Source: Microbacterium sp. MYb45 | Lineage (GTDB): Bacteria; Actinomycetota; Actinomycetes; Actinomycetales; Microbacteriaceae | Length of the DNA: 64,000 nt | NCBI RefSeq assembly: GCF_002979655.1 | Contig: NZ_PCPG01000011.1 | Location: forward strand, 1 to 64,000 | Direction of reading: 5' to 3' | Part shown: piece after piece, positions 1 through 64,000 of the stretch | How the letters are laid out: every line of letters starts with the position of its first letter | Numbering within the stretch: the stretch's first letter is position 1 | The notes under the pieces: model-generated | What the model was told of the DNA's origin: nothing | Database searches by the model: none | Seen by the model: the letters and a program-made list of their open reading frames with translations, nothing else | Translations under genes and position numbers: made by a program

Positions 1-1006
1 GGGGCGGGGCGACGGAGGCGCGGGAGACCAGCACCGGCGCCACGGGGGCGAGAGCGGATGCCGCGGTCGCGGTTCCGCCGATCGCGGCGGCGACGGCCCG
101 ACGCGCGAGCTCCTCGAAGTCCTGCCGCACGGTGGTGAGCGGCGGCCAGTAGTACGCGGCATCCGGCGCATCGTCGAACCCGACCACGCTGACGTCGCCC
201 GGAACCGTGAGCCCCGCCTCGTGCAGGGCGCTCAGCAGCCCGAGCGCCATCTGATCGTTCGCCGCGAACACCGCCGTGACCCCAGAGTCGCGAACCGCCT
301 CGACCGCCGCGTACCCCGATCCGGCCGACCAGTCCCCCGCGATCACCGGCCCCGGCGTCAACCCGCGAGCGGCGAGCTCCGCGGCGAAACCCTCGGCGCG
401 CGACTCCGCCTCGAGCCAGTCCGCAGGTCCCGCGAGATGCGCGATGCGGGTGTGTCCGGCATCGGCGAGCGCGGCGACCGCCAACCGTGCACCCGCCGCC
501 TGATCCACCGAGAGTCCCGTCGTACCGAGGCCGGCGGAGTGCAGTGTCACGACCGGCACGTCGATGCGCAGCGCGGCGAGCGCCTCCAGCGTCTGGGCGT
601 GGGGGGCGACGACGACGATCCCCTCCACCCCCTGCACGACGAGGTGGTCGACCGCCGCGACGACGGCTCCGACATCCGCCGCATCCGCGAAGGCCGCGCT
701 CACCCAGTACCCGGCTTCGCGGGCCGAAGCCTCCAGCGCGGCGAGGCTGCGCGAGGGCCCGTACTGCAGCGCATCCGAGGCCAGAACCCCCAGGGTCCGC
801 GAGCGCCGGGTGCCCAGCGCCCGGGCGGCGTTGTTCATGCGGTAGCCGAGCTCCGCCATCGCGGCGACCACGCGCTCCTTGGTGTCGGTGGCGACGTCGG
901 GGTGGTCGTTCAGCACCCGCGACACGGTCTGCCGGGACACGCCTGCGCGGGCGGCGACGTCGCGGACGCCGATGGATCGGCTGCGGCCGCTGCTCGTGTC
1001 ACTCAC
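1..1006 (-). CDS. LacI-family transcriptional regulator, 3' end cut by window edge
   Basis: The reading frame starts at a GTG (VSDTSSGRS...) and stays open for 335 codons to the window edge without a stop, so the C-terminus is missing. The N-terminus has a LacI helix-turn-helix (VRDVAARAGVSRQTVSRVLNDHP). The periplasmic-binding-protein-like sugar domain follows, with the usual FAANDQMALGLL and VVGFDDA segments. Family members are about 340 residues, so only a few are lost. It is divergent from the SDR gene at 1064 with 57 bases between them, so it probably controls that gene or a cluster beyond the left edge. I saw no clear palindromic operator in the 57-base gap. The effector sugar cannot be deduced. 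It resembles the LacI at 14735-15754 in its GPxxxL and CNP-binding-domain layout. Confidence 0.93.
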   Translation of the reverse strand, partial: MSDTSSGRSRSIGVRDVAARAGVSRQTVSRVLNDHPDVATDTKERVVAAMAELGYRMNNAARALGTRRSRTLGVLASDALQYGPSRSLAALEASAREAGYWVSAAFADAADVGAVVAAVDHLVVQGVEGIVVVAPHAQTLEALAALRIDVPVVTLHSAGLGTTGLSVDQAAGARLAVAALADAGHTRIAHLAGPADWLEAESRAEGFAAELAARGLTPGPVIAGDWSAGSGYAAVEAVRDSGVTAVFAANDQMALGLLSALHEAGLTVPGDVSVVGFDDAPDAAYYWPPLTTVRQDFEELARRAVAAAIGGTATAASALAPVAPVLVSRASVAPP

Positions 1007-1063
1007 GCCGACGAGTGTACGACGCCCGGTCCACTCGGCCCGCCGCCGTGGCACTCTGGTGAC

Positions 1064-1909
1064 ATGCGCATCGCTCTCACCGGCTCCTCCGGCAAGCTCG
1101 GCCGCGTCGTCGCCCGCGAACTCCGCGCGAACGGCTACGACGTCATCGGCATGGACCTCACCGGCACCCGCGGCCCCGACTTCGTGCAGGTCGACCTGAC
1201 CGACTACGGCCAGGTCGTCGACGCGTTCACGGCGGTCGGCGACAGGCACGACGGCATCGACGCGGTGGTGCACCTCGGGGCGATCCCGGCCCCCGGCATC
1301 CGCACCGACGTCGCGACCTTCCACAACAACATGCCGGCCACGTTCAACGTGTTCTGGGCCGCCGTGCGCCTCGGCATCCGACGCATCGTGTACGCCTCGA
1401 GCGAGACGGTGCTCGGGCTGCCGTTCGACGTGCCGCCGCCCTACGTGCCGGTCGACGAGGACTATCCCGCGCGCCCCGAATCCGTGTACTCGCTCGTGAA
1501 GACGCTCGAGGAGCAGCTCGCGACCGAGCTCGTGCGCTGGCACCCCGACCTGTCGATCACGGCCCTGCGGTTCTCGAACGTGATGGTCCCCGAGGACTAC
1601 GCCGAGTTCCCCTCGTTCGACGCCGACGCCCTGCAGCGCAAGTGGAACCTGTGGGGCTACATCGACGCCCGCGACGGCGCCCAGGCGGTGCAGCGGGCGC
1701 TGGAGGTCGCAGCCCCCGGATTCGATCGGTTCATCATCGCGGCGGCCGACACCGTGATGTCGCGGCCCAACGACGAACTGCTCGCCGAAGTGTTCCCCGA
1801 CGTGCCGAAGCGCCGCGAGTTCGGCCCGAACGAGACGCTGCTGTCGATCGACCGGGCGCGCCGCGTGCTCGGCTACGACCCGCAGCACTCCTGGCGCGAC
1901 CACGTGTGA
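1064..1909 (+). CDS. NAD(P)-dependent epimerase/dehydratase, extended SDR family
   Basis: This encodes 281 residues beginning at the ATG of MRIALTGSSGKLG. The Rossmann glycine motif GxxGxxG is GSSGKLG at residues 7-13, an Asp (MDLTG) that could bind the NAD ribose follows, and the catalytic YxxxK is YSLVK. A Ser-rich YASSET segment before it supplies the SDR serine. No signal peptide or membrane segment is seen, so it is cytoplasmic. The family includes nucleotide-sugar epimerases and uronate dehydrogenases; the exact substrate is not visible. Its setting among sugar uptake genes, and its opposite orientation to a LacI regulator, suggest a role in oxidation or epimerisation of an imported sugar or sugar acid, which is inference. 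A uronate dehydrogenase would supply the hexarate pathway at 47399-54108, but motifs alone do not prove this. Confidence 0.88.
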   Translation: MRIALTGSSGKLGRVVARELRANGYDVIGMDLTGTRGPDFVQVDLTDYGQVVDAFTAVGDRHDGIDAVVHLGAIPAPGIRTDVATFHNNMPATFNVFWAAVRLGIRRIVYASSETVLGLPFDVPPPYVPVDEDYPARPESVYSLVKTLEEQLATELVRWHPDLSITALRFSNVMVPEDYAEFPSFDADALQRKWNLWGYIDARDGAQAVQRALEVAAPGFDRFIIAAADTVMSRPNDELLAEVFPDVPKRREFGPNETLLSIDRARRVLGYDPQHSWRDHV

Positions 1910-1957
1910 CGCCGGCAGCGTCGGAGACGCCGAGCCTGCCGAAGGATCTCGAACGGG

Positions 1958-2986
1958 TCAGCGCCGGGCGATGGTCGACCCGCGGATCACCAGGCGCACG
2001 GGCAGATGGTGCGAGCCCTCACCGATGTCGACGCCGTCGATCGCGTCGAACACGCGCTGCGCCGCCTGACGCCCGAGCTGCTGCAGGTTCGCGTCGATGC
2101 TCGTCAGTTCCGGGCGGGCGTTGGTCGCCAGCACCTCCCAGTTGTCGTAGCCGATGACGGCGAGATCATCGGGCACCGAGCGCCCGAGATCCCGCGCCGA
2201 GTCGAGTACACCGCGCGCGATCTGGTCGGACCCGCAGAACACCGCATCGATGTCCGGGTGCCGCTGCAGCAGCAGCGCTCCGGCATCCCGACCCCAGTGC
2301 TCGGTCCATTCCGAGAGCATCGGATCGCCGACGAACTCAAGTCCGGCTTCGGCGAGCGCCGACCGGGCACCGGCGAGACGATCCTGCGCCGCGGCGTAGG
2401 AGGGCTCACCTGAGATGTGCGCGATGCGTCGGCGCCCGCACGAGAGCAGATGCTCGATCGCGAGGCGCCCTCCCGCATAGTTGTCGGGAGTGAGGGACAG
2501 GTCACGCGGATCGTCGGACGGCGCGTACGCGTACACGACCGGAACCGGGATGTCCTGCCCGAGCGAGGGACGCGGGTCGGTCTGCCGTCCGACGACGATG
2601 ATGCCGTCGACGCGTCGGCTCAACAGCTCTTTCAGGTGATGCTGCTCGCGGATCGCGTCGCCGCGGGCGTCGCAGAGGAACACGTTGATGCGCCCCGCAC
2701 CGAAGGCGTCTTCCGCCCCCATGAGGATCGGGATCATGAAGCGGCCTTCTAGGTCGCTGGTGAGCAGTCCCACCGTGCCGGTGCGTCCGGCGAGGAGCCC
2801 TCGGGCCATCGCATTCGGGGTGAACGCGAGCTCTGCGGCGGCGGCCACGACCCGGGCCTTGGTGGCCACTGCGACATCACCGCGGTCGTTGAGCGCCTTC
2901 GATGCCGTGGCGATCGAGACGCCGGCATGCCGTGCCACGTCGCTGAGCGTCGCCGCCTTGCCCGCCATGTCGCCACTGCTGACCAT
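1958..2986 (-). CDS. LacI-family transcriptional regulator (module A)
   Basis: This is a 342-residue LacI protein. The HTH (ATLSDVARHAGVSIATASKALNDRG) occupies roughly residues 11-35 and is followed by a hinge segment and a sugar-binding domain with VFCGSDQIARGVLD and DLAVIGYDNWEV. I chose the ATG at 2986 because a purine-rich GGGGGCGAG lies directly upstream; the internal ATG at 2968 lacks a comparable ribosome site. It is divergent from the ABC importer and GH127 genes starting at 3159, and the 172-base gap holds two TTTCGAAA palindromes typical of actinobacterial LacI operators. It is therefore the likely repressor of module A. The inducer is inferred to be an arabinose-containing sugar because of the GH127 gene; no ligand residue was used for that call. 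Confidence 0.94.
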   Translation of the reverse strand: MVSSGDMAGKAATLSDVARHAGVSIATASKALNDRGDVAVATKARVVAAAAELAFTPNAMARGLLAGRTGTVGLLTSDLEGRFMIPILMGAEDAFGAGRINVFLCDARGDAIREQHHLKELLSRRVDGIIVVGRQTDPRPSLGQDIPVPVVYAYAPSDDPRDLSLTPDNYAGGRLAIEHLLSCGRRRIAHISGEPSYAAAQDRLAGARSALAEAGLEFVGDPMLSEWTEHWGRDAGALLLQRHPDIDAVFCGSDQIARGVLDSARDLGRSVPDDLAVIGYDNWEVLATNARPELTSIDANLQQLGRQAAQRVFDAIDGVDIGEGSHHLPVRLVIRGSTIARR

Positions 2987-3056
2987 CTCGCCCCCTGAAC
3001 GTTTCTGAAAGGTTATCGGAGCGATGCTTGACCGCCGCGCTTCATTCACGATATAC

Positions 3057-3086
3057 CTTTCGAAAGCGGTTTCGGAGTTTTCGAAA
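3057..3086. promoter_or_regulatory. Twin LacI-type operators (TTTCGAAA) for module A
   Basis: Two copies of the palindrome TTTCGAAA lie at 3058-3065 and 3079-3086, one helical turn pair (21 bases) apart. The left copy extends to the 10-base palindrome CTTTCGAAAG at 3057-3066. A third, looser element (TTTCGG) sits between them. They lie between the divergent LacI gene (start 2986) and the binding-protein gene (start 3159). Central CG with flanking TTT/AAA is the classic LacI/GalR operator core, so I infer autorepression plus control of module A. Confidence 0.72.
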
Positions 3087-3158
3087 TTGCACCTCAGCTC
3101 GACACTGCCGTCGCTCGCCGACCGCATCCACTCACCGAAGAGTCCTGGAGGCAATCCC

Positions 3159-4457
3159 ATGCACACCACCCGACGCCGTGCGTTCCGCCGCACGGCCACC
3201 ATCCTCGCCGTCACCGGCCTGCTCGCCGTCCCACTGGCGGGCTGCGCAGCCGGCGACGACACCGCCGGCCCGACCGAGGAGATCCCCGCGGGAGGCGTCG
3301 ACGACGGGTCGACGCTGACGCTCTGGACCCGCGCTCCCATCGAACGCCAGGCCAAACTGCTCGTCGATGCGTACAACGACTCGCACGAGAACCAGGTCGA
3401 GCTCACGGTCGTCCCCAACGACGACTACGTCGCCAAGGTCGGCGCCGCCGCCGGGTCCGGCGGACTCCCCGATCTCTTCGCGGCCGACATCGTCTACGTG
3501 CCCAACTGGGCGCAACAGGGCCTCTTCGCCGACCTCTCGACCCAGATCGACGGCCTCGACTTCAAGGACGAGATCAACCAGGGCCACCTCGACGCCGGCA
3601 CCGTCGACGACAAGGAGTACGTGCTGCCGTTCGCGCTCGACCTCTCGATGCTGTTCTGGAACAAGGAGCTGTTCGCCGAGGCCGGCCTCGACCCCGAGAA
3701 GGCGCCGGCGACGCTCGAAGAGTTCTCCGAGGCCGCGCAGGCGGTGCAGGCTCTGAACAAGCCCGACACCTACGGCACCGCCACGGGCCTGAACTGCGGC
3801 GGCTGCCTGGTCTTCACCTGGTTCCCCTCGGTCTGGGCCTCCGGCGAAGAGGTCATGAGCGACGACGGCACCGAATCGCTGCTGAACGGCGACTCGGCTC
3901 AGGCTGTGTACGACACCTGGGCCGAGTTGGAAGAGGCGGGCGCGGTGCTTCCGAGCTCCACCGACGAGACCGGCCCGACCTGGACCGCGGCCTTCAGCGA
4001 GGGCAAGGTCGGCGTGATGCCGTTCCCGGCGACGCTCCTCCCCTCGCTGGAGTTCGACGCGGGCGTGGCCGGCATCCCGGGTGTCGACGGCGGCGTCTCG
4101 ACGTTCGTCGGCGGCGACGGCATCGGCATCTCGAAGGACTCGAAGCAGTCCGCGCAGGCCTGGAACTTCCTCGACTGGATGATGTCCGAGGAGGCACAGG
4201 TCGAGGTGCTCGCCAAGGACGGCAACGCGGTCTCACGCGGCGACCTCGCCGACAACGAGTACGCGGCGGCCGACCCCCGCCTGGTCACGATCAACGAGGT
4301 CGCGGCGCAGGGCAGCACACCCGTGGCTCTGAACTTCCAGCAGGCGTTCAACGCGCCGGGCAGCCCGTGGCTCACGCTCGTGCGAAACCGGGTGCTGAAC
4401 GGCGAGGACTCCGTCGACGCCGACAACGACGAGATCACCGCCATCCTCGGGCAGTGA
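3159..4457 (+). CDS. CUT1 sugar ABC transporter substrate-binding lipoprotein (module A)
   Basis: A 432-residue extracytoplasmic solute-binding protein of the family-1 type. The N-terminus has an Arg-rich n-region (TRRRAFRR), a hydrophobic core and a lipobox LAGC with the lipidated Cys at residue 29. The mature part starts with LTLWTRAPIERQAKLLVDAYN, the usual SBP entry strand and helix. The start follows GGAGG about 9 bases upstream. It is the first gene of a run with two permeases and GH127, separated from the first permease by an 80-base gap that contains a stem-loop. No dedicated ATPase is encoded nearby, as is common for CUT1 systems in actinobacteria that share a multi-use MsiK-type ATPase. 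The ligand is probably an arabinose-containing oligosaccharide, inferred only from the GH127 neighbour. Confidence 0.93.
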   Translation: MHTTRRRAFRRTATILAVTGLLAVPLAGCAAGDDTAGPTEEIPAGGVDDGSTLTLWTRAPIERQAKLLVDAYNDSHENQVELTVVPNDDYVAKVGAAAGSGGLPDLFAADIVYVPNWAQQGLFADLSTQIDGLDFKDEINQGHLDAGTVDDKEYVLPFALDLSMLFWNKELFAEAGLDPEKAPATLEEFSEAAQAVQALNKPDTYGTATGLNCGGCLVFTWFPSVWASGEEVMSDDGTESLLNGDSAQAVYDTWAELEEAGAVLPSSTDETGPTWTAAFSEGKVGVMPFPATLLPSLEFDAGVAGIPGVDGGVSTFVGGDGIGISKDSKQSAQAWNFLDWMMSEEAQVEVLAKDGNAVSRGDLADNEYAAADPRLVTINEVAAQGSTPVALNFQQAFNAPGSPWLTLVRNRVLNGEDSVDADNDEITAILGQ

Positions 4458-4463
4458 TCCTCC

Positions 4464-4495
4464 CGGCGGGCGGTGCCATGACGCGCCGCCCGCCG
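4464..4495 (+). other. Stem-loop directly after the binding-protein gene
   Basis: CGGCGGGCGG at 4464-4473 pairs perfectly with CCGCCCGCCG at 4486-4495 around a 12-base loop. It starts 6 bases after the binding-protein stop and ends 42 bases before the permease start. There is no T-run, so I read it as an mRNA-stabilising or attenuating hairpin that lets the binding protein be made in excess of the permeases, as known for malE and similar genes; that role is inferred. Confidence 0.6.
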
Positions 4496-4537
4496 CTCCC
4501 CTCGACAAAGCGACAGCCTCCGACGAAAGAGAACCCG

Positions 4538-5443
4538 ATGACCTCGACCGCACCCCCGCTGCGCCGCCGACGCGCGCGCACCGGATTCGGCGGCCCCGTG
4601 CAGGGGTGGCTGTACGCCGCCCCCACCGCGATCTTCGTGGCGCTGCTGTTCGTGGTCCCGCTGATCCTCGTGCTGCAGATGTCGGCATCCGACTGGCCGC
4701 TGCTCAGCGGGAACCAGGGGTTGAACTTTCCCGAGAACTACGTGGATGCCGTCAATCACCGTCTCTTCTGGGACAGCATCCGCTTCACCCTGCTGTACAC
4801 GGTCATCACCACCGTGCTCCTGATCGGCCTGGGTCTCGGGCTCGCGCTGCTCGTGCAGGAGTCGACCCGCTGGAAGGGCCTCCTGCGCACGGCGTTCCTG
4901 ATTCCGAGCGCCCTGGGCCTGGCATCCGCCTCGCTGCTCTTCTACGTGCTGTACTCCCCCATCGCCGGGCCCTTCGCCGGACTCATGAAGTCGTGGGGCA
5001 TCACCTTCCTCGGCACCCCCGACGGCGCACTGTGGTCGACGATCTTCCTCATCGTGTGGCGCTTCGCCGGCTTCTACATGCTGCTGATGCTCGTGGGACT
5101 GCAGGGCATCCCCGACGACATCTACGAAGCCGCGCGCATCGACGGCTCGAGCCGCTGGCAAACCTTCCGCTACATCACGGTCCCCCTGCTGAAGCCGACG
5201 TTCGCGCTCACGACCGTGATGTGCGTGACCGGGTCGCTGCTCGCGTTCGAGCAGTTCTACATCCTCACCAAGGGCGGCCCCGACAACAGCACGATGACGG
5301 TCGTGCAGCTGATCTACAACGTGGCCTTCCAGGGGCAGAACAGCCTCGGCATCGCCGGCGCCCTCTCGGTGATCGTGCTCCTCGCGCTCATCGTCATCAA
5401 CGTCTTCCAGTTGCGCGCCTTCCGGCGTCCGGATGAGAGCTGA
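4538..5443 (+). CDS. CUT1 sugar ABC transporter permease, MalF/UgpA-type (module A)
   Basis: A 301-residue inner-membrane permease. The first membrane segment (LYAAPTAIFVALLFVVPLILVLQM) follows a short Arg-rich cytoplasmic tail, and about six segments are visible. The EAA loop that docks on the ATPase reads IYEAARIDGSSRWQTFRYITVPLL. The start chosen has AAAGAGAA upstream; an in-frame ATG at 4478 lies inside the stem-loop and is less likely. The stop is 5 bases from the next permease, so the two are co-translated. It would form the heterodimeric channel with the 5449-6339 product and receive sugar from the 3159-4457 lipoprotein. The ATPase must come from elsewhere. Confidence 0.92.
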   Translation: MTSTAPPLRRRRARTGFGGPVQGWLYAAPTAIFVALLFVVPLILVLQMSASDWPLLSGNQGLNFPENYVDAVNHRLFWDSIRFTLLYTVITTVLLIGLGLGLALLVQESTRWKGLLRTAFLIPSALGLASASLLFYVLYSPIAGPFAGLMKSWGITFLGTPDGALWSTIFLIVWRFAGFYMLLMLVGLQGIPDDIYEAARIDGSSRWQTFRYITVPLLKPTFALTTVMCVTGSLLAFEQFYILTKGGPDNSTMTVVQLIYNVAFQGQNSLGIAGALSVIVLLALIVINVFQLRAFRRPDES

Positions 5444-5448
5444 CCCGC

Positions 5449-6339
5449 ATGTCTCAGACACTGACCCGCAGCATCGTCGCGCCGGGACACCAGCCCACCC
5501 CTCCGCGTTACCGCTCGAAGGCGGCTCGTATCGTCTACGGCATCCCGTACTGGGTGTTCACGACCGCCCTCGCGGTGATCTTCCTCTACCCGCTCATCTG
5601 GACCGGCGTCTCGTCGGTCAGCCCGATGGCGGGCACGAGCCAGACCGACGGCTGGGGGTTCGGCAACTATGCCGCCCTCGGCGAGTACCAGGCGGGCATC
5701 TGGGTCTACCTCGGCAACTCGCTGTTCGTCTCCGTGCTCACGGTCGCCCTGACCCTGTTCATCTCGCTGCTCGGCGGCTACGCCTTCGCCCGGTTCTCGT
5801 TCCCGGGTAAGAACGCGCTGTTCCTGCTGACCCTCGCGATCCTGATGGTGCCGTACGCGACCCTGCTCATCCCGCTGTACGTGATCCTCAACGCGGTCGG
5901 CCTGCAGAACTCGCTGGTGGGCGTCGCACTCGTGATCACCATGTTCCAGCTGCCGTTCTCGATGTTCATGATGCGCATCTCTTTCGAATCGATCCCGCGC
6001 GAGATGGACGAGGCGGCGATGGTCGACGGATGCTCCAGCTGGGGCGCCCTGTGGCGGGTGCTGCTCCCGGCGGTCAAGCCCGGACTCGTCACCGTCGGGC
6101 TGTTCGCGTTCCTCACGGCATGGAACGACTTCATGGCGCCGCTGATCCTCATCAACGACTCGAACCGCATGACACTGCCGCTCGCGGTCGCGAACCTCCG
6201 CGGGCAGGTGCAGGGTGTCGTCGACTACGGCGCCACCGAGGCGGGAGTCGTCGTGCTGGCGCTCCCCTGCATCGTGCTGTTCCTGATCCTCCAACGACAC
6301 TACGTGCGCGGCTTCATGTCCGGCGCCTTCAAGGGATGA
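5449..6339 (+). CDS. CUT1 sugar ABC transporter permease, MalG/UgpE-type (module A)
   Basis: A 296-residue permease with an N-terminal segment (IPYWVFTTALAVIFLYPLIWTGVSS) and five further hydrophobic helices. The EAA loop is EMDEAAMVDGCSSWGALWRVLLPAVKP, and the C-terminus ends in the usual QRHYVRGFMSGAFKG. It follows the other permease by 5 bases, and its TGA falls a few bases before the GH127 start, giving strong operon coupling. It forms the second half of the membrane channel. The ending RGxxxGAxKG is typical of the MalG/LacG half of CUT1 importers. Confidence 0.93.
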   Translation: MSQTLTRSIVAPGHQPTPPRYRSKAARIVYGIPYWVFTTALAVIFLYPLIWTGVSSVSPMAGTSQTDGWGFGNYAALGEYQAGIWVYLGNSLFVSVLTVALTLFISLLGGYAFARFSFPGKNALFLLTLAILMVPYATLLIPLYVILNAVGLQNSLVGVALVITMFQLPFSMFMMRISFESIPREMDEAAMVDGCSSWGALWRVLLPAVKPGLVTVGLFAFLTAWNDFMAPLILINDSNRMTLPLAVANLRGQVQGVVDYGATEAGVVVLALPCIVLFLILQRHYVRGFMSGAFKG

Positions 6340-6341
6340 CG

Positions 6342-8204
6342 ATGTTCGACACCACTGCACCGGCTGCTCCGGTGGTTCCCACGCGCGGGCGCCTGCGCCC
6401 CCTCGGCCTCGACGACGTGCGCATCACGGGCGGATTCTGGGGCGAACGCCAGGCCGTCAACGGCACTGCGACCCTCGACCACATCGAATCGCGCCTGGAG
6501 TCGGAGGGCTGGCTGCCCAACTTCGATCTCGCCGCCGCGGGCACACTGCCCGAGGGGCGCCGCGGGCGGGAGTTCGCGGATTCCGAGATCTACAAGTACC
6601 TCGAGGCCCTCGCCTGGGAGATCGGACGGACGGATGCCGCGACCGATGCCCCGCTCGAGCAGCGTTTCCGCGCCGTGGTCTCGCGGGTGGCTGCCGCGCA
6701 GGAGACCGACGGCTATCTGAACACGCAGTTCGGGCGCCCGGGGCAGGGCGAGCGCTGGTCGGATCTGGAGTGGGGCCACGAGCTGTACTGCCTCGGACAC
6801 CTCTTCCAGGCGGCGGTCGCCCGGCACCGCACCCGGCCGGATGCCGACGACGGACTCGTCGCGGTCGCCCGACGCGCGGCCGAGCTCGTCTGCGGCGAGT
6901 TCGGCGCCGACGGCCGCGACGCGATCTGCGGTCACGCCGAGGTCGAGGTCGGACTCGCCGAGCTGGGACGGGCGCTCGGGGAACAGCGCTTCATCGACCA
7001 AGCGGCCCTGTTCGTCGAACGGCACGGCCGCGGTTCGCTCGCCGAGATCGAATGGGGCCAGGAGTACTTCCAGGACGACGTGCCGGTGCGGGCGGCTGAT
7101 GCCCTGCGCGGGCATGCCGTGCGCGCGAACTACCTGGCCTCCGGTGCCACCGACGTCGCGATCGAGCGCTCCGACGACGGGCTGCTCGACGCGTTGCGCG
7201 GGCAGTGGGACCGCACGGTCGAGCGCCGCACCTACGTGACCGGCGGCCAGGGCTCGCACCACCAGGACGAGGCGTTCGGCGCCGACTGGGAGCTGCCTTC
7301 GGATCGCGCGTACTCCGAGACCTGCGCCGGAGTCGGGTCGATCATGTTCTCGTGGCGGCTGCTGCTCGCGACCGGCGACGCCCGGCACGCCGACCTCATC
7401 GAGCGGACCCTCTTCAACGTCGTCGCGACGTCTCCCGCGCCGGACGGTCGGGCGTTCTACTACGCGAACACCCTGCACCAGCGGGTTCCGGGGGCACCGG
7501 CCGACCCGGAGGGAACGTCGAAGCGCGCCTCCTCGTCGTTGCGCGCGCCGTGGTTCGAGGTCTCCTGCTGCCCGCCCAACGTGGCGCGCACCTTCGCGAG
7601 CCTCGCGGCCTATGTCGCGACGGCCGACGACGAGGGCGTGCAGCTGCATCAGTACGCGCCGGCATCCGTACGCACCACGCTGCCCGACGGACGCGTGATC
7701 GCGCTCGACATCGCGACCGGATACCCGGCCGACGGCGGCATCCGCGTGACGATCGCGGACGACGCCGAGTTCACGCTCACCCTGCGGGTGCCGGCGTGGG
7801 CAGAGGGCGCGACGGTGCGGGTCGACGCCGACGACGAGAGCGCGCAGCATCCGGCTGCACCCGGCGTGGTCGAGGTGCGCCGCGCCTTCCGCGCCGGTGA
7901 TGTCGTCGAGCTGACGCTGCCTCTCATGGCGCGCACGACGAGCCCCGATCCTCGCGTCGACGCCGTGCGCGGCTCGGTCGTGGTCGAGCGCGGCCCCGAG
8001 GTGCTGGCTCTGGAGTCTCTCGACTTCGGCGCCGATGTGGTCGACGCGGTGGTCGCCGGCGAGCCCGTCGAGTCCGGAGGTCAGGTGCGGATGCCGTTGC
8101 GGAACCGCGCCTCCGGCGAGGTCGCGGAGGCCCTGCTCGTCCCGTATCACGACTGGGCGCAGCGCGGTCCGTCCACGATGCGGGTCTGGATCCCGACGGC
8201 CTGA
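6342..8204 (+). CDS. GH127 beta-L-arabinofuranosidase (DUF1680 family)
   Basis: A 620-residue cytoplasmic glycoside hydrolase. GH127 enzymes (Bifidobacterium HypBA1 is the model) hold a zinc ion through one Glu and three Cys, one Cys being the nucleophile. All are present here: SETCAG gives Glu326 and Cys328, and EVSCCPPN gives Cys409 (nucleophile position) and Cys410. The general acid/base Glu lies 16 residues before Glu326 (DEAFG, Glu310), the same spacing as in HypBA1. I chose the ATG at 6342 because AAGGG sits 6 bases upstream; the ATG at 6336 abuts that site. There is no signal peptide, so it acts on sugars already imported by the upstream transporter. It would release L-arabinose from beta-linked arabinofuranosides such as hydroxyproline-rich glycoprotein glycans. 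GH127 also contains other specificities, so the substrate is probable, not certain. Confidence 0.92.
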   Translation: MFDTTAPAAPVVPTRGRLRPLGLDDVRITGGFWGERQAVNGTATLDHIESRLESEGWLPNFDLAAAGTLPEGRRGREFADSEIYKYLEALAWEIGRTDAATDAPLEQRFRAVVSRVAAAQETDGYLNTQFGRPGQGERWSDLEWGHELYCLGHLFQAAVARHRTRPDADDGLVAVARRAAELVCGEFGADGRDAICGHAEVEVGLAELGRALGEQRFIDQAALFVERHGRGSLAEIEWGQEYFQDDVPVRAADALRGHAVRANYLASGATDVAIERSDDGLLDALRGQWDRTVERRTYVTGGQGSHHQDEAFGADWELPSDRAYSETCAGVGSIMFSWRLLLATGDARHADLIERTLFNVVATSPAPDGRAFYYANTLHQRVPGAPADPEGTSKRASSSLRAPWFEVSCCPPNVARTFASLAAYVATADDEGVQLHQYAPASVRTTLPDGRVIALDIATGYPADGGIRVTIADDAEFTLTLRVPAWAEGATVRVDADDESAQHPAAPGVVEVRRAFRAGDVVELTLPLMARTTSPDPRVDAVRGSVVVERGPEVLALESLDFGADVVDAVVAGEPVESGGQVRMPLRNRASGEVAEALLVPYHDWAQRGPSTMRVWIPTA

Positions 8205-8213
8205 CCCCCGGGA

Positions 8214-9251
8214 CTACTCCCGCTTCCGAGTGACCGCGCGCTGCAGCAGCACGAAGACCAACAGGATGCCGCCGGTGATGATGGTCGTCATCTCCGGCGG
8301 GATGCCGCCGTCACGGGTGATCAGCACGTTCATCAGGCCGAGAACCAGCGCACCGATGACCGACCCGAGCACGTAGCCGTAGGCGCCGGTGAGCACCGTG
8401 CCGCCGATCACGGCCGCAGCGATCGCGTCGAGCTCCCACCCGATGCCGGTGATGTTCTGCGCCGTGCCGAGTCGTGCTGTGTAGAGCACGGCGGCGAGTC
8501 CGGCGAGCGAACCGCTGATCACGTAGACCAGCACCTTGGTCCGATGCACCGGCAGCCCCATCAGGAGCGCCGAGCTCTCGGACCCGCCGATCGCGTACAC
8601 CGTGCGGCCGGTGCGGGTGCGGTGCAGGACGAAGAAGGCCACTGCGACGACGATCACCGCGATCACCACGGCCGGCGTGATGACGAGGTCGTTCACCTTG
8701 GGTCCGTCGACGATCTTGAGCTGCACGCCGATCCACCGGATCGGAGAGTCCTCGCCGAGGCGCTCCGGCTTGGTGCTCAGCAGCGAGGCGAGCCCGCGCC
8801 CGAGGAACATCATGGCCAGCGTCGCGATGAACGGCTGCACGTTGAAGTATCGGATCAGGACGCCGGACACCACGCCGAATGCCGCGCCGATCCCGATCAT
8901 GGCGACGATCACGGCGAGCGCGTTCCAGCCCGCGTTCGAGAGCATCACCCCGGCCACCGAGGACAGCGCGATGATCGACCCGACCGACAGGTCGATGCCA
9001 CCGGTGAGGATGACGAAGGTCAGTGCGACCGCCAACACGATCAGGTGCGCGTTGTTGATGAGCAGGTTCGAGAGCGTGTTCGCCTGCACGATGCGCCCGT
9101 AGGCGATCTCGCCGAACACGACCATGCCGACGAAGATGACCACCGAGGCGATGGTGGGGAGCACCGAGGGGTTCGCGGTGATCACGCGTCGGATCCGGTC
9201 GAGGAGCGTCTCGGTCTCGTTCAGGGCGGGAGCCGCCGTCGCCACGCTCAT
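8214..9251 (-). CDS. CUT2 sugar ABC permease, YjfF-like (module B)
   Basis: A 345-residue permease of the ribose/galactofuranose (RbsC-like) family, with the hallmark LTGGIDLSVGSI near residue 80 and NVQPFIATLAMMFLGRGLA further on. About nine hydrophobic stretches are visible. Its start overlaps the stop of the preceding permease gene by ATGA, so translation is coupled. Gene order on the minus strand (binding protein, ATPase, permease, permease) matches E. coli ytfQ-ytfR-ytfT-yjfF exactly, and this gene is in the yjfF place. It ends only 9 bases from the convergent GH127 gene, with no terminator visible between them. Confidence 0.92.
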   Translation of the reverse strand: MSVATAAPALNETETLLDRIRRVITANPSVLPTIASVVIFVGMVVFGEIAYGRIVQANTLSNLLINNAHLIVLAVALTFVILTGGIDLSVGSIIALSSVAGVMLSNAGWNALAVIVAMIGIGAAFGVVSGVLIRYFNVQPFIATLAMMFLGRGLASLLSTKPERLGEDSPIRWIGVQLKIVDGPKVNDLVITPAVVIAVIVVAVAFFVLHRTRTGRTVYAIGGSESSALLMGLPVHRTKVLVYVISGSLAGLAAVLYTARLGTAQNITGIGWELDAIAAAVIGGTVLTGAYGYVLGSVIGALVLGLMNVLITRDGGIPPEMTTIITGGILLVFVLLQRAVTRKRE

Positions 9252-10321
9252 GCGGACACCTCCTCTTTCTGTGCGGCCGGTTCGACCGGTGCGGAGCGGC
9301 GCCTTCTGCGGAACCAGCTGCGCACGCGTTCGGACTGGAGCAGGCACAGCGCGACGATCACGATGGCCTTGAATGCCGGCGTCGCCGACGACGAGATGCC
9401 GAGGTAGAGGACGGTCTTATCGAGCGTCGCGATCAACAGCGCTCCGACGAAGGCGCCGCTCAGCGAGAACTTGCCCCCGGCGAGCGATGCCCCGCCGATG
9501 ACGACGGCGAGGATGGCATCGAGCTCCAGCTGGTACCCGGTGCGGGAGATATCGACGGTCATGACGCTGCCGACCGACATGATGCCGGCGACACCGGCCA
9601 GCACGCCGCTGAGGATGTACGTCGTCAGCAGGAGGCCCTTGGGCTTGATGCCGGCCATGCGGCTCGCCCGCGGGTTGATGCCGATGGCCTCGATCATGAG
9701 GCCGAGGGCGCTGCGGCGCACGACCCAGCCGACGGCGAGCACCAGCAGCACCGCCAGGATGAACACGACCGGGATGCCGAGCACGAAGCCGTTCGAGATC
9801 CAGCGGAACGCATCGTTGGACGCCGTGGTGTTCTGACCGCCGGTGATCACCTTGGCGATGCCGCGCCCGGCGAGCATCAGCACGAGCGTGGCGATGAACG
9901 GCTGCAGCCCGACGTAGGCGACGAGCACCCCGTTGACCGCCCCGAGGATACCGGTGATCAGCAGCGCGAGGCCGACGGCGCCGAGTGCTCCCCCCACCCC
10001 GGCCGACGGGTCGGCGGCACTGAGGAACTCCATCGAGACGGCGCCCGCGACGGCCATGAGCGAGCCGACCGAGAGGTCGATGCCACCGGTGGCGATCACG
10101 AGGGACATCCCGATGGCGATCATCATGATGGGCGCCGCCTGGCGCAGGATGTCGATGACGTTGCCGACCAGGTTGCCGTTGTTCGGGTTGATCGACACAG
10201 CCAGATACGTCGGGTCCTTGAGCACGTTCAGGGCGAGCAGCGCGACGATGGCGACGATCCCCCAGAAGAAGGGCTTGTGGATCAGGTCGCGCCAGATGGT
10301 GGAGCCGGTTGCGGCGGTCAT
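9248..10321 (-). CDS. CUT2 sugar ABC permease, YtfT-like (module B)
   Basis: A 357-residue inner-membrane permease. It carries the CUT2 signature ATGGIDLSVGSLMAVAGAV and GLQPFIATLVLMLAGRGIAKVITGG, plus the conserved ASRMAGIKPKGLLLTTYILSG loop. Its ATG overlaps the ATPase stop (TCATCG on the plus strand) and its stop overlaps the next permease start, so it sits in the middle of a tightly coupled operon. It pairs with the 8214-9251 product to form the channel. The order and the YtfQ-like binding protein support galactofuranose or a related furanose as substrate. Ribose or other pentoses remain possible. Confidence 0.92.
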   Translation of the reverse strand: MTAATGSTIWRDLIHKPFFWGIVAIVALLALNVLKDPTYLAVSINPNNGNLVGNVIDILRQAAPIMMIAIGMSLVIATGGIDLSVGSLMAVAGAVSMEFLSAADPSAGVGGALGAVGLALLITGILGAVNGVLVAYVGLQPFIATLVLMLAGRGIAKVITGGQNTTASNDAFRWISNGFVLGIPVVFILAVLLVLAVGWVVRRSALGLMIEAIGINPRASRMAGIKPKGLLLTTYILSGVLAGVAGIMSVGSVMTVDISRTGYQLELDAILAVVIGGASLAGGKFSLSGAFVGALLIATLDKTVLYLGISSSATPAFKAIVIVALCLLQSERVRSWFRRRRRSAPVEPAAQKEEVSA

Positions 10322-11925
10322 CGCGCTGCCTCCTTGTCAGTGGTGTGAGCGATGCTATCCGGCAGCGCGCCGTCGGTTTCGTCGAGGGTCTCGGCCGCCG
10401 CTTCCACGCCGTGCGCGGCGATCACGTCGACGACCACCTGGGCGGTGACGTCCGGTCCGTTCTGGATCTCGCCGATCTTGCGGTGGTCCTTCAGCACGAC
10501 GATCCGCTCGGACAGCCGGACCACCTCTTCGAGCTCGGACGAGATGAAGACCACGGCGACGCCCTCTTCCGCGAGTTCGGCCACCGCCTCCTGGATCTCG
10601 GCCTTGGCGCCCACGTCGATGCCGCGGGTGGGCTCGTCGAGGATGAGGAGTTCGGGCCGCGTCGCCAGCCAGCGGCCGAGCAGCACCTTCTGCTGGTTGC
10701 CGCCCGAGAGGTTCTTGATCATCCGGTCGGGATCGGCGGGGCGCACGTTCAGCTGCGCGATGTACTTCTCGACGATCGCGTCCTGCTCCTTGCGGGGCAT
10801 GGGCCGCGCCCAGCCGCGCTCGGCCTGCACGGCGAGGATGATGTTCTCGCGCACGGTCAGGTCTCCGACGATGCCCTCGTCGCGGCGGTTCTCGGTCGAG
10901 AACGCGATGCGCAGGGCGAGCGCTTCGGCGGGCGACTTCAGCTCGACGCGGTGACCGTGCAGCTCGATCGTCCCGCCGTCGGTGCGGTCTGCTCCGTAGA
11001 GCAGCCGGGCGAGTTCGGTGCGTCCGGAGCCGAGCAGGCCCGCGACGCCGATCACCTCGCCGGGGCGGATGTCGAGGTCGGTGGGCTCGACCGCGCCGCG
11101 ACGCGTGATGCCGGATGCGGACAGCAGCGGCTTCTCCTCGGCGTCACGGGGTGCGCGTCGACGGTTGCCGCCGAGCGACTTCAGCGCGTCGAGGTCCTTG
11201 CCGATCATGGTCGAGATGAGCGCGTGCCGGTCGAGGTCACGGGTGAGGTACTCGCCTTCGTAACGGCCGTTGCGCAGCACGGTGAGGCGGTCGCTGATCG
11301 CATAGACCTGATCGAGGAAGTGCGAGACGAAGAGGATCGCGACCCCCTGGTCGCGCAGCGAGCGGATCACGGTGAAGAGGCCGTCGACCTCGGCGGCATC
11401 CAGGCTCGATGTGGGCTCGTCGAGGATGAGGACCTTGGCCTTGATCGCCATGGCCCGGCTGATCGCGACGAGCTGCTGCAGGGCGATCGAGAGGGTGGAG
11501 AGAGGTCGGCGGGTGTCGAGGTGTCCGAGTCCGAGCCGGCTGAGGGCCTCGGTGGCCGCGCGATGAGTGGCCGACCAGTTGATGCCGAACGGACCGCGGC
11601 GCTCGTGCCCGAGCATGACGTTCTCGCCGATGGAGAGGTTCGGCGCCAGATTGACCTCTTGGTACACGGTCGAGATGCCGGCGTCCTGGGCGTCTCCGGC
11701 TCCGGTGAAGCTGCGCTCCTGGCCGGTCACGACGATCGACCCGGAGTCGATGCGGTAGACGCCGGTGAGGGCCTTGATCAACGTCGACTTGCCGGCGCCG
11801 TTCTCCCCCATGAGGGCGTGCACCTCACCGGGGAACAGGCGGAAGTCGACCCCGTCGAGGGCTTTCACACCGGGGAATCCGATCGATATCCCGCGCATCT
11901 CGACGATGGGGAGTTCTTCGTTCAT
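10318..11925 (-). CDS. CUT2 sugar ABC ATPase, YtfR-like (module B)
   Basis: A 535-residue double ATPase. Domain 1 has Walker A GENGAGKST near residue 40, a degenerate signature (LSIALQQ) and Walker B VLILDEPTSSLD. Domain 2 has the altered P-loop GLLGSGRTEL typical of RbsA/MglA-type proteins, the full signature LSGGNQQKVLLGRWLA and Walker B LLILDEPTRGID. The ATG at 11925 has GGAG 8 bases upstream; a GTG one codon earlier is an alternative. It powers the two permeases it overlaps. A paralogue lies at 13191-14738; the two share most of domain 1, for example RLFPGEVHA, GENVMLG or ENVMLGRERRG, and GVAILF. Confidence 0.93.
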   Translation of the reverse strand: MNEELPIVEMRGISIGFPGVKALDGVDFRLFPGEVHALMGENGAGKSTLIKALTGVYRIDSGSIVVTGQERSFTGAGDAQDAGISTVYQEVNLAPNLSIGENVMLGHERRGPFGINWSATHRAATEALSRLGLGHLDTRRPLSTLSIALQQLVAISRAMAIKAKVLILDEPTSSLDAAEVDGLFTVIRSLRDQGVAILFVSHFLDQVYAISDRLTVLRNGRYEGEYLTRDLDRHALISTMIGKDLDALKSLGGNRRRAPRDAEEKPLLSASGITRRGAVEPTDLDIRPGEVIGVAGLLGSGRTELARLLYGADRTDGGTIELHGHRVELKSPAEALALRIAFSTENRRDEGIVGDLTVRENIILAVQAERGWARPMPRKEQDAIVEKYIAQLNVRPADPDRMIKNLSGGNQQKVLLGRWLATRPELLILDEPTRGIDVGAKAEIQEAVAELAEEGVAVVFISSELEEVVRLSERIVVLKDHRKIGEIQNGPDVTAQVVVDVIAAHGVEAAAETLDETDGALPDSIAHTTDKEAAR

Positions 11926-11945
11926 CACTGTCTCTCCGTCCGGGT

Positions 11946-11978
11946 GCCCGGGTGGCGCGCTGCGGGCGCCACCCGGGC
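11946..11978 (-). other. Stem-loop between binding-protein and ATPase genes (module B)
   Basis: GCCCGGGTGGCGC at 11946-11958 pairs perfectly over 13 bases with GCGCCACCCGGGC at 11966-11978, with a 7-base loop. It lies 28 bases past the binding-protein stop and 20 bases before the ATPase start in transcription order. There is no T-run after it, so partial termination or 3'-end protection of the binding-protein message is more likely than a full stop. A like structure follows the binding-protein genes of modules A and E. Confidence 0.68.
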
Positions 11979-12006
11979 GGGGTGCCGGATCACTCCGGCG
12001 TCGGGT

Positions 12007-13011
12007 TCAGTACTTGCGGTCCGCCAGCACGGCCTGCGCGGCTTCGGCGGAGTCGAACGCCTCGCTCGGGACGACGATGTACGACTCGACCTCGTCACCG
12101 GCGAGCGCCTTCTCGACGACCTCCATCGCGGTCTCGCCGAACAGCGGGTTGTACTCGTGCACGTAGCTGAGCTGACCGTCGGCGAGCGCCTGCATGGCGT
12201 TCTTGGTGCCGTCGATCGTGGCGATCTTCACGTCTTCGCCGACGACGAGGCCGGCTTCTTCGGCCGCCTGCGCGGCGCCGAGGCCCATCTCGTCGTTCTG
12301 CGCGAACACGAGCTGGATGTCGTTGTTCGCCGACTTGAGCATCGTCTCGAAGACGCTCTTGCCCTCTTCGGCCGACCAGTTCGCGGTCTGCGCGTCGAGC
12401 TTCGTCAGCGCGGCGTCACCGAGGCCCTCGTCGAAGCCCTCGTTGCGCTCGTTCACGACGCCGACGCCGGCCGGACCCTCGAGCACGACGTAGTTGCCGC
12501 CATCGGGGAAGGTGGCGGCCGCCCACGTGCCGACCTCCTTCGCGACCTCGACGTTGTCGGGGGCGATGCGGGTGACGTAGAGGCTGTCGTCGTCGGGCTC
12601 GATGCCACGGTCGAGCAGGATCACCGGGATCTCGGCCTCCTGCGCTCGCTTGAGGGAGTCCTCCCAGCCCGAGGCCTCGGTCGCCGACAGCAGGATCACG
12701 TCGACACCCTCGTCGACGAACGACGTGAACGCGTCGATCTGCGACTTCTGGTCGAGGTTGGTGGCGGGGGCGTACTTGAGCTCGTATCCGGCGTCCTCCG
12801 TGAAGGTGTCCTGGATGTTCTGCTCGTTGGCCTCGCGCCACGCGCCTTCGGGGCCGACGGCGACGAAACCGACCGTGGTCAGCTCGTCGGAGCCGCCATC
12901 GCCGCCGGCTTCTCCGTCGGTTCCTCCGGACGAGCAGGCGGCAAGGCCGATGGTGAGTGCGCCGGCTGCGACCAGACCGAGCGCGATGCGGATGCGCTTC
13001 TTCGCGGACAT
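12007..13011 (-). CDS. Galactofuranose-type substrate-binding lipoprotein, YtfQ-like
   Basis: A 334-residue pentose/hexose-binding lipoprotein. The signal peptide ends in LAAC with the lipid Cys at residue 26. The mature protein reads TTVGFVAVGPEGAWREANEQNIQDTF, and later IPVILLDRGIEPDDDSLYVTRIAPDN. Both stretches parallel E. coli YtfQ, including the Trp-Arg of the sugar pocket (GxWR) and the LLDR segment. It is the first gene of the four-gene importer and lies 179 bases downstream of the second-ATPase gene, with operator-like palindromes in between. It likely binds a furanose; YtfQ itself binds galactofuranose and tolerates arabinofuranose, which fits the arabinofuranosidase neighbours. Confidence 0.9.
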   Translation of the reverse strand: MSAKKRIRIALGLVAAGALTIGLAACSSGGTDGEAGGDGGSDELTTVGFVAVGPEGAWREANEQNIQDTFTEDAGYELKYAPATNLDQKSQIDAFTSFVDEGVDVILLSATEASGWEDSLKRAQEAEIPVILLDRGIEPDDDSLYVTRIAPDNVEVAKEVGTWAAATFPDGGNYVVLEGPAGVGVVNERNEGFDEGLGDAALTKLDAQTANWSAEEGKSVFETMLKSANNDIQLVFAQNDEMGLGAAQAAEEAGLVVGEDVKIATIDGTKNAMQALADGQLSYVHEYNPLFGETAMEVVEKALAGDEVESYIVVPSEAFDSAEAAQAVLADRKY

Positions 13012-13111
13012 GTTCTCCTCCTTGAGATGCCGGTAGTCAGCCCGGCAATGGTGGACCTGACGTGGTCCCTTGCGTGAGTGCAGGACAGCGGCACTGCCTA
13101 TCCTGCGGCGA

Positions 13112-13195
13112 TGTTACCGGGAACAATTTCTGGAACACAAGGATTGTTCCAAAAATCAGGAATGTTCCAGCGGCGAGGTTCTGTTACCGATCACA
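13112..13195. promoter_or_regulatory. Operator cluster upstream of the YtfQ-like gene
   Basis: TGTTACCGGGAACA (13112-13125) is a 14-base palindrome with one mismatched pair. TGGAACA and TGTTCCA (13131-13137 and 13145-13151) form a second inverted repeat with a 7-base spacer. TGTTACCGATCACA (13182-13195) is a weaker copy of the first, partly inside the end of the ATPase gene. The same TGTTACCGnGAACA motif recurs upstream of the LacI gene at 15783-15796, so the LacI at 14735-15754 is the likely binder. This region is the promoter of the binding-protein operon. Confidence 0.65.
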
Positions 13196-14738
13196 ATTCC
13201 GCGTCAGGACCGGGATCCGCGGCGATCATCTCCACCACAGTGTCGACCGTGACACCCGGCCCGTTACTGAGTTCGCCGATCTTCTCGCGGTCTTTCAGCA
13301 CGATGATGCGGTCGCTCAGGCGCACGACCTCCTCCAGTTCCGAGGAGATGAAGACCACGGCCACCCCGTCGCCCGCGAGCTGACTGATCCGGCGCTGCAC
13401 GTCGAGCTTGGCCGCGATGTCGATCCCCCGCGTCGGCTCGTCGAGGATGAGCACGTGCGGGCGCACGGCGAGCGCGCGCGCCAGCAGCACCTTCTGCTGC
13501 GTCCCCCCGGAGAGCAGCTTGACCGGTCTGTCGAGGTCGGCGGGAGACAGATGCAGCGCCTCGACATAGGTGTCGACGATCGCCGCCTCCTCGGCCGCCG
13601 ACAGCGGCCGCGCCCAGCCGCGCAGCGCCTGCAGCGACAGGATCATGTTCTCCCGGGCGGTCAGATCACCGATGATGCCCTGCGTGCGTCTGCTCTCGGC
13701 CGACAGCGCGATGCGATGGCGCAGCGCGGCCGACGGACTGCGCAGTTCCACGCGTTCGCCGTCCACCCACAGTTCGCCGCTATCGGTCCGCGTCGTGCCG
13801 CTGAGGAGTGCCGCGAGCTCCGAGCGTCCGGATCCGCGGAGGCCGGCCAGACCGACGATCTCGCCCCGCTGCACCTCGAAGTCGGTCCGTTCGAACTCGC
13901 CCCGCCGCCCGACGTCCGTGGCGCGCATCGCGGGCTCTCCGTCCGAGGCGTAGTGATGCGCCTTGCGTTCCGAGCCGAGTGCCCGCAGCCCGTCGAGGTC
14001 CTTGCCGAGCATCTTCGAGATGAGGTCCGCCCGCTCGAGGTCCCGCGTGGCATACTCGCCGATCCGCCGACCACCGCGCAGCACCGTCATCCGGTCACTG
14101 ATCGCGAAGGCCTGCTCGAGGAAGTGCGTGATGAAGAGGATGGCCACCCCGCGCTCCCGCAGACCGCGGATCACCCGCATGAGCGTGGCGACCTCCTCCT
14201 GGTCGAGGCTCGAGGTCGGCTCGTCGAGGACCAGGACCCTCGGGTCGTCCACGACGGCGCGGGCCAAGGCGACGAGCTGCTTCTGCGCCGGCGTCAGCAT
14301 CGACAGCGGTGTCTTCGGATCGAGGTCGTCGAGCCCCAATCGCGCCAGGGCACCCGCGGCATCCGCTCGCGTGCGCTTCCAGTCGATGCCGAAGTACCCG
14401 CGACGCTCGCGGCCCAGCATGACGTTCTCGGCGACGCTGAGATTCGGGGCCAGCTGCGTCTCCTGGAACACCGTGGCGATGCCGGCGGCACGACTGTCGG
14501 CGACACCACCGAACCGGCGCGGTTCACCGTCGACGAAGACGGCTCCGGCATCGGGGGCGCGCGTACCCGTCAGCACCGAGACCAGGGTCGACTTACCGGC
14601 CGCGTTCTCTCCCATCACGGCATGCACCTCGCCGGGGAAGAGCCGAAAGTCGACATCGTCGAGCGCCCGCGCCCCCGGGAACTCGACCGTGATCCCCTGC
14701 AGCCGGACGAGCGGCTCCGGGGTGTGCTCGGCGCTCAC
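13191..14738 (-). CDS. Second CUT2 sugar ABC ATPase, paralogue of the YtfR-like protein
   Basis: A 515-residue double ATPase. Domain 1 has Walker A GENAAGKST, Walker B VLVLDEPTSSLD and a degenerate signature (LSMLTPAQKQ). Domain 2 has GLRGSGRSEL, an intact LSGGTQQKVLLARALA and VLILDEPTRGID. It starts with GTG, overlapping the LacI stop as GTGA, so LacI and this ATPase form one transcript. No permease of its own follows; the next gene is the YtfQ-like binding protein across an operator-bearing gap. It may serve as an alternative ATPase for the module B permeases or energise permeases elsewhere. All nucleotide-binding motifs look intact, so it is not obviously decayed. Confidence 0.92.
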   Translation of the reverse strand: MSAEHTPEPLVRLQGITVEFPGARALDDVDFRLFPGEVHAVMGENAAGKSTLVSVLTGTRAPDAGAVFVDGEPRRFGGVADSRAAGIATVFQETQLAPNLSVAENVMLGRERRGYFGIDWKRTRADAAGALARLGLDDLDPKTPLSMLTPAQKQLVALARAVVDDPRVLVLDEPTSSLDQEEVATLMRVIRGLRERGVAILFITHFLEQAFAISDRMTVLRGGRRIGEYATRDLERADLISKMLGKDLDGLRALGSERKAHHYASDGEPAMRATDVGRRGEFERTDFEVQRGEIVGLAGLRGSGRSELAALLSGTTRTDSGELWVDGERVELRSPSAALRHRIALSAESRRTQGIIGDLTARENMILSLQALRGWARPLSAAEEAAIVDTYVEALHLSPADLDRPVKLLSGGTQQKVLLARALAVRPHVLILDEPTRGIDIAAKLDVQRRISQLAGDGVAVVFISSELEEVVRLSDRIIVLKDREKIGELSNGPGVTVDTVVEMIAADPGPDAEL

Positions 14739-15754
14739 CGCCCCTCCCGCGGGGCGGCCGACGAGGCGCGCGGCACCAGCTCGGTCGGGATCCGGGTCAG
14801 CGCCGGGATCTCGCGCCCCTCGATCGCGGCACGGAGCATCTCGACGACGGCAATGCCGAGAGCCCCGAAATCCTGGCGGACGGTCGTGAGGGGCGGAACG
14901 AAGTGGCGAGCGAGCGGCACGTCGTCGAAGCCGACGACGCTGATGTCGTTCGGCACATCGAAGCCCTTGTCGTGCAGGCCGTGGATGAGCCCGATCGCCA
15001 TGTCGTCGTTGGCCGCGAACACGGCCGTGTAGTCGGGGAGCCGCTGCAGACCCCTCGCGAAGTCATAGGCGAAGTCGGCGGACCAGTCCCCCACGACGAT
15101 CGGCCGTTCGCGGATGCCCCACGACTTGGCTCGGGAGTGGAACGCCCGCTCCCTGGCGCGCGCGTCCAGCCAGTCCAGCGGTCCGGAGATGTGCAGGATG
15201 TCGCGGTGTCCGAGCGCGACGAGGTGATCGACCACGAGGGTGGTCCCGGCGTGCTGGTCGATCGACACCGTGAGGAAGGTCGGGTCCGCATCGGCCTTGA
15301 CGACGAGCATCGGCACGTTGATCGCGATCCTTCGCAGCGCGGCCACGGACGACGAGCGCGGAGCGATCACGCAGAGGGCATCGACGCCCTGCGTGACGAG
15401 GTGGTCCACCGCCTCCTGCGGGGTGAGCGTGTCACCTTCATGGAGCGCAATCGGCGTGACCGAGTAGCCGGCCGCGCGCGACGACATCTCCACCGCGCGC
15501 AGGATGCTCGTGGGGCCGTACGCCACCGCGCTCTCGACGATCACGCCGATGCGCTGCGTGCGCTGGGTGGCCAGCGCTCTGGCGACCAGGTTGGGGCGGT
15601 AGTCGAGCTCTTCGATCGCCTCGAGCACGCGCCGCCGGGTGTCGGGCTTGATGTTGGGGTGGTCGTTCAGCACCCGGGAGACGGTCATGTGCGACACCCC
15701 GGCGATCGTCGCGACCTGCCGGATGTTGGGCTTGTCCGAGCCGACGTTCACCAT
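14735..15754 (-). CDS. LacI-family transcriptional regulator (module B)
   Basis: A 339-residue LacI regulator. The HTH reads IRQVATIAGVSHMTVSRVLNDHP at about residues 10-32. The effector domain contains SVDQHAG, FAANDDMAIGLIHGLHDKG and ISVVGFDDVPLA. The ATG at 15754 was chosen over the GTG at 15760 because GGAGG lies 5 bases before the ATG and abuts the GTG. It is co-transcribed with the second ATPase. The motif TGTTACCGnGAACA, 29 bases upstream of its ATG and again before the YtfQ-like gene, is the likely operator, giving autorepression and control of the importer. Confidence 0.94.
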   Translation of the reverse strand: MVNVGSDKPNIRQVATIAGVSHMTVSRVLNDHPNIKPDTRRRVLEAIEELDYRPNLVARALATQRTQRIGVIVESAVAYGPTSILRAVEMSSRAAGYSVTPIALHEGDTLTPQEAVDHLVTQGVDALCVIAPRSSSVAALRRIAINVPMLVVKADADPTFLTVSIDQHAGTTLVVDHLVALGHRDILHISGPLDWLDARARERAFHSRAKSWGIRERPIVVGDWSADFAYDFARGLQRLPDYTAVFAANDDMAIGLIHGLHDKGFDVPNDISVVGFDDVPLARHFVPPLTTVRQDFGALGIAVVEMLRAAIEGREIPALTRIPTELVPRASSAAPREGR

Positions 15755-15782
15755 GCGCACCTCCGTCGGCTGCTCCGGTGAA

Positions 15783-15796
15783 TGTTACCGAGAACA
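15783..15796. promoter_or_regulatory. Operator TGTTACCGAGAACA of the module B LacI
   Basis: A 14-base imperfect palindrome lies 29 bases before the LacI ATG. It matches the palindrome at 13112-13125 at 13 of 14 positions, which links the two promoters. Arms TGTT/AACA are conserved in both. Confidence 0.65.
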
Positions 15797-15821
15797 ACCC
15801 AGGGGGTGCAACGACCTCCGC

Positions 15822-17081
15822 CTACAGTCCGAGGCGCTCCAGGTACGGGTTCACCAGGCGGCGCTCGGGGTCGTAGCGGACGGCGAGCGCGGCGAAGTCG
15901 TCCCATCGCGAGTACCGCGAGCGCGTCTCGGCACCGTCGAGCGTGAACACCTTGCCCCAGTGCGGGCGGGCGGACTCGGGCAGCGCAGCCTCGATCGTCG
16001 GGAGCAGGGCGCGAACCGCGGCCTCGTCGGGCTTCCAGGTGAAGTGCAGGCCGACGGCATCCGCCCCGTACGACGAGCTGAGCCACAGGTCGTCCGCGCG
16101 CACGGTGCGGATCTCGTTCACGAGCAGCAGCGGCGCGATCTGCCCGGCGAGCGTGCGCACGGCCTGGATCGCGGCGACCGCATCCGCCCGGGGCACGAGG
16201 TACTCGCTCTGTATCTCAGCGCCGGCCGACGGCGTGAACTCGAGCTTGAAGTGCGCCAGCCGCTCGAACCACGGTCCCGACACCCCGAGCTGCTCGGTGC
16301 ACGCGACCGGGTCGACGCCGAGGATCGGATGCCGCTTGCTCACCGCCGGCACCGCGCCGAGCTTCTCGAACAGCGACTCCCGCGCGGCCTCGCGCGCCTC
16401 GGGCTGCCGCTGCTTGACCCAGATCTGGTCGACGAAGTCGGTGCGCTCCCAGGTCGAGAACAGGCTCACGCTGGTGCCGATGGAAGTCACGTCGTCGAAG
16501 TCGGCGAGCACGGCGTCCCAGTCCGGCCGCTCGAACACGTGCTGGGCGACCTCGTAGGTCGGCTCGACGTCGAGCGTCACGTCGAGCACGGCGCCGAGCG
16601 CGCCGAGGCTCACGACCGCACCGTCGAAGTCGGCGTCGCCGCGCTCGAGCGTGCGCGTCTCGCCTGAGGGCGTGAGAATCGTCAGGCCCCGGACCGCGCT
16701 CGCGAGCGAGCCGATCGCGTCACCCGAACCGTGCGTCCCGGTGGCGACCGCACCGGCGATCGAGATGTGCGGCAGCGAGGCGAGGTTGGCGAGCGCGAGC
16801 CCCTCGGCCTCGAGCAGCGGCGCGATGTCGCCGTAGCGGGCGGCGCCTGCGACCTTCACGGCCGTGCGGTTCGTGTTCACCTCGAACACCGCGGGCAGAC
16901 AGTCGAGCGCGATGAGCACACCGTCGGTGTCGGCGATGTCGTTGAAGCAGTGCCGCGACCCGAGGAAGCGCACCGGTCCGCCCTGGCCGAGCAGAGCACC
17001 GAGCTCGTCGACCGTCCCCGGGTGCGCGATCGTCGAGGCCCGGTACGTGAGGTTGCCTGCCCAGTTGCGTTCGGTGGTCAT
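15822..17081 (-). CDS. FAD-linked alditol oxidase / aldonolactone oxidase family
   Basis: A 419-residue VAO-type flavoprotein. The N-terminal FAD domain has GSRHCFND at residues 41-48, where His44 sits at the place of the covalent FAD histidine in Streptomyces alditol oxidase. GTHGSG follows at about 115-120. The C-terminal HWGK, starting at residue 374, is a hallmark of the D-arabinono-1,4-lactone oxidase/alditol oxidase family. There is no signal peptide, so it acts in the cytoplasm, oxidising a polyol (xylitol, sorbitol, arabinitol) or aldonolactone with O2 and giving H2O2. It is divergent from the LacI gene at 17160, and the shared 78-base gap contains the palindrome TACATCGATGTA, so it is likely part of that regulon. 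Substrate choice among polyols is not decidable from motifs. Confidence 0.88.
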   Translation of the reverse strand: MTTERNWAGNLTYRASTIAHPGTVDELGALLGQGGPVRFLGSRHCFNDIADTDGVLIALDCLPAVFEVNTNRTAVKVAGAARYGDIAPLLEAEGLALANLASLPHISIAGAVATGTHGSGDAIGSLASAVRGLTILTPSGETRTLERGDADFDGAVVSLGALGAVLDVTLDVEPTYEVAQHVFERPDWDAVLADFDDVTSIGTSVSLFSTWERTDFVDQIWVKQRQPEAREAARESLFEKLGAVPAVSKRHPILGVDPVACTEQLGVSGPWFERLAHFKLEFTPSAGAEIQSEYLVPRADAVAAIQAVRTLAGQIAPLLLVNEIRTVRADDLWLSSSYGADAVGLHFTWKPDEAAVRALLPTIEAALPESARPHWGKVFTLDGAETRSRYSRWDDFAALAVRYDPERRLVNPYLERLGL

Positions 17082-17110
17082 GGCGCCATGATAGCCAGGG
17101 CGGCGCTGAC

Positions 17111-17122
17111 TACATCGATGTA
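17111..17122. promoter_or_regulatory. LacI operator TACATCGATGTA between oxidase and LacI genes
   Basis: This is a perfect 12-base palindrome in the 78-base divergent promoter region. The same core recurs, extended to 16 bases, at 18249-18264 before the binding-protein gene. The shared core makes the LacI at 17160-18206 the obvious binder. It would control both the oxidase and its own gene from this site. Confidence 0.75.
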
Positions 17123-17159
17123 CTGGGCCCGCTCCCGGCCTCGACGCTAGGCTGACCGG

Positions 17160-18206
17160 ATGACAGCGCAGCCGCCGCCCCGCGCCACGATGAAGGACGT
17201 CGCGGCCCTCGCCGGGGTGTCGACGAAGACCGTCTCGAACGTGGTCACCGGCACGGTTCCCGTCAACGACAGCACACGGGCCAAGGTCGAGTCGGCGATG
17301 GCGCAGCTCGACTTCGTGCCCAACCTCAGCGCCAGGGGGCTGCGCAAGGGACGCTCCGGGATCATCGCCGTCGCCCTCCCCGACCTCGCCACCGCATTCT
17401 CGGCCGAGCTCGTGCACCGCATCGTCGAGGCCGCCCATGAGCGAGGTCTCGCCGTGCAGATCGAGGAGACGGCATCCGAGCCCGAGCGCGAGAAGGAGCT
17501 GGTGTCCCGCGCACGCGCGCACCTGGTCGACGGCCTCATCCTGAACCCGATCCGCCTCGAGGACAGCGTGCTGAAGTACGCCGACCGCCTGCCGCCGCTG
17601 GTGGTGATCGGCGAGGTCGAGCAGAACCGCGCCGACCACGTGCGCATCGACAGCAGGCAGGCCGCGGCCGATGCCACGCGTCACGTGCTCTCCCGCGGCG
17701 CGACCCGTGTCGCGGTGGTCGGCGCCGACGACGATCCGGCGATCGCCACCGCCACCAGCCGCCTGCGCCTCGAGGGGGTGCACGATGCGCTGCGCGAAGC
17801 GGGCATCCCCCGGGATCCCGCTCTCGAGATCAACCGCCTCCCGTGGTCGATGGGCGGTGGGGCGGAGGCCGTGCGCATGCTGCTCGACCGTCGCGTGTCC
17901 TTCGACGCGATCGTCGCGTTCACGGATTCGCTCGCGCTCGGGGCGCTGCACACGCTGCACGACAACGGCATCCGCGTGCCCGACGACGTGATCGTGACCG
18001 GCTTCGACGACGTCGAGTTCTCGCGGTACACCTCCCCGGCCCTGACCTCGGTGGCGTTCGATCGGCGGGCGTTCGCGATCGCGGCGCTCGGTCTGCTCGA
18101 ATCGCGCATGGACGACCGGGCCGCTCCCCCGCGCGCCCTCACCCTCTCGCATCACCTGCTGGAGCGCGCGAGCACGCAGGGGCGCCCGCGCGGTTACCGC
18201 CCCTGA
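17160..18206 (+). CDS. LacI-family transcriptional regulator (module C)
   Basis: A 348-residue LacI protein with HTH ATMKDVAALAGVSTKTVSNVVTG (about residues 9-31), hinge PNLSARGLRKGRSG and an effector domain with FTDSLALGALHTLHDNGIRVPDDVIVTGFDDVEF. It starts at ATG 17160, 38 bases from the TACATCGATGTA palindrome. Downstream, 95 bases separate it from the transporter, and that gap holds the longer copy of the same palindrome. It thus likely represses itself, the alditol oxidase and the CUT1-GH51 operon. The C-terminus ends in a short Arg/Pro tail. Confidence 0.94.
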   Translation: MTAQPPPRATMKDVAALAGVSTKTVSNVVTGTVPVNDSTRAKVESAMAQLDFVPNLSARGLRKGRSGIIAVALPDLATAFSAELVHRIVEAAHERGLAVQIEETASEPEREKELVSRARAHLVDGLILNPIRLEDSVLKYADRLPPLVVIGEVEQNRADHVRIDSRQAAADATRHVLSRGATRVAVVGADDDPAIATATSRLRLEGVHDALREAGIPRDPALEINRLPWSMGGGAEAVRMLLDRRVSFDAIVAFTDSLALGALHTLHDNGIRVPDDVIVTGFDDVEFSRYTSPALTSVAFDRRAFAIAALGLLESRMDDRAAPPRALTLSHHLLERASTQGRPRGYRP

Positions 18207-18248
18207 CATCCGCCACTCCTGGGTCTCGATCTGATGCTTGCGCCGTCG

Positions 18249-18264
18249 ATTACATCGATGTAAT
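18249..18264. promoter_or_regulatory. LacI operator ATTACATCGATGTAAT before module C transporter
   Basis: This is a perfect 16-base palindrome 37 bases upstream of the binding-protein start. Its core equals the palindrome at 17111-17122. Such a long perfect match twice in one locus is strong support for a dedicated LacI operator. Confidence 0.82.
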
Positions 18265-18301
18265 GATGAGGCGTCCCCCGCACAGTCACGAAGGAGTGAC
18301 G

Positions 18302-19639
18302 ATGACACCCCCACTCGATCTGTCCCGCAGGCAGTTCCTCACCGCCGCCTCGCTCGCCGCCGGCACGGCACTGCTCGCCGGTTGCGCGCCCGGCACGACC
18401 CCCGGCTCCGGCCCGCAGACGCTGCAGTTCTGGCACCTGCTCTCCGGCGGCGACGGCGTGACGATGTCGTCACTGCTAGATCAGGTCAACGGCGCGCAGT
18501 CCGCGTTCCGCATCCGCCCGACCGTGCTCGCCTGGGGCACCCCGTATTACACGAAGCTCGCGATGGCGGGCGCCGGCGGCCGCGCCCCCGACGTCGCCAT
18601 CATGCACGCGACGCGCACGGTCGGCTGGGCGCCCGGCGGACTGCTCGACACCTGGGACCTCGACCGTCTCGCCGAGCTCGGCGTCGACAGCTCGACCTTC
18701 CCGAAGCCGATCTGGGAGAAGGGCTTCGTGGGCGACGACATGTACAGCGTCGCGCTCGACGCGCACCCCTTCGTGATGATGTTCAACACCGACGTGTGCG
18801 ATGCCGCCGGGGTCCTCGACTCCGACGGAAAGCTGCAGGAGACGAGCTCGCCCGAGGAGTTCCTCGAGCAGCTGCGCACCGTGAGCGGCACCGCATCCGG
18901 ACACGCCCTCTCGTACGGCTACCTCGGCGACGGCGCGCAGATGTGGCGCCTGTTCTACACCTTCTACTCGCAGCACGGCGGCGCCATGGAGCTGCCCGCC
19001 GGCGGGCCGGCCGTGATCGACAAAGACGTCGCGGTCGAATCGCTCACGCTCATGCAGACCTTGCTCGACGGCGAGATCGCGGCCGCCCAGAACGACTACG
19101 GCAGCGCCATCGCCGAGTTCGCCACCGGCAAGAGCGGCATGCTCTTCACCGGAGTCTGGGAGCTGCGCACCATGCAGGCCGCCGGCATCCCGTTCGACGC
19201 CACCATGATCCCGACGCTCTACGGCACCCCGGCTGTCTACGCCGACTCGCACTCCTTCGTCCTCCCGCACCAGTCCAGTGCCGACCCCGTGCGGCGCGAT
19301 CTCACCTACGAGTTCGTCGCCGACATGCTGAAGAACTCCTTCGGCTGGGCCGAGGCCGGCCACATCCCCGCGTTCCTCCCCGTGACCGAATCCCCCGAGT
19401 ACGCCGACCTCATCCCCCAGGCGAACTACGCCGAGGCGGCACAGCACGTCGTGTACGACCCGACCGCATGGTTCACCGGGTCGGGCTCCAACTTCCAGGC
19501 CGAGTTCGGTGCGGCCGTGCAGAACGTGCTGCTCTCGGGCGACGACCCGGCGGCCGCGATCGACCGCTTCGAGGCACGGGTGAACACCCTGCTCCGACAG
19601 CCGAACCCGGCAGACCCCGAAGGGACGTTCGGATCATGA
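18302..19639 (+). CDS. CUT1 substrate-binding lipoprotein with twin-arginine signal (module C)
   Basis: A 445-residue family-1 binding protein. The N-terminus SRRQFL (residues 8-13) fits the Tat consensus, followed by a hydrophobic core and lipobox LAGC with Cys28. The mature part begins LQFWHLLSGGDGVTMSSLLDQVN. AAGGAG lies 5 bases before the ATG. Its stop overlaps the next permease start (ATGA), so the three transporter genes are translationally coupled. It would capture an arabinan- or xylan-derived oligosaccharide, inferred from the GH51 downstream. Export in folded form through Tat is predicted from the RR motif only. Confidence 0.92.
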   Translation: MTPPLDLSRRQFLTAASLAAGTALLAGCAPGTTPGSGPQTLQFWHLLSGGDGVTMSSLLDQVNGAQSAFRIRPTVLAWGTPYYTKLAMAGAGGRAPDVAIMHATRTVGWAPGGLLDTWDLDRLAELGVDSSTFPKPIWEKGFVGDDMYSVALDAHPFVMMFNTDVCDAAGVLDSDGKLQETSSPEEFLEQLRTVSGTASGHALSYGYLGDGAQMWRLFYTFYSQHGGAMELPAGGPAVIDKDVAVESLTLMQTLLDGEIAAAQNDYGSAIAEFATGKSGMLFTGVWELRTMQAAGIPFDATMIPTLYGTPAVYADSHSFVLPHQSSADPVRRDLTYEFVADMLKNSFGWAEAGHIPAFLPVTESPEYADLIPQANYAEAAQHVVYDPTAWFTGSGSNFQAEFGAAVQNVLLSGDDPAAAIDRFEARVNTLLRQPNPADPEGTFGS

Positions 19640-20583
19640 CCTCCGCCACCGACTCCACCCGCACGATCGTCACCGGGTCCCGCACCACCCCGCGCGGACG
19701 CCGCGCCGGCTCCCGCAACCGCGAGCAGCTCATCAGCTGGGTCTTCCTCGCACCGTTCCTCGTGGCCTTCGCCCTGTTCCTGGTCTGGCCGATCATCCAC
19801 GGATTCATCCTCAGCTTCACCGACCAGTCCCTCACCGGGGCCGGCGGCTCGTTCATCGGATTCGCCAACTACGCCGAGGCGTTCGTCGACCCGAAGATGT
19901 GGCAGTCGATGGGCAACACCGTCTGGTTCACGCTGCTCTCCACGGTGCCCCTCGTCGTGATCGCCCTCGCGATGGCGGCCCTCGTCGACCGCGGCATCCC
20001 CGGCCAGTGGCTCTGGCGCCTGTCGTTCTTCATGCCGTTCCTGCTCGCCTCCACCGTGATCTCGCAGATCTGGGTCTGGATCTTCAACCCCCAGGTCGGC
20101 GCGGCCAACAACATCCTGGAGTTCTTCGGGCTCGAGCCGCTCGCGTGGCTGCAGAACCCCGAGACCAACATGCTGTCGATCGTGATCGCCACCGTCTGGT
20201 GGACGGTCGGCTTCAACTTCCTGCTCTACCTCGCGGCGATGCAGAACATCCCGCCGCAGCAGTACGAGGCCGCGTCCCTCGACGGCGCCGGCGCCTGGCG
20301 CCAGTTCTGGTCGATCACGCTCCCGCAGCTGGGACCGGCGACGGTGCTCATCCTGATCCTGCAGATCCTCGCCTCGCTCAAGCTGTTCGACCAGGCGTAC
20401 CAGATGCTCGGCGGGGTCGCGAGCGACACCACGCGCTCGATCGTGCAGTACATCTACGAGGCCGGCTTCGTCAGTTACCGGTTCGGCTACTCGGCCGCCA
20501 TCTCCTACGTCTTCTTCGCTCTCATCGTCATCCTCGGCGTCGCGCAGGCCCTGATCACGCGCCGCCGGAAGGAGCAGTTCTGA
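19636..20583 (+). CDS. CUT1 sugar ABC permease, MalF/UgpA-type (module C)
   Basis: A 315-residue permease with a first membrane helix VFLAPFLVAFALFLVWPIIHGFILSF and about five more. The EAA loop is QYEAASLDGAGAWRQFWSITLPQLGP. It overlaps the binding-protein gene by 4 bases at its start and the next permease by 3 bases (TGATG) at its end. It forms the channel with the 20583-21509 product. No ATPase is present in the module, so a shared ATPase is assumed. Confidence 0.93.
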   Translation: MTSATDSTRTIVTGSRTTPRGRRAGSRNREQLISWVFLAPFLVAFALFLVWPIIHGFILSFTDQSLTGAGGSFIGFANYAEAFVDPKMWQSMGNTVWFTLLSTVPLVVIALAMAALVDRGIPGQWLWRLSFFMPFLLASTVISQIWVWIFNPQVGAANNILEFFGLEPLAWLQNPETNMLSIVIATVWWTVGFNFLLYLAAMQNIPPQQYEAASLDGAGAWRQFWSITLPQLGPATVLILILQILASLKLFDQAYQMLGGVASDTTRSIVQYIYEAGFVSYRFGYSAAISYVFFALIVILGVAQALITRRRKEQF

Positions 20584-21509
20584 TGTCCACCGCCACCGCA
20601 TCCCCCCTCGCCCCCACCGCAACCGAGACGATCACGACGGCGTCGTCGCGTCGCCCCCGGCGCTCGCACCTGCCCGGCCAGAAGCCGTTCGGGCCGCTCC
20701 GCATCACCGCGTTCGTCGTGCTGCTGCTGCTCGCCATCGGCTGGCTGCTGCCGTTCCTCTGGGCGGTCGCGACCGCGTTCAAAACCGAGACGGATGCCGC
20801 ATCCGGCGACCCCGGCTGGATCGGCGCGAGCGGACCCACCATCGAGGCGTTCACCGCGATCCTCTCGCAGGGCAACGTCTACACCTGGGCGCTGAACAGC
20901 CTGCTCACCTCCGTGGCGATCACCGTGATCACCCTGGCGATCTCGGCACTCGCGGCCTACGCCTTCTCGCGCCTGGACTTCACCGGCCGCAAGTGGCTGT
21001 TCGTGGTGATCATCGCCTCGATCGTCGTGCCGCCGCAGGTGCTGATCATCCCCCTGTTCTACGAGATGCTCGCGTTCAACATGGTCGACACCTACTGGGG
21101 TCTGATCCTGCCGCAGGTCGTGGCCCCCGCGATGGTGTTCATCCTCAAGCGGTTCTTCGACGCCATCCCGATCGAGCTGGAAGACGCGGCGCGCGTCGAC
21201 GGCGCCGGCCGGTTCCGGATCTTCTGGTCGATCGTGCTGCCGCTCTCCCGTCCGATCATGGCCTCGGTCGCGATCTTCGTGTTCATCAGCGCATGGAACA
21301 ACTTCCTCTGGCCGTTCCTCGTGATCAACGACACGACGCTGATGACGCTGCCGGTCGGACTCCAGACCGTGATCAGCGCCTACGGCGTGCAGTACGCCCA
21401 GGTCATGGCGCAGGCGGTGCTCGCGGCGCTGCCGCTCATCATCGTGTTCATGATCTTCCAGAAGCAGATCGTCAAGGGAGTCGCGACGAGCGGCTTCGGC
21501 GGTCAGTAG
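20583..21509 (+). CDS. CUT1 sugar ABC permease, MalG/UgpE-type (module C)
   Basis: A 308-residue permease. An unusually long Thr/Ser-rich cytoplasmic tail (about 38 residues) precedes the first helix ITAFVVLLLLAIGWLLPFLWAV. The EAA-type loop is LEDAARVDGAGRFRIFWSIVLPLSRP, with Asp in place of the usual Glu. The C-terminus FQKQIVKGVATSGFGG has the family's usual shape. It starts within TGATG shared with the upstream gene. The GH51 gene follows 39 bases later with its own ribosome site, completing the operon. Confidence 0.93.
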   Translation: MSTATASPLAPTATETITTASSRRPRRSHLPGQKPFGPLRITAFVVLLLLAIGWLLPFLWAVATAFKTETDAASGDPGWIGASGPTIEAFTAILSQGNVYTWALNSLLTSVAITVITLAISALAAYAFSRLDFTGRKWLFVVIIASIVVPPQVLIIPLFYEMLAFNMVDTYWGLILPQVVAPAMVFILKRFFDAIPIELEDAARVDGAGRFRIFWSIVLPLSRPIMASVAIFVFISAWNNFLWPFLVINDTTLMTLPVGLQTVISAYGVQYAQVMAQAVLAALPLIIVFMIFQKQIVKGVATSGFGGQ

Positions 21510-21548
21510 TCCCCCACCCGGCTCGAGAGCCAGAAATCTAGGAGAGCA

Positions 21549-23084
21549 ATGTCTCAGGCCCGCATCACCATCGACCGCGACTTCACGATCGCCGACGTCC
21601 CCCGGAGGCTCTTCGGCTCGTTCGTCGAGCACATGGGGCGCTGCGTCTACACCGGCATCTACGAGCCGGGGCACCCGCAGGCCGACGAGCGCGGTTTCCG
21701 GCAGGACGTGCTGGCGCTCGTGAAGGAGATGGGACCCACCGTGGTCCGCTACCCCGGCGGCAACTTCGTCTCGGGCTACCGCTGGGAAGACGGCGTCGGC
21801 CCGGTCGAGGACCGGCCGGTGCGCATCGACGGCGCCTGGCACACGATCGAGACGAACGCCTTCGGCCTGCACGAGTTCATGGACTGGGCGAAGGAGGCGG
21901 ATGTCGAGGTGATGGAGGCCGTCAACCTCGGCACCCGCGGCGTCGAGGAGGCGCGCGCGCTCGTCGAGTACGCGAACCACCCCGGCGGCACGTACTGGTC
22001 GGATCTGCGCCGCAAGAACGGTGCGGAGCAGCCCTTCGACATCAAGCTGTGGTGCCTGGGCAACGAGCTGGACGGCCCCTGGCAGATCGGCGGCAAGACC
22101 GCGACCGAGTACGGGCGGCTCGCCCAGGAGTCCGCCAAGGCGATGCGTCTGGTCGACCCGTCGATCGAGCTCGTCGCGGTCGGCTCGTCGGGGCGGACGA
22201 TGCCGACGTTCGGCACCTGGGAGCACACGGTTCTCACCCACGCCTACGACGAGGTCGACTTCGTCTCGATGCACGCGTACTACCAGGAGCACGACGGCGA
22301 CGCCGAGTCGTTCCTCGCCGAGTCCGTCGACATGGACGCGTTCATCGAGGGTGTCATCGCCACGATCGACGCGGTCAAAGCGTCCGGCAAGCACACGAAG
22401 CAGATCGACATCTCGTTCGACGAGTGGAACGTGTGGGACCAGGTGAAGTACAACGACGTCGAGGCGAAGGAGATCGAGAAGGCCGGATGGCGTCAGCATC
22501 CGCGACTCATCGAGGACACGTACTCGGTGACGGATGCCGTCGTGGTCGGCACCCTGCTCAACAGCCTGCTGCGGCACGGTGACCGCGTGAAGATCGCCAA
22601 CCAGGCGCAGCTCGTGAACGTGATCGCCCCGATCCGCTCGGAGGAGAACGGTCCGGCCTGGCGGCAGACGAGCTTCTGGCCGTTCGAGCGGATGGCTCGG
22701 CTCGCGAAGGGCCGCATCCTGCGCCTCGCGGTGTCGGCTCCGCAGATCGAGACGAAGCGCTACGGCGGGGTCGACGCTGTCGACGCGGCGGCGACCTGGG
22801 ACGAGGCGACCGGACGGGTGGTCGTGTTCGTCGCGAACCGCTCACTCGACGAGTCGAGCGATCTGACGATCGACCTGCACGGACTCGGCGATCTGCGCGT
22901 GGTCACCGCCGAGACCCTGACCATCCCGGAGGGCGGCGACCGTCACACCTCGAACCTCGAGACCACGCCCGACAGCGTGCACATGGTGCCGCTCGGGGCC
23001 GCCGAGGTCGTCGACGGCGCCGTGCGTGCGACGCTGCCGCCACTGTCGTGGTCGGTGATCGAGCTCGACGCCGCTCGGGCCTGA
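21549..23084 (+). CDS. GH51 alpha-L-arabinofuranosidase (module C)
   Basis: A 511-residue cytoplasmic enzyme of GH51. The fold signature FGSFVEHMGRCVYTGIYEPGHP opens it and the retaining glutamates are in place: LGNELDG gives acid/base Glu173 and FDEWNVW gives nucleophile Glu292, spacing as in known arabinofuranosidases. The C-terminal beta domain carries the end motif LPPLSWSVIEL. GGAG lies just upstream of the ATG. It has no signal peptide and would release L-arabinose from short arabino-oligosaccharides brought in by the upstream transporter. A close paralogue lies at 48673-50217. It ends the module C operon; the next gene is convergent. Confidence 0.95.
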   Translation: MSQARITIDRDFTIADVPRRLFGSFVEHMGRCVYTGIYEPGHPQADERGFRQDVLALVKEMGPTVVRYPGGNFVSGYRWEDGVGPVEDRPVRIDGAWHTIETNAFGLHEFMDWAKEADVEVMEAVNLGTRGVEEARALVEYANHPGGTYWSDLRRKNGAEQPFDIKLWCLGNELDGPWQIGGKTATEYGRLAQESAKAMRLVDPSIELVAVGSSGRTMPTFGTWEHTVLTHAYDEVDFVSMHAYYQEHDGDAESFLAESVDMDAFIEGVIATIDAVKASGKHTKQIDISFDEWNVWDQVKYNDVEAKEIEKAGWRQHPRLIEDTYSVTDAVVVGTLLNSLLRHGDRVKIANQAQLVNVIAPIRSEENGPAWRQTSFWPFERMARLAKGRILRLAVSAPQIETKRYGGVDAVDAAATWDEATGRVVVFVANRSLDESSDLTIDLHGLGDLRVVTAETLTIPEGGDRHTSNLETTPDSVHMVPLGAAEVVDGAVRATLPPLSWSVIELDAARA

Positions 23085-23120
23085 GACGTCCGGCGGGCTC
23101 GGCGCTCAGGGCAACCACTC

Positions 23121-24125
23121 TCAGGGCCAGTCGACGGCCTCCAGGACCGGCCAGGCGCCGTCCGAGGCGTTCGCGATGACGGTCCCCGTCACGCTCGATT
23201 CGGGGTCGTGCCAGGTGCGCGCCGAGACTCCGGCGTCGTACCCCTCGAGGATCACGGTGCCCGATTCCCATCCGCGCCAGAAGCCCCGCGCGTAGCGCAT
23301 GTTCTCGTCCTCGACCTCGTTCAGCGGTTCGGTGAGCACGGCCAGCATCTGCGCGCTCACGATCCGGTGATCGAACAGCGCCGTCCAGAACGCGTGCAGA
23401 TCGGCGGCCGTCGTGGCCGCGCCGCCGTCTCCGCTCCCGCGCACCGGCAGGTGGAGCACGTTCGTGCGGTCGTCGGTGTCGCCCAGGTACCCGAGAGCGA
23501 GATCCCCCGGCATGTCGTCGGTGCGGGGATATCCGCTCGACGCCATCCCGGCGGGAGCGAAGACGCGCTCCTGGACGAGCTCGTGGAACGGCGTCTTCGA
23601 CGCGCGCTCCGCCACCAGCGCCAGCAGCACGAAACCGCTGTTGCAGTAGGCGAATCGCGAGCCCGGCGCGCTCACCTGCGGCCGGCCGTCGAGTACCGGC
23701 ACGAACGCCTCGGTGTTGTCGAGCTCATGCAGGGGGCGGTCGATCACGTAGTCGGTGATCGAACCGCTCGACTCGTCGATGTAGTCGCCGATGCCCGACG
23801 TGTGGGACAGCAGGTGCTCGACCGTGACGGCGTCGTCGACGAGCGGGAGATCGTCGCCGAGGAAGGGCCTCACCAGGTCGTCGAGCGCGAGCGTCCCGTC
23901 ATCGACGAGCGCTCCGATCGTGACCGCGGTGAAACCCTTCGCGATGCTGGCGACGCCGCACCGGCTCTCCGCCGCCATCGGCAGGCCGTGGGCGCGGTCC
24001 GCGAGCCCGTACCCGCGGGCGAACGGTTCTTCGCCGGGACGGTCGACGCGGATCACCCCGCTGAATCCATTGGCTTCGGCGGCCTCGTGCAGGGCCAGTG
24101 CGACAGCTGTTCTCGCAGTGGTCAT
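23121..24125 (-). CDS. Serine hydrolase, beta-lactamase class C-like family
   Basis: A 334-residue cytoplasmic protein of the PF00144 beta-lactamase/esterase family. The nucleophile motif SxxK is SIAK (Ser60-Lys63), the second motif YxN is YCN (Tyr160-Asn162), and LLSHTSGIGDY is the usual family landmark. There is no signal peptide, so a role in antibiotic resistance is unlikely; esterase, transesterase or D-aminopeptidase activity is more plausible. It follows the LacI gene by 46 bases on the same strand, so the two are likely co-transcribed. It may de-esterify acylated sugars taken up by module D, which is inference from context. It converges with the GH51 gene. Confidence 0.88.
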   Translation of the reverse strand: MTTARTAVALALHEAAEANGFSGVIRVDRPGEEPFARGYGLADRAHGLPMAAESRCGVASIAKGFTAVTIGALVDDGTLALDDLVRPFLGDDLPLVDDAVTVEHLLSHTSGIGDYIDESSGSITDYVIDRPLHELDNTEAFVPVLDGRPQVSAPGSRFAYCNSGFVLLALVAERASKTPFHELVQERVFAPAGMASSGYPRTDDMPGDLALGYLGDTDDRTNVLHLPVRGSGDGGAATTAADLHAFWTALFDHRIVSAQMLAVLTEPLNEVEDENMRYARGFWRGWESGTVILEGYDAGVSARTWHDPESSVTGTVIANASDGAWPVLEAVDWP

Positions 24126-24171
24126 GTGTCCGTACCCCTTCTCGTACTCGTCTTCGCTGACGGGTCTTCTC

Positions 24172-25176
24172 TTACTCGTTTCCGATCGCGGCGGTGGTCG
24201 CCCGCACGACCAGTCTGGTGGGTAGCGTGACGTGCATCTCCTCGACGGGCTGCCCGGCGAGGAGGGCGAAGACCATCTCGGCCGCCACCGACCCCAGGCG
24301 TCGCATCGGCTGCTGGATCGTGGTGAGAGGCAGGGCGCGGCGGGAGGCCTCCGGCACGTCGTCGAACCCCACCACCGAGAGGTCTTCCGGCACCCGGAGC
24401 CCGAGCTCGTGCGCGACCTCGATCACGGCGATGGCCGAGAGGTCGTTCGCGGCGAACACGGCCGTGGGCCGCGAAGGCCCGGCCAGCAGGATCCGCGCCG
24501 AATCCCTCGTGGCCTCGAGCTCGTAGCGACCGGAGCGGATCAGATCGGGATCGACCGGGATGCCGGCGTCGCTCAGCGCGCGTCGATACCCGGCATCGCG
24601 CAGACCCGCGGATCGCAGATCGGGGCGCCCGCCCAGGAAGCTGATGCGGCGGTGCCCGAGGTCGAGCAGGTGCCGGGTCGCCGTCAGCGCGCCGCCGAAG
24701 CTGTCCGACTCGACGGTCGGCAGGTCGGCGCGGCCGGTGTGCGGGTCGATCGCGACGACGGGGATCTCGGTCGACGCTCCGACGACCGTGGGGGTGACCA
24801 TGATCGCGGCGTCGATGAGGGTGCCGGAGAGCCGGCTGAGTGACCGCCGCTCCCACCCTTCGCCCTGTCCGTGCCGCGAACCGCTGTACGCCAGCAGGTC
24901 GAAGGCGGTGTCGTGCACGGCCGCGCCGACGCCCTTGAGGATCTCGGCGCTGAACGGCTCGAAGTCGGCCAGGAGCACCCCGATCACGCCCGTGCGTCTA
25001 GCCCGCATGCTGCTCGCCACCAGGCTCGATTCGTAGCCCAGTTCCTGCACCACATCGAGCACGCGCCGGACCGTCGCATCCGCTATCCCGTAGCGTCCGT
25101 TCACCGCCTTCGACACGGTCGACACCGAGACGCCGGCGGCCTTCGCGACGTCGTGGATCGTGGTTCTCCCGCTCAT
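24172..25176 (-). CDS. LacI-family transcriptional regulator (module D)
   Basis: A 334-residue LacI regulator. The HTH is TTIHDVAKAAGVSVSTVSKAVNGR near residues 5-28. The effector domain carries VAIDPHTGRADLPTVESDSFGGA, FAANDLSAIAVIEVAHELG and LSVVGFDDVPEA. It is divergent from the module D binding-protein gene at 25341 and lies upstream of the serine hydrolase on the same strand. The perfect palindrome GTTTTCGAAAAC, 41 bases upstream of the ATG, is the likely operator. The family's usual length is matched, with no sign of damage. Confidence 0.94.
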   Translation of the reverse strand: MSGRTTIHDVAKAAGVSVSTVSKAVNGRYGIADATVRRVLDVVQELGYESSLVASSMRARRTGVIGVLLADFEPFSAEILKGVGAAVHDTAFDLLAYSGSRHGQGEGWERRSLSRLSGTLIDAAIMVTPTVVGASTEIPVVAIDPHTGRADLPTVESDSFGGALTATRHLLDLGHRRISFLGGRPDLRSAGLRDAGYRRALSDAGIPVDPDLIRSGRYELEATRDSARILLAGPSRPTAVFAANDLSAIAVIEVAHELGLRVPEDLSVVGFDDVPEASRRALPLTTIQQPMRRLGSVAAEMVFALLAGQPVEEMHVTLPTRLVVRATTAAIGNE

Positions 25177-25217
25177 GGTCGCCCAGCGTATCCGGGGAAG
25201 CCGCCCGGATGGAAACT

Positions 25218-25229
25218 GTTTTCGAAAAC
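25218..25229. promoter_or_regulatory. LacI operator GTTTTCGAAAAC (module D)
   Basis: A perfect 12-base palindrome lies in the 164-base gap between the divergent LacI and binding-protein genes. Looser AAA/TTT arms extend it on both sides (25213-25233). Its core TTTCGAAA equals that of the twin operators of module A at 3057-3086. Confidence 0.78.
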
Positions 25230-25340
25230 GTTTGACGGTCCTCACGAACGACAGCAGACTGCAACGCGACGCGGTCACACCCCCTGATGCCGCGGCGCCT
25301 GCAGAGACGCGGCGCAACTCTCGATGAGGAGAACCATCAC

Positions 25341-26636
25341 ATGAACAGCACACGGCGTTCCTTGATCTCCGCGGCCGCGATAGCCGCCGTCGGAGCTCTC
25401 GCACTCAGCGGGTGCACGGCCAGCACCCCCGACGGCGGAGGCGGCGGCGACGCCGCCATGACGCTCTGGCACAACTCCACCACCGGACCCGGCGTCGAGT
25501 TCTGGGAGCAGACCGTCGCCGACTTCGAGAAGGAGAACCCCGGGGTCACGATCGAGATCCAGTCGATCCAGAACGAAGACCTCGACGGCAAGCTCCAGAC
25601 CGCGCTCAACTCCGGCGATGCTCCCGACATCTTCCTGCAGCGCGGCGGCGGCAAGATGGCGGCGATGGTCAAGGCCGGCCAACTCAAGGACCTGACCGAC
25701 TCGATCAGCGGTGGTGCTGCGGAGGAGATCTCCGACGCCGCCTACTCGGCCAGCAGCCTGGACGACAAGATCTATGCGATGCCGGTGGCCGTGCTCCCCG
25801 GCGGACTCTTCTACAGCCGGGACCTGTTCGACGAGGCCGGCATCACCGAGAACCCCACCACGATGGACGAGCTCGAGGCCGCCACCGAGAAGCTCAAGGC
25901 CGCCGGCATCGACCCGGTCGCCCTCGGCGCGAAGGATGCCTGGCCCGCAGCCCACTGGTACTACTGGCTGGCGCTGCGCGAATGCAGTGCCGAGACGCTC
26001 GCCAAGGCCGCCGACGAGATGAACTTCGACGACGACTGCTGGGTGCGCGCGGGCGAAGACCTGCAGGCGTTCGCGGCCACCGAGCCGTTCAACTCCGGCT
26101 TCCTCACCACCACCGCCCAGCAGGGCGCGGGCAGCTCGGCCGGTCTCATCGCCAACCACCAGGCCGGCATGGAGCTCATGGGCGCGTGGAACCCCGGCGT
26201 CATCGGATCGCTCACGCCCGACCAGAAGCCGCTGCCCGACCTGTCGTGGTTCCCGTTCCCCGAGGTCGAGGGCGGCGACGGTGAGGCAGGGTCCATGATG
26301 GGCGGCGTCGACGGATACTCGTGCTCGGTGGATGCGCCCGACGCCTGCGTCGACTTCCTCAACTACCTCGGCACGTCCGACGTGCAGACCGCCTACTACA
26401 AGGCGTTCAACGCCCCGCCGGTGAACACGGTGGCGCAGGAGGCAGTGACCGAGCAGTATCTCAAGGACATCCTCGCGGCCTACAACGCGGCGCCGTACGC
26501 GACGCAGTGGCTCGACACGGTCTACGGACAGAACGTGGGCAACGCGCTCAACGTCGCCGTGGTCAACATGCTCGCCGGTCAAGGAACCCCGGAGGACATC
26601 GTCAAGGCCGTCCAGGATGCCGCAGCCAAGGCATAA
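25341..26636 (+). CDS. CUT1 substrate-binding lipoprotein (module D)
   Basis: A 431-residue binding protein. The signal peptide has an n-region STRRSL and lipobox LSGC with Cys25. The mature part starts MTLWHNSTTGPGVEFWEQTVADFEKENPGV in two usual SBP segments. GAGGAGAACC precedes the ATG. The last 20 bases overlap the following permease gene, which starts at 26617. It is the first gene of a transporter-GH3 operon and would bind a beta-glycoside such as a xylo- or gluco-oligosaccharide, inferred from GH3. The Gly-rich linker after the lipid Cys is common in these proteins. Confidence 0.93.
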   Translation: MNSTRRSLISAAAIAAVGALALSGCTASTPDGGGGGDAAMTLWHNSTTGPGVEFWEQTVADFEKENPGVTIEIQSIQNEDLDGKLQTALNSGDAPDIFLQRGGGKMAAMVKAGQLKDLTDSISGGAAEEISDAAYSASSLDDKIYAMPVAVLPGGLFYSRDLFDEAGITENPTTMDELEAATEKLKAAGIDPVALGAKDAWPAAHWYYWLALRECSAETLAKAADEMNFDDDCWVRAGEDLQAFAATEPFNSGFLTTTAQQGAGSSAGLIANHQAGMELMGAWNPGVIGSLTPDQKPLPDLSWFPFPEVEGGDGEAGSMMGGVDGYSCSVDAPDACVDFLNYLGTSDVQTAYYKAFNAPPVNTVAQEAVTEQYLKDILAAYNAAPYATQWLDTVYGQNVGNALNVAVVNMLAGQGTPEDIVKAVQDAAAKA

Positions 26637-27555
26637 GGCGGCCGCCCGGCTGGAAGTGATCCTTCTGGCCGGGCCCGCCCTCCTGGTGTTCCTCGCCTTC
26701 GTCATCTTCCCGGTGCTGATGGCGGGTTATTACGGATTCTTCAGCTGGCAGGGCTACGGTCCGCCCACCGACTTCGTCGGGCTGAAGAACTATCTGACGA
26801 TCCTGCAGGATCCGCTGTTCCACGATGCACTGGCCCACAACGGGTTCATCCTCGTGTTCTCGCTCATCCTGCAGGGACCGGCGGCGATCCTCCTCGCGCT
26901 CCTGCTCAACCGGCGGATGCGCGGCCAGTCGCTGATCCGCGTGCTGATCTTCATCCCCTACGTGATCTCCGAGGTCGTGGTGGGCACGGGCTGGAGCCTG
27001 ATGCTGCAGACCAGCGGCGCGTTCAACGACCTGCTGGAGAAGATGGGCCTCGGGTTCCTCGCGAACGACTGGCTCTCGAACCCGGACATCGCGATCTGGA
27101 CGCTGATGGTGATCATCACCTGGAAGTACGTCGGGTTCGCGGTGATCCTGTTCCTCGCGGGGCTCCAGGGCATTCCGGAGGAGCTGCACGAGGCGGCCTC
27201 GATCGACGGCGCCTCGTACTGGCAGATCCAGTGGCGCATCACGCTGCCGCTGCTCGCGCCGACCCTGCGCATCTGGGCGTTCCTTTCGATCATCGGCTCG
27301 CTGCAGCTGTTCGACCTGGTCTACATCATCTGGGGGCAGTACATCGCCTCCACCGCCGGCACCTCGACCATGGCGACCTACATGGTCTCCGAGGGGCGCA
27401 ACGCCGGCAACTTCGGGTACGGCAACGCGGTCGCGGTCGTCCTGTTCCTGATCTCGCTCGTCGTGGCGCTGATCTACCAGCGCGCGGTGCTGCGTCGCGA
27501 CACGGACGGCGCCCTCACCGGCGCCCCTGCACGGAAGAAGAGGACGACGCGATGA
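26617..27555 (+). CDS. CUT1 sugar ABC permease, MalF/UgpA-type (module D)
   Basis: A 312-residue permease with first helix VILLAGPALLVFLAFVIFPVLMAGYYGFF and about five others. The EAA loop is LHEAASIDGASYWQIQWRITLPLLAP. It starts inside the 3' end of the binding-protein gene in another frame, a 20-base overlap that should couple translation. Its stop overlaps the next permease ATG. A Lys/Arg tail ends the protein. It pairs with the 27552-28442 product; the ATPase is not encoded here. Confidence 0.93.
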   Translation: MPQPRHKAAARLEVILLAGPALLVFLAFVIFPVLMAGYYGFFSWQGYGPPTDFVGLKNYLTILQDPLFHDALAHNGFILVFSLILQGPAAILLALLLNRRMRGQSLIRVLIFIPYVISEVVVGTGWSLMLQTSGAFNDLLEKMGLGFLANDWLSNPDIAIWTLMVIITWKYVGFAVILFLAGLQGIPEELHEAASIDGASYWQIQWRITLPLLAPTLRIWAFLSIIGSLQLFDLVYIIWGQYIASTAGTSTMATYMVSEGRNAGNFGYGNAVAVVLFLISLVVALIYQRAVLRRDTDGALTGAPARKKRTTR

Positions 27556-28442
27556 CCGCCACCTCGGTACTCGTCACCCAGCGACCCGGACGCGCCGGGC
27601 GCCCCGGACGCGCTCCGCGCCCGCGGCCGCCCTGGGCCAACCCGACCGTCTACTTCGTCGCGCTGATCGTCGTCGGGCTCATGCTCGCCCCGATCGCGTA
27701 CATCATCATCGGCGGATTCCGCACGAACGCGCAGATCACGACCGACCCGTCGGGGATGCCGCAGCCGTGGGTGTTCTCCAACTACTTCGACGTCATCACC
27801 GGTGGCGTGTTCTGGCGGCAGGTGCTCAACTCCACCATCGTCGCCCTCGCCACCACGATCGGCGTCGTCGCGCTCGGACTGATGGCCGCGTACGTGCTCG
27901 CGCGCTACCGGTTCGCCGGCCGCGGAGTGCTCTACGCGTTCTTCGCCGCGGGGCTCATGTTCCCGCTGACGGTCGCGATCACCCCGCTGTACATCGTGGT
28001 GCGCAGCCTCGGGCTGATGAACTCGCTCGGCGGGGTCATCCTGCCGCAGATCGCCTTCGCCCTGCCGACGACGATCATCATCCTGGTCCCGTTCCTGCGC
28101 GCCATCCCCGACGAGATCCAGGAGGCGGCGTTCATCGACGGATGCAGCCGGATCGGCTTCTTCTGGCGCATGGTGCTGCCGCTCTCGATCCCTGGTGTGA
28201 TCACCACCGGCATCCTCGCGTTCATCGGCAGCTGGAACGGATACCTCCTCCCGCTGTTCGTGCTCAACGATGCGGCGGCGTTCACCCTCCCGCTCGGCGT
28301 GCAGTCGTTCGCCTCGCAGTATTCGGTCGACACCGCGAAGGTCCTCGCCTTCACCTCGCTGTCGATGATCCCCGCCCTGATCTTCTTCAGCCTCTTCGAG
28401 CGCCGCATCGTCGGCGGACTGACCGGCGCGGTCAAGGGCTGA
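27552..28442 (+). CDS. CUT1 sugar ABC permease, MalG/UgpE-type (module D)
   Basis: A 296-residue permease. A Pro/Arg-rich tail precedes helix 1 (VYFVALIVVGLMLAPIAYIII). The EAA loop is IQEAAFIDGCSRIGFFWRMVLPLSIP. The C-terminus FERRIVGGLTGAVKG is typical for the MalG half. It overlaps the upstream permease by 4 bases and ends 2 bases before the GH3 start, so the operon is continuous. Confidence 0.93.
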   Translation: MTATSVLVTQRPGRAGRPGRAPRPRPPWANPTVYFVALIVVGLMLAPIAYIIIGGFRTNAQITTDPSGMPQPWVFSNYFDVITGGVFWRQVLNSTIVALATTIGVVALGLMAAYVLARYRFAGRGVLYAFFAAGLMFPLTVAITPLYIVVRSLGLMNSLGGVILPQIAFALPTTIIILVPFLRAIPDEIQEAAFIDGCSRIGFFWRMVLPLSIPGVITTGILAFIGSWNGYLLPLFVLNDAAAFTLPLGVQSFASQYSVDTAKVLAFTSLSMIPALIFFSLFERRIVGGLTGAVKG

Positions 28443-28444
28443 CG

Positions 28445-30790
28445 ATGTCGACGCAGACCCCACAGAAAGAGACGCACGTGCTCGCTCCCACATCCCGCCC
28501 CCGATTCTCCCCGCGCGTCGAGGGCCTCCTCGAGCAGATGACGCTCGAGGAGAAGCAGGCGCAGCTCGTCGGCTTCTGGGTGGATCAGGGAGACGAACTC
28601 GTCGCCCCGATGGCCGGCGAGAAGAAGACCTCCACCCGGTACGAGGATGCGACGGCGCACGGCATCGGCCACCTGACGCGCGTGTACGGCACGCGCCCGG
28701 TCGACCCGATCGAGCGCGCGCAGTGGCTCTGGGGCGAGCAGGCACGGCTGCAGCGCGAGACCCGACTGGGCATCCCGGCCCTCGTGCATGAGGAGTGCCT
28801 GACCGGCCTGGCTGCCTGGCAGGCGGCCACCTTCCCGACCCCGCTGGCGTGGGGCGCATCCTTCGATCCCGAGCTGGTCGAGCAGGTGGGGCGGGCGATC
28901 GGTTCGTCCATGCGGGCGCTCGGCATCCACCAGGGACTCGCTCCCGTGCTCGACGTCGTCCGCGATCCGCGCTGGGGCCGGGTGGACGAGTGCATCGCGG
29001 AGGATCCGCTGCTCGTGGGAACCGTCGGCACCGCGTACGTCCGCGGCATGCAGTCTGAGGGAGTGCACGCCACGCTCAAGCACTTCGTCGGATACTCGGC
29101 GTCGACCGCCGGCCGCAACCATGCGCCGGTGCACGCCGGGAGGCGCGAGATCGAGGACGTGCTGCTCCCGCCGTTCGAGATGGCCGTGCGCGAGGGCGGG
29201 GTGCGCAGCGTCATGAACTCGTACACCGACATCGACGGGGTGCCGGTGGCCGCCGATCCGTACTACCTCGACGAGGTGCTGCGCGGACGCTGGGGCTTCG
29301 ACGGGGTGGTCGTGTCGGACTACTTCGCCGTGGACTTCCTGCAGAGCATGCATCACGTCGCGGCCGACTCGGCACAGGCCGCCGCGCTGGCGATCACCGC
29401 GGGGATCGACGTGGAGCTGCCCTCCCCCGACGCGTACACGACCCTCGCCACGCAGGTGCGCGACGGGTCGCTGGAGCAGAGCATCCTGGACCGGGCGGTC
29501 GGACGCGTCCTGACGCAGAAGGAGGAGCTGGGACTGCTGGATGCCGACTTCACGGTCGCGCCCGACGCGATCGTCCTGGATTCCCCCGAGCACCGCGCAC
29601 TCGCCCGCCGACTCGCGGAGGAGTCGATCGTGCTGCTGAGCAACGACGGCGTACTGCCGCTGGATGCCTCCGGTGCGCCACGGATCGCGGTCATCGGACC
29701 GAACGCCGACAGCGCGGAGGCGCTCATGGGCTGCTACTCGTTCGTGAACCACGTGCTGGCGCATCACCCCGAGGTGCCCGCCGGAATTGCCCTGCCGAGC
29801 GTGCTCGACGGACTCCGTGCCGAGCTCCCCGCAGCCACGATCACCCATGTCGTCGGCGGCGAGGTCGAGGGCGAGGACCGCAGTGGATTCCCGGCCGCGG
29901 TCGCCGCCGCTGGCGAGGCCGACGTGGCGATCGTCGTGGTCGGCGACCGCGCTGGCCTGTTCGGACGCGGCACGGTCGGCGAAGGCAACGACGTCGACTC
30001 GCTGGAACTCCCCGGCGTGCAGCGCGCCCTGGTCGAGGCCGTCGTCGCGACCGGCACCCCGGTGGTCGTCGTCGCGCTCACCGGTCGCCCGTATGCCCTG
30101 GACTGGGCACTGCCGCATCGGGAGTCGGGCGCCGGACTGACCGCCGGCCTGGGGTCGGTGAACTCGCCTGCTCCGTCCGGCACTGCCGCCACCGAGAAGC
30201 GCTCGCTCCCGGCGGCCGTGCTGCAGGCGTTCTTCCCCGGCGAAGAAGGGGGCCCGGCCGTCGCGGCGGTGTTGAGCGGGGCCGTCGCCCCGTCGGGACG
30301 GCTCCCGGTGTCGCTGCCGCGGTCCGCGGGCGTGCAGCCCTATTCGTACCTGCATCCCGCGCTCGGTGGACGCACGGACGTGTCGAGCGTCGACCCCTCA
30401 CCGGCACGACCGTTCGGATTCGGACTCGGCTACACGACCTTCGCACACGAGCAGCTGACGGCCGACGCGACGGTCGGTGCGGGCGCGGAGTTCCGAGTGT
30501 CTGTGCTCGTCCGTAACTCCGGCTCCCGCGCGGGCACCGACGTCGTGCAGCTGTATGCGCACGACGAGGTCGCGAGCGTGGCCCGCCCGGTCGCGCAGCT
30601 GATCGGGTTCCAGCGGGTCTCGCTGGAAGCGGGCGCGGAGCAGCGCGTGGAATTCACGGTTCCCACGGGGCGCCTCGCGTTCACGGGCGTCGACGGAATC
30701 CGGAGGGTGGAACCGGGGCGGATCCGGCTGTGGGTCGGGGGCGCCTGTGACGACGAGGAGACTTCGACCGCGATCGAGATCGTCGGCTGA
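28445..30790 (+). CDS. GH3 beta-glycosidase (beta-glucosidase/beta-xylosidase type)
   Basis: A 781-residue GH3 enzyme. The N-terminal TIM-barrel domain has HEECLTG, KHFVGYSASTAGRNHAP and the nucleophile motif VVSDY, with Asp292. The C-terminal alpha/beta sandwich domain starts near residue 400 (SIVLLSNDGVLPL) and a fibronectin-III-like domain ends the protein (FGFGLGYTTF to ARPVAQLIGFQRV). No signal peptide is seen, so it cleaves imported oligosaccharides. AAGGG lies just before the ATG. The sandwich domain carries an extra Ser/Pro/Ala-rich stretch of about 33 residues (near 556-588) between DWAL and AVLQAFFPGEEGG, where most relatives have a short turn. Substrate could be beta-glucosides or beta-xylosides; xylan use fits the neighbouring arabinofuranosidases. 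Confidence 0.93.
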   Translation: MSTQTPQKETHVLAPTSRPRFSPRVEGLLEQMTLEEKQAQLVGFWVDQGDELVAPMAGEKKTSTRYEDATAHGIGHLTRVYGTRPVDPIERAQWLWGEQARLQRETRLGIPALVHEECLTGLAAWQAATFPTPLAWGASFDPELVEQVGRAIGSSMRALGIHQGLAPVLDVVRDPRWGRVDECIAEDPLLVGTVGTAYVRGMQSEGVHATLKHFVGYSASTAGRNHAPVHAGRREIEDVLLPPFEMAVREGGVRSVMNSYTDIDGVPVAADPYYLDEVLRGRWGFDGVVVSDYFAVDFLQSMHHVAADSAQAAALAITAGIDVELPSPDAYTTLATQVRDGSLEQSILDRAVGRVLTQKEELGLLDADFTVAPDAIVLDSPEHRALARRLAEESIVLLSNDGVLPLDASGAPRIAVIGPNADSAEALMGCYSFVNHVLAHHPEVPAGIALPSVLDGLRAELPAATITHVVGGEVEGEDRSGFPAAVAAAGEADVAIVVVGDRAGLFGRGTVGEGNDVDSLELPGVQRALVEAVVATGTPVVVVALTGRPYALDWALPHRESGAGLTAGLGSVNSPAPSGTAATEKRSLPAAVLQAFFPGEEGGPAVAAVLSGAVAPSGRLPVSLPRSAGVQPYSYLHPALGGRTDVSSVDPSPARPFGFGLGYTTFAHEQLTADATVGAGAEFRVSVLVRNSGSRAGTDVVQLYAHDEVASVARPVAQLIGFQRVSLEAGAEQRVEFTVPTGRLAFTGVDGIRRVEPGRIRLWVGGACDDEETSTAIEIVG

Positions 30791-30796
30791 GAGCTC

Positions 30797-31423
30797 TCAG
30801 TACATCTCCCCGACGGGGACCGGAACGTCGAGCACGTTGCCCGGCTGCGCGAGCGGGCACGCCCAGGCCGGGTCGTACGCGCAGGACGGGTTGTAGGCGA
30901 AGTTGAAGTCGAGCACGATCGTGCCGCCTGCGGCATCCGATCCCAGGTCGGCGCCCTTGATCGTGTCGATCAGGTAGCGACCGCCGCCGTACGTTCCGCC
31001 CTCGCGCCCGGCGAGCGCGTCGCGCACCGGGATGAACAGGCCGCCGCCGTAGGTGGTGAGTCGCCAGACGTCGAGCGATCCGGCATCGGGGATCTCGACC
31101 CGGCCGATGCGCTCGAACGGTACGACACCGTCGGTCCCCGTCGCGAAGTCGAAGCCTCCGGGGTCGGCGGGCAGGATCGGCAGCTCGAAGCGCCAGTCCG
31201 GATCGTAGGACGCGAGGGGCAGACCCTCGAACAGCGGCCGGTCCTCGGGCAGCAGCGGCGTCGCGGGGTGGTGGAGCATCAGCTCGTCGCGCTCCATCCG
31301 CCACAGCTCGTGAGCGTCTTCAGGCGAGTCGGCGAGACGCACGGCGTCGTACAGGGCGAAGACCCGTCGGCGCCAGTCGGCGACTTCGAGGGCGGTGCGG
31401 GCGCTCGTGCGGGTGCTCGTCAT
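30797..31423 (-). CDS. DUF1684 family protein
   Basis: A 208-residue protein of the DUF1684 (PF07920) family. The family signature is near the C-terminus: DFNFAYNPSCAYDPAWACPL followed by PGN. An N-terminal helix (WRRRVFALYDAVR) and LPEDRPLFEGLPLASYDPDWRFE also fit the family. There is no signal peptide, so it is cytoplasmic. Its function is unknown. It follows the NAD-binding protein gene by 9 bases on the same strand, so the two are probably co-transcribed. It ends 6 bases from the convergent GH3 gene with no visible terminator. Confidence 0.85.
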   Translation of the reverse strand: MTSTRTSARTALEVADWRRRVFALYDAVRLADSPEDAHELWRMERDELMLHHPATPLLPEDRPLFEGLPLASYDPDWRFELPILPADPGGFDFATGTDGVVPFERIGRVEIPDAGSLDVWRLTTYGGGLFIPVRDALAGREGGTYGGGRYLIDTIKGADLGSDAAGGTIVLDFNFAYNPSCAYDPAWACPLAQPGNVLDVPVPVGEMY

Positions 31424-31432
31424 GCGTCCAGG

Positions 31433-32275
31433 CTACGGGCCGAGCAGCGGGTGCGAGGCGGATCCGGCGATCATCTCGGCGTACCCCTCTTCGTAGGTGG
31501 GGTAGTCGAGACGCCCGAGCAGCGAGTGGAGCAGCGACCCGTCGTACACGAACCCGCGCGGGCCGTCGGATGCCTCGTCGGGTGGAACAGCGACGCCCAG
31601 CTCCCCGGCGAGGAAGCGGACGACGTCGCCGAGAGGTGCCGGTCGTTCGTCGACCGCGTGCACCAGCCGCGGCGGGTCGTCGGTACGCAGCAGCAGGTCG
31701 AGCGTGCGCACGAGGTCGGTCTCGTGGATGCGGTTCGTGAGCCGGGAGTGGTCGACCGCCGCGCCCTCGCGGACCTTGCGCAGCAGGAACTCGCGACCGG
31801 GACCGTAGATCCCCGCCGGTCGCACGACCACGGCGTCGAACAGTTCGGCCGCCGCCCGCTCGCCGTCACGGAGCCCCCGCGAGCGCTCGGTCTCGGCCGC
31901 GGGCTCGTCCTGCTCGGTGAGAGGACGGTCGGCCTTGAAGGCACTCCCCTCGAAGATACCGGTCGACGACACGAACACGGTGCGGGCGGGCAGCGCCGGC
32001 AGGGCATCCCGAAGGTGTCCGAGTGCCGTGCGATAGGAGTGTTCCGCGGCGCCCGGCGGCAGTGTGATCACGACCGCATCGACCGCGGGCAGCGGGGCCG
32101 TGAGCGGCTGCGCGAGATCACCGCGGATGCCGACCACGCCGGCGGGCAGCTCCCCGTCACTCCGCCGCAGAGCGAAGACCTCAGCGCCGTCGTTGAGAAG
32201 TCGGGGTGCGAGGCGCGCGCCGAGCTTGCCGAATCCGACCAGGAGTGTGCGCCGCGGCGCCGGGGTGGTGTCCAT
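31433..32275 (-). CDS. NAD(P)-binding SDR-like epimerase/reductase
   Basis: A 280-residue protein with an N-terminal Rossmann motif LLVGFGKLGARLAPRLLN, in which GxGxLG binds the dinucleotide. It has VFVSSTGIF and later VRPAGIYGPGREFL, which resemble atypical extended SDRs of the YeeZ type. The usual YxxxK is not obvious, so catalytic SDR activity is uncertain. It is cytoplasmic. It is co-transcribed with DUF1684 and separated from the upstream aquaporin gene by a hairpin terminator, so it should have its own promoter in the 86-base gap. No specific substrate can be proposed. Confidence 0.82.
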   Translation of the reverse strand: MDTTPAPRRTLLVGFGKLGARLAPRLLNDGAEVFALRRSDGELPAGVVGIRGDLAQPLTAPLPAVDAVVITLPPGAAEHSYRTALGHLRDALPALPARTVFVSSTGIFEGSAFKADRPLTEQDEPAAETERSRGLRDGERAAAELFDAVVVRPAGIYGPGREFLLRKVREGAAVDHSRLTNRIHETDLVRTLDLLLRTDDPPRLVHAVDERPAPLGDVVRFLAGELGVAVPPDEASDGPRGFVYDGSLLHSLLGRLDYPTYEEGYAEMIAGSASHPLLGP

Positions 32276-32309
32276 CGGTTCCAGGCTCCCACAGGTCCCA
32301 CACACGTAA

Positions 32310-32345
32310 GAAGCGCCGCACCCTCCGAAGAGGATGCGGCGCTTC
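32310..32345 (-). terminator. Rho-independent-type terminator after the aquaporin gene
   Basis: GAAGCGCCGCA at 32310-32320 pairs perfectly over 11 bases with TGCGGCGCTTC at 32335-32345. An inner stem closes a UUCG-type tetraloop in the RNA read from the minus strand. It lies 16 bases past the aquaporin stop. The T-run is poor, as is usual in high-GC actinobacteria. Confidence 0.82.
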
Positions 32346-32361
32346 GACCGAGCAACGGGAG

Positions 32362-33012
32362 TTACTCCGCGACGGCGATCTTCTTGGCGTCGTCCGTGTT
32401 GAGCACGCGGAACAGGATCGCGGCGATCACGGCGCCCACGACCGGGGCGGCGATGTAGAGCCACAGCGAGCTCCACGCGAAGTGACCGCTGACCGAGAGG
32501 CCGAGCGCGACGGCCGGGTTGAAACCGCCGCCCGAGATCGAGCCGACCGTGGCCGCACCGACGAACACGGTCGCACCGATCGCGAGACCGTAGAACGAGT
32601 TGCCCGCGGTGTCCTTCGACGTGGCCGTGTTGAGCACGACCCACACGAGGATCAGCGTGAACAGCGCCTCGACGAGGAACGCCGGGCCGACCTCGATGAC
32701 CATGGCCTCTTCACCGGCCGGCCAGACCGACATGCTGACGAGTGCGGCCACCGCGCCACCGACGAACTGTGCGATGAGGTAGGCGATGAAGTCGGCGACG
32801 CTGAGGCCGCCGCGCAGGAACACACCGACCGAGACGGCCGGGTTGAGGTGGGCGCCCGAGATGTGACCCGTGGAGAACACGAGCACCATCAGGGTGAAGC
32901 CGATCGCGAGTGGCGTCAGCGGACTGTCGCTGTTCACCGCCGCGATGATCGCGAGAACGAAGAGGAAGGTGGCGACCGCTTCTGCGAGCGCCTTGCGTGC
33001 CGTACCAGTCAT
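32362..33012 (-). CDS. Aquaporin (MIP family) with altered second NPA motif
   Basis: A 216-residue channel of six helices. The first NPA box is HLNPAV (Asn57) and the second is GFNPAV (Asn165). In classic water and glycerol channels the second box is NPAR, where the Arg forms the selectivity filter; here Val168 takes that place. The rest fits the family: AEAVATFLFVLAIIA, SGAHLNPAVSVG, LIAQFVGGAVAAL. AAAGGG precedes the ATG. The terminator at 32310-32345 ends its message. The missing Arg should relax proton and solute exclusion, so water, small uncharged solutes or another permeant are possible. It is transcribed alone, and the 262-base region upstream (33013-33274) holds no other gene I can support. 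Confidence 0.92.
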   Translation of the reverse strand: MTGTARKALAEAVATFLFVLAIIAAVNSDSPLTPLAIGFTLMVLVFSTGHISGAHLNPAVSVGVFLRGGLSVADFIAYLIAQFVGGAVAALVSMSVWPAGEEAMVIEVGPAFLVEALFTLILVWVVLNTATSKDTAGNSFYGLAIGATVFVGAATVGSISGGGFNPAVALGLSVSGHFAWSSLWLYIAAPVVGAVIAAILFRVLNTDDAKKIAVAE

Positions 33013-33274
33013 GAGAGAGCCCTTTGCTTGGGAATTCAGGAGAGGGGAAGTCACCCGTTTGCCCGCGCACCCTGGCCGACGCACCCCTCGTGCGGCACCG
33101 ACGCTATCGCTGCGCGCACCGGAATATCGGGAAGCCGCGCGGTATTGCTGTGAATTCCCTGAACTCAGGTGCGTGCCCCGATCGCGGCGACATCCACAGC
33201 GTCCGGATGCCGGAATCACGCCGGTGATGTCAACCCCGTGGCCCGCGCTCCCCCCTTCCCCGTAGCGTGCGAGG

Positions 33275-34666
33275 ATGACCACCGAGACTGCCTCCGGCGC
33301 CGAGGCCCCCACGCGGCTGAGACGAGCGATCACCGGCCCGCTGCTGTTCGCCTTCATCCTCGGAGATGTGCTCGGTGCGGGCATCTACGCGCTGATGGGC
33401 GTGCTCTCCGAGAAGGTGGGCGGCATGCTGTGGGCGCCGCTGCTCCTCGCGCTGCTGCTCGCCATGCTCACCGCCGGCTCCTACGCCGAGCTGGTCACCA
33501 AGTACCCTCGCGCCGGCGGGGCCGCGGTCTTCGCCGAGCGCGCGTTCCACAGCCCGCTCGTCTCGTTCCTCGTGGGCTTCAGCATGCTCGCGGCGGGCGT
33601 GACCAGCGCGGCAGGACTCGCCATCGCGTTCGCGGGCGACTACCTGGGCACCTTCCTCGACCTGCCGACCATCCCGGTGGCCATCGCCTTCCTCGCCCTG
33701 GTCGGCCTGCTGAACGCCCGCGGCATCCGCGAATCCCTGGGGGCCAACCTCGTGATGACGGCGATCGAGCTCAGTGGACTCGTGATCGTCATCGCCGTGG
33801 TCGCGATCTTCCTCGGCGGCGGAGGCGGTGACGTGTCACGCGTGACCCAGGCGCCCGAGGGCACGAGCGTCGCCATGGCCGTGCTCTCCGGAGCCGTCAT
33901 CGCGTACTACTCGTTCGTCGGCTTCGAGACCTCCGCCAACATGATCGAGGAGGTGAAGGATCCGCGGCGCACCTACCCGCGTGCCCTGTTCGGAGCACTC
34001 ATCACCGCCGGCGCCGTCTACGTCCTCGTCGGCCTCGCGAGCTCGATCGCCCTCCCGCCCGCCGAGCTGCAGGAGTCCAGCGGCCCGCTGCTCGCCGTGG
34101 TCGAAGCCACCGGCGTCAGCATCCCCTCCTGGCTGTTCAGCCTCATCGCCCTCGTCGCCGTCGCGAACGGCGCCCTGCTGACCATGATCATGGTCAGCCG
34201 CCTGACCTACGGCATGGCCGAGCAGGGCCTGCTGCCGCCGGTGCTCGGCCGCGTGCTGCCGAAGCGGAAGACGCCGTGGGTCGCGATCCTCACCACCACG
34301 CTCGTCGCGATGGGGCTGACCCTCGTCGGCGATCTGGCCACGCTCGCCGAGACCGTGGTCCTGCTGCTCCTGGTCGTCTTCCTCAGCGTGAACATCTCGG
34401 TGCTGGTCCTCCGGCGCGATCACGTCGAGCACGATCACTTCCGGGTCTGGACGTTCGTCCCCGTGCTCGGCATCGCCTCGTGCATCCTGCTGCTCACCCA
34501 GCAGCGCCCGGTCGTCTGGCTCTTCGGTGCGATCCTGCTCGCCGTCGGCGGTGTCCTGTACCTGCTCACCCGCTGGAACCGGAAGCGCACCGGTGGCGCA
34601 CCGCTCGGGACCGGCCCGAAACCTGACACCGCAACCGACCCGAAGGAGAACCATGAGCACGCCTGA
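33275..34666 (+). CDS. APC-family amino acid permease
   Basis: A 463-residue membrane transporter with about 12 hydrophobic helices. The first helix carries the APC consensus GPLLFAFILGDVLGAGIYALMG, and SFVGFETSANMIEEVKDPRRTYPRAL marks the family's helix 6 to loop region. It belongs to the amino acid/polyamine/organocation superfamily, closest in style to cationic amino acid transporters. The C-terminus is hydrophilic (PLGTGPKPDTATDPKENHEHA). A 68-codon gene starts inside its last codons. The substrate cannot be told from motifs. Confidence 0.9.
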   Translation: MTTETASGAEAPTRLRRAITGPLLFAFILGDVLGAGIYALMGVLSEKVGGMLWAPLLLALLLAMLTAGSYAELVTKYPRAGGAAVFAERAFHSPLVSFLVGFSMLAAGVTSAAGLAIAFAGDYLGTFLDLPTIPVAIAFLALVGLLNARGIRESLGANLVMTAIELSGLVIVIAVVAIFLGGGGGDVSRVTQAPEGTSVAMAVLSGAVIAYYSFVGFETSANMIEEVKDPRRTYPRALFGALITAGAVYVLVGLASSIALPPAELQESSGPLLAVVEATGVSIPSWLFSLIALVAVANGALLTMIMVSRLTYGMAEQGLLPPVLGRVLPKRKTPWVAILTTTLVAMGLTLVGDLATLAETVVLLLLVVFLSVNISVLVLRRDHVEHDHFRVWTFVPVLGIASCILLLTQQRPVVWLFGAILLAVGGVLYLLTRWNRKRTGGAPLGTGPKPDTATDPKENHEHA

Positions 34667-34859
34667 GAACAACGCCGATGAGATGACGAGCGCCGAGAAG
34701 CGACACGATCAGCTCACCGCCGCGCCGGACGCCACCGAGGCCGATGCCGCCCCGCGCATCGAGGTCAGCGAGCACGACGGCAACACCCGGATCGACATCG
34801 CCCCCGACGCTCCGGTGCGTCCGGGCCCTGGTCCGGGGGTCGAGGCCGACGAGGACTGA
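34653..34859 (+). CDS. Small acidic hypothetical protein
   Basis: A 68-residue protein with no recognised domain. It is rich in Asp, Glu, Pro and Ala, and has no signal peptide or membrane segment. AAGGAGAACC directly precedes its ATG, and it overlaps the end of the APC transporter by 14 bases in another frame, so it is very likely translated with it. The composition suggests an intrinsically disordered protein. It might be an accessory factor of the transporter, but nothing in the sequence proves that. Confidence 0.7.
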   Translation: MSTPENNADEMTSAEKRHDQLTAAPDATEADAAPRIEVSEHDGNTRIDIAPDAPVRPGPGPGVEADED

Positions 34860-34867
34860 GCCGCGGT

Positions 34868-35446
34868 TCAGACCCCGGCGGTCGCGCCGATCCGCTCCTG
34901 TGTGCTCGTGACGGTCGCGAACCCGCGGGCCGAGAGGATGCTCTCGGTGCGGCGCATGAGGTCCTCCCCCGACACGGCGGCGAGCGCACCGTGCGCCGGG
35001 ATGGCGGAGGTGGTCGTCGCATCCGTCACGAACTCGACCTCGAAGCCGAGGTCGGCGGCGATACGGGCGGTCGTCTCGCAGCACTGCTCGGTACGGATAC
35101 CGCAGACCACCACGCGTCCGATGCCGGCGCGCCGCAGTCGCTCCTCGAGGTCGGTCGAGCCGAACGCGTTGACGGTCGTCTTCGTGAGGGCGTCCTCGGA
35201 CTCCCGAGGCTCGAGTTCCTCGATCACCCGCACGAATCCGTTGGCGGGATCGAACACGCCTCCGGTGCCCGGTTCGGAGTGGGTGATCCACACGACCGGG
35301 TCGCCGACTTCGCGGGCGTGCGCGACGAGGAGTGCGACGTTGTCGAGCGCTGCCGGGTTCGCGGTCGCCGCCCAGTCGTCGGCGCGCTGGCGGAACGACT
35401 CCTGCGCATCGATGACCAGCAGGGCGGTGTCGGGAGAAGTCGTCAT
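34868..35446 (-). CDS. Isochorismatase-like cysteine hydrolase
   Basis: A 192-residue cytoplasmic hydrolase. The catalytic triad of the family is visible: Asp13 in LLVIDAQESF, Lys89 in ALTKTTVNAF and Cys122 in CGIRTEQCCETTA. The cis-peptide segment before the Cys also fits. Family members cleave amides or vinyl ethers (nicotinamidase, N-carbamoylsarcosine amidase, isochorismatase); the exact substrate is unknown. The residue after the nucleophile is Cys rather than the usual Val. It follows corA on the same strand with a 74-base gap, and it converges with the small acidic gene 8 bases away. Confidence 0.9.
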   Translation of the reverse strand: MTTSPDTALLVIDAQESFRQRADDWAATANPAALDNVALLVAHAREVGDPVVWITHSEPGTGGVFDPANGFVRVIEELEPRESEDALTKTTVNAFGSTDLEERLRRAGIGRVVVCGIRTEQCCETTARIAADLGFEVEFVTDATTTSAIPAHGALAAVSGEDLMRRTESILSARGFATVTSTQERIGATAGV

Positions 35447-35520
35447 GGACTCATCGTGATCGCCGCCGAGGCGCCGGGCAAGATCCGATCCGGCCAACGA
35501 CCGCACGGTTCCGGACAGCG

Positions 35521-36537
35521 TCAGAGCCAGCCCTTGCGCTTGAACACCGCGTACAGGGCGAAGCCCAGCACGACCATCATGCCGATGGCCATCGGATAGC
35601 CGAGCAGCCAGTGCAGCTCGGGCATGTGATCGAAGTTCATGCCGTAGATCGTGCCGACCAGCGTCGGCGCGAAGAGGATCGCCGCCCAGCCCGAGATCTT
35701 CTTGACCTCGTCGTTCTGACGGATGCTGAGCTCCGTCATCCGCCGCATCTCCTCGTTCTGCCGACGGGCCACGATCGTCGACTCGACGGTGAGGGCGTTG
35801 TCGAGCACGGTGCGGAAGGTCGTCGCACGGTCGCTCACCCGGAGCGTGTGATCGAGCACGTCGCGCAGGTAGCTGCGCAGTTCCTCCCCCACGAGGCACT
35901 TGTCCGAGCCGCGCAGCAGCGCCTCGAGCATCCCGGAGAGCGGCTGCGTCGCGCGCTGGAAATCGATGACCTCCCTGCCGAGCTCGTAGATGCGCTGCGT
36001 GGCATCCACGTCTGCCTCGAAGAGCTGGCTCTCGATCTCGTCGATGTCGTTCTCGAGCCCTGCGAGGACCGGCGCGTACTCGTCGACCACCTCGTCGAGG
36101 ATGGCGTACAGCACGGCTTCGGGACCATGGGCGAGCAGCGCCGGGTCGTTCTCCAGCCGGTGCCGCACGCGTCCGAGGTCCGGCGATTCGGCATGCCGGA
36201 TCGTCACGACGAAATCAGGGCCGACCAGCACATGCACCTCGCCGAACTCGACTTCCTCGGCCTCGTCGAGGTAGCGAGCCGGGCGCAGCACCATGAACAG
36301 CACATCGCCGTAGCGCTCCAGCTTGGCGCGCTGGTGTCCCGACAGCGCGTCCTCGACGACGAGGGCGTGGATGCCGAATTCGTCGGCGACTTCGCGGATC
36401 TCTTCCTCGCTGGGCCGGTACAGCCCGATCCAGCTCATCCCGCCGCGTTCCCGCATGCGCTCGAACGTCTCGCTCAGGCTCTGCGGATTCTCGGTGCGCA
36501 CACCGTCCACGTAGATCGCGTTGTCGATGATCGCCAT
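35521..36537 (-). CDS. corA: CorA-family magnesium/cobalt transporter
   Basis: A 338-residue divalent cation channel. Most of the protein is a hydrophilic cytoplasmic domain with long helices (residues about 100-270). Near the C-terminus lie two membrane helices, and the hallmark GMN filter is YGMNF at residues 298-302 between them. The protein ends with the usual basic tail (FKRKGWL). AAGGG precedes the chosen ATG. It would work as a homopentamer in the inner membrane importing Mg2+. It follows the lipoprotein gene by 38 bases and may share its transcript. Confidence 0.95.
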   Translation of the reverse strand: MAIIDNAIYVDGVRTENPQSLSETFERMRERGGMSWIGLYRPSEEEIREVADEFGIHALVVEDALSGHQRAKLERYGDVLFMVLRPARYLDEAEEVEFGEVHVLVGPDFVVTIRHAESPDLGRVRHRLENDPALLAHGPEAVLYAILDEVVDEYAPVLAGLENDIDEIESQLFEADVDATQRIYELGREVIDFQRATQPLSGMLEALLRGSDKCLVGEELRSYLRDVLDHTLRVSDRATTFRTVLDNALTVESTIVARRQNEEMRRMTELSIRQNDEVKKISGWAAILFAPTLVGTIYGMNFDHMPELHWLLGYPMAIGMMVVLGFALYAVFKRKGWL

Positions 36538-36575
36538 CGTCGCCCTTCCCTTCCGCACCGAGGTCGGGCCGGTGA

Positions 36576-37850
36576 TCACTCCGCAGGCGGCACGCAGGCG
36601 AGCGCGGACTTCGAGATCGACTCGTGGTAGGTCTCCGCCGTGAAGGGAAGCCCGAACTCCGGCGCTGTCTGACCGGAGGCCGGTGCGGCCTTCGACGCGA
36701 TCGCCGCGAGCTCCCAGGACAGCTGCTGGGCGAACCGCGAGCCTCCGGTCGAGTCGTTCAGCACGACCGCGACAGTGAAGCCGGTTGCGGGATCCGAGTA
36801 GGCCGAAGTCGCATAGCCGGGAACCCAGCCGTGCTGGCCGACCATCGACCCAGCGAGATAGGCGCCCCCGGCGGCCTGGTACCAGGAAGGGCCCTTCTCG
36901 CTGACCGGGAGTGGGGCTCCGAAGCGATCGGGCTTCTCCTTCGTGCGCAGCGCCTGCTGCGCCTCCGCCTGGACGTAGCGGCCGAGATCAGTGATGTTCG
37001 AGACCACGCCGGAGTCGGTGTAGCCGGAGCTCGCCGAGAGCGTGGTGATGTCGACCGGGGCGGCGCAGTTGAAGCCGCCCTCGACGGCCGACAGGTAGTG
37101 CCCGTTCATCGGGGTGTCGCCCGGCGCGGCCGGCGTCGAGCCGGGGAGCAAGGTGGCGGAGAGCTCGAGCGGCTCGGTGACGTACTCCGCGATCAGCTCG
37201 GATGCCGACATGCCCGTGGCGCGCTCGAGCGCGACGCCGAGCAGCAGGTACCCCGCATCGGAGTCGCGGAAGGCCGTCGCCGGTGCCAGCCGCTCGCGGC
37301 CCAGCCCGTAGCCCGCGAGCTCCAGCGGAGACCAGATCCGCTCCGGGGTGTTCATCAGCGCACCCTTGATCGTCGGCTCGGACGATCCGGCGCCGCTCGT
37401 GCCGTTGCACAGGTCGAGGAGCGTGACGTCCTTCATGTCGGCGACGCCCGAGACGTACTTGGGCACCTTGGCGTCGAGTTTGACGGTCCCCTCGTCGGCG
37501 AGGGCGTAGAGCACATCGCACGTCATGAGGCGGGTCACGTCCGCGACGCGGAACGTCATGTCGGTGGACAGTTCACCGCCGTCGCGGCCCTGTGTGCCCG
37601 ATGCGGTGACCCAGCTGCCGCTCCACGGGACCCAGACGCCCACGATCGCCCCGGAGGCGCCGGACGCGGTCAGCGCGTTGTCGACCGCCGCCTGCATCGC
37701 GTCGACCGTCGCATCGGGCAGAGCGCCGTCGACCTGAGCCGGTGGTGTGTACGTGAAGGAGCCTTCGGAGGAGCATCCGGTGAGGACGAGAGCGAGCACG
37801 GCCGCACTGGCCGCTGCGGCGCGCCAACGGCGCGACGAGAGAAGCTGCAT
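36576..37850 (-). CDS. Serine-hydrolase-like lipoprotein lacking catalytic residues
   Basis: A 424-residue exported lipoprotein with lipobox LTGC (Cys26). The rest has the beta-lactamase/D-Ala-D-Ala carboxypeptidase (PF00144) layout: MTFRVADVTRLMTCDVLYAL, LLDLCNGTSG, FRDSDAGYLLLGVALERATGMS and GQHGWVPGY. The nucleophile motif SxxK, however, reads DVTR (Asp104-Arg107), and YxN reads DSD (Asp196-Asp198). Both catalytic motifs are thus lost, while the HxG motif (His340-Gly341) and the fold landmarks are kept. The frame is intact, so this looks like a maintained pseudoenzyme, perhaps binding peptidoglycan or beta-lactams. It may head a transcript with corA and the cysteine hydrolase. Confidence 0.87.
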   Translation of the reverse strand: MQLLSSRRWRAAAASAAVLALVLTGCSSEGSFTYTPPAQVDGALPDATVDAMQAAVDNALTASGASGAIVGVWVPWSGSWVTASGTQGRDGGELSTDMTFRVADVTRLMTCDVLYALADEGTVKLDAKVPKYVSGVADMKDVTLLDLCNGTSGAGSSEPTIKGALMNTPERIWSPLELAGYGLGRERLAPATAFRDSDAGYLLLGVALERATGMSASELIAEYVTEPLELSATLLPGSTPAAPGDTPMNGHYLSAVEGGFNCAAPVDITTLSASSGYTDSGVVSNITDLGRYVQAEAQQALRTKEKPDRFGAPLPVSEKGPSWYQAAGGAYLAGSMVGQHGWVPGYATSAYSDPATGFTVAVVLNDSTGGSRFAQQLSWELAAIASKAAPASGQTAPEFGLPFTAETYHESISKSALACVPPAE

Positions 37851-37946
37851 GTAGAACCCCCGAGGATGTGTCTCCCGAGTCTAGAACGCGGATCCTGAAA
37901 GACGGCATCGAGCCGGGCGATCGTGCGCGCGCGTAAGGTGAGAATC

Positions 37947-38258
37947 GTGCCCCACCTCTTCGATGCCGACGTGATCATCGCCGTTCTCCGCCACATGAAC
38001 GGCGACCACACCGACGACAATCTGCTCATCGCCCGCGCCTTCGCCGAGACCGACGCCGAGATCAGCGAGTCCGTCATGACGGGCTTCGACGGCGATGGTG
38101 GAGTGTGGGAGATCACCGCCGGCGGCGCCGCGTCCGAGCTGCGCGTGCCGTGGCCCGGAGGACCGATCGCCGACCGCCCGTCTGTGCGTCGCGAGGTCGT
38201 GGCGCTCTACGACGAGGCCTGCGCCCGCCTCGGTGTCGAGCCTCGCCCGCACGCCTGA
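37947..38258 (+). CDS. DUF2470 domain protein, heme-linked
   Basis: A 103-residue protein beginning at a GTG that follows AAGGTGAG. It contains one DUF2470 domain with the diagnostic VLRHMNGDHTDDNLLIARAF at residues 13-32. DUF2470 occurs alone or fused at the C-terminus of heme-degrading HugZ-type and pyridoxamine oxidase-like proteins. It sits 81 bases upstream of a heme oxygenase gene on the same strand, which fits a role in heme binding or transfer. It is cytoplasmic with no membrane segment. A GTG at 37923 is an alternative start with no ribosome site. Confidence 0.85.
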   Translation: MPHLFDADVIIAVLRHMNGDHTDDNLLIARAFAETDAEISESVMTGFDGDGGVWEITAGGAASELRVPWPGGPIADRPSVRREVVALYDEACARLGVEPRPHA

Positions 38259-38310
38259 TCGCCGCGGAGGCGGGTCTCCGGACGACTTCCCACAACTCCG
38301 GGCTTTCCTC

Positions 38311-38329
38311 TGAGGTAAGGCTCCCCTTA
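38311..38329. promoter_or_regulatory. DtxR/IdeR-type iron box before heme oxygenase
   Basis: TGAGGTAAGGCTCCCCTTA matches the DtxR consensus TWAGGTTAGSCTAACCTWA at 15 of 19 positions by hand count. Its core GTAAGG/CCTTAC (38315-38330) is a perfect inverted repeat with a 4-base spacer. It ends 10 bases before the heme oxygenase ATG, a place where bound repressor would block transcription or initiation in iron-rich cells. Confidence 0.75.
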
Positions 38330-38339
38330 CACTGAGGTC

Positions 38340-38987
38340 ATGCCCGAGATCCTCTCCTTCTCCGCCGCCCTGCGCGAGCGCTCGTCCGGATCCCACTCCC
38401 GCAGCGAGACCGCCGGCTTCATGTCCGACCTCCTGAAGGGCGAGGGCTCCCGCGAGGACTACATCTCGCTCGTCGCTCAGCACTACTTCATCTACGAAGC
38501 ACTCGAGAGCGCCGGCGACCGCATGCGCCAGGACCCGATCGCCTCGGTCTTCATCAGCGACAAGCTCACCCGCCTTCCCGCGCTCGAGGCCGACCTGGAG
38601 TTCCTCCTCGGGGCCGACTGGCGCGAGCAGATCGTGCCGCTGCCGACCACGCAGCGCTACGTCGACCGCATCCGTCAGGTCGGGGCGACCTGGGCCGGCG
38701 GCTTCGTGGCACATCACTACACGCGGTACCTCGGCGACCTCTCCGGCGGGATCTTCATCGGCCGCGTGATGGCCCGTCGCTTCGGCTTCGAGACCAACGG
38801 CATCGGCTTCTACCTGTTCGACGACATCGCCGACCCGTCGGCCTTCAAGGACGTGTACCGCGAGCAGCTGGATGCGGCACCGTGGGACGACGCCGAGCGC
38901 GAGCGGGTGATCGACGAGGTGCTCCTCGCCTACCGCTTCAACACCGAGCTCTTCGAAGACCTCGACCGGGCGCGCGCCGCGGCCTGA
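38340..38987 (+). CDS. hmuO: Biliverdin-producing heme oxygenase
   Basis: A 215-residue heme oxygenase. The proximal heme ligand is His19 (SGSHSRSE), one residue from the corresponding His20 of Corynebacterium diphtheriae HmuO. The distal helix motif YLGDLSGG (residues 130-137) has Asp133 and the flexible Gly pair. The enzyme opens heme to biliverdin, CO and Fe2+ in the cytoplasm, freeing iron. An iron box lies directly upstream and a DUF2470 gene precedes it, so it is an iron-starvation gene. No ribosome site is clear in the 10 bases between box and ATG. It converges with the helicase gene 10 bases away. Confidence 0.95.
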   Translation: MPEILSFSAALRERSSGSHSRSETAGFMSDLLKGEGSREDYISLVAQHYFIYEALESAGDRMRQDPIASVFISDKLTRLPALEADLEFLLGADWREQIVPLPTTQRYVDRIRQVGATWAGGFVAHHYTRYLGDLSGGIFIGRVMARRFGFETNGIGFYLFDDIADPSAFKDVYREQLDAAPWDDAERERVIDEVLLAYRFNTELFEDLDRARAAA

Positions 38988-38997
38988 GGCGCCGGCG

Positions 38998-40425
38998 TCA
39001 GCTCTTCGGCAGCTCCGGTGTCGACGCCGCGAGCCAGGCGTCGCGCATGAACCGACGCACATCCTCGTCCACCCGGATGTCGCGGGGTCGCAGCGGGCGC
39101 GAGAGATAGAGCCCCTCGAGCGAGGTCAGCCGGCTCAGCGCCACGTACGTCTGCCCCGGCGCGAACGCCCCGGAGCCGAGGTCGATGATCGCGCGCTCGT
39201 AGGTCTTGCCCTGCGACTTGTGGATCGTGACCGCCCAGGCGAGCCGCAACGGGAACTGGGTGAACTCGGCCACCACGTCGCGCGACAGCTTCTTGGTGTT
39301 CTGGTCGTACGCGTAGCGGAACCGTTCCCAGACGGCAGGCTCTACGTCGACCTCCTCGCCGTCGATGTCCACGCGCACCGCGCTGCCGATGATGCGCACG
39401 ACCGTCCCGATGGTGCCGTTGACCCAGCGGGGCGGCTCCCCGGACATCGCCGTGTCGTTGCGCAGGAACATCACCTGCGCGCCGACCTTGAGCTTCAGCT
39501 CGCTCTCGGCCGGCAGCGACGCCTCGCCGCGTCCGAAGTCGCCGCTGACCTCGGCGCGTGCGGTCTGCTCCTTGCCGGGCAGCGCAGCAAGATGCCTGCT
39601 GTTGATGCTGTTCACGATGTCGTTGCGCGTGGCGAGGGTGATCATCGGCACCTCGCCCGGCTCCGGATCCGGCGGCGTGCGCGCGCCCTGCGTGTTCAGG
39701 ACCCCGGCGATCTCGGCGGTCACCCGCCCGTAGCGCACGGCGTTGAGCATCGCCTTGAACCCGTCGTCGGACTGCCGGTGGATCTGCACCAGCTCGCGCA
39801 CGTGCAGCTCGGCGCGGGTGTCGACCTCGAACAGGCCGCCCTGATCGGAGATCCCGGACCCACCGGCCCACACCTTGGCGTCGAAGAACCAGAACGAGCG
39901 GTAGTGGTCCTGCACGTAGCGCGCCTCGTCACCACGAGGGGGGACGGGCGCCAGCTGGTACGGGTCGCCGAACATGACGACCTGCACGCCGCCGAACGGT
40001 TCGCCCCTGCGGCCTCTGGCCTGGCGCAGGGAGCGGTCGATCGCATCCATCAGGTCGGCGTTGACCATCGAGATCTCGTCGATCACGAGCGTCTCGATGG
40101 CGTTGAGGATGCGCCGCGTCGCATCGTTCTGATCGATGTCGGCATCACCGATCAGGCCGATCGGCAACCGGAAGAGCGAATGGATGGTCTGGCCCTCGAC
40201 GTTGAGCGCCGCAACACCCGTCGGCGCGCAGATGGCGATCTGCTTCTTGGTGTTCCAGGCGAAGTGCTGCAACAGCGTCGACTTGCCGGTGCCGGCACGC
40301 CCGGTGATGAAGACGTGCTCGCCGGTGTCCTCGATGAGCCGGAACAGCTCTTGCTGCTCCTCGGACAGGGCGGGAAGGGACACGGCACTCACAGGGGAAG
40401 CAGACGGAAACGGGGCGCCACCCAT
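38998..40425 (-). CDS. PIF1/RecD-like superfamily 1 DNA helicase (AAA ATPase)
   Basis: A 475-residue helicase. Motif I is GRAGTGKST (residues 42-50), motif Ia ICAPTGVAALN, motif II TLVIDEISMV with Asp116-Glu117, and motif III VVMFGDPYQLAPV. The C-terminal half has AWAVTIHKSQGKTYERAIID and YVALSRLTSLEGLYLSRPL, the motif V/VI region typical of PIF1 and RecD2. It should unwind DNA 5'-3', probably for replication or repair; fork function is inferred from family. The ATG at 40425 is the furthest upstream and its ribosome site is weak (GGGACG). It is divergent from the membrane protein gene at 40498. Confidence 0.92.
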   Translation of the reverse strand: MGGAPFPSASPVSAVSLPALSEEQQELFRLIEDTGEHVFITGRAGTGKSTLLQHFAWNTKKQIAICAPTGVAALNVEGQTIHSLFRLPIGLIGDADIDQNDATRRILNAIETLVIDEISMVNADLMDAIDRSLRQARGRRGEPFGGVQVVMFGDPYQLAPVPPRGDEARYVQDHYRSFWFFDAKVWAGGSGISDQGGLFEVDTRAELHVRELVQIHRQSDDGFKAMLNAVRYGRVTAEIAGVLNTQGARTPPDPEPGEVPMITLATRNDIVNSINSRHLAALPGKEQTARAEVSGDFGRGEASLPAESELKLKVGAQVMFLRNDTAMSGEPPRWVNGTIGTVVRIIGSAVRVDIDGEEVDVEPAVWERFRYAYDQNTKKLSRDVVAEFTQFPLRLAWAVTIHKSQGKTYERAIIDLGSGAFAPGQTYVALSRLTSLEGLYLSRPLRPRDIRVDEDVRRFMRDAWLAASTPELPKS

Positions 40426-40497
40426 GCTACGTCCCGGCATCCGCCCGGGGCCGCCGACGCTCGGCGTCCCCCCAGGACGCCCTCCTAGACTGACGCC

Positions 40498-41568
40498 ATG
40501 GGACGGGCCGGCACGCGCGCGCCCCGGCGATCGCGCCTGGGCGTCGATCTGGCGATGCTGGCCGTCGTCGGGCTCATGCTGGTCGCCGCGCTCGGTGCCG
40601 GCGGAGCGACGCTGTACCAGCAGTTCTACGGTCCGTCCGCCTTCGTGGTCCGCTATCTCGACCTGCTCTCCGCCGGTCGGGCCGCCGACGCTCTCCGCAT
40701 TCCCGGCGTCGCGATCGACCGCGAGACCCTCGAGAAGGCGGGCATCGACCCGTCGGCTTCCGAGGCGATGCTCCGCCGGTCGGCACTCGCACCGCTGACC
40801 GATGTGAAGGTCGAGTCGGAGAAGCCCGCAGCGGGCGGCACCGCGGTCACCGTGAGCTACCAGGCGAGCGGCCACTCCGGCACGAGCACGTTCCTGATCG
40901 AGCAGGACGGCTGGGCGGGCGTGACCCCCAACTGGCGCTTCACCACCAGCCCACTCGCCGTGATCGACCTCACCGTGCGGGGCGCCGACCAGTTCGCGGT
41001 GAACGGCTTCGAGGTCGACCGTCGCCAGGTGTCGGCCCTCGGGCCCGAGGCGGGCGCGCTCGATCCCCTGCCGCTTCTGGTGTTCACCCCCGGGCTCTAC
41101 TCGGTCACGGTCGACACCCCGATCGCGACCGCATCCGGACACGGCGTGCTGGCCGACACGCCCCTGGCCGTCACGCCGCTCGACGTGCAGACCGAACCGA
41201 CCGAGGAGTTCGTCAAGGTCGTGCAGCAGCAGGTCGAGCAGTTCCTCACCGAGTGCACGACGCAGGAGGTGCTGCAGCCGACCGCCTGCCCGTTCGGACT
41301 GCGGGTCACGAACCGGATCACCGCCCCGCCGAAGTGGTCCATCGCGAGCCAGCCTCAGGTCACGGTGATCCCCGACGAGGGCCACTGGCAGATCCCGACC
41401 ACCGAGGCCGTGGCGCACATCGACGTCGAGATCCAGTCGCTGTTCGACGGGTCGATCGCACCGCTCTCCGAAGACGTGCCGTTCCAGCTCAACGGCACGA
41501 TCGTGATCCTGCCGAACGGCTCGGCGTCGATCCGGGTCGGTTCTCCCGAAGACACCGCAGCCGACTGA
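40498..41568 (+). CDS. Membrane-anchored protein of unknown function
   Basis: A 356-residue protein. An Arg-rich start (GRAGTRAPRRSRLG) precedes one membrane helix (residues about 17-40), so the rest (about 315 residues) should face outside. The extracellular part is rich in beta strands and includes YGPSAFVVRYLDLLSAGRAADAL and a segment with two Cys (ECTTQEVLQPTACPFG) that could form a disulfide. I do not recognise a domain. It lies 72 bases from the divergent helicase and converges with the LysR gene 9 bases away. Confidence 0.8.
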   Translation: MGRAGTRAPRRSRLGVDLAMLAVVGLMLVAALGAGGATLYQQFYGPSAFVVRYLDLLSAGRAADALRIPGVAIDRETLEKAGIDPSASEAMLRRSALAPLTDVKVESEKPAAGGTAVTVSYQASGHSGTSTFLIEQDGWAGVTPNWRFTTSPLAVIDLTVRGADQFAVNGFEVDRRQVSALGPEAGALDPLPLLVFTPGLYSVTVDTPIATASGHGVLADTPLAVTPLDVQTEPTEEFVKVVQQQVEQFLTECTTQEVLQPTACPFGLRVTNRITAPPKWSIASQPQVTVIPDEGHWQIPTTEAVAHIDVEIQSLFDGSIAPLSEDVPFQLNGTIVILPNGSASIRVGSPEDTAAD

Positions 41569-41577
41569 GGCTTTGGC

Positions 41578-42480
41578 TCAGCCGGTTCCCAGTACGTCGC
41601 GCATGGCCGAGATCGCCCGCGCGAGCGCGGGGTTGCTCGAGTCACGGCGCCAGACGGCATCCACCGCCGCGGTGTAGGCGGCGGGCTGACCCTCGGCCGC
41701 CGCCAGATCGCGGTAGACGACCCCGGCGTACTCCATGCGCGCAGCCGAACGCGGCACGATCGCCAGTCCGAAGCCGGCGGCGACGAGCGCGATAACACTG
41801 TGGATCTGCGCGGCTCGCTGCACCACCCGCACGCTGCGGTCGGCGAAGATGCCCTCCAGCTTTCGGACGAAGTACTCCGAGTCCGGGCGGGCGTACCCGA
41901 TGATCGACTCGCGGGCGACCTCGTCGACCGAGATCTCGCCGGCACCATCGGCCAGCGGATGCCCCTCGGGAATCGCCACCACCATCGATTCCTCGTGGAT
42001 GCGGAGCGTCTCGAAGATGTCGGGGTCGGCGAGCGGACGGATCAGTCCGATGTCGTACCGGTAGGCCGCGAGCTCGGCGAGCTGGTCACGACTGACGTGC
42101 TCGTGCAGCACCACGTCGACGTCCGGCAGGCGCTCCTGCCAGACGGTCAGGATGTCGCCGAGCACCGCGAGCGACGCCCCCGACGTGAACCCGACGACCA
42201 GCCGACCGCGATCTCCGCGCGCCACGCCCTGCATCAGCGAGCGGCTGCTGTCGGCGAGATCGAGGAGCTGCTTGGCCCGCTCGACGAAGGCCTCGCCCTC
42301 GACGGTCAGAGACACCTTGCGATTGGTGCGGACGAACAGCTGCACGCCCAGATCGGTCTCGAGGTTCTGGATCTGGCGGCTCAGCGGGGGCTGCGTCATG
42401 CGCAGCTCCCGCGCGGCATTGCCGAAATGCAGATGCTCGGCGACGGCGACGAAGGCGCGCAATTGCTCGAAGCTGAACAT
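41578..42480 (-). CDS. LysR-family transcriptional regulator (module E)
   Basis: A 300-residue LysR protein with an N-terminal winged HTH (FSFEQLRAFVAVAEHLHFGNAARELRMTQPPLSRQIQ in several segments, residues 2-40). The effector domain starts near residue 92 (GRLVVGFTSGASLAVLGDIL). It is the only regulator in the 41578-54184 block and lies just downstream of the two permease genes. Two T-N11-A palindromes at 44368-44384 and 54168-54184 fit LysR binding. It would sense the hexarate, uronate or another pathway intermediate. The gap to the upstream permease gene is 24 bases, so it may be co-transcribed with it. Confidence 0.93.
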   Translation of the reverse strand: MFSFEQLRAFVAVAEHLHFGNAARELRMTQPPLSRQIQNLETDLGVQLFVRTNRKVSLTVEGEAFVERAKQLLDLADSSRSLMQGVARGDRGRLVVGFTSGASLAVLGDILTVWQERLPDVDVVLHEHVSRDQLAELAAYRYDIGLIRPLADPDIFETLRIHEESMVVAIPEGHPLADGAGEISVDEVARESIIGYARPDSEYFVRKLEGIFADRSVRVVQRAAQIHSVIALVAAGFGLAIVPRSAARMEYAGVVYRDLAAAEGQPAAYTAAVDAVWRRDSSNPALARAISAMRDVLGTG

Positions 42481-42504
42481 CGCCCGATCCTATCCCGGCG
42501 CGCG

Positions 42505-43398
42505 CTACTGCTTGACGCTTCCGGCGCTCAGCCCACCCCGCCAGTACCGCTGCAGGGCGAGGAACACGATCATGATCGGGATGAGTGCCAGCAGCGACCC
42601 GGTGATGACGAGGTTGAAGATGGGGCTCGCGCCCACACCGACCGCCTGCGCGTTCCACTGCTGCAGACCGATCGGCAGCGGGAACAGCTCGGGATCGCTG
42701 AGCATGATCAGCGGGAGGAAGTAGTTGTTCCAGGTCGACACGACCGAGAACAGCAGCACCGTGACGACACCCGGCGCGAGGATGCGCAGCGAGATCGTGA
42801 AGAAGGTGCGGGCCTCGCTCGAACCGTCCATGCGGGCGGCCTCGAGCAGCTCGGTCGGGATCGCCTCCTGCGTGTACACCCAGATCAGGTAGAGCCCGAA
42901 CGGCGAGGCGAGGGACGGGATGATGATCGCCCAGACGGTGTTCGTCAACCCCAGCTCGCTGAACATGAGGAACGTCGGCACGGCGAGCGCGGTGCCCGGG
43001 ATGGCGACCGCACCGAGGATGACCGCGAAGATGCCCTTCTTGCCCGGGAACCGGTACTTCGCCAGGCCGTACCCGCCCATGGCGCTGAGCAGTGTGGCAC
43101 CACCGGCGCCGACCACGACGTAGAGCAGCGTGTTGCGCAGCCACTGCACGTAGATGCCGTCGTCGTAGGTGAGCACCTGCGCGATGTTGTCGAAGAGCGC
43201 GAACGGGCCCGAGAACCAGAGGCCGAACGACGAGAACAGTTCGGACTGCGTCTTCGTGGCGTTGATGAGCAGCCAGACGAGCGGCAGCAGCGCGTAGAGG
43301 GCGAAGAGCGACATAGCGATCGTCAGCGCGACCGAACGACGCGGCTTGCGACTGAGCGACGCGCGGGGCGACCGGGATCGGAGAGAGGAGGCGGGCAT
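42505..43398 (-). CDS. CUT1 sugar ABC permease, MalG/UgpE-type (module E)
   Basis: A 297-residue permease. Helix 1 is LTIAMSLFALYALLPLVWLLINAT. The EAA loop is LLEAARMDGSSEARTFFTISLRILAP, and the C-terminus is QRYWRGGLSAGSVKQ. Its ATG overlaps the stop of the other permease (TGATG). It is the second half of the channel for the 50283-51635 binding protein. The 24 bases to the LysR gene suggest shared transcription. Confidence 0.93.
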   Translation of the reverse strand: MPASSLRSRSPRASLSRKPRRSVALTIAMSLFALYALLPLVWLLINATKTQSELFSSFGLWFSGPFALFDNIAQVLTYDDGIYVQWLRNTLLYVVVGAGGATLLSAMGGYGLAKYRFPGKKGIFAVILGAVAIPGTALAVPTFLMFSELGLTNTVWAIIIPSLASPFGLYLIWVYTQEAIPTELLEAARMDGSSEARTFFTISLRILAPGVVTVLLFSVVSTWNNYFLPLIMLSDPELFPLPIGLQQWNAQAVGVGASPIFNLVITGSLLALIPIMIVFLALQRYWRGGLSAGSVKQ

Positions 43399-44318
43399 CA
43401 GACGTCCTTCCGGCTTCCGCGCAGCTGCACGATGTAGGCGATCACGGCGGTGAGCAGGCCCATGATGATCGCGATCGTGGCCGCGTAGTTCTGCTGCTGA
43501 CCGAGGAAGGCGAGGTTGTAGGCGTACATGTTGGGTGTGTAGAAGGTGGGGATCAGGTTCGGCACGATCGTTTTGAGGATGTTCGGCTCGTTGAACAGCT
43601 GGAAGCTGCCGATGATCGAGAAGATCGTGGCGATGACGAGCGACCCGCGGATGGCGGGGAGCTTGATGGCCGTGACGATGCGGAACTGTCCTGCTCCGTC
43701 GATCTCCGCGGCCTCGAACAGCTCGTGCGGGATCGCCTTGAGCGCGGCGAAGAAGATGAGCATGTTGTAGCCGATGAACTGCCAGGTGACGATGTTGCCG
43801 ATCGACAGGAGCATCCATTCGGGGGCGAACGGGGTAATCAGGTCGAACCCGACGGCGTTGTTGATGTTGCCGACGAGGCCGAAGCGCTCGCCGTACATGA
43901 AGCCCCACATCAGCACCGCCACGACCGCGGGCACCGCGTACGGGAGGAAGATCGCCAGGCGGAAGAAGCTCGCACCGTGCAGACGCGCACTGTCGATCGC
44001 GAGGGCGGCGACGAGCGCCAGGATCAGCATCACCGGCACCTGCACCACGAGGAACAGCAGCACGCGACCGACGCCCTCGAGGAACTGCGGGTCGGTGAAC
44101 GCGGCGACGAAGTTGTCGACACCCACGAAGATCGTGCCACCCACCAGCTTCGTCTGGAACATGCTGAGGATGATCGAGTAGACCACCGGAGCCAGCATGA
44201 CCAGCGCGAAGACGATGAGGAACGGGGCGAGGAAGCCGTATCCCGCCCGGATCTGGGCACGCTCCGTCCCGGATCCTCTTCTTCGTCGCGTCACGCTCGG
44301 CGTCATCGTCGTGGACAT
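43398..44318 (-). CDS. CUT1 sugar ABC permease, MalF/UgpA-type (module E)
   Basis: A 306-residue permease with helix 1 YGFLAPFLIVFALVMLAPVVYSIILSM and five more. The EAA loop is LFEAAEIDGAGQFRIVTAIKLPAIRG. The ATG at 44318 was chosen because GAAGGG lies 6 bases upstream; the ATG at 44324 abuts that site. It starts a separate transcript, since a palindrome and 97 bases lie between it and the GH2 gene. It lacks its own binding protein and ATPase in the adjacent genes; the binding protein of this block is about 6 kb upstream. Confidence 0.92.
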   Translation of the reverse strand: MSTTMTPSVTRRRRGSGTERAQIRAGYGFLAPFLIVFALVMLAPVVYSIILSMFQTKLVGGTIFVGVDNFVAAFTDPQFLEGVGRVLLFLVVQVPVMLILALVAALAIDSARLHGASFFRLAIFLPYAVPAVVAVLMWGFMYGERFGLVGNINNAVGFDLITPFAPEWMLLSIGNIVTWQFIGYNMLIFFAALKAIPHELFEAAEIDGAGQFRIVTAIKLPAIRGSLVIATIFSIIGSFQLFNEPNILKTIVPNLIPTFYTPNMYAYNLAFLGQQQNYAATIAIIMGLLTAVIAYIVQLRGSRKDV

Positions 44319-44367
44319 CCGCATCCCTTCGTCGGGTCCTGGCTCAGTCAGCCTAGAAAGACCGACT

Positions 44368-44384
44368 GATATCTGTAAAGCATC
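44368..44384. promoter_or_regulatory. T-N11-A palindrome before the module E permeases
   Basis: GATATCTGTAAAGCATC has GATA/ATC-type arms around a GTA centre. It matches 14 of 17 bases of the perfect palindrome at 54168-54184, and similarity continues in the following 20 bases (TATTnGCATT). It lies 50 bases upstream of the permease ATG. The LysR at 41578-42480 is the likely binder. Confidence 0.68.
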
Positions 44385-44414
44385 TATTTGGCATTGAACA
44401 ATGCCCCAGAGGTA

Positions 44415-47402
44415 TCAATCCACGATGAACGTGACACCCAGCTCGCGCTCCTGCGGATGCAGCCAGTAGGGCGGCAGGGTGTCGGGACCGCAGGATGCCG
44501 TGCCCAGCCCGGCCTGCGCGACATCGAGCGTGATCCAGGTGCGGTCCGAAGGCTCCAGTTGCACGGCATGCGTCGCCCGCTCGAGGTCGGCGGTGCGCCA
44601 GGGCCGGACGGTGAACCCGAGGGACTCGTCGGCCTCGATGCGCAGGCGCGGACTGCGACCGGTGATCTCCGACCCGCTGATCTCCGCCCAGCGCACATCC
44701 TGTCGTGCACCGTTCTCCTGGGGATGCGCGTACGGCGTCTGGAACGCCGCGACGGACGTCTCATGCGCACCCACGCGCACGGCCTGACGGGAGTCGGGAT
44801 ACGACTCCCCCGGTCCGAGTCCGAACCAGCGGACGCGGTCGTCGAGGCCGTCGAGCGCGAACGTGATGCCCAGTCGCGGCAGGGTCACCACAGGCCCGGG
44901 AGCTGCGACTCCGAGGGTCGTCGGTTCGATCCCCGCACGGAACTGCCCGTGGGGGCGGATGCGCACCCGCAGATGCACCGCGTCGCCCACCGCCGTCCAC
45001 ACCCAGGTGGTGGCGAATCCGGAATCGACGCCCGCCGCGCCCGTGACCGTCTCCACGCGGATCGCTCCATCGTCTTCTACGACCTCGACGGTGCGATGCA
45101 GCATCCGATCGAAGCCGAGTTCGAGCCATCGAGCACCCTGACCCTCGACATGGCTGTCGTTGTCGGTCAGTGCCCGCCAGATGTCGAGCACCGGCGTCGT
45201 GACCGCGCGCCCGCCGAGGGAGACCAGTCGGCCCCGGTCATCGATCTCGGCCGGGCCGAGGCGCCATCCGTCGCCTGCGGCGACCGCAGGGGTCGCGCTG
45301 CGCAGAGTGCGCGTGCGCTCGGCGAGCAGGCGCTGCCCGGTTCCGACGACATGACCGGCGGGCACGACGTCGGCATCGGCCCGGCGCACGACGTCGATCG
45401 TGAGCCACGCCTGCTGGCCGTCGGCGAGCGCCGGTGCGTCGAGGATCGGGAGCGCGATGTCGGCATCCGCCCTCGGCCCGATCTCGGGCAGCGCCAGCAT
45501 GCCCGATGCGACCTGATCTCCGTCGACCTCGACCCGCCAGGCGAGCTCGAACCCGTCGAGCGAGACGTGGTCGTGACGGTTCTCGACGCGCACCGCGTCG
45601 GAACCCACCGTCAGACGCACGGGCGAGATCACCGCGGCGTACTCCGTGAGTCCCGGCGAAGGAGTGCGATCGGCGAAGACCAACCCGTCGATGATGTACG
45701 TGCTGTCGTGCAGGGCCTCATCGAAGTCGCCGCCGTACGCGACGAACTCGCGACCGCGGGCATCGACCTGCGTGATGCCCTGGTCCATCCACTCCCACAC
45801 GAAACCGCCGAGCAATCGCGGGTACCGATCGAACAGCCGCTCGTAGTCGATGAGCGCGCCCGGGCCGTTGCCCATCGCGTGGGCGTACTCGCAGAGCAGG
45901 AAGGGCTGTCGGCGGCGGCGAGCATCCGCCGCCACGTCCGGGGTCCCGGGTTCGACTCCTGCACCGATCAGCGCCACCTCGTCGGGCGCGGCGTACATGC
46001 GGCTGTACACGTCGACATAGCTGCTGTTCTGGTCGCCCTCGTAGTGCACAGGGCGGTCATCGCCCGCATGCAGCAGATCGGCCATGGCCTGCAGGTTGTC
46101 GCCGGCACCGGCCTCGTTGCCCAGCGACCACATGATCACGCTCGGGTGGTTGCGGTCACGCGCCAGCATGCGCTCGGCGCGATCGAGCATCGCCGCACGC
46201 CAGCGGGGATCGGCGGGCGGATTCTGCACCCATCCGGCATGCACGAAGCCGTGCGTCTCGACATCGCACTCGTCGATCACGTAGAGACCGTGCTCGTCGC
46301 ACAGATCGAGGAACCGCGGGTCGGGCGGATAGTGGCTCGTGCGCACCGCGTTGATGTTGTGCGTCTTGAGCAGCTCGATGTCGCGCAGCATCGTGGCGAC
46401 GTCGAGCGTGCGCCCGGTGTCGGGGTGCCACTCGTGCCGGTTCACGCCGCGCAGGCGGATGGGGCTGCCGTTGACCAGCAGTTCGCCGTCGACGATCTTG
46501 AGCGTGCGGAATCCGATGCGCACCCGCAGCGTCTCGCCCGGGCTCGCGATCTCGGCGTCGTACAGGCGCGGCGTCTCGGCCGTCCACGGCTCGACCGACG
46601 AGATCACGATGGGTTCGCCGGCCGTACCGCTCACGGCGAGTTCGGGGATGCGCACCGTGGCAGGCACGTCGGTTTCGACGAGCAGGCGGGCCTCTCCCGT
46701 CGTCGCGTCGTAGTCGGCTCGGATGCGGTGCTCGTCGATGCCCCCGACCGGGCGCGTGCGCAGCGACACCGAACGGAAGATGCCCGACACCCACCACATG
46801 TCCTGGTCTTCGAGGTAGGTGGCCGCCGACCACTGCAGCACCCGCACCGCGACGGTGTTCTCGCCGGCCCGGATCAGTGCGGTCACATCGAACTCGGTCG
46901 CCAGTCGGCTGCCGGTGCCCCAGCCGACGGCGACGCCGTTGACCCAGACCGAGAACGAGGAGTCGACACCCTCGAAGCGCAGCACGGCATGCTCGCCCTC
47001 GGCGAGACCCGGATACTCGAATCGACGCCGATACTCACCGACCGGGTTCTCGTTCGGCACGGCGGGCGGATCGACGGGGAACGGATAGCGGATGTTCGTG
47101 TACGCAGGAGCCCCGTAGCGCCACTCGCCGCGCGGCAGCAGCGCGCCGTCGGCGTCGCGCAGACCGGCGATCTGCCAGCTCGACGGAACCGCGATCTCGT
47201 CCCAGTTCGCGTCGTCGAGCGCTTCCGCCCCGAACGACGGCGTCAGATCATGCAGCCCCTCGCCCAGGCGGAAGCGCCACGGGCCGTCGAGGGAGAGCAC
47301 CGGTGCATCCGTCGGGGCGATCTGGGCAGCGACCCGACGACCCTCGCCGGGCTCGACCGCGGCGACGAAAGCCGCGGTCTCGATGTCGTGCACGAACGTC
47401 AT
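44415..47402 (-). CDS. GH2 beta-galactosidase, LacZ type
   Basis: A 995-residue GH2 enzyme of full LacZ length. The sugar-binding domain opens it (LSLDGPWRFRLGEG), followed by an immunoglobulin-like domain and the TIM barrel. The acid/base motif is SLGNEAG (Glu430) and the nucleophile motif is LLCEYAHAMGN (Glu505), both as in LacZ. The C-terminal beta-sandwich (small chain) domain is present and contains WFGLGPGESYPDS. There is no signal peptide. It overlaps the GlucD-like gene by ATGA, so it is translated with it. It would cut terminal beta-galactosides from pectic or arabinogalactan side chains, which fits the two arabinofuranosidases; GH2 also holds glucuronidases, but the YAHAMGN and small-chain domain favour galactosidase. 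Confidence 0.93.
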   Translation of the reverse strand: MTFVHDIETAAFVAAVEPGEGRRVAAQIAPTDAPVLSLDGPWRFRLGEGLHDLTPSFGAEALDDANWDEIAVPSSWQIAGLRDADGALLPRGEWRYGAPAYTNIRYPFPVDPPAVPNENPVGEYRRRFEYPGLAEGEHAVLRFEGVDSSFSVWVNGVAVGWGTGSRLATEFDVTALIRAGENTVAVRVLQWSAATYLEDQDMWWVSGIFRSVSLRTRPVGGIDEHRIRADYDATTGEARLLVETDVPATVRIPELAVSGTAGEPIVISSVEPWTAETPRLYDAEIASPGETLRVRIGFRTLKIVDGELLVNGSPIRLRGVNRHEWHPDTGRTLDVATMLRDIELLKTHNINAVRTSHYPPDPRFLDLCDEHGLYVIDECDVETHGFVHAGWVQNPPADPRWRAAMLDRAERMLARDRNHPSVIMWSLGNEAGAGDNLQAMADLLHAGDDRPVHYEGDQNSSYVDVYSRMYAAPDEVALIGAGVEPGTPDVAADARRRRQPFLLCEYAHAMGNGPGALIDYERLFDRYPRLLGGFVWEWMDQGITQVDARGREFVAYGGDFDEALHDSTYIIDGLVFADRTPSPGLTEYAAVISPVRLTVGSDAVRVENRHDHVSLDGFELAWRVEVDGDQVASGMLALPEIGPRADADIALPILDAPALADGQQAWLTIDVVRRADADVVPAGHVVGTGQRLLAERTRTLRSATPAVAAGDGWRLGPAEIDDRGRLVSLGGRAVTTPVLDIWRALTDNDSHVEGQGARWLELGFDRMLHRTVEVVEDDGAIRVETVTGAAGVDSGFATTWVWTAVGDAVHLRVRIRPHGQFRAGIEPTTLGVAAPGPVVTLPRLGITFALDGLDDRVRWFGLGPGESYPDSRQAVRVGAHETSVAAFQTPYAHPQENGARQDVRWAEISGSEITGRSPRLRIEADESLGFTVRPWRTADLERATHAVQLEPSDRTWITLDVAQAGLGTASCGPDTLPPYWLHPQERELGVTFIVD

Positions 47403-48676
47403 CGTGCGTCCTCCTCGAACCAGCGCGGCAACCGACTGTCGAAGTCGGGCTGGAACTGCCGGATGTATCCGGTGTCGTCGCGGCGACGGATCGTCGTCTC
47501 GACGTACGCCTCGTGCAGTCGCTGCAGGCGGGACTCGTCGATCTCGACGCCCAGCCCCGGCCGATCGGGCACCGTGATCGCGCCTTTCCGGATCGTGAGG
47601 TGCGAGGTGTCGGCGACGACATCGTCTTCGGCGCGCTTCCACGGCCAGTGCGTGTCGAGCGCGTAGTCGAGCTTCTCGACCGAGGCGCCCAGGTGCAGCA
47701 TCGCGGCGAGACTGATGCCGAGGTGGCTGTTCGAATGCATCGAGATGCCCACGTTCATCGCCGCGCACGTCGCCGCGAGCTGCATCGACGGCCGGAAGCC
47801 GCCCCAGTAGTGGTGGTCGATCAGCACGACCTGCACGGCGTCACGACGGAAGCCCTCGTTGATGTGCCCCTGCTCGACCACGCACATGTTCGTGGCCAGC
47901 GGGAGCGACGTCTGCTGCGCGACCTCGGCCATCGCGGGGATACCCGGGGTCGGGTCTTCGTAGTACTCCAGCGCGTGCTCGAGGCGGGAGGCGATGCGCA
48001 CCGCCGTGCGCACATCCCACGTGCCGTTCGGGTCGACGCGCAGCGGCACCTCGGGGAACGCCTCATGCAGGCGTTCGATGGCCTCCGCCTCCTGGTCGGG
48101 CGGGAACACCCCGCCTTTGAGCTTCAGCGAACGGAAGCCCCATGTGTCGATCATGCGCTGCGCCTGCGCGACGATCGCCTCGGCGTCGAGGGCGGCGCCC
48201 CACGCGTCGGGCTGCGCACCCGGATGCCGGTCCCACTTGTAGAAGAGATAGCCGCTGTAGTCGACAGCGTCGCGCTGCCTGCCGCCGAGCAGCGCCCACA
48301 CCGGCACACCCGCGATCTGCCCCTGCAGGTCATGGAAGGCCGTGTCGAACGGAGCGACGATCGTGGCCAGCAGCTTGCGGGTCATCCCGGTCGGAGCATC
48401 CGGATCGCCGGCCCCGAGCGCCGCGGCCAACACCGGGAAGAGGCGGCCGACCCGGTAGGGCGTGGCGCCGATGACGGCCTCACCCGCGCGGCGAAGCAGC
48501 GCGAGGATGTCGGCGTCGCCATAGGTCTCACCGAGACCGGTCAGGCCGGTGTCGGTGCGCACCTCGACGATCGAGCGCAGCACGAGCGGCTCGTGCACGC
48601 CCGCGGCGTTGAGCAGGGGCGGGTCGGCGAAGGCGACCGGGGTGATGCGGACGTCGGTGATGACGGGGACGGTCAT
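47399..48676 (-). CDS. Glucarate dehydratase-like enolase superfamily enzyme
   Basis: A 425-residue enzyme. Residues of E. coli glucarate dehydratase are conserved: catalytic Lys pair in LKLKGGV (Lys185/Lys187), metal ligands Asp215 (VDPNG), Glu240 (YYEDP) and Asn263 (ATNM), then DHHYWGG and MHSNSHLGIS with the catalytic His314. It would dehydrate D-glucarate (or another hexarate) to 5-keto-4-deoxyglucarate. The enzymes for the next two steps are encoded at 51689-54108, so the pathway to 2-oxoglutarate is complete. It overlaps the GH51 gene upstream and the GH2 gene downstream by 4 bases each. Aldonate dehydratase activity (arabinonate) cannot be excluded. Confidence 0.88.
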   Translation of the reverse strand: MTVPVITDVRITPVAFADPPLLNAAGVHEPLVLRSIVEVRTDTGLTGLGETYGDADILALLRRAGEAVIGATPYRVGRLFPVLAAALGAGDPDAPTGMTRKLLATIVAPFDTAFHDLQGQIAGVPVWALLGGRQRDAVDYSGYLFYKWDRHPGAQPDAWGAALDAEAIVAQAQRMIDTWGFRSLKLKGGVFPPDQEAEAIERLHEAFPEVPLRVDPNGTWDVRTAVRIASRLEHALEYYEDPTPGIPAMAEVAQQTSLPLATNMCVVEQGHINEGFRRDAVQVVLIDHHYWGGFRPSMQLAATCAAMNVGISMHSNSHLGISLAAMLHLGASVEKLDYALDTHWPWKRAEDDVVADTSHLTIRKGAITVPDRPGLGVEIDESRLQRLHEAYVETTIRRRDDTGYIRQFQPDFDSRLPRWFEEDAR

Positions 48677-50217
48677 GCGTTCTCTTCCTGGGTTTCGGTG
48701 CGGGCGCCGGCTTCGATGGCGCGCACGAGACGGAGGTGGTTCCACGAGAGGGGCGGCAGCTGCACGGTCGCACTGCCCGGCTCGACGGCAAGCGCGCGCG
48801 GCGCCACCGGCTGCGCATCGGCCGTGTTCGTCGTGCGACGGTCACCGTCGTCGGGAGCGGTCAGGGTGGTCGCCGACTCCACGACGAACCCATCGGTGTC
48901 GAGCGCGACGTCGACGGCATCCGTCTGCGAACGGTTCACGACGAACACCTCGATGCGGTCGTCGTCGAACGTGGCGGTGGCGTCGAGCTGCAGCACGTCT
49001 CCGTAGGTGGGCGTGGTCAGCGTCGCCGCCTCCACTCCCACCGTCAGCACCGACCCGTGCGCGTGGGCGGCGGTGATCGCGAACGGGTAGAAGATCGTCT
49101 GCCGCCAGGCGGCACCGCCCGGCTCGCTGCGGATGGGCGCGATCACGTTGACGAGCTGGGCCTGGTTGGCGATCGAGACCCGGTCGGCGTGACGAAGCAG
49201 CGAGTTCAGCAGCGATCCCACGACGACCGCGTCGGTCACCGTGTACTCGTCTTCGATGATGCGCGGGTGAAAGCGCCACGGCCCCGTGAGCAGCGGTTCC
49301 TTGTCGACCTGGTTGAAGCGCGTGGTGTTCCACACGTTCCACTCGTCGACGCTGATGCCGATGTGCTTGGTCAGACCCAGCTCCTGCTCGACGCCGGCGA
49401 CGATCATCGCGACCTCGTCGATGAAGCGGTCGAGTCGGGCGCTCGACGCGAGGAAGTCCGACACGTCGTCGAGTTCTTCGTAGTACGCGTGCAGAGAGAT
49501 GTGGTCGACGAGATCGCCGGTGTGACGCAGCACCGTGCGCTCCCACTCGCCGAACGTCGCCATCTCGGCCGACGAACTGCCCGCGGCGACGAGCTCGACA
49601 CCGGGATCGATGAAGCGCATCAGGCGGGCGGTCTCGGCGGCGAGGCGGCCGTACTCGTCGGCGGTCTTGTGGCCGATCTGCCACTCGCCGTCCATCTCGT
49701 TGCCGAGGCACCACACGTCGAAGCCGAACGCGGCATCCGCACCGTTCCTGCGCCGTTCGGCGACGCGCGCCGTCGGTTCATCGAGGTTGCAGTACTCCAA
49801 CAGCTCGGCGGCTTCGGCGGCGCCGCGCGTGCCGAGGTTGACCGCCATCATGACCTCGAGGCCCATCTCCGTCGCCCACCCGGTGAACTCGTGCAGACCC
49901 ACGGCGTTCGATTCGAGGCTCCGCCACGCGGCATCCACCCGCACCGGGCGATTCTCCACCGGCCCGACGCCGTCTTCCCAGCGGTACCCCGAGACGAAGT
50001 TGCCGCCCGGATAGCGCACGCACGTGGCACCGAGCTCGCGCACGAGCGCGCCGACATCGCGGCGGAACCCGGCCGCATCGGCCGTCGGATGCTCCGGCTC
50101 ATGGATGCCCGTATAGACCGAGCGCCCCATGTGCTCGACGAAGGTGCCGAACAAACGACGCGAGACCGGGGCGACGGTCTCGTCGGAGCGAAGGCGGAGA
50201 GTTGCGACCTGCTGCAC
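48673..50217 (-). CDS. GH51 alpha-L-arabinofuranosidase (module E)
   Basis: A 514-residue paralogue of the enzyme at 21549-23084. Acid/base Glu174 is in CLGNEMDG and nucleophile Glu292 in VDEWNVW. The GTG at 50217 was chosen with AAAGG 10 bases upstream, giving an N-terminus aligned with the other copy; a GTG at 50235 is less supported. It has no signal peptide. It follows the binding-protein gene across a 65-base gap holding a strong stem-loop and overlaps the GlucD-like gene by ATGA. It would remove arabinofuranosyl groups from oligosaccharides imported by this module. Confidence 0.93.
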   Translation of the reverse strand: MQQVATLRLRSDETVAPVSRRLFGTFVEHMGRSVYTGIHEPEHPTADAAGFRRDVGALVRELGATCVRYPGGNFVSGYRWEDGVGPVENRPVRVDAAWRSLESNAVGLHEFTGWATEMGLEVMMAVNLGTRGAAEAAELLEYCNLDEPTARVAERRRNGADAAFGFDVWCLGNEMDGEWQIGHKTADEYGRLAAETARLMRFIDPGVELVAAGSSSAEMATFGEWERTVLRHTGDLVDHISLHAYYEELDDVSDFLASSARLDRFIDEVAMIVAGVEQELGLTKHIGISVDEWNVWNTTRFNQVDKEPLLTGPWRFHPRIIEDEYTVTDAVVVGSLLNSLLRHADRVSIANQAQLVNVIAPIRSEPGGAAWRQTIFYPFAITAAHAHGSVLTVGVEAATLTTPTYGDVLQLDATATFDDDRIEVFVVNRSQTDAVDVALDTDGFVVESATTLTAPDDGDRRTTNTADAQPVAPRALAVEPGSATVQLPPLSWNHLRLVRAIEAGARTETQEENA

Positions 50218-50241
50218 GATGGTGATGCCTTTCACGACGAT

Positions 50242-50277
50242 GGCAGGGCCATCCCCCGAGTGGTGGATGGCCCTGCC
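50242..50277 (-). other. Stem-loop between binding-protein and GH51 genes (module E)
   Basis: GGCAGGGCCATCC at 50242-50254 pairs perfectly over 13 bases with GGATGGCCCTGCC at 50265-50277 around a 10-base loop. It begins 6 bases past the binding-protein stop (transcription goes to lower numbers). It lies inside a run of same-strand genes, so I read it as an attenuator or message stabiliser rather than a final terminator. Confidence 0.7.
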
Positions 50278-50282
50278 GACGG

Positions 50283-51635
50283 TCAGTCTGCGTTGACCGT
50301 GTAACCCTGCTCGTTGCCGTACTTGACGTTGGCGGCCTGCCACGCCTCCAGTCCGGCGTTGATGTCGGTGTGGTTGACGTACGCCGGGCCGACGGTGTCG
50401 GAGAAGATGCTGCTCGCGTACGACTGCCACGGGAGGAACTGCCAGCCCTCTGCGACGTTCTTTGACGAGTCGAGAAGCACCTCGTTGATCTGCTGGCCAC
50501 CGAAGTACTCCGGGGTCGCGCCGAGGAAGGCATCCGACTCGAGGTCGGCGACGGTGCTGGGGAATCCGCCGGACTCCATGAAGATCGCGACGCTCTCGGG
50601 GTCGTGGCTCAGCCAGCGCACGAACGCGGCGGCCAGCGCCTTGTTCTCGCTCTGGTTCATCACCACGTGCGAGCTTCCGCCCATCTCCGAGGTGGTCGGG
50701 TCATCGCCGTACGTCGGCATCGGGGCGACCCGCCACGAGCCGGAGCCTTCGGCGACGCTGTTCGTGAGAACACCGGCCATCCATGCACCCGACACGATGC
50801 TCGCGATCGAGCCGTCGCCCAGGGCGACGTACCATTCGTCGCTCCACGTCGCGGTCTTGGTGTCGAGCAGGTTCTCCTCGAGGAGCGGGTTCCACACCGA
50901 GGTCCAGCGCTGCGCCCCCTCGTCGTCGAGCGCGATCGTCACGTCGGTCTCGTCGACGGTGAACGGGTGGCCGCCGGCCTGGCGGATCATCGAGGTCGTG
51001 AACGAGGGCTCGCCGAAGTCTCCGGCGAGGTACTTCGACGGGTCGGCCGCCTGCAGCTTCGCCGCCTGCTCGTGGAACTCGTCCCACGTGGTCGGCACGG
51101 TCAGCCCGTACTGGTCGTACACGTCCTTGTTGTAGAAGAGCGCCATGGGGCCGGCATCCTGCGGAAGGCCCCAGATGCCGTCGTACAGCGCGACGGAATC
51201 CCACGTCGACTCGGTGAAGTCGTCTTCGAGCTCGTCGAAGCCGAGCGACGTGAGGTCCTGCACCGACTCGCCCAGCACGAACTGCGGGAGGATGTGGTAC
51301 TCCAGCTGCGAGACGTCGGGGGCGCCTCGACCGGCCGTCACCGCGTTCTGCAGCTTGAGGTTGTGCGCCCCGCCGCCACCGGTGTCGACGTACTTGACGG
51401 TCACGTTCGGGTACGCGGCCTCGAAGGCCTCGACCTGTGCGGGCGCAGAGGGGCTCCAGCCCCAGTACGTGATCTCGCCGCCCGCTTCGAGAGCGGCGTC
51501 GAGGTCTTCCGGAGTGAGGCTCTGGTCGCTCGCGCCTTCGCCGGACGAGCATCCGGCGAGGGCGAGCCCTGCGATCACGAGGGTGGCGAGCGCGGTCGTC
51601 GCGCGCGCCTTCCTTCGGGTAGCTCTGTGCGTCAT
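50283..51635 (-). CDS. CUT1 substrate-binding lipoprotein (module E)
   Basis: A 450-residue family-1 binding protein. The signal peptide is Arg-rich (RATRRKARATT) and ends in LAGC with Cys29. The mature part begins GEITYWGWSPSAPAQVEAFEAAYPNVTVKYVDTG in segments. GAAGGG lies 8 bases before the ATG. Hairpins flank the gene on both sides (51659-51685 and 50242-50277), separating its message from the enzyme genes. It likely serves the permeases at 42505-44318. The ligand may be an arabinogalactan oligosaccharide or a galactoside, judged from GH2 and GH51. Confidence 0.93.
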   Translation of the reverse strand: MTHRATRRKARATTALATLVIAGLALAGCSSGEGASDQSLTPEDLDAALEAGGEITYWGWSPSAPAQVEAFEAAYPNVTVKYVDTGGGGAHNLKLQNAVTAGRGAPDVSQLEYHILPQFVLGESVQDLTSLGFDELEDDFTESTWDSVALYDGIWGLPQDAGPMALFYNKDVYDQYGLTVPTTWDEFHEQAAKLQAADPSKYLAGDFGEPSFTTSMIRQAGGHPFTVDETDVTIALDDEGAQRWTSVWNPLLEENLLDTKTATWSDEWYVALGDGSIASIVSGAWMAGVLTNSVAEGSGSWRVAPMPTYGDDPTTSEMGGSSHVVMNQSENKALAAAFVRWLSHDPESVAIFMESGGFPSTVADLESDAFLGATPEYFGGQQINEVLLDSSKNVAEGWQFLPWQSYASSIFSDTVGPAYVNHTDINAGLEAWQAANVKYGNEQGYTVNAD

Positions 51636-51658
51636 TGCATTTCCCTTCTCATGGTTCC

Positions 51659-51685
51659 ATCGCCCCGGCCGTCGGCCCGGGCGAT
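51659..51685 (-). other. Stem-loop between dehydrogenase and binding-protein genes
   Basis: ATCGCCC (51659-51665) pairs with GGGCGAT (51679-51685). After one mismatch GGCC pairs with GGCC around a 3-base loop. It begins 4 bases past the dehydrogenase stop. It has no T-run and could act as a weak terminator or RNase processing site. Confidence 0.55.
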
Positions 51686-51688
51686 CTG

Positions 51689-53194
51689 TTAGTCCCGGCG
51701 TCCGACCCGCTGCAGCAGGCCCGCCGGTACGTTCTGGTACGAGACCGGGCGCCGGAAGCGCTCGATCGCGAGCGCGCCGACACTCGTCGTTCGCGGTTCG
51801 GATGTCGCGGGGTACGGTCCGCCGTGCACCATCGCCCCGGCGACTTCGACACCCGTCGGCCACCCGTTGAAGACGATGCGTCCGACGATGCGCTCGAGGG
51901 CCGAGACGACGCGACCCGCGTCGGTGATCTCCGCGTCGGCCGCATGCACCGTGCCCGTGAGCTGTCCGTCGAGTCGGCGGAGTGCGGCGAGCACATCGTC
52001 GACCGAGTCGTAGCGCACGATGACCGAGCTCGCCCCGAAGACCTCTTCGCTGAGCGGACCCTCGTGGTCGAAGGCGTCGAGGGCGACGTCGTAGACGACC
52101 GGTGCGGGCGCGTTCGCCCCCTCACCCGTGCGGCCTTCCGCGAGCAGGGTCGCGCTCTCGGCCTGGCGACGGATGCCGTCGGCGAATGCCGCAGCGATGC
52201 CCGAGGTCAGCATCGTCTGACCGGCCGCATCATCGATGCGCTCGGCGACACGGCCGAGGAAACGGTCGGCGTCGTTCGGCACGAAGAGCACACCCGGCTG
52301 CGTGCAGAACTGGCCGGAACCGAGGGTCAGCGAGTCGACGAAGCCGTCGGCGGTCTCTGCGGTCGCCGCTCCCGGAAGCACAACGACGGGGTTGATGCTG
52401 CTCATCTCGGCGTACACCGGGATCGGCACGGGGCGCCGGTCGGCGATGGCGCGCAGCGCCAGCCCGGCGCGGCGCGAACCGGTGAACCCAACCGCATCGA
52501 CGAGGGGATTCGCGACGAGCGCGCCCGCCAGCTCACGGTCGATCGTGAGCGCCGAGTAGACGCCACCGGGGAGGCCAGCTTCCTTGACCGCGGCGCTGAT
52601 GGCCCGAGAGACGAGGCGAGTCGTACCGAGGTGCGCCTCGTGGTTCTTGACGATGACGGGGCATCCGGCGGCCAGAGCGGATGCCGTGTCGCCACCCGCG
52701 TTCGAGAACGCCAGGGGGAAGTTGCTCGATCCGAACACCACGACCGTGCCGATCGGCACCGACCGGAGCACCAACTCGGGCCGCGGCGGCGTGCGCTCGG
52801 GTAGCGCGTCGTCGACGTGCAGCGCGTCGTCGGTGAGAGTCGAGCCGAGGAAGCGGAGCTGCCCGGTGGTGCGCCCCAGCTCGCTGCGCAGGCGACCGAG
52901 CGGCAGACCGGATTCGAGGTGGGCTCGCTCGACGAGCTCATCGCCCACGGCCTCGAGCTGCGCGGCGATGCACTCGAGCAGCGCGCGACGCTCGGCAGCG
53001 GTCGTGGCCCGGTAGACCTCGCCCGCCTCGCGAGCGCGATCCACGGCATCCTGCACCTGCTCGGCCGTGGCGAGGGCGAAGATGGGCTCCAGAGCCCGGC
53101 CCGTGGCGGGGTCGACCGACTGGATCTGCCCGGCGCCCTGCACGACCTCGTCACCGGCGATGAACGATCCGGCGGTCGCCTGCACTGTGGTCAT
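51689..53194 (-). CDS. 2,5-dioxopentanoate (alpha-ketoglutaric semialdehyde) dehydrogenase
   Basis: A 501-residue aldehyde dehydrogenase. The general base Glu263 is in YAEMSSINPVVV and the catalytic Cys297 in GSGQFCTQPG. VVFGSSNFPLAFSNAGGDTASALAAGCPVIVK in segments, and the final TSVGALAIERFRRPVSYQNVP, are typical of the ketoglutaric semialdehyde dehydrogenase subfamily. It would oxidise 2,5-dioxopentanoate to 2-oxoglutarate with NAD(P)+. Its ATG overlaps the stop of the dehydratase gene upstream, so the two are made together, matching consecutive pathway steps. It is cytoplasmic. Confidence 0.92.
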   Translation of the reverse strand: MTTVQATAGSFIAGDEVVQGAGQIQSVDPATGRALEPIFALATAEQVQDAVDRAREAGEVYRATTAAERRALLECIAAQLEAVGDELVERAHLESGLPLGRLRSELGRTTGQLRFLGSTLTDDALHVDDALPERTPPRPELVLRSVPIGTVVVFGSSNFPLAFSNAGGDTASALAAGCPVIVKNHEAHLGTTRLVSRAISAAVKEAGLPGGVYSALTIDRELAGALVANPLVDAVGFTGSRRAGLALRAIADRRPVPIPVYAEMSSINPVVVLPGAATAETADGFVDSLTLGSGQFCTQPGVLFVPNDADRFLGRVAERIDDAAGQTMLTSGIAAAFADGIRRQAESATLLAEGRTGEGANAPAPVVYDVALDAFDHEGPLSEEVFGASSVIVRYDSVDDVLAALRRLDGQLTGTVHAADAEITDAGRVVSALERIVGRIVFNGWPTGVEVAGAMVHGGPYPATSEPRTTSVGALAIERFRRPVSYQNVPAGLLQRVGRRD

Positions 53195-54108
53195 GCGTTG
53201 GCCCGCAGCACGATCTCGGCGAGGTCGGCGCGCTCCGCGTCGGTGAGGTTGCTGAGCGGGGGACGCACGGGGCCGCCCTGGCGGCCGACGGCGTCGAGCC
53301 CCGCCTTGACGATCGAGACGGCGTAGCCCTTGCCGCGGTCGCGGATGCGAGTGTAGGGGAGCACGACGTCGCGCAGTTTGGCGCGCACGGCGGAGTGGTC
53401 GCGGGCGCGCACATCGGCGTAGAAGCCCAGGGCGAACTCGGGCACGAAGTTGAACATCGCCGATGAGTACGTCGTGACACCCAGCTCGAGCAGCGGCAGC
53501 GCGAAGGTCTCGGCGGTGGGAAGCCCCCCGATGTACAGCAGGCGGTCGCCGGCGGCGTCGATCACGCGCGCGAGCGCTTCGAGGTCGCCGATGCCGTCTT
53601 TGTAGCCGATGAAGTTGGGGAAGTTCTCGGCCAGGCGAGCGACCGTCTCGGGCGCCGGGATCATGTTCGCGCGGGCGTAGACGATGACGGGAAGGCGCGT
53701 CGCCGAGAGCACCGCGGCGATGTGCTCGTATGCTCCGGCGTCGGAGACCTCGGTCAGGTAGGGCGGGAACAGCAGGATGCCGGCGGCTCCGGCCTCTTCG
53801 GCGATGGCGCACAGTTCGATCGCCTCGCGGGTCGAGCGACCGGCGGGGGCGAGGATCGGCACGGCTCCGGCGGATGCTTCGACGGCCGTCTTCACGACCC
53901 GGGCGACCTCGGCGGTCGAGAGCGAGAAGAACTCCCCCGTGCCGCCGGCGGCGAAGAGCCCGGCCACCGGGTGCCCACTCAGCCACGCGAGGTGGTCGCG
54001 GTACGCCTTCTCGTCGAACTCCAGAGCGCTGTCGAAGGTGGTCACCGGGAATGAGAGGAGCCCGCCGCCCAGCTGCTGGGCCAATTCTGCGGGGCTGTAC
54101 TGGCTCAC
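53191..54108 (-). CDS. kdgD: 5-dehydro-4-deoxyglucarate dehydratase (DHDPS superfamily)
   Basis: A 305-residue aldolase-superfamily enzyme starting with GTG. The opening GGLLSFPVTTFD and LFAAGGTGEFFSL are characteristic of KdgD-type proteins rather than DapA. The Schiff-base lysine is Lys170 in IGYKDGIGD. It would decarboxylate and dehydrate 5-keto-4-deoxyglucarate to 2,5-dioxopentanoate. GAGG lies 9 bases upstream. It is the first gene of the block, and the perfect palindrome 60 bases upstream is its likely control site. Overlap with the dehydrogenase gene couples translation. Confidence 0.92.
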   Translation of the reverse strand: MSQYSPAELAQQLGGGLLSFPVTTFDSALEFDEKAYRDHLAWLSGHPVAGLFAAGGTGEFFSLSTAEVARVVKTAVEASAGAVPILAPAGRSTREAIELCAIAEEAGAAGILLFPPYLTEVSDAGAYEHIAAVLSATRLPVIVYARANMIPAPETVARLAENFPNFIGYKDGIGDLEALARVIDAAGDRLLYIGGLPTAETFALPLLELGVTTYSSAMFNFVPEFALGFYADVRARDHSAVRAKLRDVVLPYTRIRDRGKGYAVSIVKAGLDAVGRQGGPVRPPLSNLTDAERADLAEIVLRANA

Positions 54109-54167
54109 TGTGGAGACCTCTTTCGTCGTGGCAAGTCGTGTGAACCTCCACCGTAAGAAGACGCAGT

Positions 54168-54184
54168 GATACTTGTAAAGTATC
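54168..54184. promoter_or_regulatory. Perfect T-N11-A palindrome before kdgD
   Basis: GATACTTGTAAAGTATC is a perfect inverted repeat: 7-base arms around GTA. It fits the T-N11-A LysR box. A 14-of-17 match lies at 44368-44384 before the permeases. A second half-site-like GCATTACGCGATAC follows within 20 bases. The nearest regulator of a fitting class is the LysR at 41578-42480. Confidence 0.75.
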
Positions 54185-54215
54185 GTTATTGCATTACGCG
54201 ATACCCTGTCGGCAT

Positions 54216-56225
54216 CTAAGACGTGCGTTCGGCCTCACGTCGGTCACGTTCGGCGAGCGCGGCGAGCCTTGCGTTGTACTCCTCGAGCTCCGCGTCACCC
54301 GTGCGGTCCGCGTGCCGGTCCGCCCGACGCTGCAGCTTGGTGTCGCTGCGGCTCCACTGGATGGCGACCGTGATCGCGAGGATCAGCGTCGGGATCTCCC
54401 CGATCGACCACGCGATGCCGCCACCGACGTACTGGTCCTGCAGCGGGTCCACACCCCAGTCGCGACCCATCGCCCCGAACCAGTCGGCGACCATCAGCCC
54501 CTCCTGCATCATGATCGCGATGCCGAAGAACGCGTGCATCGCCATGACGGCGATCAGCGTGATCAGGCGTCCGGGATACGGCAGACGGTACGGAACCGGG
54601 TCCGCGCCGATGAGGCTCATGACGAACAGGTAGCCCGAGATCAGGAAGTGGATGACCATCCACTCGTGCCCGAGGTGCTCGAACATCGACCAGCGCACGA
54701 GATCGGTGAAGTAGAAGGCCCACAGCGACAGGATGAAGATCGCCGCCGCGACGAACGGATGCGTGACCACGCGGGCGAACGGCGAGTGCACGGCCCACAT
54801 GATCCACTCGCGGCCGCCACGGGTGCCGTCGTCGCGCTTGTGGATGGCACGCAGCGCGAGGGTGATCGGGGCCCCGGAGACGAGCAACAGCGGGATCGCC
54901 ATCGACAGCATCATGTGGCCCATCATGTGGATGCTGAACAGGTACTCCTGGTACGCGTTGATCGGCCCGCCGGTGACCCAGACGAGCAGCAGCGCCCCCA
55001 GCACCCAGAAGACCGTGCGATGGATCGGCCAGCGGTCACCACGCCGATGCAGGCGCCACACGCCGGCCAGGTAGAAGAACAGTCCGAGGCCCGCGGCGAT
55101 GAGCCAGAGCACGTCGATGTCCCACGCCGTGAACCAGCGCTCGAGGGTGAGCTCCGGCGGCAGCGTCGCTCCGGTCAGGATCTGGGCGGGCGTCTGCAGG
55201 AAGGCGGCGGTCTCGCCGGTGGGAGGGGGTGTGCGGGCCAGCGCGGCCGCGGCGCCGGAGGCGAGGCCCATCAGCGCGACCTCGCACAGCACGAGCAGCC
55301 AGAACCAGCCGGCGGCACGGGCTCCGGCGAGCTTCGGGATGAGGCGCGCGCGGTACCAGGCGCCGAGCAGGCCCATGCCACCCAGCAGTGCGACCTTGGC
55401 GAGCACGATCCAGCCGTAGGGCGTGGTCCACAGCGCGTTCCAGTCGCCGACGGCGACGATCGATCGCGTGACCCCCGACACGGCGACCACGGCGAAGGCG
55501 GCGATCGCGAGCGACGAGTAGCGCCCGACGAGCCTCGCGGTGTCGACGTCGGCACGTCCGCGCAGCAGGATCAGCAGCAGAAGTCCGCCGAGCCAGACGG
55601 CGGCGCCGATCGTGTGCAGCAGGATCGAGTTGACCGCCATGTTGTGCCCGGCGAGATCGCCCGCGTGACCCTGCGTCGCGAGTGGGAGGAAGGATGCCGC
55701 GGCCAGCAGCGCCGTGATGAGCGTGGGCGTCCATGAACGCCAGGCGAACGCGAGCACCGTGATGATCGCACCGAAGAGCGTCGTGATGAGCCAGGACTGG
55801 CCGAGCGGCAGTTCCAGCAGGAAGCGGCCCAGCTGCGTACCGAACTCGCGCTCGATGCTGAGCTTCGGGTTGAAGGCGGCCATGAAGGCGAGGAACCCGG
55901 CGAGGCCCGCCGAGATCGTGAACACGGCGGCGCCGACCGAGGCGATGTTCAGCGCGGCGTCGAACGAGCGGTCCCCCGCGCGCAACCCGAACAGGGCCAG
56001 TACCAGGGAGCCGAGCATCACCGCACCGGACATGTTCATCACGAGCTTGGCGATCGGCGTGCCCCAGAGCACGAAGGGACCAGGGTCCTGCAGGAGCGGG
56101 GGCTTAGCGCCGCCGCCGACGAGGAGCGCGAGCGTCAGGGCGACCAGTGCCGCGACGAGGAGGATGACGATCCCGGCGATGCGATACGCCGAGATCCGAC
56201 TCGTCGACTCACTGCGGGAACTCAC
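54216..56225 (-). CDS. CopD / CtaG fusion: copper resistance and cytochrome oxidase assembly protein
   Basis: A 669-residue polytopic membrane protein joining two families. The N-terminal half (about residues 15-330) is CopD-like, with LLHTIGAAVWLGGLLLL and GHAGDLAGHN. The C-terminal half (about 370-630) is the CtaG/caa3-oxidase assembly family with YLFSIHMMGHMMLSMAIPLLLV, FEHLGHEWMVIHFLISGYLF and MHAFFGIAIM. His and Met residues in helices fit copper handling. Such fusions are common in actinobacteria and probably deliver copper to cytochrome c oxidase. The GTG start abuts GGAGGG, leaving about one base of spacing, which is unusual. A hydrophilic tail rich in Arg, Glu and Ala ends the protein. 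Confidence 0.92.
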   Translation of the reverse strand: MSSRSESTSRISAYRIAGIVILLVAALVALTLALLVGGGAKPPLLQDPGPFVLWGTPIAKLVMNMSGAVMLGSLVLALFGLRAGDRSFDAALNIASVGAAVFTISAGLAGFLAFMAAFNPKLSIEREFGTQLGRFLLELPLGQSWLITTLFGAIITVLAFAWRSWTPTLITALLAAASFLPLATQGHAGDLAGHNMAVNSILLHTIGAAVWLGGLLLLILLRGRADVDTARLVGRYSSLAIAAFAVVAVSGVTRSIVAVGDWNALWTTPYGWIVLAKVALLGGMGLLGAWYRARLIPKLAGARAAGWFWLLVLCEVALMGLASGAAAALARTPPPTGETAAFLQTPAQILTGATLPPELTLERWFTAWDIDVLWLIAAGLGLFFYLAGVWRLHRRGDRWPIHRTVFWVLGALLLVWVTGGPINAYQEYLFSIHMMGHMMLSMAIPLLLVSGAPITLALRAIHKRDDGTRGGREWIMWAVHSPFARVVTHPFVAAAIFILSLWAFYFTDLVRWSMFEHLGHEWMVIHFLISGYLFVMSLIGADPVPYRLPYPGRLITLIAVMAMHAFFGIAIMMQEGLMVADWFGAMGRDWGVDPLQDQYVGGGIAWSIGEIPTLILAITVAIQWSRSDTKLQRRADRHADRTGDAELEEYNARLAALAERDRREAERTS

Positions 56226-56262
56226 CCCTCCAGCCTAGGCGCGCCCGGAGGGAGGAAAGCAC

Positions 56263-56296
56263 GAAGGCCGCCCCCGTCGGAACGGGAGCGGCCTTC
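56263..56296 (-). terminator. Terminator hairpin after the HU-like gene
   Basis: GAAGGCCGC (56263-56271) pairs with GCGGCCTTC (56288-56296), with inner pairing of CCCGT and ACGGG. It starts 16 bases past the HU-like stop. It lies between that stop and the CopD-CtaG start, so it should separate the two transcripts. Confidence 0.8.
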
Positions 56297-56312
56297 GATG
56301 AGGTGCGGTCGA

Positions 56313-56600
56313 TTACTTGACGGCAGCCTTGAGCTTGGAGCCAGCGGTCACCTTGACGCGCTTGCCGGCCGGGATCTTGATCTCGGCGCCGGTCTGCGGG
56401 TTGCGGCCCGTGCGAGCAGCGGTGTCGACCTGCTCGAAGGAGATCCAGCCCGGGATGGAGACCTTGCTGCCCTTGGCAACAGCGTCGGAGACCGTGGCGA
56501 ACAGCGAGTCGAGGACACCGGAGACGGTGGCCTGGCTCTGGCCCGTGGCGCTTGCGATGCTCGCGACGAGCTCGGTCTTGGTGATGGACTTGTCAGCCAT
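56313..56600 (-). CDS. hup: HU-family DNA-binding protein
   Basis: A 95-residue nucleoid protein. It begins with ADKSITKTELVASIASATGQS, the HU N-terminal helices, and has the DNA-contact arm segment IPGWISFEQVDTAARTGRNPQTGAEIKIPAGKRVKVTAGSKLK in family order, including the RNPQTG turn that intercalates DNA. It ends in LKAAVK without the long Lys/Ala tail of mycobacterial HupB. GGAGGATGAC precedes the ATG. It acts as a dimer on the chromosome. The 182 bases upstream contain no gene and should hold its promoter, but I could not fix the -35/-10 elements. Confidence 0.96.
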   Translation of the reverse strand: MADKSITKTELVASIASATGQSQATVSGVLDSLFATVSDAVAKGSKVSIPGWISFEQVDTAARTGRNPQTGAEIKIPAGKRVKVTAGSKLKAAVK

Positions 56601-56782
56601 GTCATCCTCCAGCGACGAGATCCCGTCGCATCGTTGTGGGTATCGGAGCGGATGCTCCTGGTCTAGTGACCGCCTCGAATGTATCAACCACCACCCGCAT
56701 TTCCGCGTCATTTCGCGGGTTTTGGGCAATTACTGGGCGTGTCGCACCACTTTGGCCACTCCAGTCACAGATTCGAGGGTCG

Positions 56783-57364
56783 TCAGCGAGCGCGGTGCGC
56801 GTCGATCACGGCCCGGGCGGTGCGCTCGAACGCCGGGCTGACACGGCCTTCGCCGTCGAGATATCCGCCGACGAGCGCGGCATCGCGCAGCAGCACGAGG
56901 GAGGCTGCGACCTCCTCGGGACGCTCGAGATCGGCCGCCTCGGCGACCTGCTGCAGCGTGGAGCGGAACCACTCCCGGTGCTCGTCGATGAGCTGCCGCA
57001 CGGCCCCACCGGCATCCGGATACTCCGCGGCCGCGTTGATGAAGGGGCAGCCCCGCGTATGGTGTTCGCGGATGTCGGCGGCGATGCCCTGGACGACCGC
57101 ATCCAGCAGCGCGTCAGGATCGGAGACGGTCGCTCCCGCCTCCGTGAACATCGCGCGGAGCATCTCGTCCTCGTGGCCGAGATAGGCGAGCACGAGGTTC
57201 TCCTTGCCGCCGAACTGCTTGTAGAGGGTGGCGCGGGTGACCCCGGCCTCCTCGATCACACGGTCGACGCCGACCGCGTGGATGCCCTGTTCGTAGAAGA
57301 GGCGGGTGGCGGCATCGATCAGCCGTGCGCGGGCGGGGCTGGGGCGCTTCGTCGTGGTGTCCAT
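56783..57364 (-). CDS. TetR-family transcriptional regulator
   Basis: A 193-residue TetR protein. The HTH is in LIDAATRLFYEQGIHAVGVDRVIEEAGVTRATLYKQFGGKENL, read in segments at residues about 15-57. The C-terminal ligand domain includes HHTRGCPFINAAAEYPD, typical of the YjdC/AcrR-like branch. It is divergent from an alpha/beta hydrolase gene, with a 147-base gap holding a 22-base inverted repeat. That repeat is the likely operator, so the hydrolase is likely its target. The small molecule sensed is unknown. Confidence 0.93.
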   Translation of the reverse strand: MDTTTKRPSPARARLIDAATRLFYEQGIHAVGVDRVIEEAGVTRATLYKQFGGKENLVLAYLGHEDEMLRAMFTEAGATVSDPDALLDAVVQGIAADIREHHTRGCPFINAAAEYPDAGGAVRQLIDEHREWFRSTLQQVAEAADLERPEEVAASLVLLRDAALVGGYLDGEGRVSPAFERTARAVIDAHRAR

Positions 57365-57436
57365 GATCTTCCTCTCATCGTGTCATCCGAACCCCGGCAT
57401 CCGAATCCGTTTTCCCGGTTTGGGGAATAGGTTGTG

Positions 57437-57458
57437 GTAGATAGAACGTTCGGTCTAC
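57437..57458. promoter_or_regulatory. TetR operator between the regulator and hydrolase genes
   Basis: GTAGATAGAAC (57437-57447) and GTTCGGTCTAC (57448-57458) form an inverted repeat with 9 of 11 pairs. TetR-type operators with GAAC/GTTC centres of this kind are common. It lies 53 bases upstream of the hydrolase ATG, a place suited to block its promoter. Confidence 0.75.
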
Positions 57459-57511
57459 TATCAGCGTAACGCACTTCCGATCAGCGGGAGCCGAACAGAG
57501 AGAAGAAGATC

Positions 57512-58339
57512 ATGAACACCACCGACAAGACCCCCATCGTCCTCATCCACGGGCTGTGGATGACCCCGACCAGCTGGAACACCTGGGCCGAGCGCTTCCG
57601 CGCGAAGGGCCACGAGGTCATCGTCCCGGGATGGCCCGGCATCGACGACCGCTCGGTCGAGGACATCCGCCGCGACCCGTCCGCCCTGAAGGGCATCGGA
57701 CTGAAACAGATCGTCGACCACTACGAGCGCATCATCCGCTCGCTGCCCGTGAAGCCGATCGTCATGGGCCACTCCTTCGGCGGCGTCATCACGCAGATGC
57801 TGGCCGACCGCGGCGTCGGCGCCGCGTACGTGGGCGTCGCCCCCGGACAGACCGCGGGCATCACCACCCTGCCGCTGTCGACGCTGTGGACCGGCACCCC
57901 GATCCTCGCGAACCCCTTCGGCCGCAACGGCGCCAAACCGCTGTCGAAGCGCCACTTCCACTTCACGTTCGGCAACGACCTGAGCCGCGCCGAATCCGAC
58001 CGCCTCTGGGAGGAATCGGCCGTGAACTCCTACAACCGGGTCTTCTTCGAGGGCGTCGCATCCGCGTTCAACGAGAAGGGCGGCGTCACGCACGTCGACT
58101 ACGCGCGCACCGACCGGGCCCCGCTGTATGTGATCACGGGTGAGATCGACCACGTCGTGCCGCCGGCGATCGGTCGTGCGATCGTGCAGAAGTACCGCTC
58201 CACCGGCAGCCCCGCCGTCGTCGAGTACAAGGAGTACCCCGGGCGCACCCACCGCCTGGTCAGCCAGGACGGCTGGGAAGAGATCGCCGATGAGGCCCTC
58301 ACCTGGGCCGTCGCGCACACCACCGCACCCGTCGCGTGA
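57512..58339 (+). CDS. Alpha/beta hydrolase
   Basis: A 275-residue cytoplasmic hydrolase. HGLWMTP after strand 3 forms the oxyanion hole, the nucleophile elbow is GHSFGG with Ser88, an Asp follows in TGEIDHVVPP and the catalytic His in PGRTHRLV. The layout resembles lipase- and non-heme-peroxidase-like hydrolases often paired with TetR regulators. AGAGAGAAGAAG precedes the ATG. The substrate is unknown; the family covers esterases, lactonases and haloperoxidase-like enzymes. Its promoter region contains the TetR operator. Confidence 0.92.
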   Translation: MNTTDKTPIVLIHGLWMTPTSWNTWAERFRAKGHEVIVPGWPGIDDRSVEDIRRDPSALKGIGLKQIVDHYERIIRSLPVKPIVMGHSFGGVITQMLADRGVGAAYVGVAPGQTAGITTLPLSTLWTGTPILANPFGRNGAKPLSKRHFHFTFGNDLSRAESDRLWEESAVNSYNRVFFEGVASAFNEKGGVTHVDYARTDRAPLYVITGEIDHVVPPAIGRAIVQKYRSTGSPAVVEYKEYPGRTHRLVSQDGWEEIADEALTWAVAHTTAPVA

Positions 58340-58370
58340 CGCCGGCTTGTTCGGTGCCCGCCGACACCCC

Positions 58371-58445
58371 CGCGTGGGGCGGAGATCTCGCCGATGGGCG
58401 GAGGATAACGGCGCATTCTTCCGCCCAACGCGGAGTTCTCCGCCC
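58371..58445 (+). repeat. 75-base palindromic repeat, copy A (downstream side of DUF559 gene)
   Basis: This element starts CGCGTGGGGCGG and folds into a hairpin: an outer stem 58377-58389/58433-58445 (12 of 13 pairs) and an inner stem TGGGCGGA/TCCGCCCA (58395-58402/58420-58427). It matches copy B at 59391-59465 in inverted orientation at 54 of 75 positions by hand count. It lies 31 bases after the hydrolase stop and 23 bases after the DUF559 stop. No coding function is seen. Confidence 0.8.
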
Positions 58446-58468
58446 GGCGGCGTGCGCGAGAGTCCACC

Positions 58469-59293
58469 TCAACGCGCGAGATGGAGGCGCTGAGCGATCG
58501 CGGTCAGGATTGCACCCTGCACAGAAGCCCAGTGGTTCATGAGCTGGTCGTAGCCGATCCGGATCACGTGGTAACCGCGGATCATGAGTTCGGCATCGTG
58601 AGCGATGTCGCTCGTGCGCTGCACCCCCACATGATGGCCGCCGTCGATCTGCACGACGAGTCGTTCTCCGATCAGGAAGTCGACGCGATGCCCGACGATC
58701 CACACCTGCGGCGTGATCGGCAGGTCCAGCCAGGCCATTCGCGTCCGAAAGATGGTCTCGGTCCCCGCATCCGCGAACGGCCGAGCATCAGTGAGCAGTC
58801 GTCTCGCCGCCGGCGGGAGGGCCATCCGCTCGAGGGATTCGGCGTCGAACATCCGCGCCCGCATCGCGGACTCCCAGGTCGCGAGCGCATCTTCATGCGA
58901 CTGACAGCGGGCCACGAGAATGAGAGCATTCTCGATCGAGTCTTCGAGCAGTTCCGGATCTCGGGGGATGGCCGGTCTACTCCAGTGCACGACGCCCCTG
59001 ACGGCATTCGCATGACCGGAGTTCACCGGAGCCGCCACGTGCGGCTCGGATGCCGACGACACCCACAGCCCCTTCCGCTCGGCAAGGGTGATGCAACTGA
59101 GAACGACGCCGCGCCTTGCTGCCGCGATGAGCATCGCATCAGCACCCGGAAGAGCCACCCAGCCACGGCACACCGAGCTCACGAGGCCCGCCCGGACCGC
59201 CTGTCGGAGCATATGCTCCGTCACCCCGCAACGGCGCAGCGCGGCAACACGGGCGATCCCCTTCCGCGCCCTGAGCACGCCGACGACATCCAT
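58469..59293 (-). CDS. DUF559 protein, Vsr-like nuclease fold with N-terminal winged-helix-like region
   Basis: A 274-residue protein. The first 60 residues (MDVVGVLRARKGIARVAALRRCGVTEHMLRQAVRAGLVSSVCRG in segments) look like the AbiEi/type IV TA antitoxin N-terminal helix-turn-helix. The C-terminal 100 residues carry the DUF559 PD-(D/E)xK layout: HRVDFLIGERLVVQIDGGHHVG, then AHDAELMIRGYHVIRIGYDQL. The Asp of VDFL is kept, but the usual second acidic residue before IDG is Gln (VQIDG). There is no signal peptide. The gene stands alone, bracketed by inverted repeat copies at 58371-58445 and 59391-59465. Family members are often annotated as endonuclease-like; the function is not established. 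Confidence 0.87.
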   Translation of the reverse strand: MDVVGVLRARKGIARVAALRRCGVTEHMLRQAVRAGLVSSVCRGWVALPGADAMLIAAARRGVVLSCITLAERKGLWVSSASEPHVAAPVNSGHANAVRGVVHWSRPAIPRDPELLEDSIENALILVARCQSHEDALATWESAMRARMFDAESLERMALPPAARRLLTDARPFADAGTETIFRTRMAWLDLPITPQVWIVGHRVDFLIGERLVVQIDGGHHVGVQRTSDIAHDAELMIRGYHVIRIGYDQLMNHWASVQGAILTAIAQRLHLAR

Positions 59294-59390
59294 CCGTCGA
59301 TGATGCCGCGCAACCCGGCATCCACTCTTCGCCATTCCCGCGCTTTGTGTACGCAGCCGGGCGCATGAGCGCGGTGCAGTGTTAGTCGTC

Positions 59391-59465
59391 AGGCGAAGAA
59401 CTCGGTCATGGGCGGAGGAATCTGCGACGAGCTCCCGCCCATGACCGAGAAGTCCGCCCCACGCG
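59391..59465 (-). repeat. 75-base palindromic repeat, copy B (upstream side of DUF559 gene)
   Basis: This copy is in the opposite orientation to copy A. It contains a perfect 15-base stem: CTCGGTCATGGGCGG (59401-59415) with CCGCCCATGACCGAG (59435-59449), and an outer GGCG/CGCC pair set. The loop is 19 bases. Differences from copy A fall partly within paired positions, yet the fold is kept. It lies 97 bases upstream of the DUF559 start codon. Confidence 0.82.
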
Positions 59466-59505
59466 AGGGCATCACCACGCAGGACAGGACGCCCGGGCAC
59501 GCAGA

Positions 59506-59535
59506 AGGGGCGAGGATCCGAAGATCCTCGCCCCT
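59506..59535 (-). terminator. Terminator with UUCG tetraloop after rpsN
   Basis: A 13-base perfect stem (AGGGGCGAGGATC with GATCCTCGCCCCT) closes a 4-base loop that reads UUCG in the minus-strand RNA, flanked by C and G. It starts 15 bases past the rpsN stop. A UUCG loop closed by C-G is an exceptionally stable RNA hairpin. It ends the rpmB-rpmG-rpsN transcript. Confidence 0.88.
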
Positions 59536-59550
59536 CCTGTCAGCTGAGAC

Positions 59551-59856
59551 TTACCAGCTCGACTTGGTGACACCGGGCAGCTCGCCACGGTGTGCCATGT
59601 CACGGAAGCGGACACGCGAGATGCCGAACTTCGTGAGGACACCGCGGGGGCGGCCGTCGATGACGTCGCGCGAACGCACGCGAGCCGGCGACGCGTTGCG
59701 CGGCAGCTTCTGCAGGCCGACGCGTGCGGCCTCGCGGGCCTCGTCGGTGGCGTTCGGGTCGACCAGGGTCTTCTTCAGCTCGGCGCGACGCTCGGCGTAA
59801 CGCTCGACGATGACCTTGCGCTGCTCGTTGCGAGCGATCTTGCTCTTCTTAGCCAT
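59551..59856 (-). CDS. rpsN: 30S ribosomal protein S14, zinc-free long form
   Basis: A 101-residue S14. It begins [14 protein letters not shown] and ends with [31 protein letters not shown] in segments, as in long S14 proteins. No CxxC zinc knuckles are present, so it is the zinc-independent form; the zinc form is about 61 residues. It is the last gene of rpmB-rpmG-rpsN, 3 bases after rpmG, followed by a strong terminator. In mycobacteria and streptomycetes such zinc-free paralogues are induced by zinc shortage through Zur. It sits in the small ribosomal subunit. Confidence 0.97.
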
Positions 59857-59859
59857 TGA

Positions 59860-60030
59860 TCAACGCTCCTCTCGGAATTCGACGTGCTGACGGATGACCG
59901 GGTCGTACTTCTTGAGCACGAGGCGGTCGGGGGTGTTGCGTCGGTTCTTCTTCGTCACGTACGTGTAACCCGTACCTGCCGTCGAACGCAGCTTGATGAT
60001 CGGACGAACGTCCTGAGCCTTCTTGGCCAT
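59860..60030 (-). CDS. rpmG: 50S ribosomal protein L33
   Basis: A 56-residue L33 ([56 protein letters not shown] in order). It has no Cys at all, so it is the zinc-free version. It overlaps the rpmB stop by one base and ends 3 bases before rpsN, so the three are translated in series. GAGAGGAGCG near its end serves as the rpsN ribosome site. Confidence 0.97.
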
Positions 60031-60266
60031 TAGAGCTTCACACCCTTCGCCTGGAGGTCCTTGACCACGTTCTCGATGCCGCGGACGTCGATCACCTTGA
60101 TGCCCTTGGCGGACACGTTGAGCGTGATCTTACGACCGAGCGACGGAACGAAATACGTCTTCTTCTGCACGTTCGGGTCGAAGCGGCGCTTCGTCCGGCG
60201 GTGCGAGTGCGAGACATTGTGTCCGAAGCCGGGAACAGCTCCGGTCACCTGGCACACTGCTGCCAT
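60030..60266 (-). CDS. rpmB: 50S ribosomal protein L28
   Basis: A 78-residue L28. It starts [29 protein letters not shown] and carries [25 protein letters not shown], in segments. Only one Cys (residue 5) is present, so no zinc ribbon can form. It is the first gene of the three-gene operon. AAGGAGTCACATC lies before its ATG. The region upstream (60267-60405) has no visible gene; I looked for a Zur-type palindrome and found none. Confidence 0.97.
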
Positions 60267-60375
60267 GATGTGACTCCTTCTATACCGTGAGACCGGACGG
60301 CCTCACCCAAGATCCCTTGTCTGCACGCAACCTCGACCCGCCGATCTCTCGGCCGCAGAAGGGGAAGCACGCGAA

Positions 60376-60397
60376 CTGCGCACAGGAGTGTGCGCAG
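60376..60397 (-). terminator. Putative terminator after the DNA glycosylase gene
   Basis: CTGCGCACA (60376-60384) pairs perfectly with TGTGCGCAG (60389-60397) around GGAG. It starts 8 bases past the glycosylase stop in transcription order. The T-run is nearly absent, so its strength is uncertain. It may also serve as an upstream element of rpmB. Confidence 0.6.
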
Positions 60398-60405
60398 ACA
60401 AAGAG

Positions 60406-61137
60406 TCAGTTTAGCACGGGCGGAGTGCCGTCGAGCGCCGCGGCCTCGGCCGCGCCCCGCCCCCAGCGGAAGGGCGACACGGTGGGGTCGCCATCGATCC
60501 AGAAGCGCCAGGGGAACGCGTGCGTGCCGGCGACTCCGGCGACGCCGACCCGCGGGCCGCGCACCACGTCGTCCCGCGGCACGCCCAGCCACAGCTCGGC
60601 GCGTGCCCCGTGCTGTTTCTCCCCCGTGACGGCGTCGATCCCGTCGTGCAGCGGATGCCGCAACCCGACGGCCTGACCGAGACGCCCCGGCCCGCGGGCG
60701 AGGTCGCGAAGGGCGATCCGCCCGAGAGGCAGTGCCACACCGCGCCGACGAGCGGCGGCATCCGCTCCGGCCACGATCTCGCCCGCGCGCAGCAGCACGC
60801 CGTCGCCCTGTCCCTCGGGCCCGCACACGACGTTGACGCAGGAGTGGATGCCGTGACTCAGGTACACGTACAGGTGCCCCGGCTCGCCCCACATCGTGGC
60901 GTTGCGGGCGGTCGGCCCCATCCGCGCATGTGATCCGGGATCCGCGATTTCGCCGGTGCCCCGACCGTGGTACGCCTCGACCTCGGTGATACGCAGCCGC
61001 ACCTCGACCGGGTCTGTGGCTTCGGGCCCGACGACGAACGTGCGCAGTTCCGCGCCGAGCAGTCGCGGCGCGACGTCGACGGCAGAGCCGCCCAGATCGG
61101 CGCGAACGGCACGGCGCAGGGCATCGCGCGTCGACAT
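60406..61137 (-). CDS. 3-methyladenine DNA glycosylase (AAG/MPG family)
   Basis: A 243-residue DNA repair enzyme. The catalytic Glu54 is in ITEVEAYHG, the counterpart of human AAG Glu125 with Tyr56 matching Tyr127. HARMGPTARNATMWGEPGHLYVYLSHGIHSCVN, in segments, and VLLRAGEIVAG are family landmarks. It flips out and removes alkylated purines (3-methyladenine, 7-methylguanine, hypoxanthine), leaving an abasic site. It is the last gene of a same-strand run from the DUF318 permease and follows the repeat-rich membrane protein by one base. Confidence 0.95.
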   Translation of the reverse strand: MSTRDALRRAVRADLGGSAVDVAPRLLGAELRTFVVGPEATDPVEVRLRITEVEAYHGRGTGEIADPGSHARMGPTARNATMWGEPGHLYVYLSHGIHSCVNVVCGPEGQGDGVLLRAGEIVAGADAAARRRGVALPLGRIALRDLARGPGRLGQAVGLRHPLHDGIDAVTGEKQHGARAELWLGVPRDDVVRGPRVGVAGVAGTHAFPWRFWIDGDPTVSPFRWGRGAAEAAALDGTPPVLN

Positions 61138-61138
61138 G

Positions 61139-63022
61139 TCAGAACCGCGGTGCCGTCTGGCACCAGGAGACGTCGAAACCGGTGAGGGCCACCATCTCCT
61201 TGCCCGACTCCATGTCGATCAGGTGCGTCTCGACGTTCTCGGGCAGCGGGAGCCGCATCCCGTCGTACGGGTTGTTCGCCAGGTCGGGGGCGATGGCCAC
61301 CGCCGCGTACTGGCCGCTCGGAGATGCGCACGCCTGCAGGATCGAATCCGCCGAGCTCACCTCGACCAGAGGGGTGGCCTTCCCGTCATCGTCGACACGG
61401 ATCACGGCCTGTCCGATCGGCAGCCCCGCCTCGTCGCGCGAGACCACATGCCGGAGCGTGCCACCGGGGAACGGGGTGATCGAGGTGGCCGTGCCGTAGT
61501 CGGGATCGGATGCCGCGAGCGGCTCCTCGGATCCGTCGGCGAGGTCGAGCTCGACCGCTGTGCCGTCGATCCGCTCGACGATCGCCGTGTACGTGCCACG
61601 GGAGATGCCCTGGATGGTCGCCGCGAGTCCGAGGGACTGCACCCCCGCGTCGGTCGAGCGGTCGACGAGGGAGAGCGCACCGTCGAAGTCGATGAACAGC
61701 ACGGCGGCGCTGTCGGGCACGAACTGCCAGACGAAAACGCTCGCCTCCTTGCCCGCGACCTCGATGATCTGAGGGTCGTCCTTGCCGTTCAGCGACTGGG
61801 TGACCAGCACGCTCGCCCGACCTTCGTCGTCGCTCAGCTTGCGGTCGGAGTAGCTGTAGCCGACGAGGCCGCCGCGCTCGGAGACCTGGATCGCGCCCAC
61901 GTCGCCCTCACCGGGAAGCTTCAGCTCACGCTGGTTCTTCCCATCACGATCCATCACGAGCAGCCGGGACCCTTCGCCCTCCTCGACCGCGACGACGAGC
62001 TGGTTCGAGGTCGCCCGGAAGTCGTTGATCTTGTCGTGCTCGTAGACTGCGACGCCGTCGCCCTTGAGGTCGGTGAGGAAGATCTTGTCCTTGCCGTCGA
62101 CATCGCGGCGCAGGATGAAGATGTGGGATGCCGGGGTCTCGAAGCTCGTCGTCAACGTGGTCGCAGGACCCCCGCCGGCACCGGTGACATCGGCGACACG
62201 CACCGTGTACTTCGTGGAGTCGTCGAGCGGAACGGTGAAGCGCACACCGACGCCCCGGCCGGAGGCATCGACGGTGAACGGCACGGCCGGCTCGACGGTG
62301 ACCTGCTCGGGATCGATGTCCGAGAGCGCCTGGTTCGCCGTGAGGATGACCCGGCTCCCGGACGATTCGATCGCCTGCGCGGTGTCGACCTGCACCTCGC
62401 TGATCCGTGGCCCCTGCAGGAGGCTCACGATCCCGAACGCGGTGCCGACGAGCACCAGGATGCCGAGGACCGCGCCGATCGTGAGGAGGAAGCGGCGCGA
62501 CGTCGCGGGGGTGCGGGCAGGTTCGCGTGCGGACGGCTCGCGAGAATCGGCCGGATCGAACGCCGCATCGCGCGGCTCAGCCTCAGCCTCGGCTTCGGCC
62601 TCGGTGTCGGCGGCGGCATCGGGAGCGTCAGGGTCCGCGACGAAAGGGGCCGCACCCACGACGACGGGCTCCGTGGGGAGAGGGACGGAGGGAAGCGCCG
62701 TCGCCTCGGCGTCTTCCCGCGCAGCGGCCTCGAAGGCGGCCATCTTGCGGGCGGCGGCTTCCTGCTCCGCGACCTCGCGATCGCCCGCCTCACGGACGGC
62801 GGCTTCGCGGGCAGCAGCTTCCCGGGCGGCGGCCTCACGAGCAGCAGTCCCGCCCGCATCGGCACGCGGCTCCTCGGCGCTCGGCTCGGGCTCATGGTGC
62901 GTCGCGAGCGCGCGCTCGATCCGTTCCGCCTCGGCCGCCTCGGCTGCCTCTCTGGCCGCGCGCATCTCCGCACGAGTCTGCGGAACGGCGGGCACCTCGG
63001 GGCGATCGTCGTCAGTACTCAT
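61139..63022 (-). CDS. Membrane protein with Ala/Arg/Glu-rich cytoplasmic repeats and a large external domain
   Basis: A 627-residue protein of unknown function. Residues 20-110 are a charged, Ala-rich helical region with near-repeats of AREAAAREAAA, followed by an acidic Ala/Asp/Glu stretch (130-160). One membrane helix lies at about 178-201 (FLLTIGAVLGILVLVGTAFGIVS). The rest (about 420 residues) should be outside; it opens with a Big_5-like beta domain (VILTANQALSDIDPEQVTVEPAVPF in segments) and continues with WD/YWTD-like beta-propeller-style repeats (IFLTDLKGDGVAVYEHDK, LLVMDRDGKNQRELKL). Its start lies 11 bases inside the end of the TIGR03943 gene, so translation is coupled. A role in cell envelope sensing is possible but unproven. 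Confidence 0.82.
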   Translation of the reverse strand: MSTDDDRPEVPAVPQTRAEMRAAREAAEAAEAERIERALATHHEPEPSAEEPRADAGGTAAREAAAREAAAREAAVREAGDREVAEQEAAARKMAAFEAAAREDAEATALPSVPLPTEPVVVGAAPFVADPDAPDAAADTEAEAEAEAEPRDAAFDPADSREPSAREPARTPATSRRFLLTIGAVLGILVLVGTAFGIVSLLQGPRISEVQVDTAQAIESSGSRVILTANQALSDIDPEQVTVEPAVPFTVDASGRGVGVRFTVPLDDSTKYTVRVADVTGAGGGPATTLTTSFETPASHIFILRRDVDGKDKIFLTDLKGDGVAVYEHDKINDFRATSNQLVVAVEEGEGSRLLVMDRDGKNQRELKLPGEGDVGAIQVSERGGLVGYSYSDRKLSDDEGRASVLVTQSLNGKDDPQIIEVAGKEASVFVWQFVPDSAAVLFIDFDGALSLVDRSTDAGVQSLGLAATIQGISRGTYTAIVERIDGTAVELDLADGSEEPLAASDPDYGTATSITPFPGGTLRHVVSRDEAGLPIGQAVIRVDDDGKATPLVEVSSADSILQACASPSGQYAAVAIAPDLANNPYDGMRLPLPENVETHLIDMESGKEMVALTGFDVSWCQTAPRF

Positions 63023-63824
63023 ACGGATCCCCCGGCTCGTCGATCGCGACGACATCGGTCGGCTCGATACGGAGCTTTCCGTCGGCATCCGCGCGCACGG
63101 TCCCGGTGATCTCGACCCACTGTCCGGTCGCGTAGTCATCCGGATCGACGTCGACCGGGAGTGCCGCGGTCTGCGCGTCGATCACGCAGTGCGTGATGAC
63201 CAGTCGGGTGAGGTTCACGCCGTCATCGCCCGAGGAATCGGGTGTCACGAAGCCCGTGAGGGTCACCGGTGCGCCGTCATAGGCGGCGGTGTTCGTGGCC
63301 GCGGCGAAGACGCTCGCCCAGTCCCCCACGCCGAACGTGGAGGTGTCGGCGACGCCGAGCGCCACGGTGTCCGACCCCGCGAACAGCGCGCTCTGCTCGC
63401 CCGCGCGCGACATCGCCAGCTCGACCGACAGCGAGGCAGGCGGCAGCACGAGTGCGGCCGCGACGACGCCCGTGGCGATCACTCCGCCCGCGACGGCACC
63501 GACACCCGCAAGAGAACGTCGAGGCGACGCGGGGTGCGAGCCGTGATCGGCATCATCCGAGCCCTCCGCGACCACCGGAGCGGGCCCGTGATCGTGCCCG
63601 TGATCGCCCTCCTCGCCGAGCGGGAGCGTGCACGACCAGATCGCGCCGGCCAGTGTCACGACCGCGGCGGTGCACGCGAACCACACCGACTCGGGGCTGA
63701 TGTAGAGGTTGAGACGCCCGGTGAGGCCGAGGCCGAGCGTGACGACCGAGATCACGGCGGCGAGCCCCACACCCAGCCAGCGGGTGCCGAGCGCGCGGGC
63801 GCGGATGGCGGTCTGCTCAGACAA
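63012..63824 (-). CDS. TIGR03943 family protein (YcgQ-like)
   Basis: A 270-residue membrane protein starting with TTG. It has two N-terminal helices, a His/Asp-rich cytoplasmic loop (HGHDHG) that could bind metal, a third helix near residue 110 and an external domain with LTGFVTPDSSGDDGVNLTRLVITHCVIDAQTAALPV in segments, characteristic of TIGR03943. Family members are found next to DUF318 permeases, as here (YcgR/YcgQ pair). The TTG start overlaps the permease stop by 8 bases. The function of the pair is uncertain; metal or organo-arsenical export has been proposed for the permease family. Confidence 0.87.
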   Translation of the reverse strand: MSEQTAIRARALGTRWLGVGLAAVISVVTLGLGLTGRLNLYISPESVWFACTAAVVTLAGAIWSCTLPLGEEGDHGHDHGPAPVVAEGSDDADHGSHPASPRRSLAGVGAVAGGVIATGVVAAALVLPPASLSVELAMSRAGEQSALFAGSDTVALGVADTSTFGVGDWASVFAAATNTAAYDGAPVTLTGFVTPDSSGDDGVNLTRLVITHCVIDAQTAALPVDVDPDDYATGQWVEITGTVRADADGKLRIEPTDVVAIDEPGDPYEY

Positions 63825-64000
63825 GGACGTTCACCCCGATCCCGATGGCGAAGGCCGAGGCGAGCACGATGCCCACGATGCCCACGAGGGTGCGCGTCGT
63901 GAACGTGGTGCGCATGAGCGCGAGCATCTTGACGTCGACGAGCGGACCGACCAGCAGGAAGGCGACGATCGCACCGGACGAGAACGTCGAGGCGAACGAC
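63817..64000 (-). CDS. DUF318/ArsP-type permease, C-terminal fragment at window edge
   Basis: This is the last 60 codons of a gene that begins beyond the right edge. The visible part reads SGAIVAFLLVGPLVDVKML, then two helices ending in GIGVNVLV. The GPLVDVKM segment is characteristic of the DUF318 (PF03773) permease family, which includes ArsP and YcgR. It overlaps the TIGR03943 gene by 8 bases. The start and most membrane helices lie outside the window. Confidence 0.85.
   Translation of the reverse strand, partial: SFASTFSSGAIVAFLLVGPLVDVKMLALMRTTFTTRTLVGIVGIVLASAFAIGIGVNVLV

Follow-up and report, generated by a model that had tools for sequence, protein, structure and literature searches.

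Many DUF559 genes of Microbacterium lie between palindromes of a shared four-box architecture: a candidate enzyme-plus-repeat system

A DUF559 gene of Microbacterium sp. MYb45, situated in a 64,000-nucleotide stretch of contig NZ_PCPG01000011.1 (hereafter, the window), lies between two palindromes, and many related genes across the genus lie between palindromes of their own. Sequence comparison establishes this pairing, together with a common palindrome architecture, the dispersal of three palindrome families, conserved acidic residues in the proteins and purifying selection on the window gene. Pfam lists DUF559 as a family 'of unknown function'. The arrangement of nuclease and palindromes looks, from the sequences, like a new kind of enzyme-plus-repeat system. 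It is probably best explained as a REPtron-like system built on an unrelated enzyme: each nuclease would recognise its own palindromes and help to copy or homogenise them.

Results

Two inverted palindromes enclose the window gene

The features of the locus are collected in Table 1. Palindromes A and B lie in inverted orientation and are 72% complementary over 83 nt (58367-58449 against 59387-59469), which confirms the two inverted elements of the initial annotation, where a hand count had given 54 of 75 positions. Each element is also a long hairpin, as had been claimed. The internal arms are 83% complementary in A (58377-58405/58417-58445) and 79% in B (59387-59415/59435-59463), and the single-stranded DNA folds of -27.7 kcal/mol (z -4.2) and -25.6 kcal/mol (z -4.7), respectively, were equalled by 0 of 200 shuffles in both cases. 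The inverted pair is genuine and well beyond what chance would give. Read off the sequence, the boxes of A have a period of 19 bp in both arms; those of B are less regular and have the same 19 bp period in each arm.

Table 1. Features at and around the window DUF559 gene
Feature	Coordinates	Strand	Remarks
Alpha/beta hydrolase gene	57512..58339	+	Identified by Pfam; convergent with the DUF559 gene; outside the system
Palindrome A	58371..58450	+	3' of both the DUF559 gene and the hydrolase gene; covariance-model score 96.3 bits
Palindrome A boxes	58377-58384, 58396-58403; reverse-complement 58419-58426, 58438-58445		GGGCGGAG; read off the sequence
DUF559 gene	58469..59293	-	274 aa + stop; ATG at 59293; further in-frame ATG at 59335
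Vsr/EDxHD-type nuclease domain, residues 174-270	58484..58774	-	E179, D205, D217, H221, D229
AbiEi-antitoxin fold, residues 1-171	58781..59293	-	Winged-helix and a further part; proposed DNA-reading half
Palindrome B	59387..59469	-	5' of the DUF559 gene, between that gene and the rpsN terminator; covariance-model score 75.9 bits, - strand
Palindrome B boxes	59391-59398, 59410-59417; reverse-complement 59433-59440, 59452-59459		Read off the sequence
rpsN hairpin, inverted repeat I5	59502..59539	.	94% complementary; taken as the ribosomal-operon terminator; outside the system

The DUF559 gene is the sole gene between the palindromes. For its product, described earlier as AbiEi-like plus DUF559, Pfam gave E-values of 3.4e-7 for DUF559 and 1.8e-3 for AbiEi_4, the latter under its cut-off. 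The S14 (rpsN) neighbour was likewise identified by Pfam; the other ribosomal neighbours, in the order rpmB-rpmG-rpsN, are presumably rpmB and rpmG, as named from their protein sequences. No T-run follows palindrome A or B on either strand in a reading of the sequence, so that this feature of intrinsic terminators is absent. A search of positions 56000-61000 for known RNA families returned two matches only, both far under the gathering score of miRNA models. In a second genome (G060, locus L099), a short tandem repeat of units resembling GTGGTGCCCTCGCG separates the rpsN hairpin from palindrome B, on the rpsN side of the DUF559 gene; the unit is present as a single copy in the window.

The protein combines an AbiEi-type fold with a Vsr/EDxHD-type nuclease domain

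The AlphaFold2 model of the window protein (pLDDT 91.3, pTM 0.82) is composed of two halves. Residues 1-171 superpose on the AbiEi antitoxin 6y8q (Z 9.8, rmsd 4.4, 171 aligned of its 195 residues). For residues 174-270 the best match is the homing endonuclease I-Bth0305I (3r3p; Z 13.2, rmsd 2.3, 94 aligned), with further matches to 3hrl (Z 12.8) and to Vsr (1cw0, Z 10.1). A profile search returned 3hrl at 2.9e-4 and 3r3p at 0.02, and a search of four proteins against NCBIfam at E 0.1 gave no match. Judging from the model, the DUF559 proteins of Microbacterium are probably two-part DNA enzymes that join an AbiEi-type DNA-binding fold to a Vsr/EDxHD nuclease. Membership of a defence system was considered and rejected, the PADLOC matches (AbiEi, homing-endonuclease) being weak.

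Residues E179, D205, D217 and D229 are invariant in the 74 relatives selected by their flanks (see below). The column of H221 holds His in 53 of the 74 as aligned, and in 8 of 8 and 41 of 41 sequences in two other alignments. Alignment A6 comprises 41 proteins, that of the window and those of 40 of the 80 named loci; L262:3001-3789, a DUF559 gene with an in-frame stop near its end, was omitted from it for that stop. The Gln noted earlier at the usual second acidic position is real, residue 215 being Gln in 58 of the 74 proteins and Glu in 16. By a match of spacing rather than a computed alignment, this position appears to fall outside the five active-site positions proposed for the DUF559 protein VsrA (PMC12907096). 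The three pairwise comparisons among the window gene, the M. oxydans gene (L241) and L242 gave dN/dS values of 0.23, 0.17 and 0.16, which indicate that the window gene is under purifying selection relative to both.

DUF559 genes are paired with matching flanks

Of the DUF559 loci scored, 74 of 119 have flanks that match each other (score at least 45), whereas among size-matched control genes the figure is 2 of 347; the remaining 45 DUF559 loci fall under this score. The 119 loci are not phylogenetically independent, and the 32 sequence groups described below are the fairer unit. Scored loci comprise 44 of 45 local ones (L220 was too short) and 75 named ones. The latter derive from 80 named relatives, nearly all from Microbacterium with two from Leucobacter and a few under other titles, which were fetched along with 40 further loci of the genus; the nearest is M. 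oxydans Moxy_1, with a 96% identical protein. From the control set, DUF559 genes of the rpsN locus and genes within 500 bp of a DUF559 gene (114 such genes) were removed, and its fixed geometry fits DUF559-sized genes, so that shorter genes bracketed by window-type pairs are missed. One retained control, L206:2873-3364, is not DUF559 by profile and has a flank score of 111; it is the only control above 46. A separate test of the best local flank-to-flank match gave a median of 58 at 76 of the 80 named loci (L260, L311 and short flanks being left out) versus 24 at 130 neighbouring genes. These comparisons demonstrate, at the level of sequence, that the gene and its palindromes are paired.

The palindromes of a pair may be in direct or inverted orientation. 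The upstream one lies mostly 80-170 bp before the start codon (roughly 100 bp) and the downstream one mostly no more than 90 bp past the stop. The genome of the window contains five DUF559 genes at E <= 0.001, with flank scores of 80 (C21:144130), 58 (the window gene), 36, 30 and 25; strong hairpins different from those of the window surround some of the others. At four distant loci outside Microbacterium, with shorter flanks and no matched control, the scores were 56, 41, 39 and 28. The highest of these belongs to a faecal phage clone (L408, MT839994.1) encoding a distant AbiEi-DUF559 relative, and the other three to Tsukamurella records, among which the score of 41, a weak one, is at another distant AbiEi-DUF559 relative (L406).

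Unrelated palindromes share one box spacing

The palindromes at the 74 matching loci, 148 in all, form 32 groups by sequence. They are about 70 bp long, with four boxes 18-19 bp apart, and their sequence differs by gene family. Repeats of an 8-base box at 18-19 bp, with at least 7 of 8 bases alike, are present in 27 of the 32 groups, and 21 groups have them in both flank copies. At nine other offset pairs the number of groups ranged from 1 to 9, and under the null of shuffled palindromes it averaged 2.6 and never exceeded 6. An earlier count of the four-box layout, 29 of 32, was discarded as inflated by palindromicity alone, and the direct-repeat test was used instead.

Palindrome similarity and protein identity are correlated over the 74 loci (Mantel rho 0.30, p 0.001), both among non-syntenic pairs only (rho 0.18, p 0.001) and among syntenic ones (rho 0.77). 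At protein identities of 70% or more, the median palindrome score of non-syntenic pairs is 50 (7 pairs), versus 19-21 at lower identities. Matching flanks were the criterion by which the 74 loci were chosen; the spacing test does not depend on this selection, and the protein-palindrome correlation is only partly independent of it.

Three palindrome families are dispersed in their genomes

Window-type palindromes recur in 19 of 119 Microbacterium genomes by BLAST (E <= 0.001) and in 27 of the 119 by a covariance model built from 23 copies (E <= 1e-5). Palindrome A has a 93% identical copy in G060, and a solo near copy (85% identical) is found in its own genome at C10:50450, beside a gene that we take to encode a CorA-like transporter. 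Match numbers under the model, such as the 46 in G116 (E <= 0.1, 18-genome search, both strands), are about twice the number of places because a palindrome usually matches on both strands. Over the 23 copies, 85.3% of hairpin cells are paired compared with at most 56.0% in slid versions, and 10 pairs have changed on both sides. The pairing excess is modest by the column-shuffle control, being reached by 2 to 8 of 500 shuffles, and the covariation score was reached by 0 of 500; within that measure, the earlier remark that substitutions partly preserve pairing is borne out.

Among the matches listed, 77 window-type copies outside the rpsN locus were examined relative to genes called by a simple codon-usage script. 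Convergent genes flank 40, tandem genes 30 and divergent genes 3; another 3 coincide in part with a called gene, and the last is at an edge. A flanking stop codon lies at a median distance of 34 bp. For comparison, the gaps of 90-1000 bp between genes of these loci comprise 48 convergent, 75 tandem and 46 divergent ones. Window-type palindromes also occur solo, and pairs enclose one or two unrelated genes at five loci at least (L100, L102, L103, L104 and L105). A pair is therefore no marker of a DUF559-only transposon, a candidate that is ruled out by these solo copies and foreign pairs.

In G083 and G116, window-type pairs enclose one and the same small membrane-protein gene (seen among loci L103, L104, L109 and L183). 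In G066 two elements stand next to each other on a single side of that gene, and in G077 the orthologous place holds a solo element. At one intergenic site, G077 (L336) carries a window-type palindrome, G060 (L162) and G000 (L348) carry one of unrelated sequence, with boxes GTCGCA/TGCGAC, that recalls the flanks of DUF559 locus L298, and G040 (L335) carries neither. A palindrome-bearing stretch of G001 (L171, L172) is in the assembly twice, almost identical, with one of the two on a 10-kb contig.

Three unrelated palindrome families, including that of the window, are each dispersed in their genomes, mostly at the 3' ends of genes. The C21:144130 type is found at 7 further places in its own genome (E <= 0.05), two of them partial (27 and 36 of 77 bases); among six that were inspected, five have a stop codon 20-57 bp away and the sixth overlaps a called gene. 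The palindrome of the M. trichothecenolyticum DSM 8608 gene (ACAGGTCAACCGG, of unrelated sequence) occupies at least 21 places, with 40 of 64 candidates scored; 2 of these bracket the gene, 1 adjoins it and 18 are away from it. Twenty aligned copies have sharp ends and conserved inner and outer boxes, and the 13 that were placed are 10 convergent, 3 tandem and 0 divergent.

The initial annotation had tied the element idea to the repeat being present elsewhere and linked to DUF559 genes in relatives. The idea passes that test: the repeat is found elsewhere and accompanies DUF559 genes of relatives, and further DUF559 genes have palindromes of different sequence arranged in like manner.

The rpsN locus varies without a clean empty site

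A DUF559 gene adjoins rpsN in 17 of 35 inspected clade genomes (31 of 32 inspected, G084 being omitted with a contig that ends after 1,158 bases, plus the window genome, G060, G116 and G001). Two of the 17 genes look broken, with an internal stop in G114 and two short frames in G004. Hits of the covariance model (E <= 0.05) lie on both sides of the gene in 13 of the 17, window, G060 and G116 included, and on the rpsN side only in G001 and G064; G092 and G033 have the gene with no model hit beside it. Several genomes (e.g. G075, G096, G117 and G034) carry a palindrome at this locus that is unlike that of the window, yet alike on both sides, and across species the palindrome sequence changes on both sides of the gene together. 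In G014 and G066 a solo palindrome is found at the locus and no DUF559 gene is there.

Window-type hits have a median of 10 in the 17 genomes with an rpsN-linked gene versus 2 in the 18 without (one-sided p 0.003; counts compiled by hand from inspected loci), a comparison skewed by a model that derives from a single motif type. Hits are still found in 10 of the 18, and G077 has 26 window-type matches (both strands) with no rpsN-linked DUF559 gene and one weak DUF559 hit genome-wide.

The unit had been described as sitting like an insertion between the hydrolase and rpsN. A recent insertion is not supported, given the presence of the gene there in 17 of 35 genomes and its purifying selection. 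For the comparison with strains lacking the insert, the rpsN loci of G005 (no element seen), G066 and G014 (solo elements) were not alignable to base level, and within that limit the comparison yielded no clean insertion, empty site or target-site duplication. The G060 locus L162 offers no clean empty-site case either. The suggestion of an undescribed small element, or of a nuclease acting on its own hairpins, is thus strongly supported as to the link of nuclease and palindrome and unsupported as to a recently inserted unit.

Discussion

The mechanism that we envisage begins with many DUF559 proteins, each paired with its own four-box palindrome family, of which two copies bracket the gene and others lie between genes, chiefly at 3' ends. 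Dimers or tetramers of the protein could bind boxes spaced 18-19 bp apart, about two helical turns, and the nuclease would nick or cut the palindrome in extruded or double-stranded form. Repair or joining of the break might then copy palindromes to new intergenic places and keep them alike within a genome. The steps differ in strength. Recognition of its own palindromes by each DUF559 protein is likely, and the nuclease probably cuts them; copying or homogenising in trans, argued by analogy, may or may not occur. A broader proposal is about as likely as not: the several AbiEi-EDxHD (DUF559) enzymes of a genome would each recognise, cut and spread a private family of four-box palindromes, with rapid co-evolution of enzyme specificity and palindrome sequence, and so define an undescribed class of nuclease-driven repeats.

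Could the palindromes instead be operators? The AbiEi-like half would then only autoregulate its gene, and possibly genes near solo copies, while the nuclease acts elsewhere, for example in mismatch repair or defence. AbiEi antitoxins do autoregulate through 23-bp inverted repeats in their own promoters, and they bend DNA (PMC7319586), and the upstream palindrome often lies roughly 100 bp from the start codon. A second copy right past the stop codon is poorly suited to such a role, however, as are dispersed copies that are mostly at gene 3' ends (among the matches listed, 73 were placed, 40 convergent, 30 tandem and 3 divergent). We consider this reading unlikely.

The preference for 3' ends, with strong hairpins a median of 34 bp from stop codons among the matches listed, would fit bidirectional terminators or mRNA-stabilising hairpins spread by recombination, with the DUF559 genes as passengers, and palindromes do bracket other genes too. 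Yet the window elements lack a T-run and rpsN has a hairpin of its own, and neither the excess of matching flanks at DUF559 genes over controls nor the fixed box spacing across unrelated sequences is explained; we hold this to be quite improbable. Pairs around several unrelated single genes, and the locus where G083 and G116 have the gene bracketed and G077 has a lone element, would also suit MITE-like non-autonomous elements moved by an unrelated transposase with DUF559 genes as cargo. Against this, motif and protein vary together, and one box spacing is common to 32 motif groups, which a foreign transposase would not require. Moreover Y1_Tnp (PF01797), the transposase family searched for, was detected in 1 of 119 genus genomes (G041), which is without a repeat match, and is absent from the window's own genome. 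MITE-like elements are thus a very improbable account.

Recognition and copying of private palindromes by a DUF559 nuclease would have several consequences. For dozens of DUF559 members at once, there is now a concrete and testable candidate DNA substrate, and many natural enzyme-target pairs with diverged specificity are on offer. If the proposal is true, unrelated nucleases gave rise to palindrome-plus-enzyme systems on at least two occasions, and the present one would be a second, independently evolved solution to the task of RAYT and REP. A search of titles and the beginnings of abstracts, mostly outside subscription journals, found no literature linking DUF559 to palindromes.

Comparison with known systems

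Each half of the protein recalls a described system. With AbiEi antitoxins it shares the fold. It differs from the AbiEi system in being fused to a nuclease and in having palindromes to either side of the gene and at other places in the genome, and no AbiEii nucleotidyltransferase toxin gene is beside the window gene, where the neighbours are hydrolase and ribosomal protein genes. The mismatch endonuclease Vsr and Caulobacter VsrA (DUF559) have the fold of the nuclease half in common with it, as well as, by spacing, the active-site residues proposed for VsrA (PMC12907096); they differ in that the window protein has an extra AbiEi half and is paired with palindromes, and among the three neighbouring proteins scanned at the window there is no cytosine methyltransferase.

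The EDxHD homing endonucleases are represented by I-Bth0305I, with which the window protein shares the catalytic-domain fold and the residues E, D, H and D. The window gene differs in standing alone between the hydrolase gene and rpsN, with no intron or intein around it; the proposed DNA-reading half has an AbiEi fold, and the putative targets are many dispersed palindromes. According to PMC3943268, I-Bth0305I forms dimers on a target of nearly 60 bp. Taken with the 23-bp repeats and DNA bending of AbiEi antitoxins, a target of this size would suit a four-box palindrome of about 70 bp.

The likeness to REPtrons, which combine TnpA-REP/RAYT with REP/BIME palindromes, lies in the layout. According to PMC8266576, these have a gene bordered by palindromes, dispersed copies and co-variation of protein and palindrome, and TnpA-REP is proposed to spread or homogenise REP palindromes in trans. 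Here, too, the gene is bordered by palindromes, far more often than control genes are, and palindromes of three families are dispersed; the earlier comparison with a REP/RAYT-type arrangement carrying a nuclease-like protein is strongly supported by layout, dispersal and the 74 of 119 loci. The enzyme differs, an AbiEi-EDxHD/Vsr protein (DUF559/AbiEi) taking the place of the HUH (Y1_Tnp) enzyme, and so does the palindrome, here of about 70 bp with four boxes. Membership of RAYT/REP proper was rejected, since repeat-bearing genomes have no Y1_Tnp. As far as tested, no component appears to be homologous to those of REPtrons, and it is the arrangement that resembles them.
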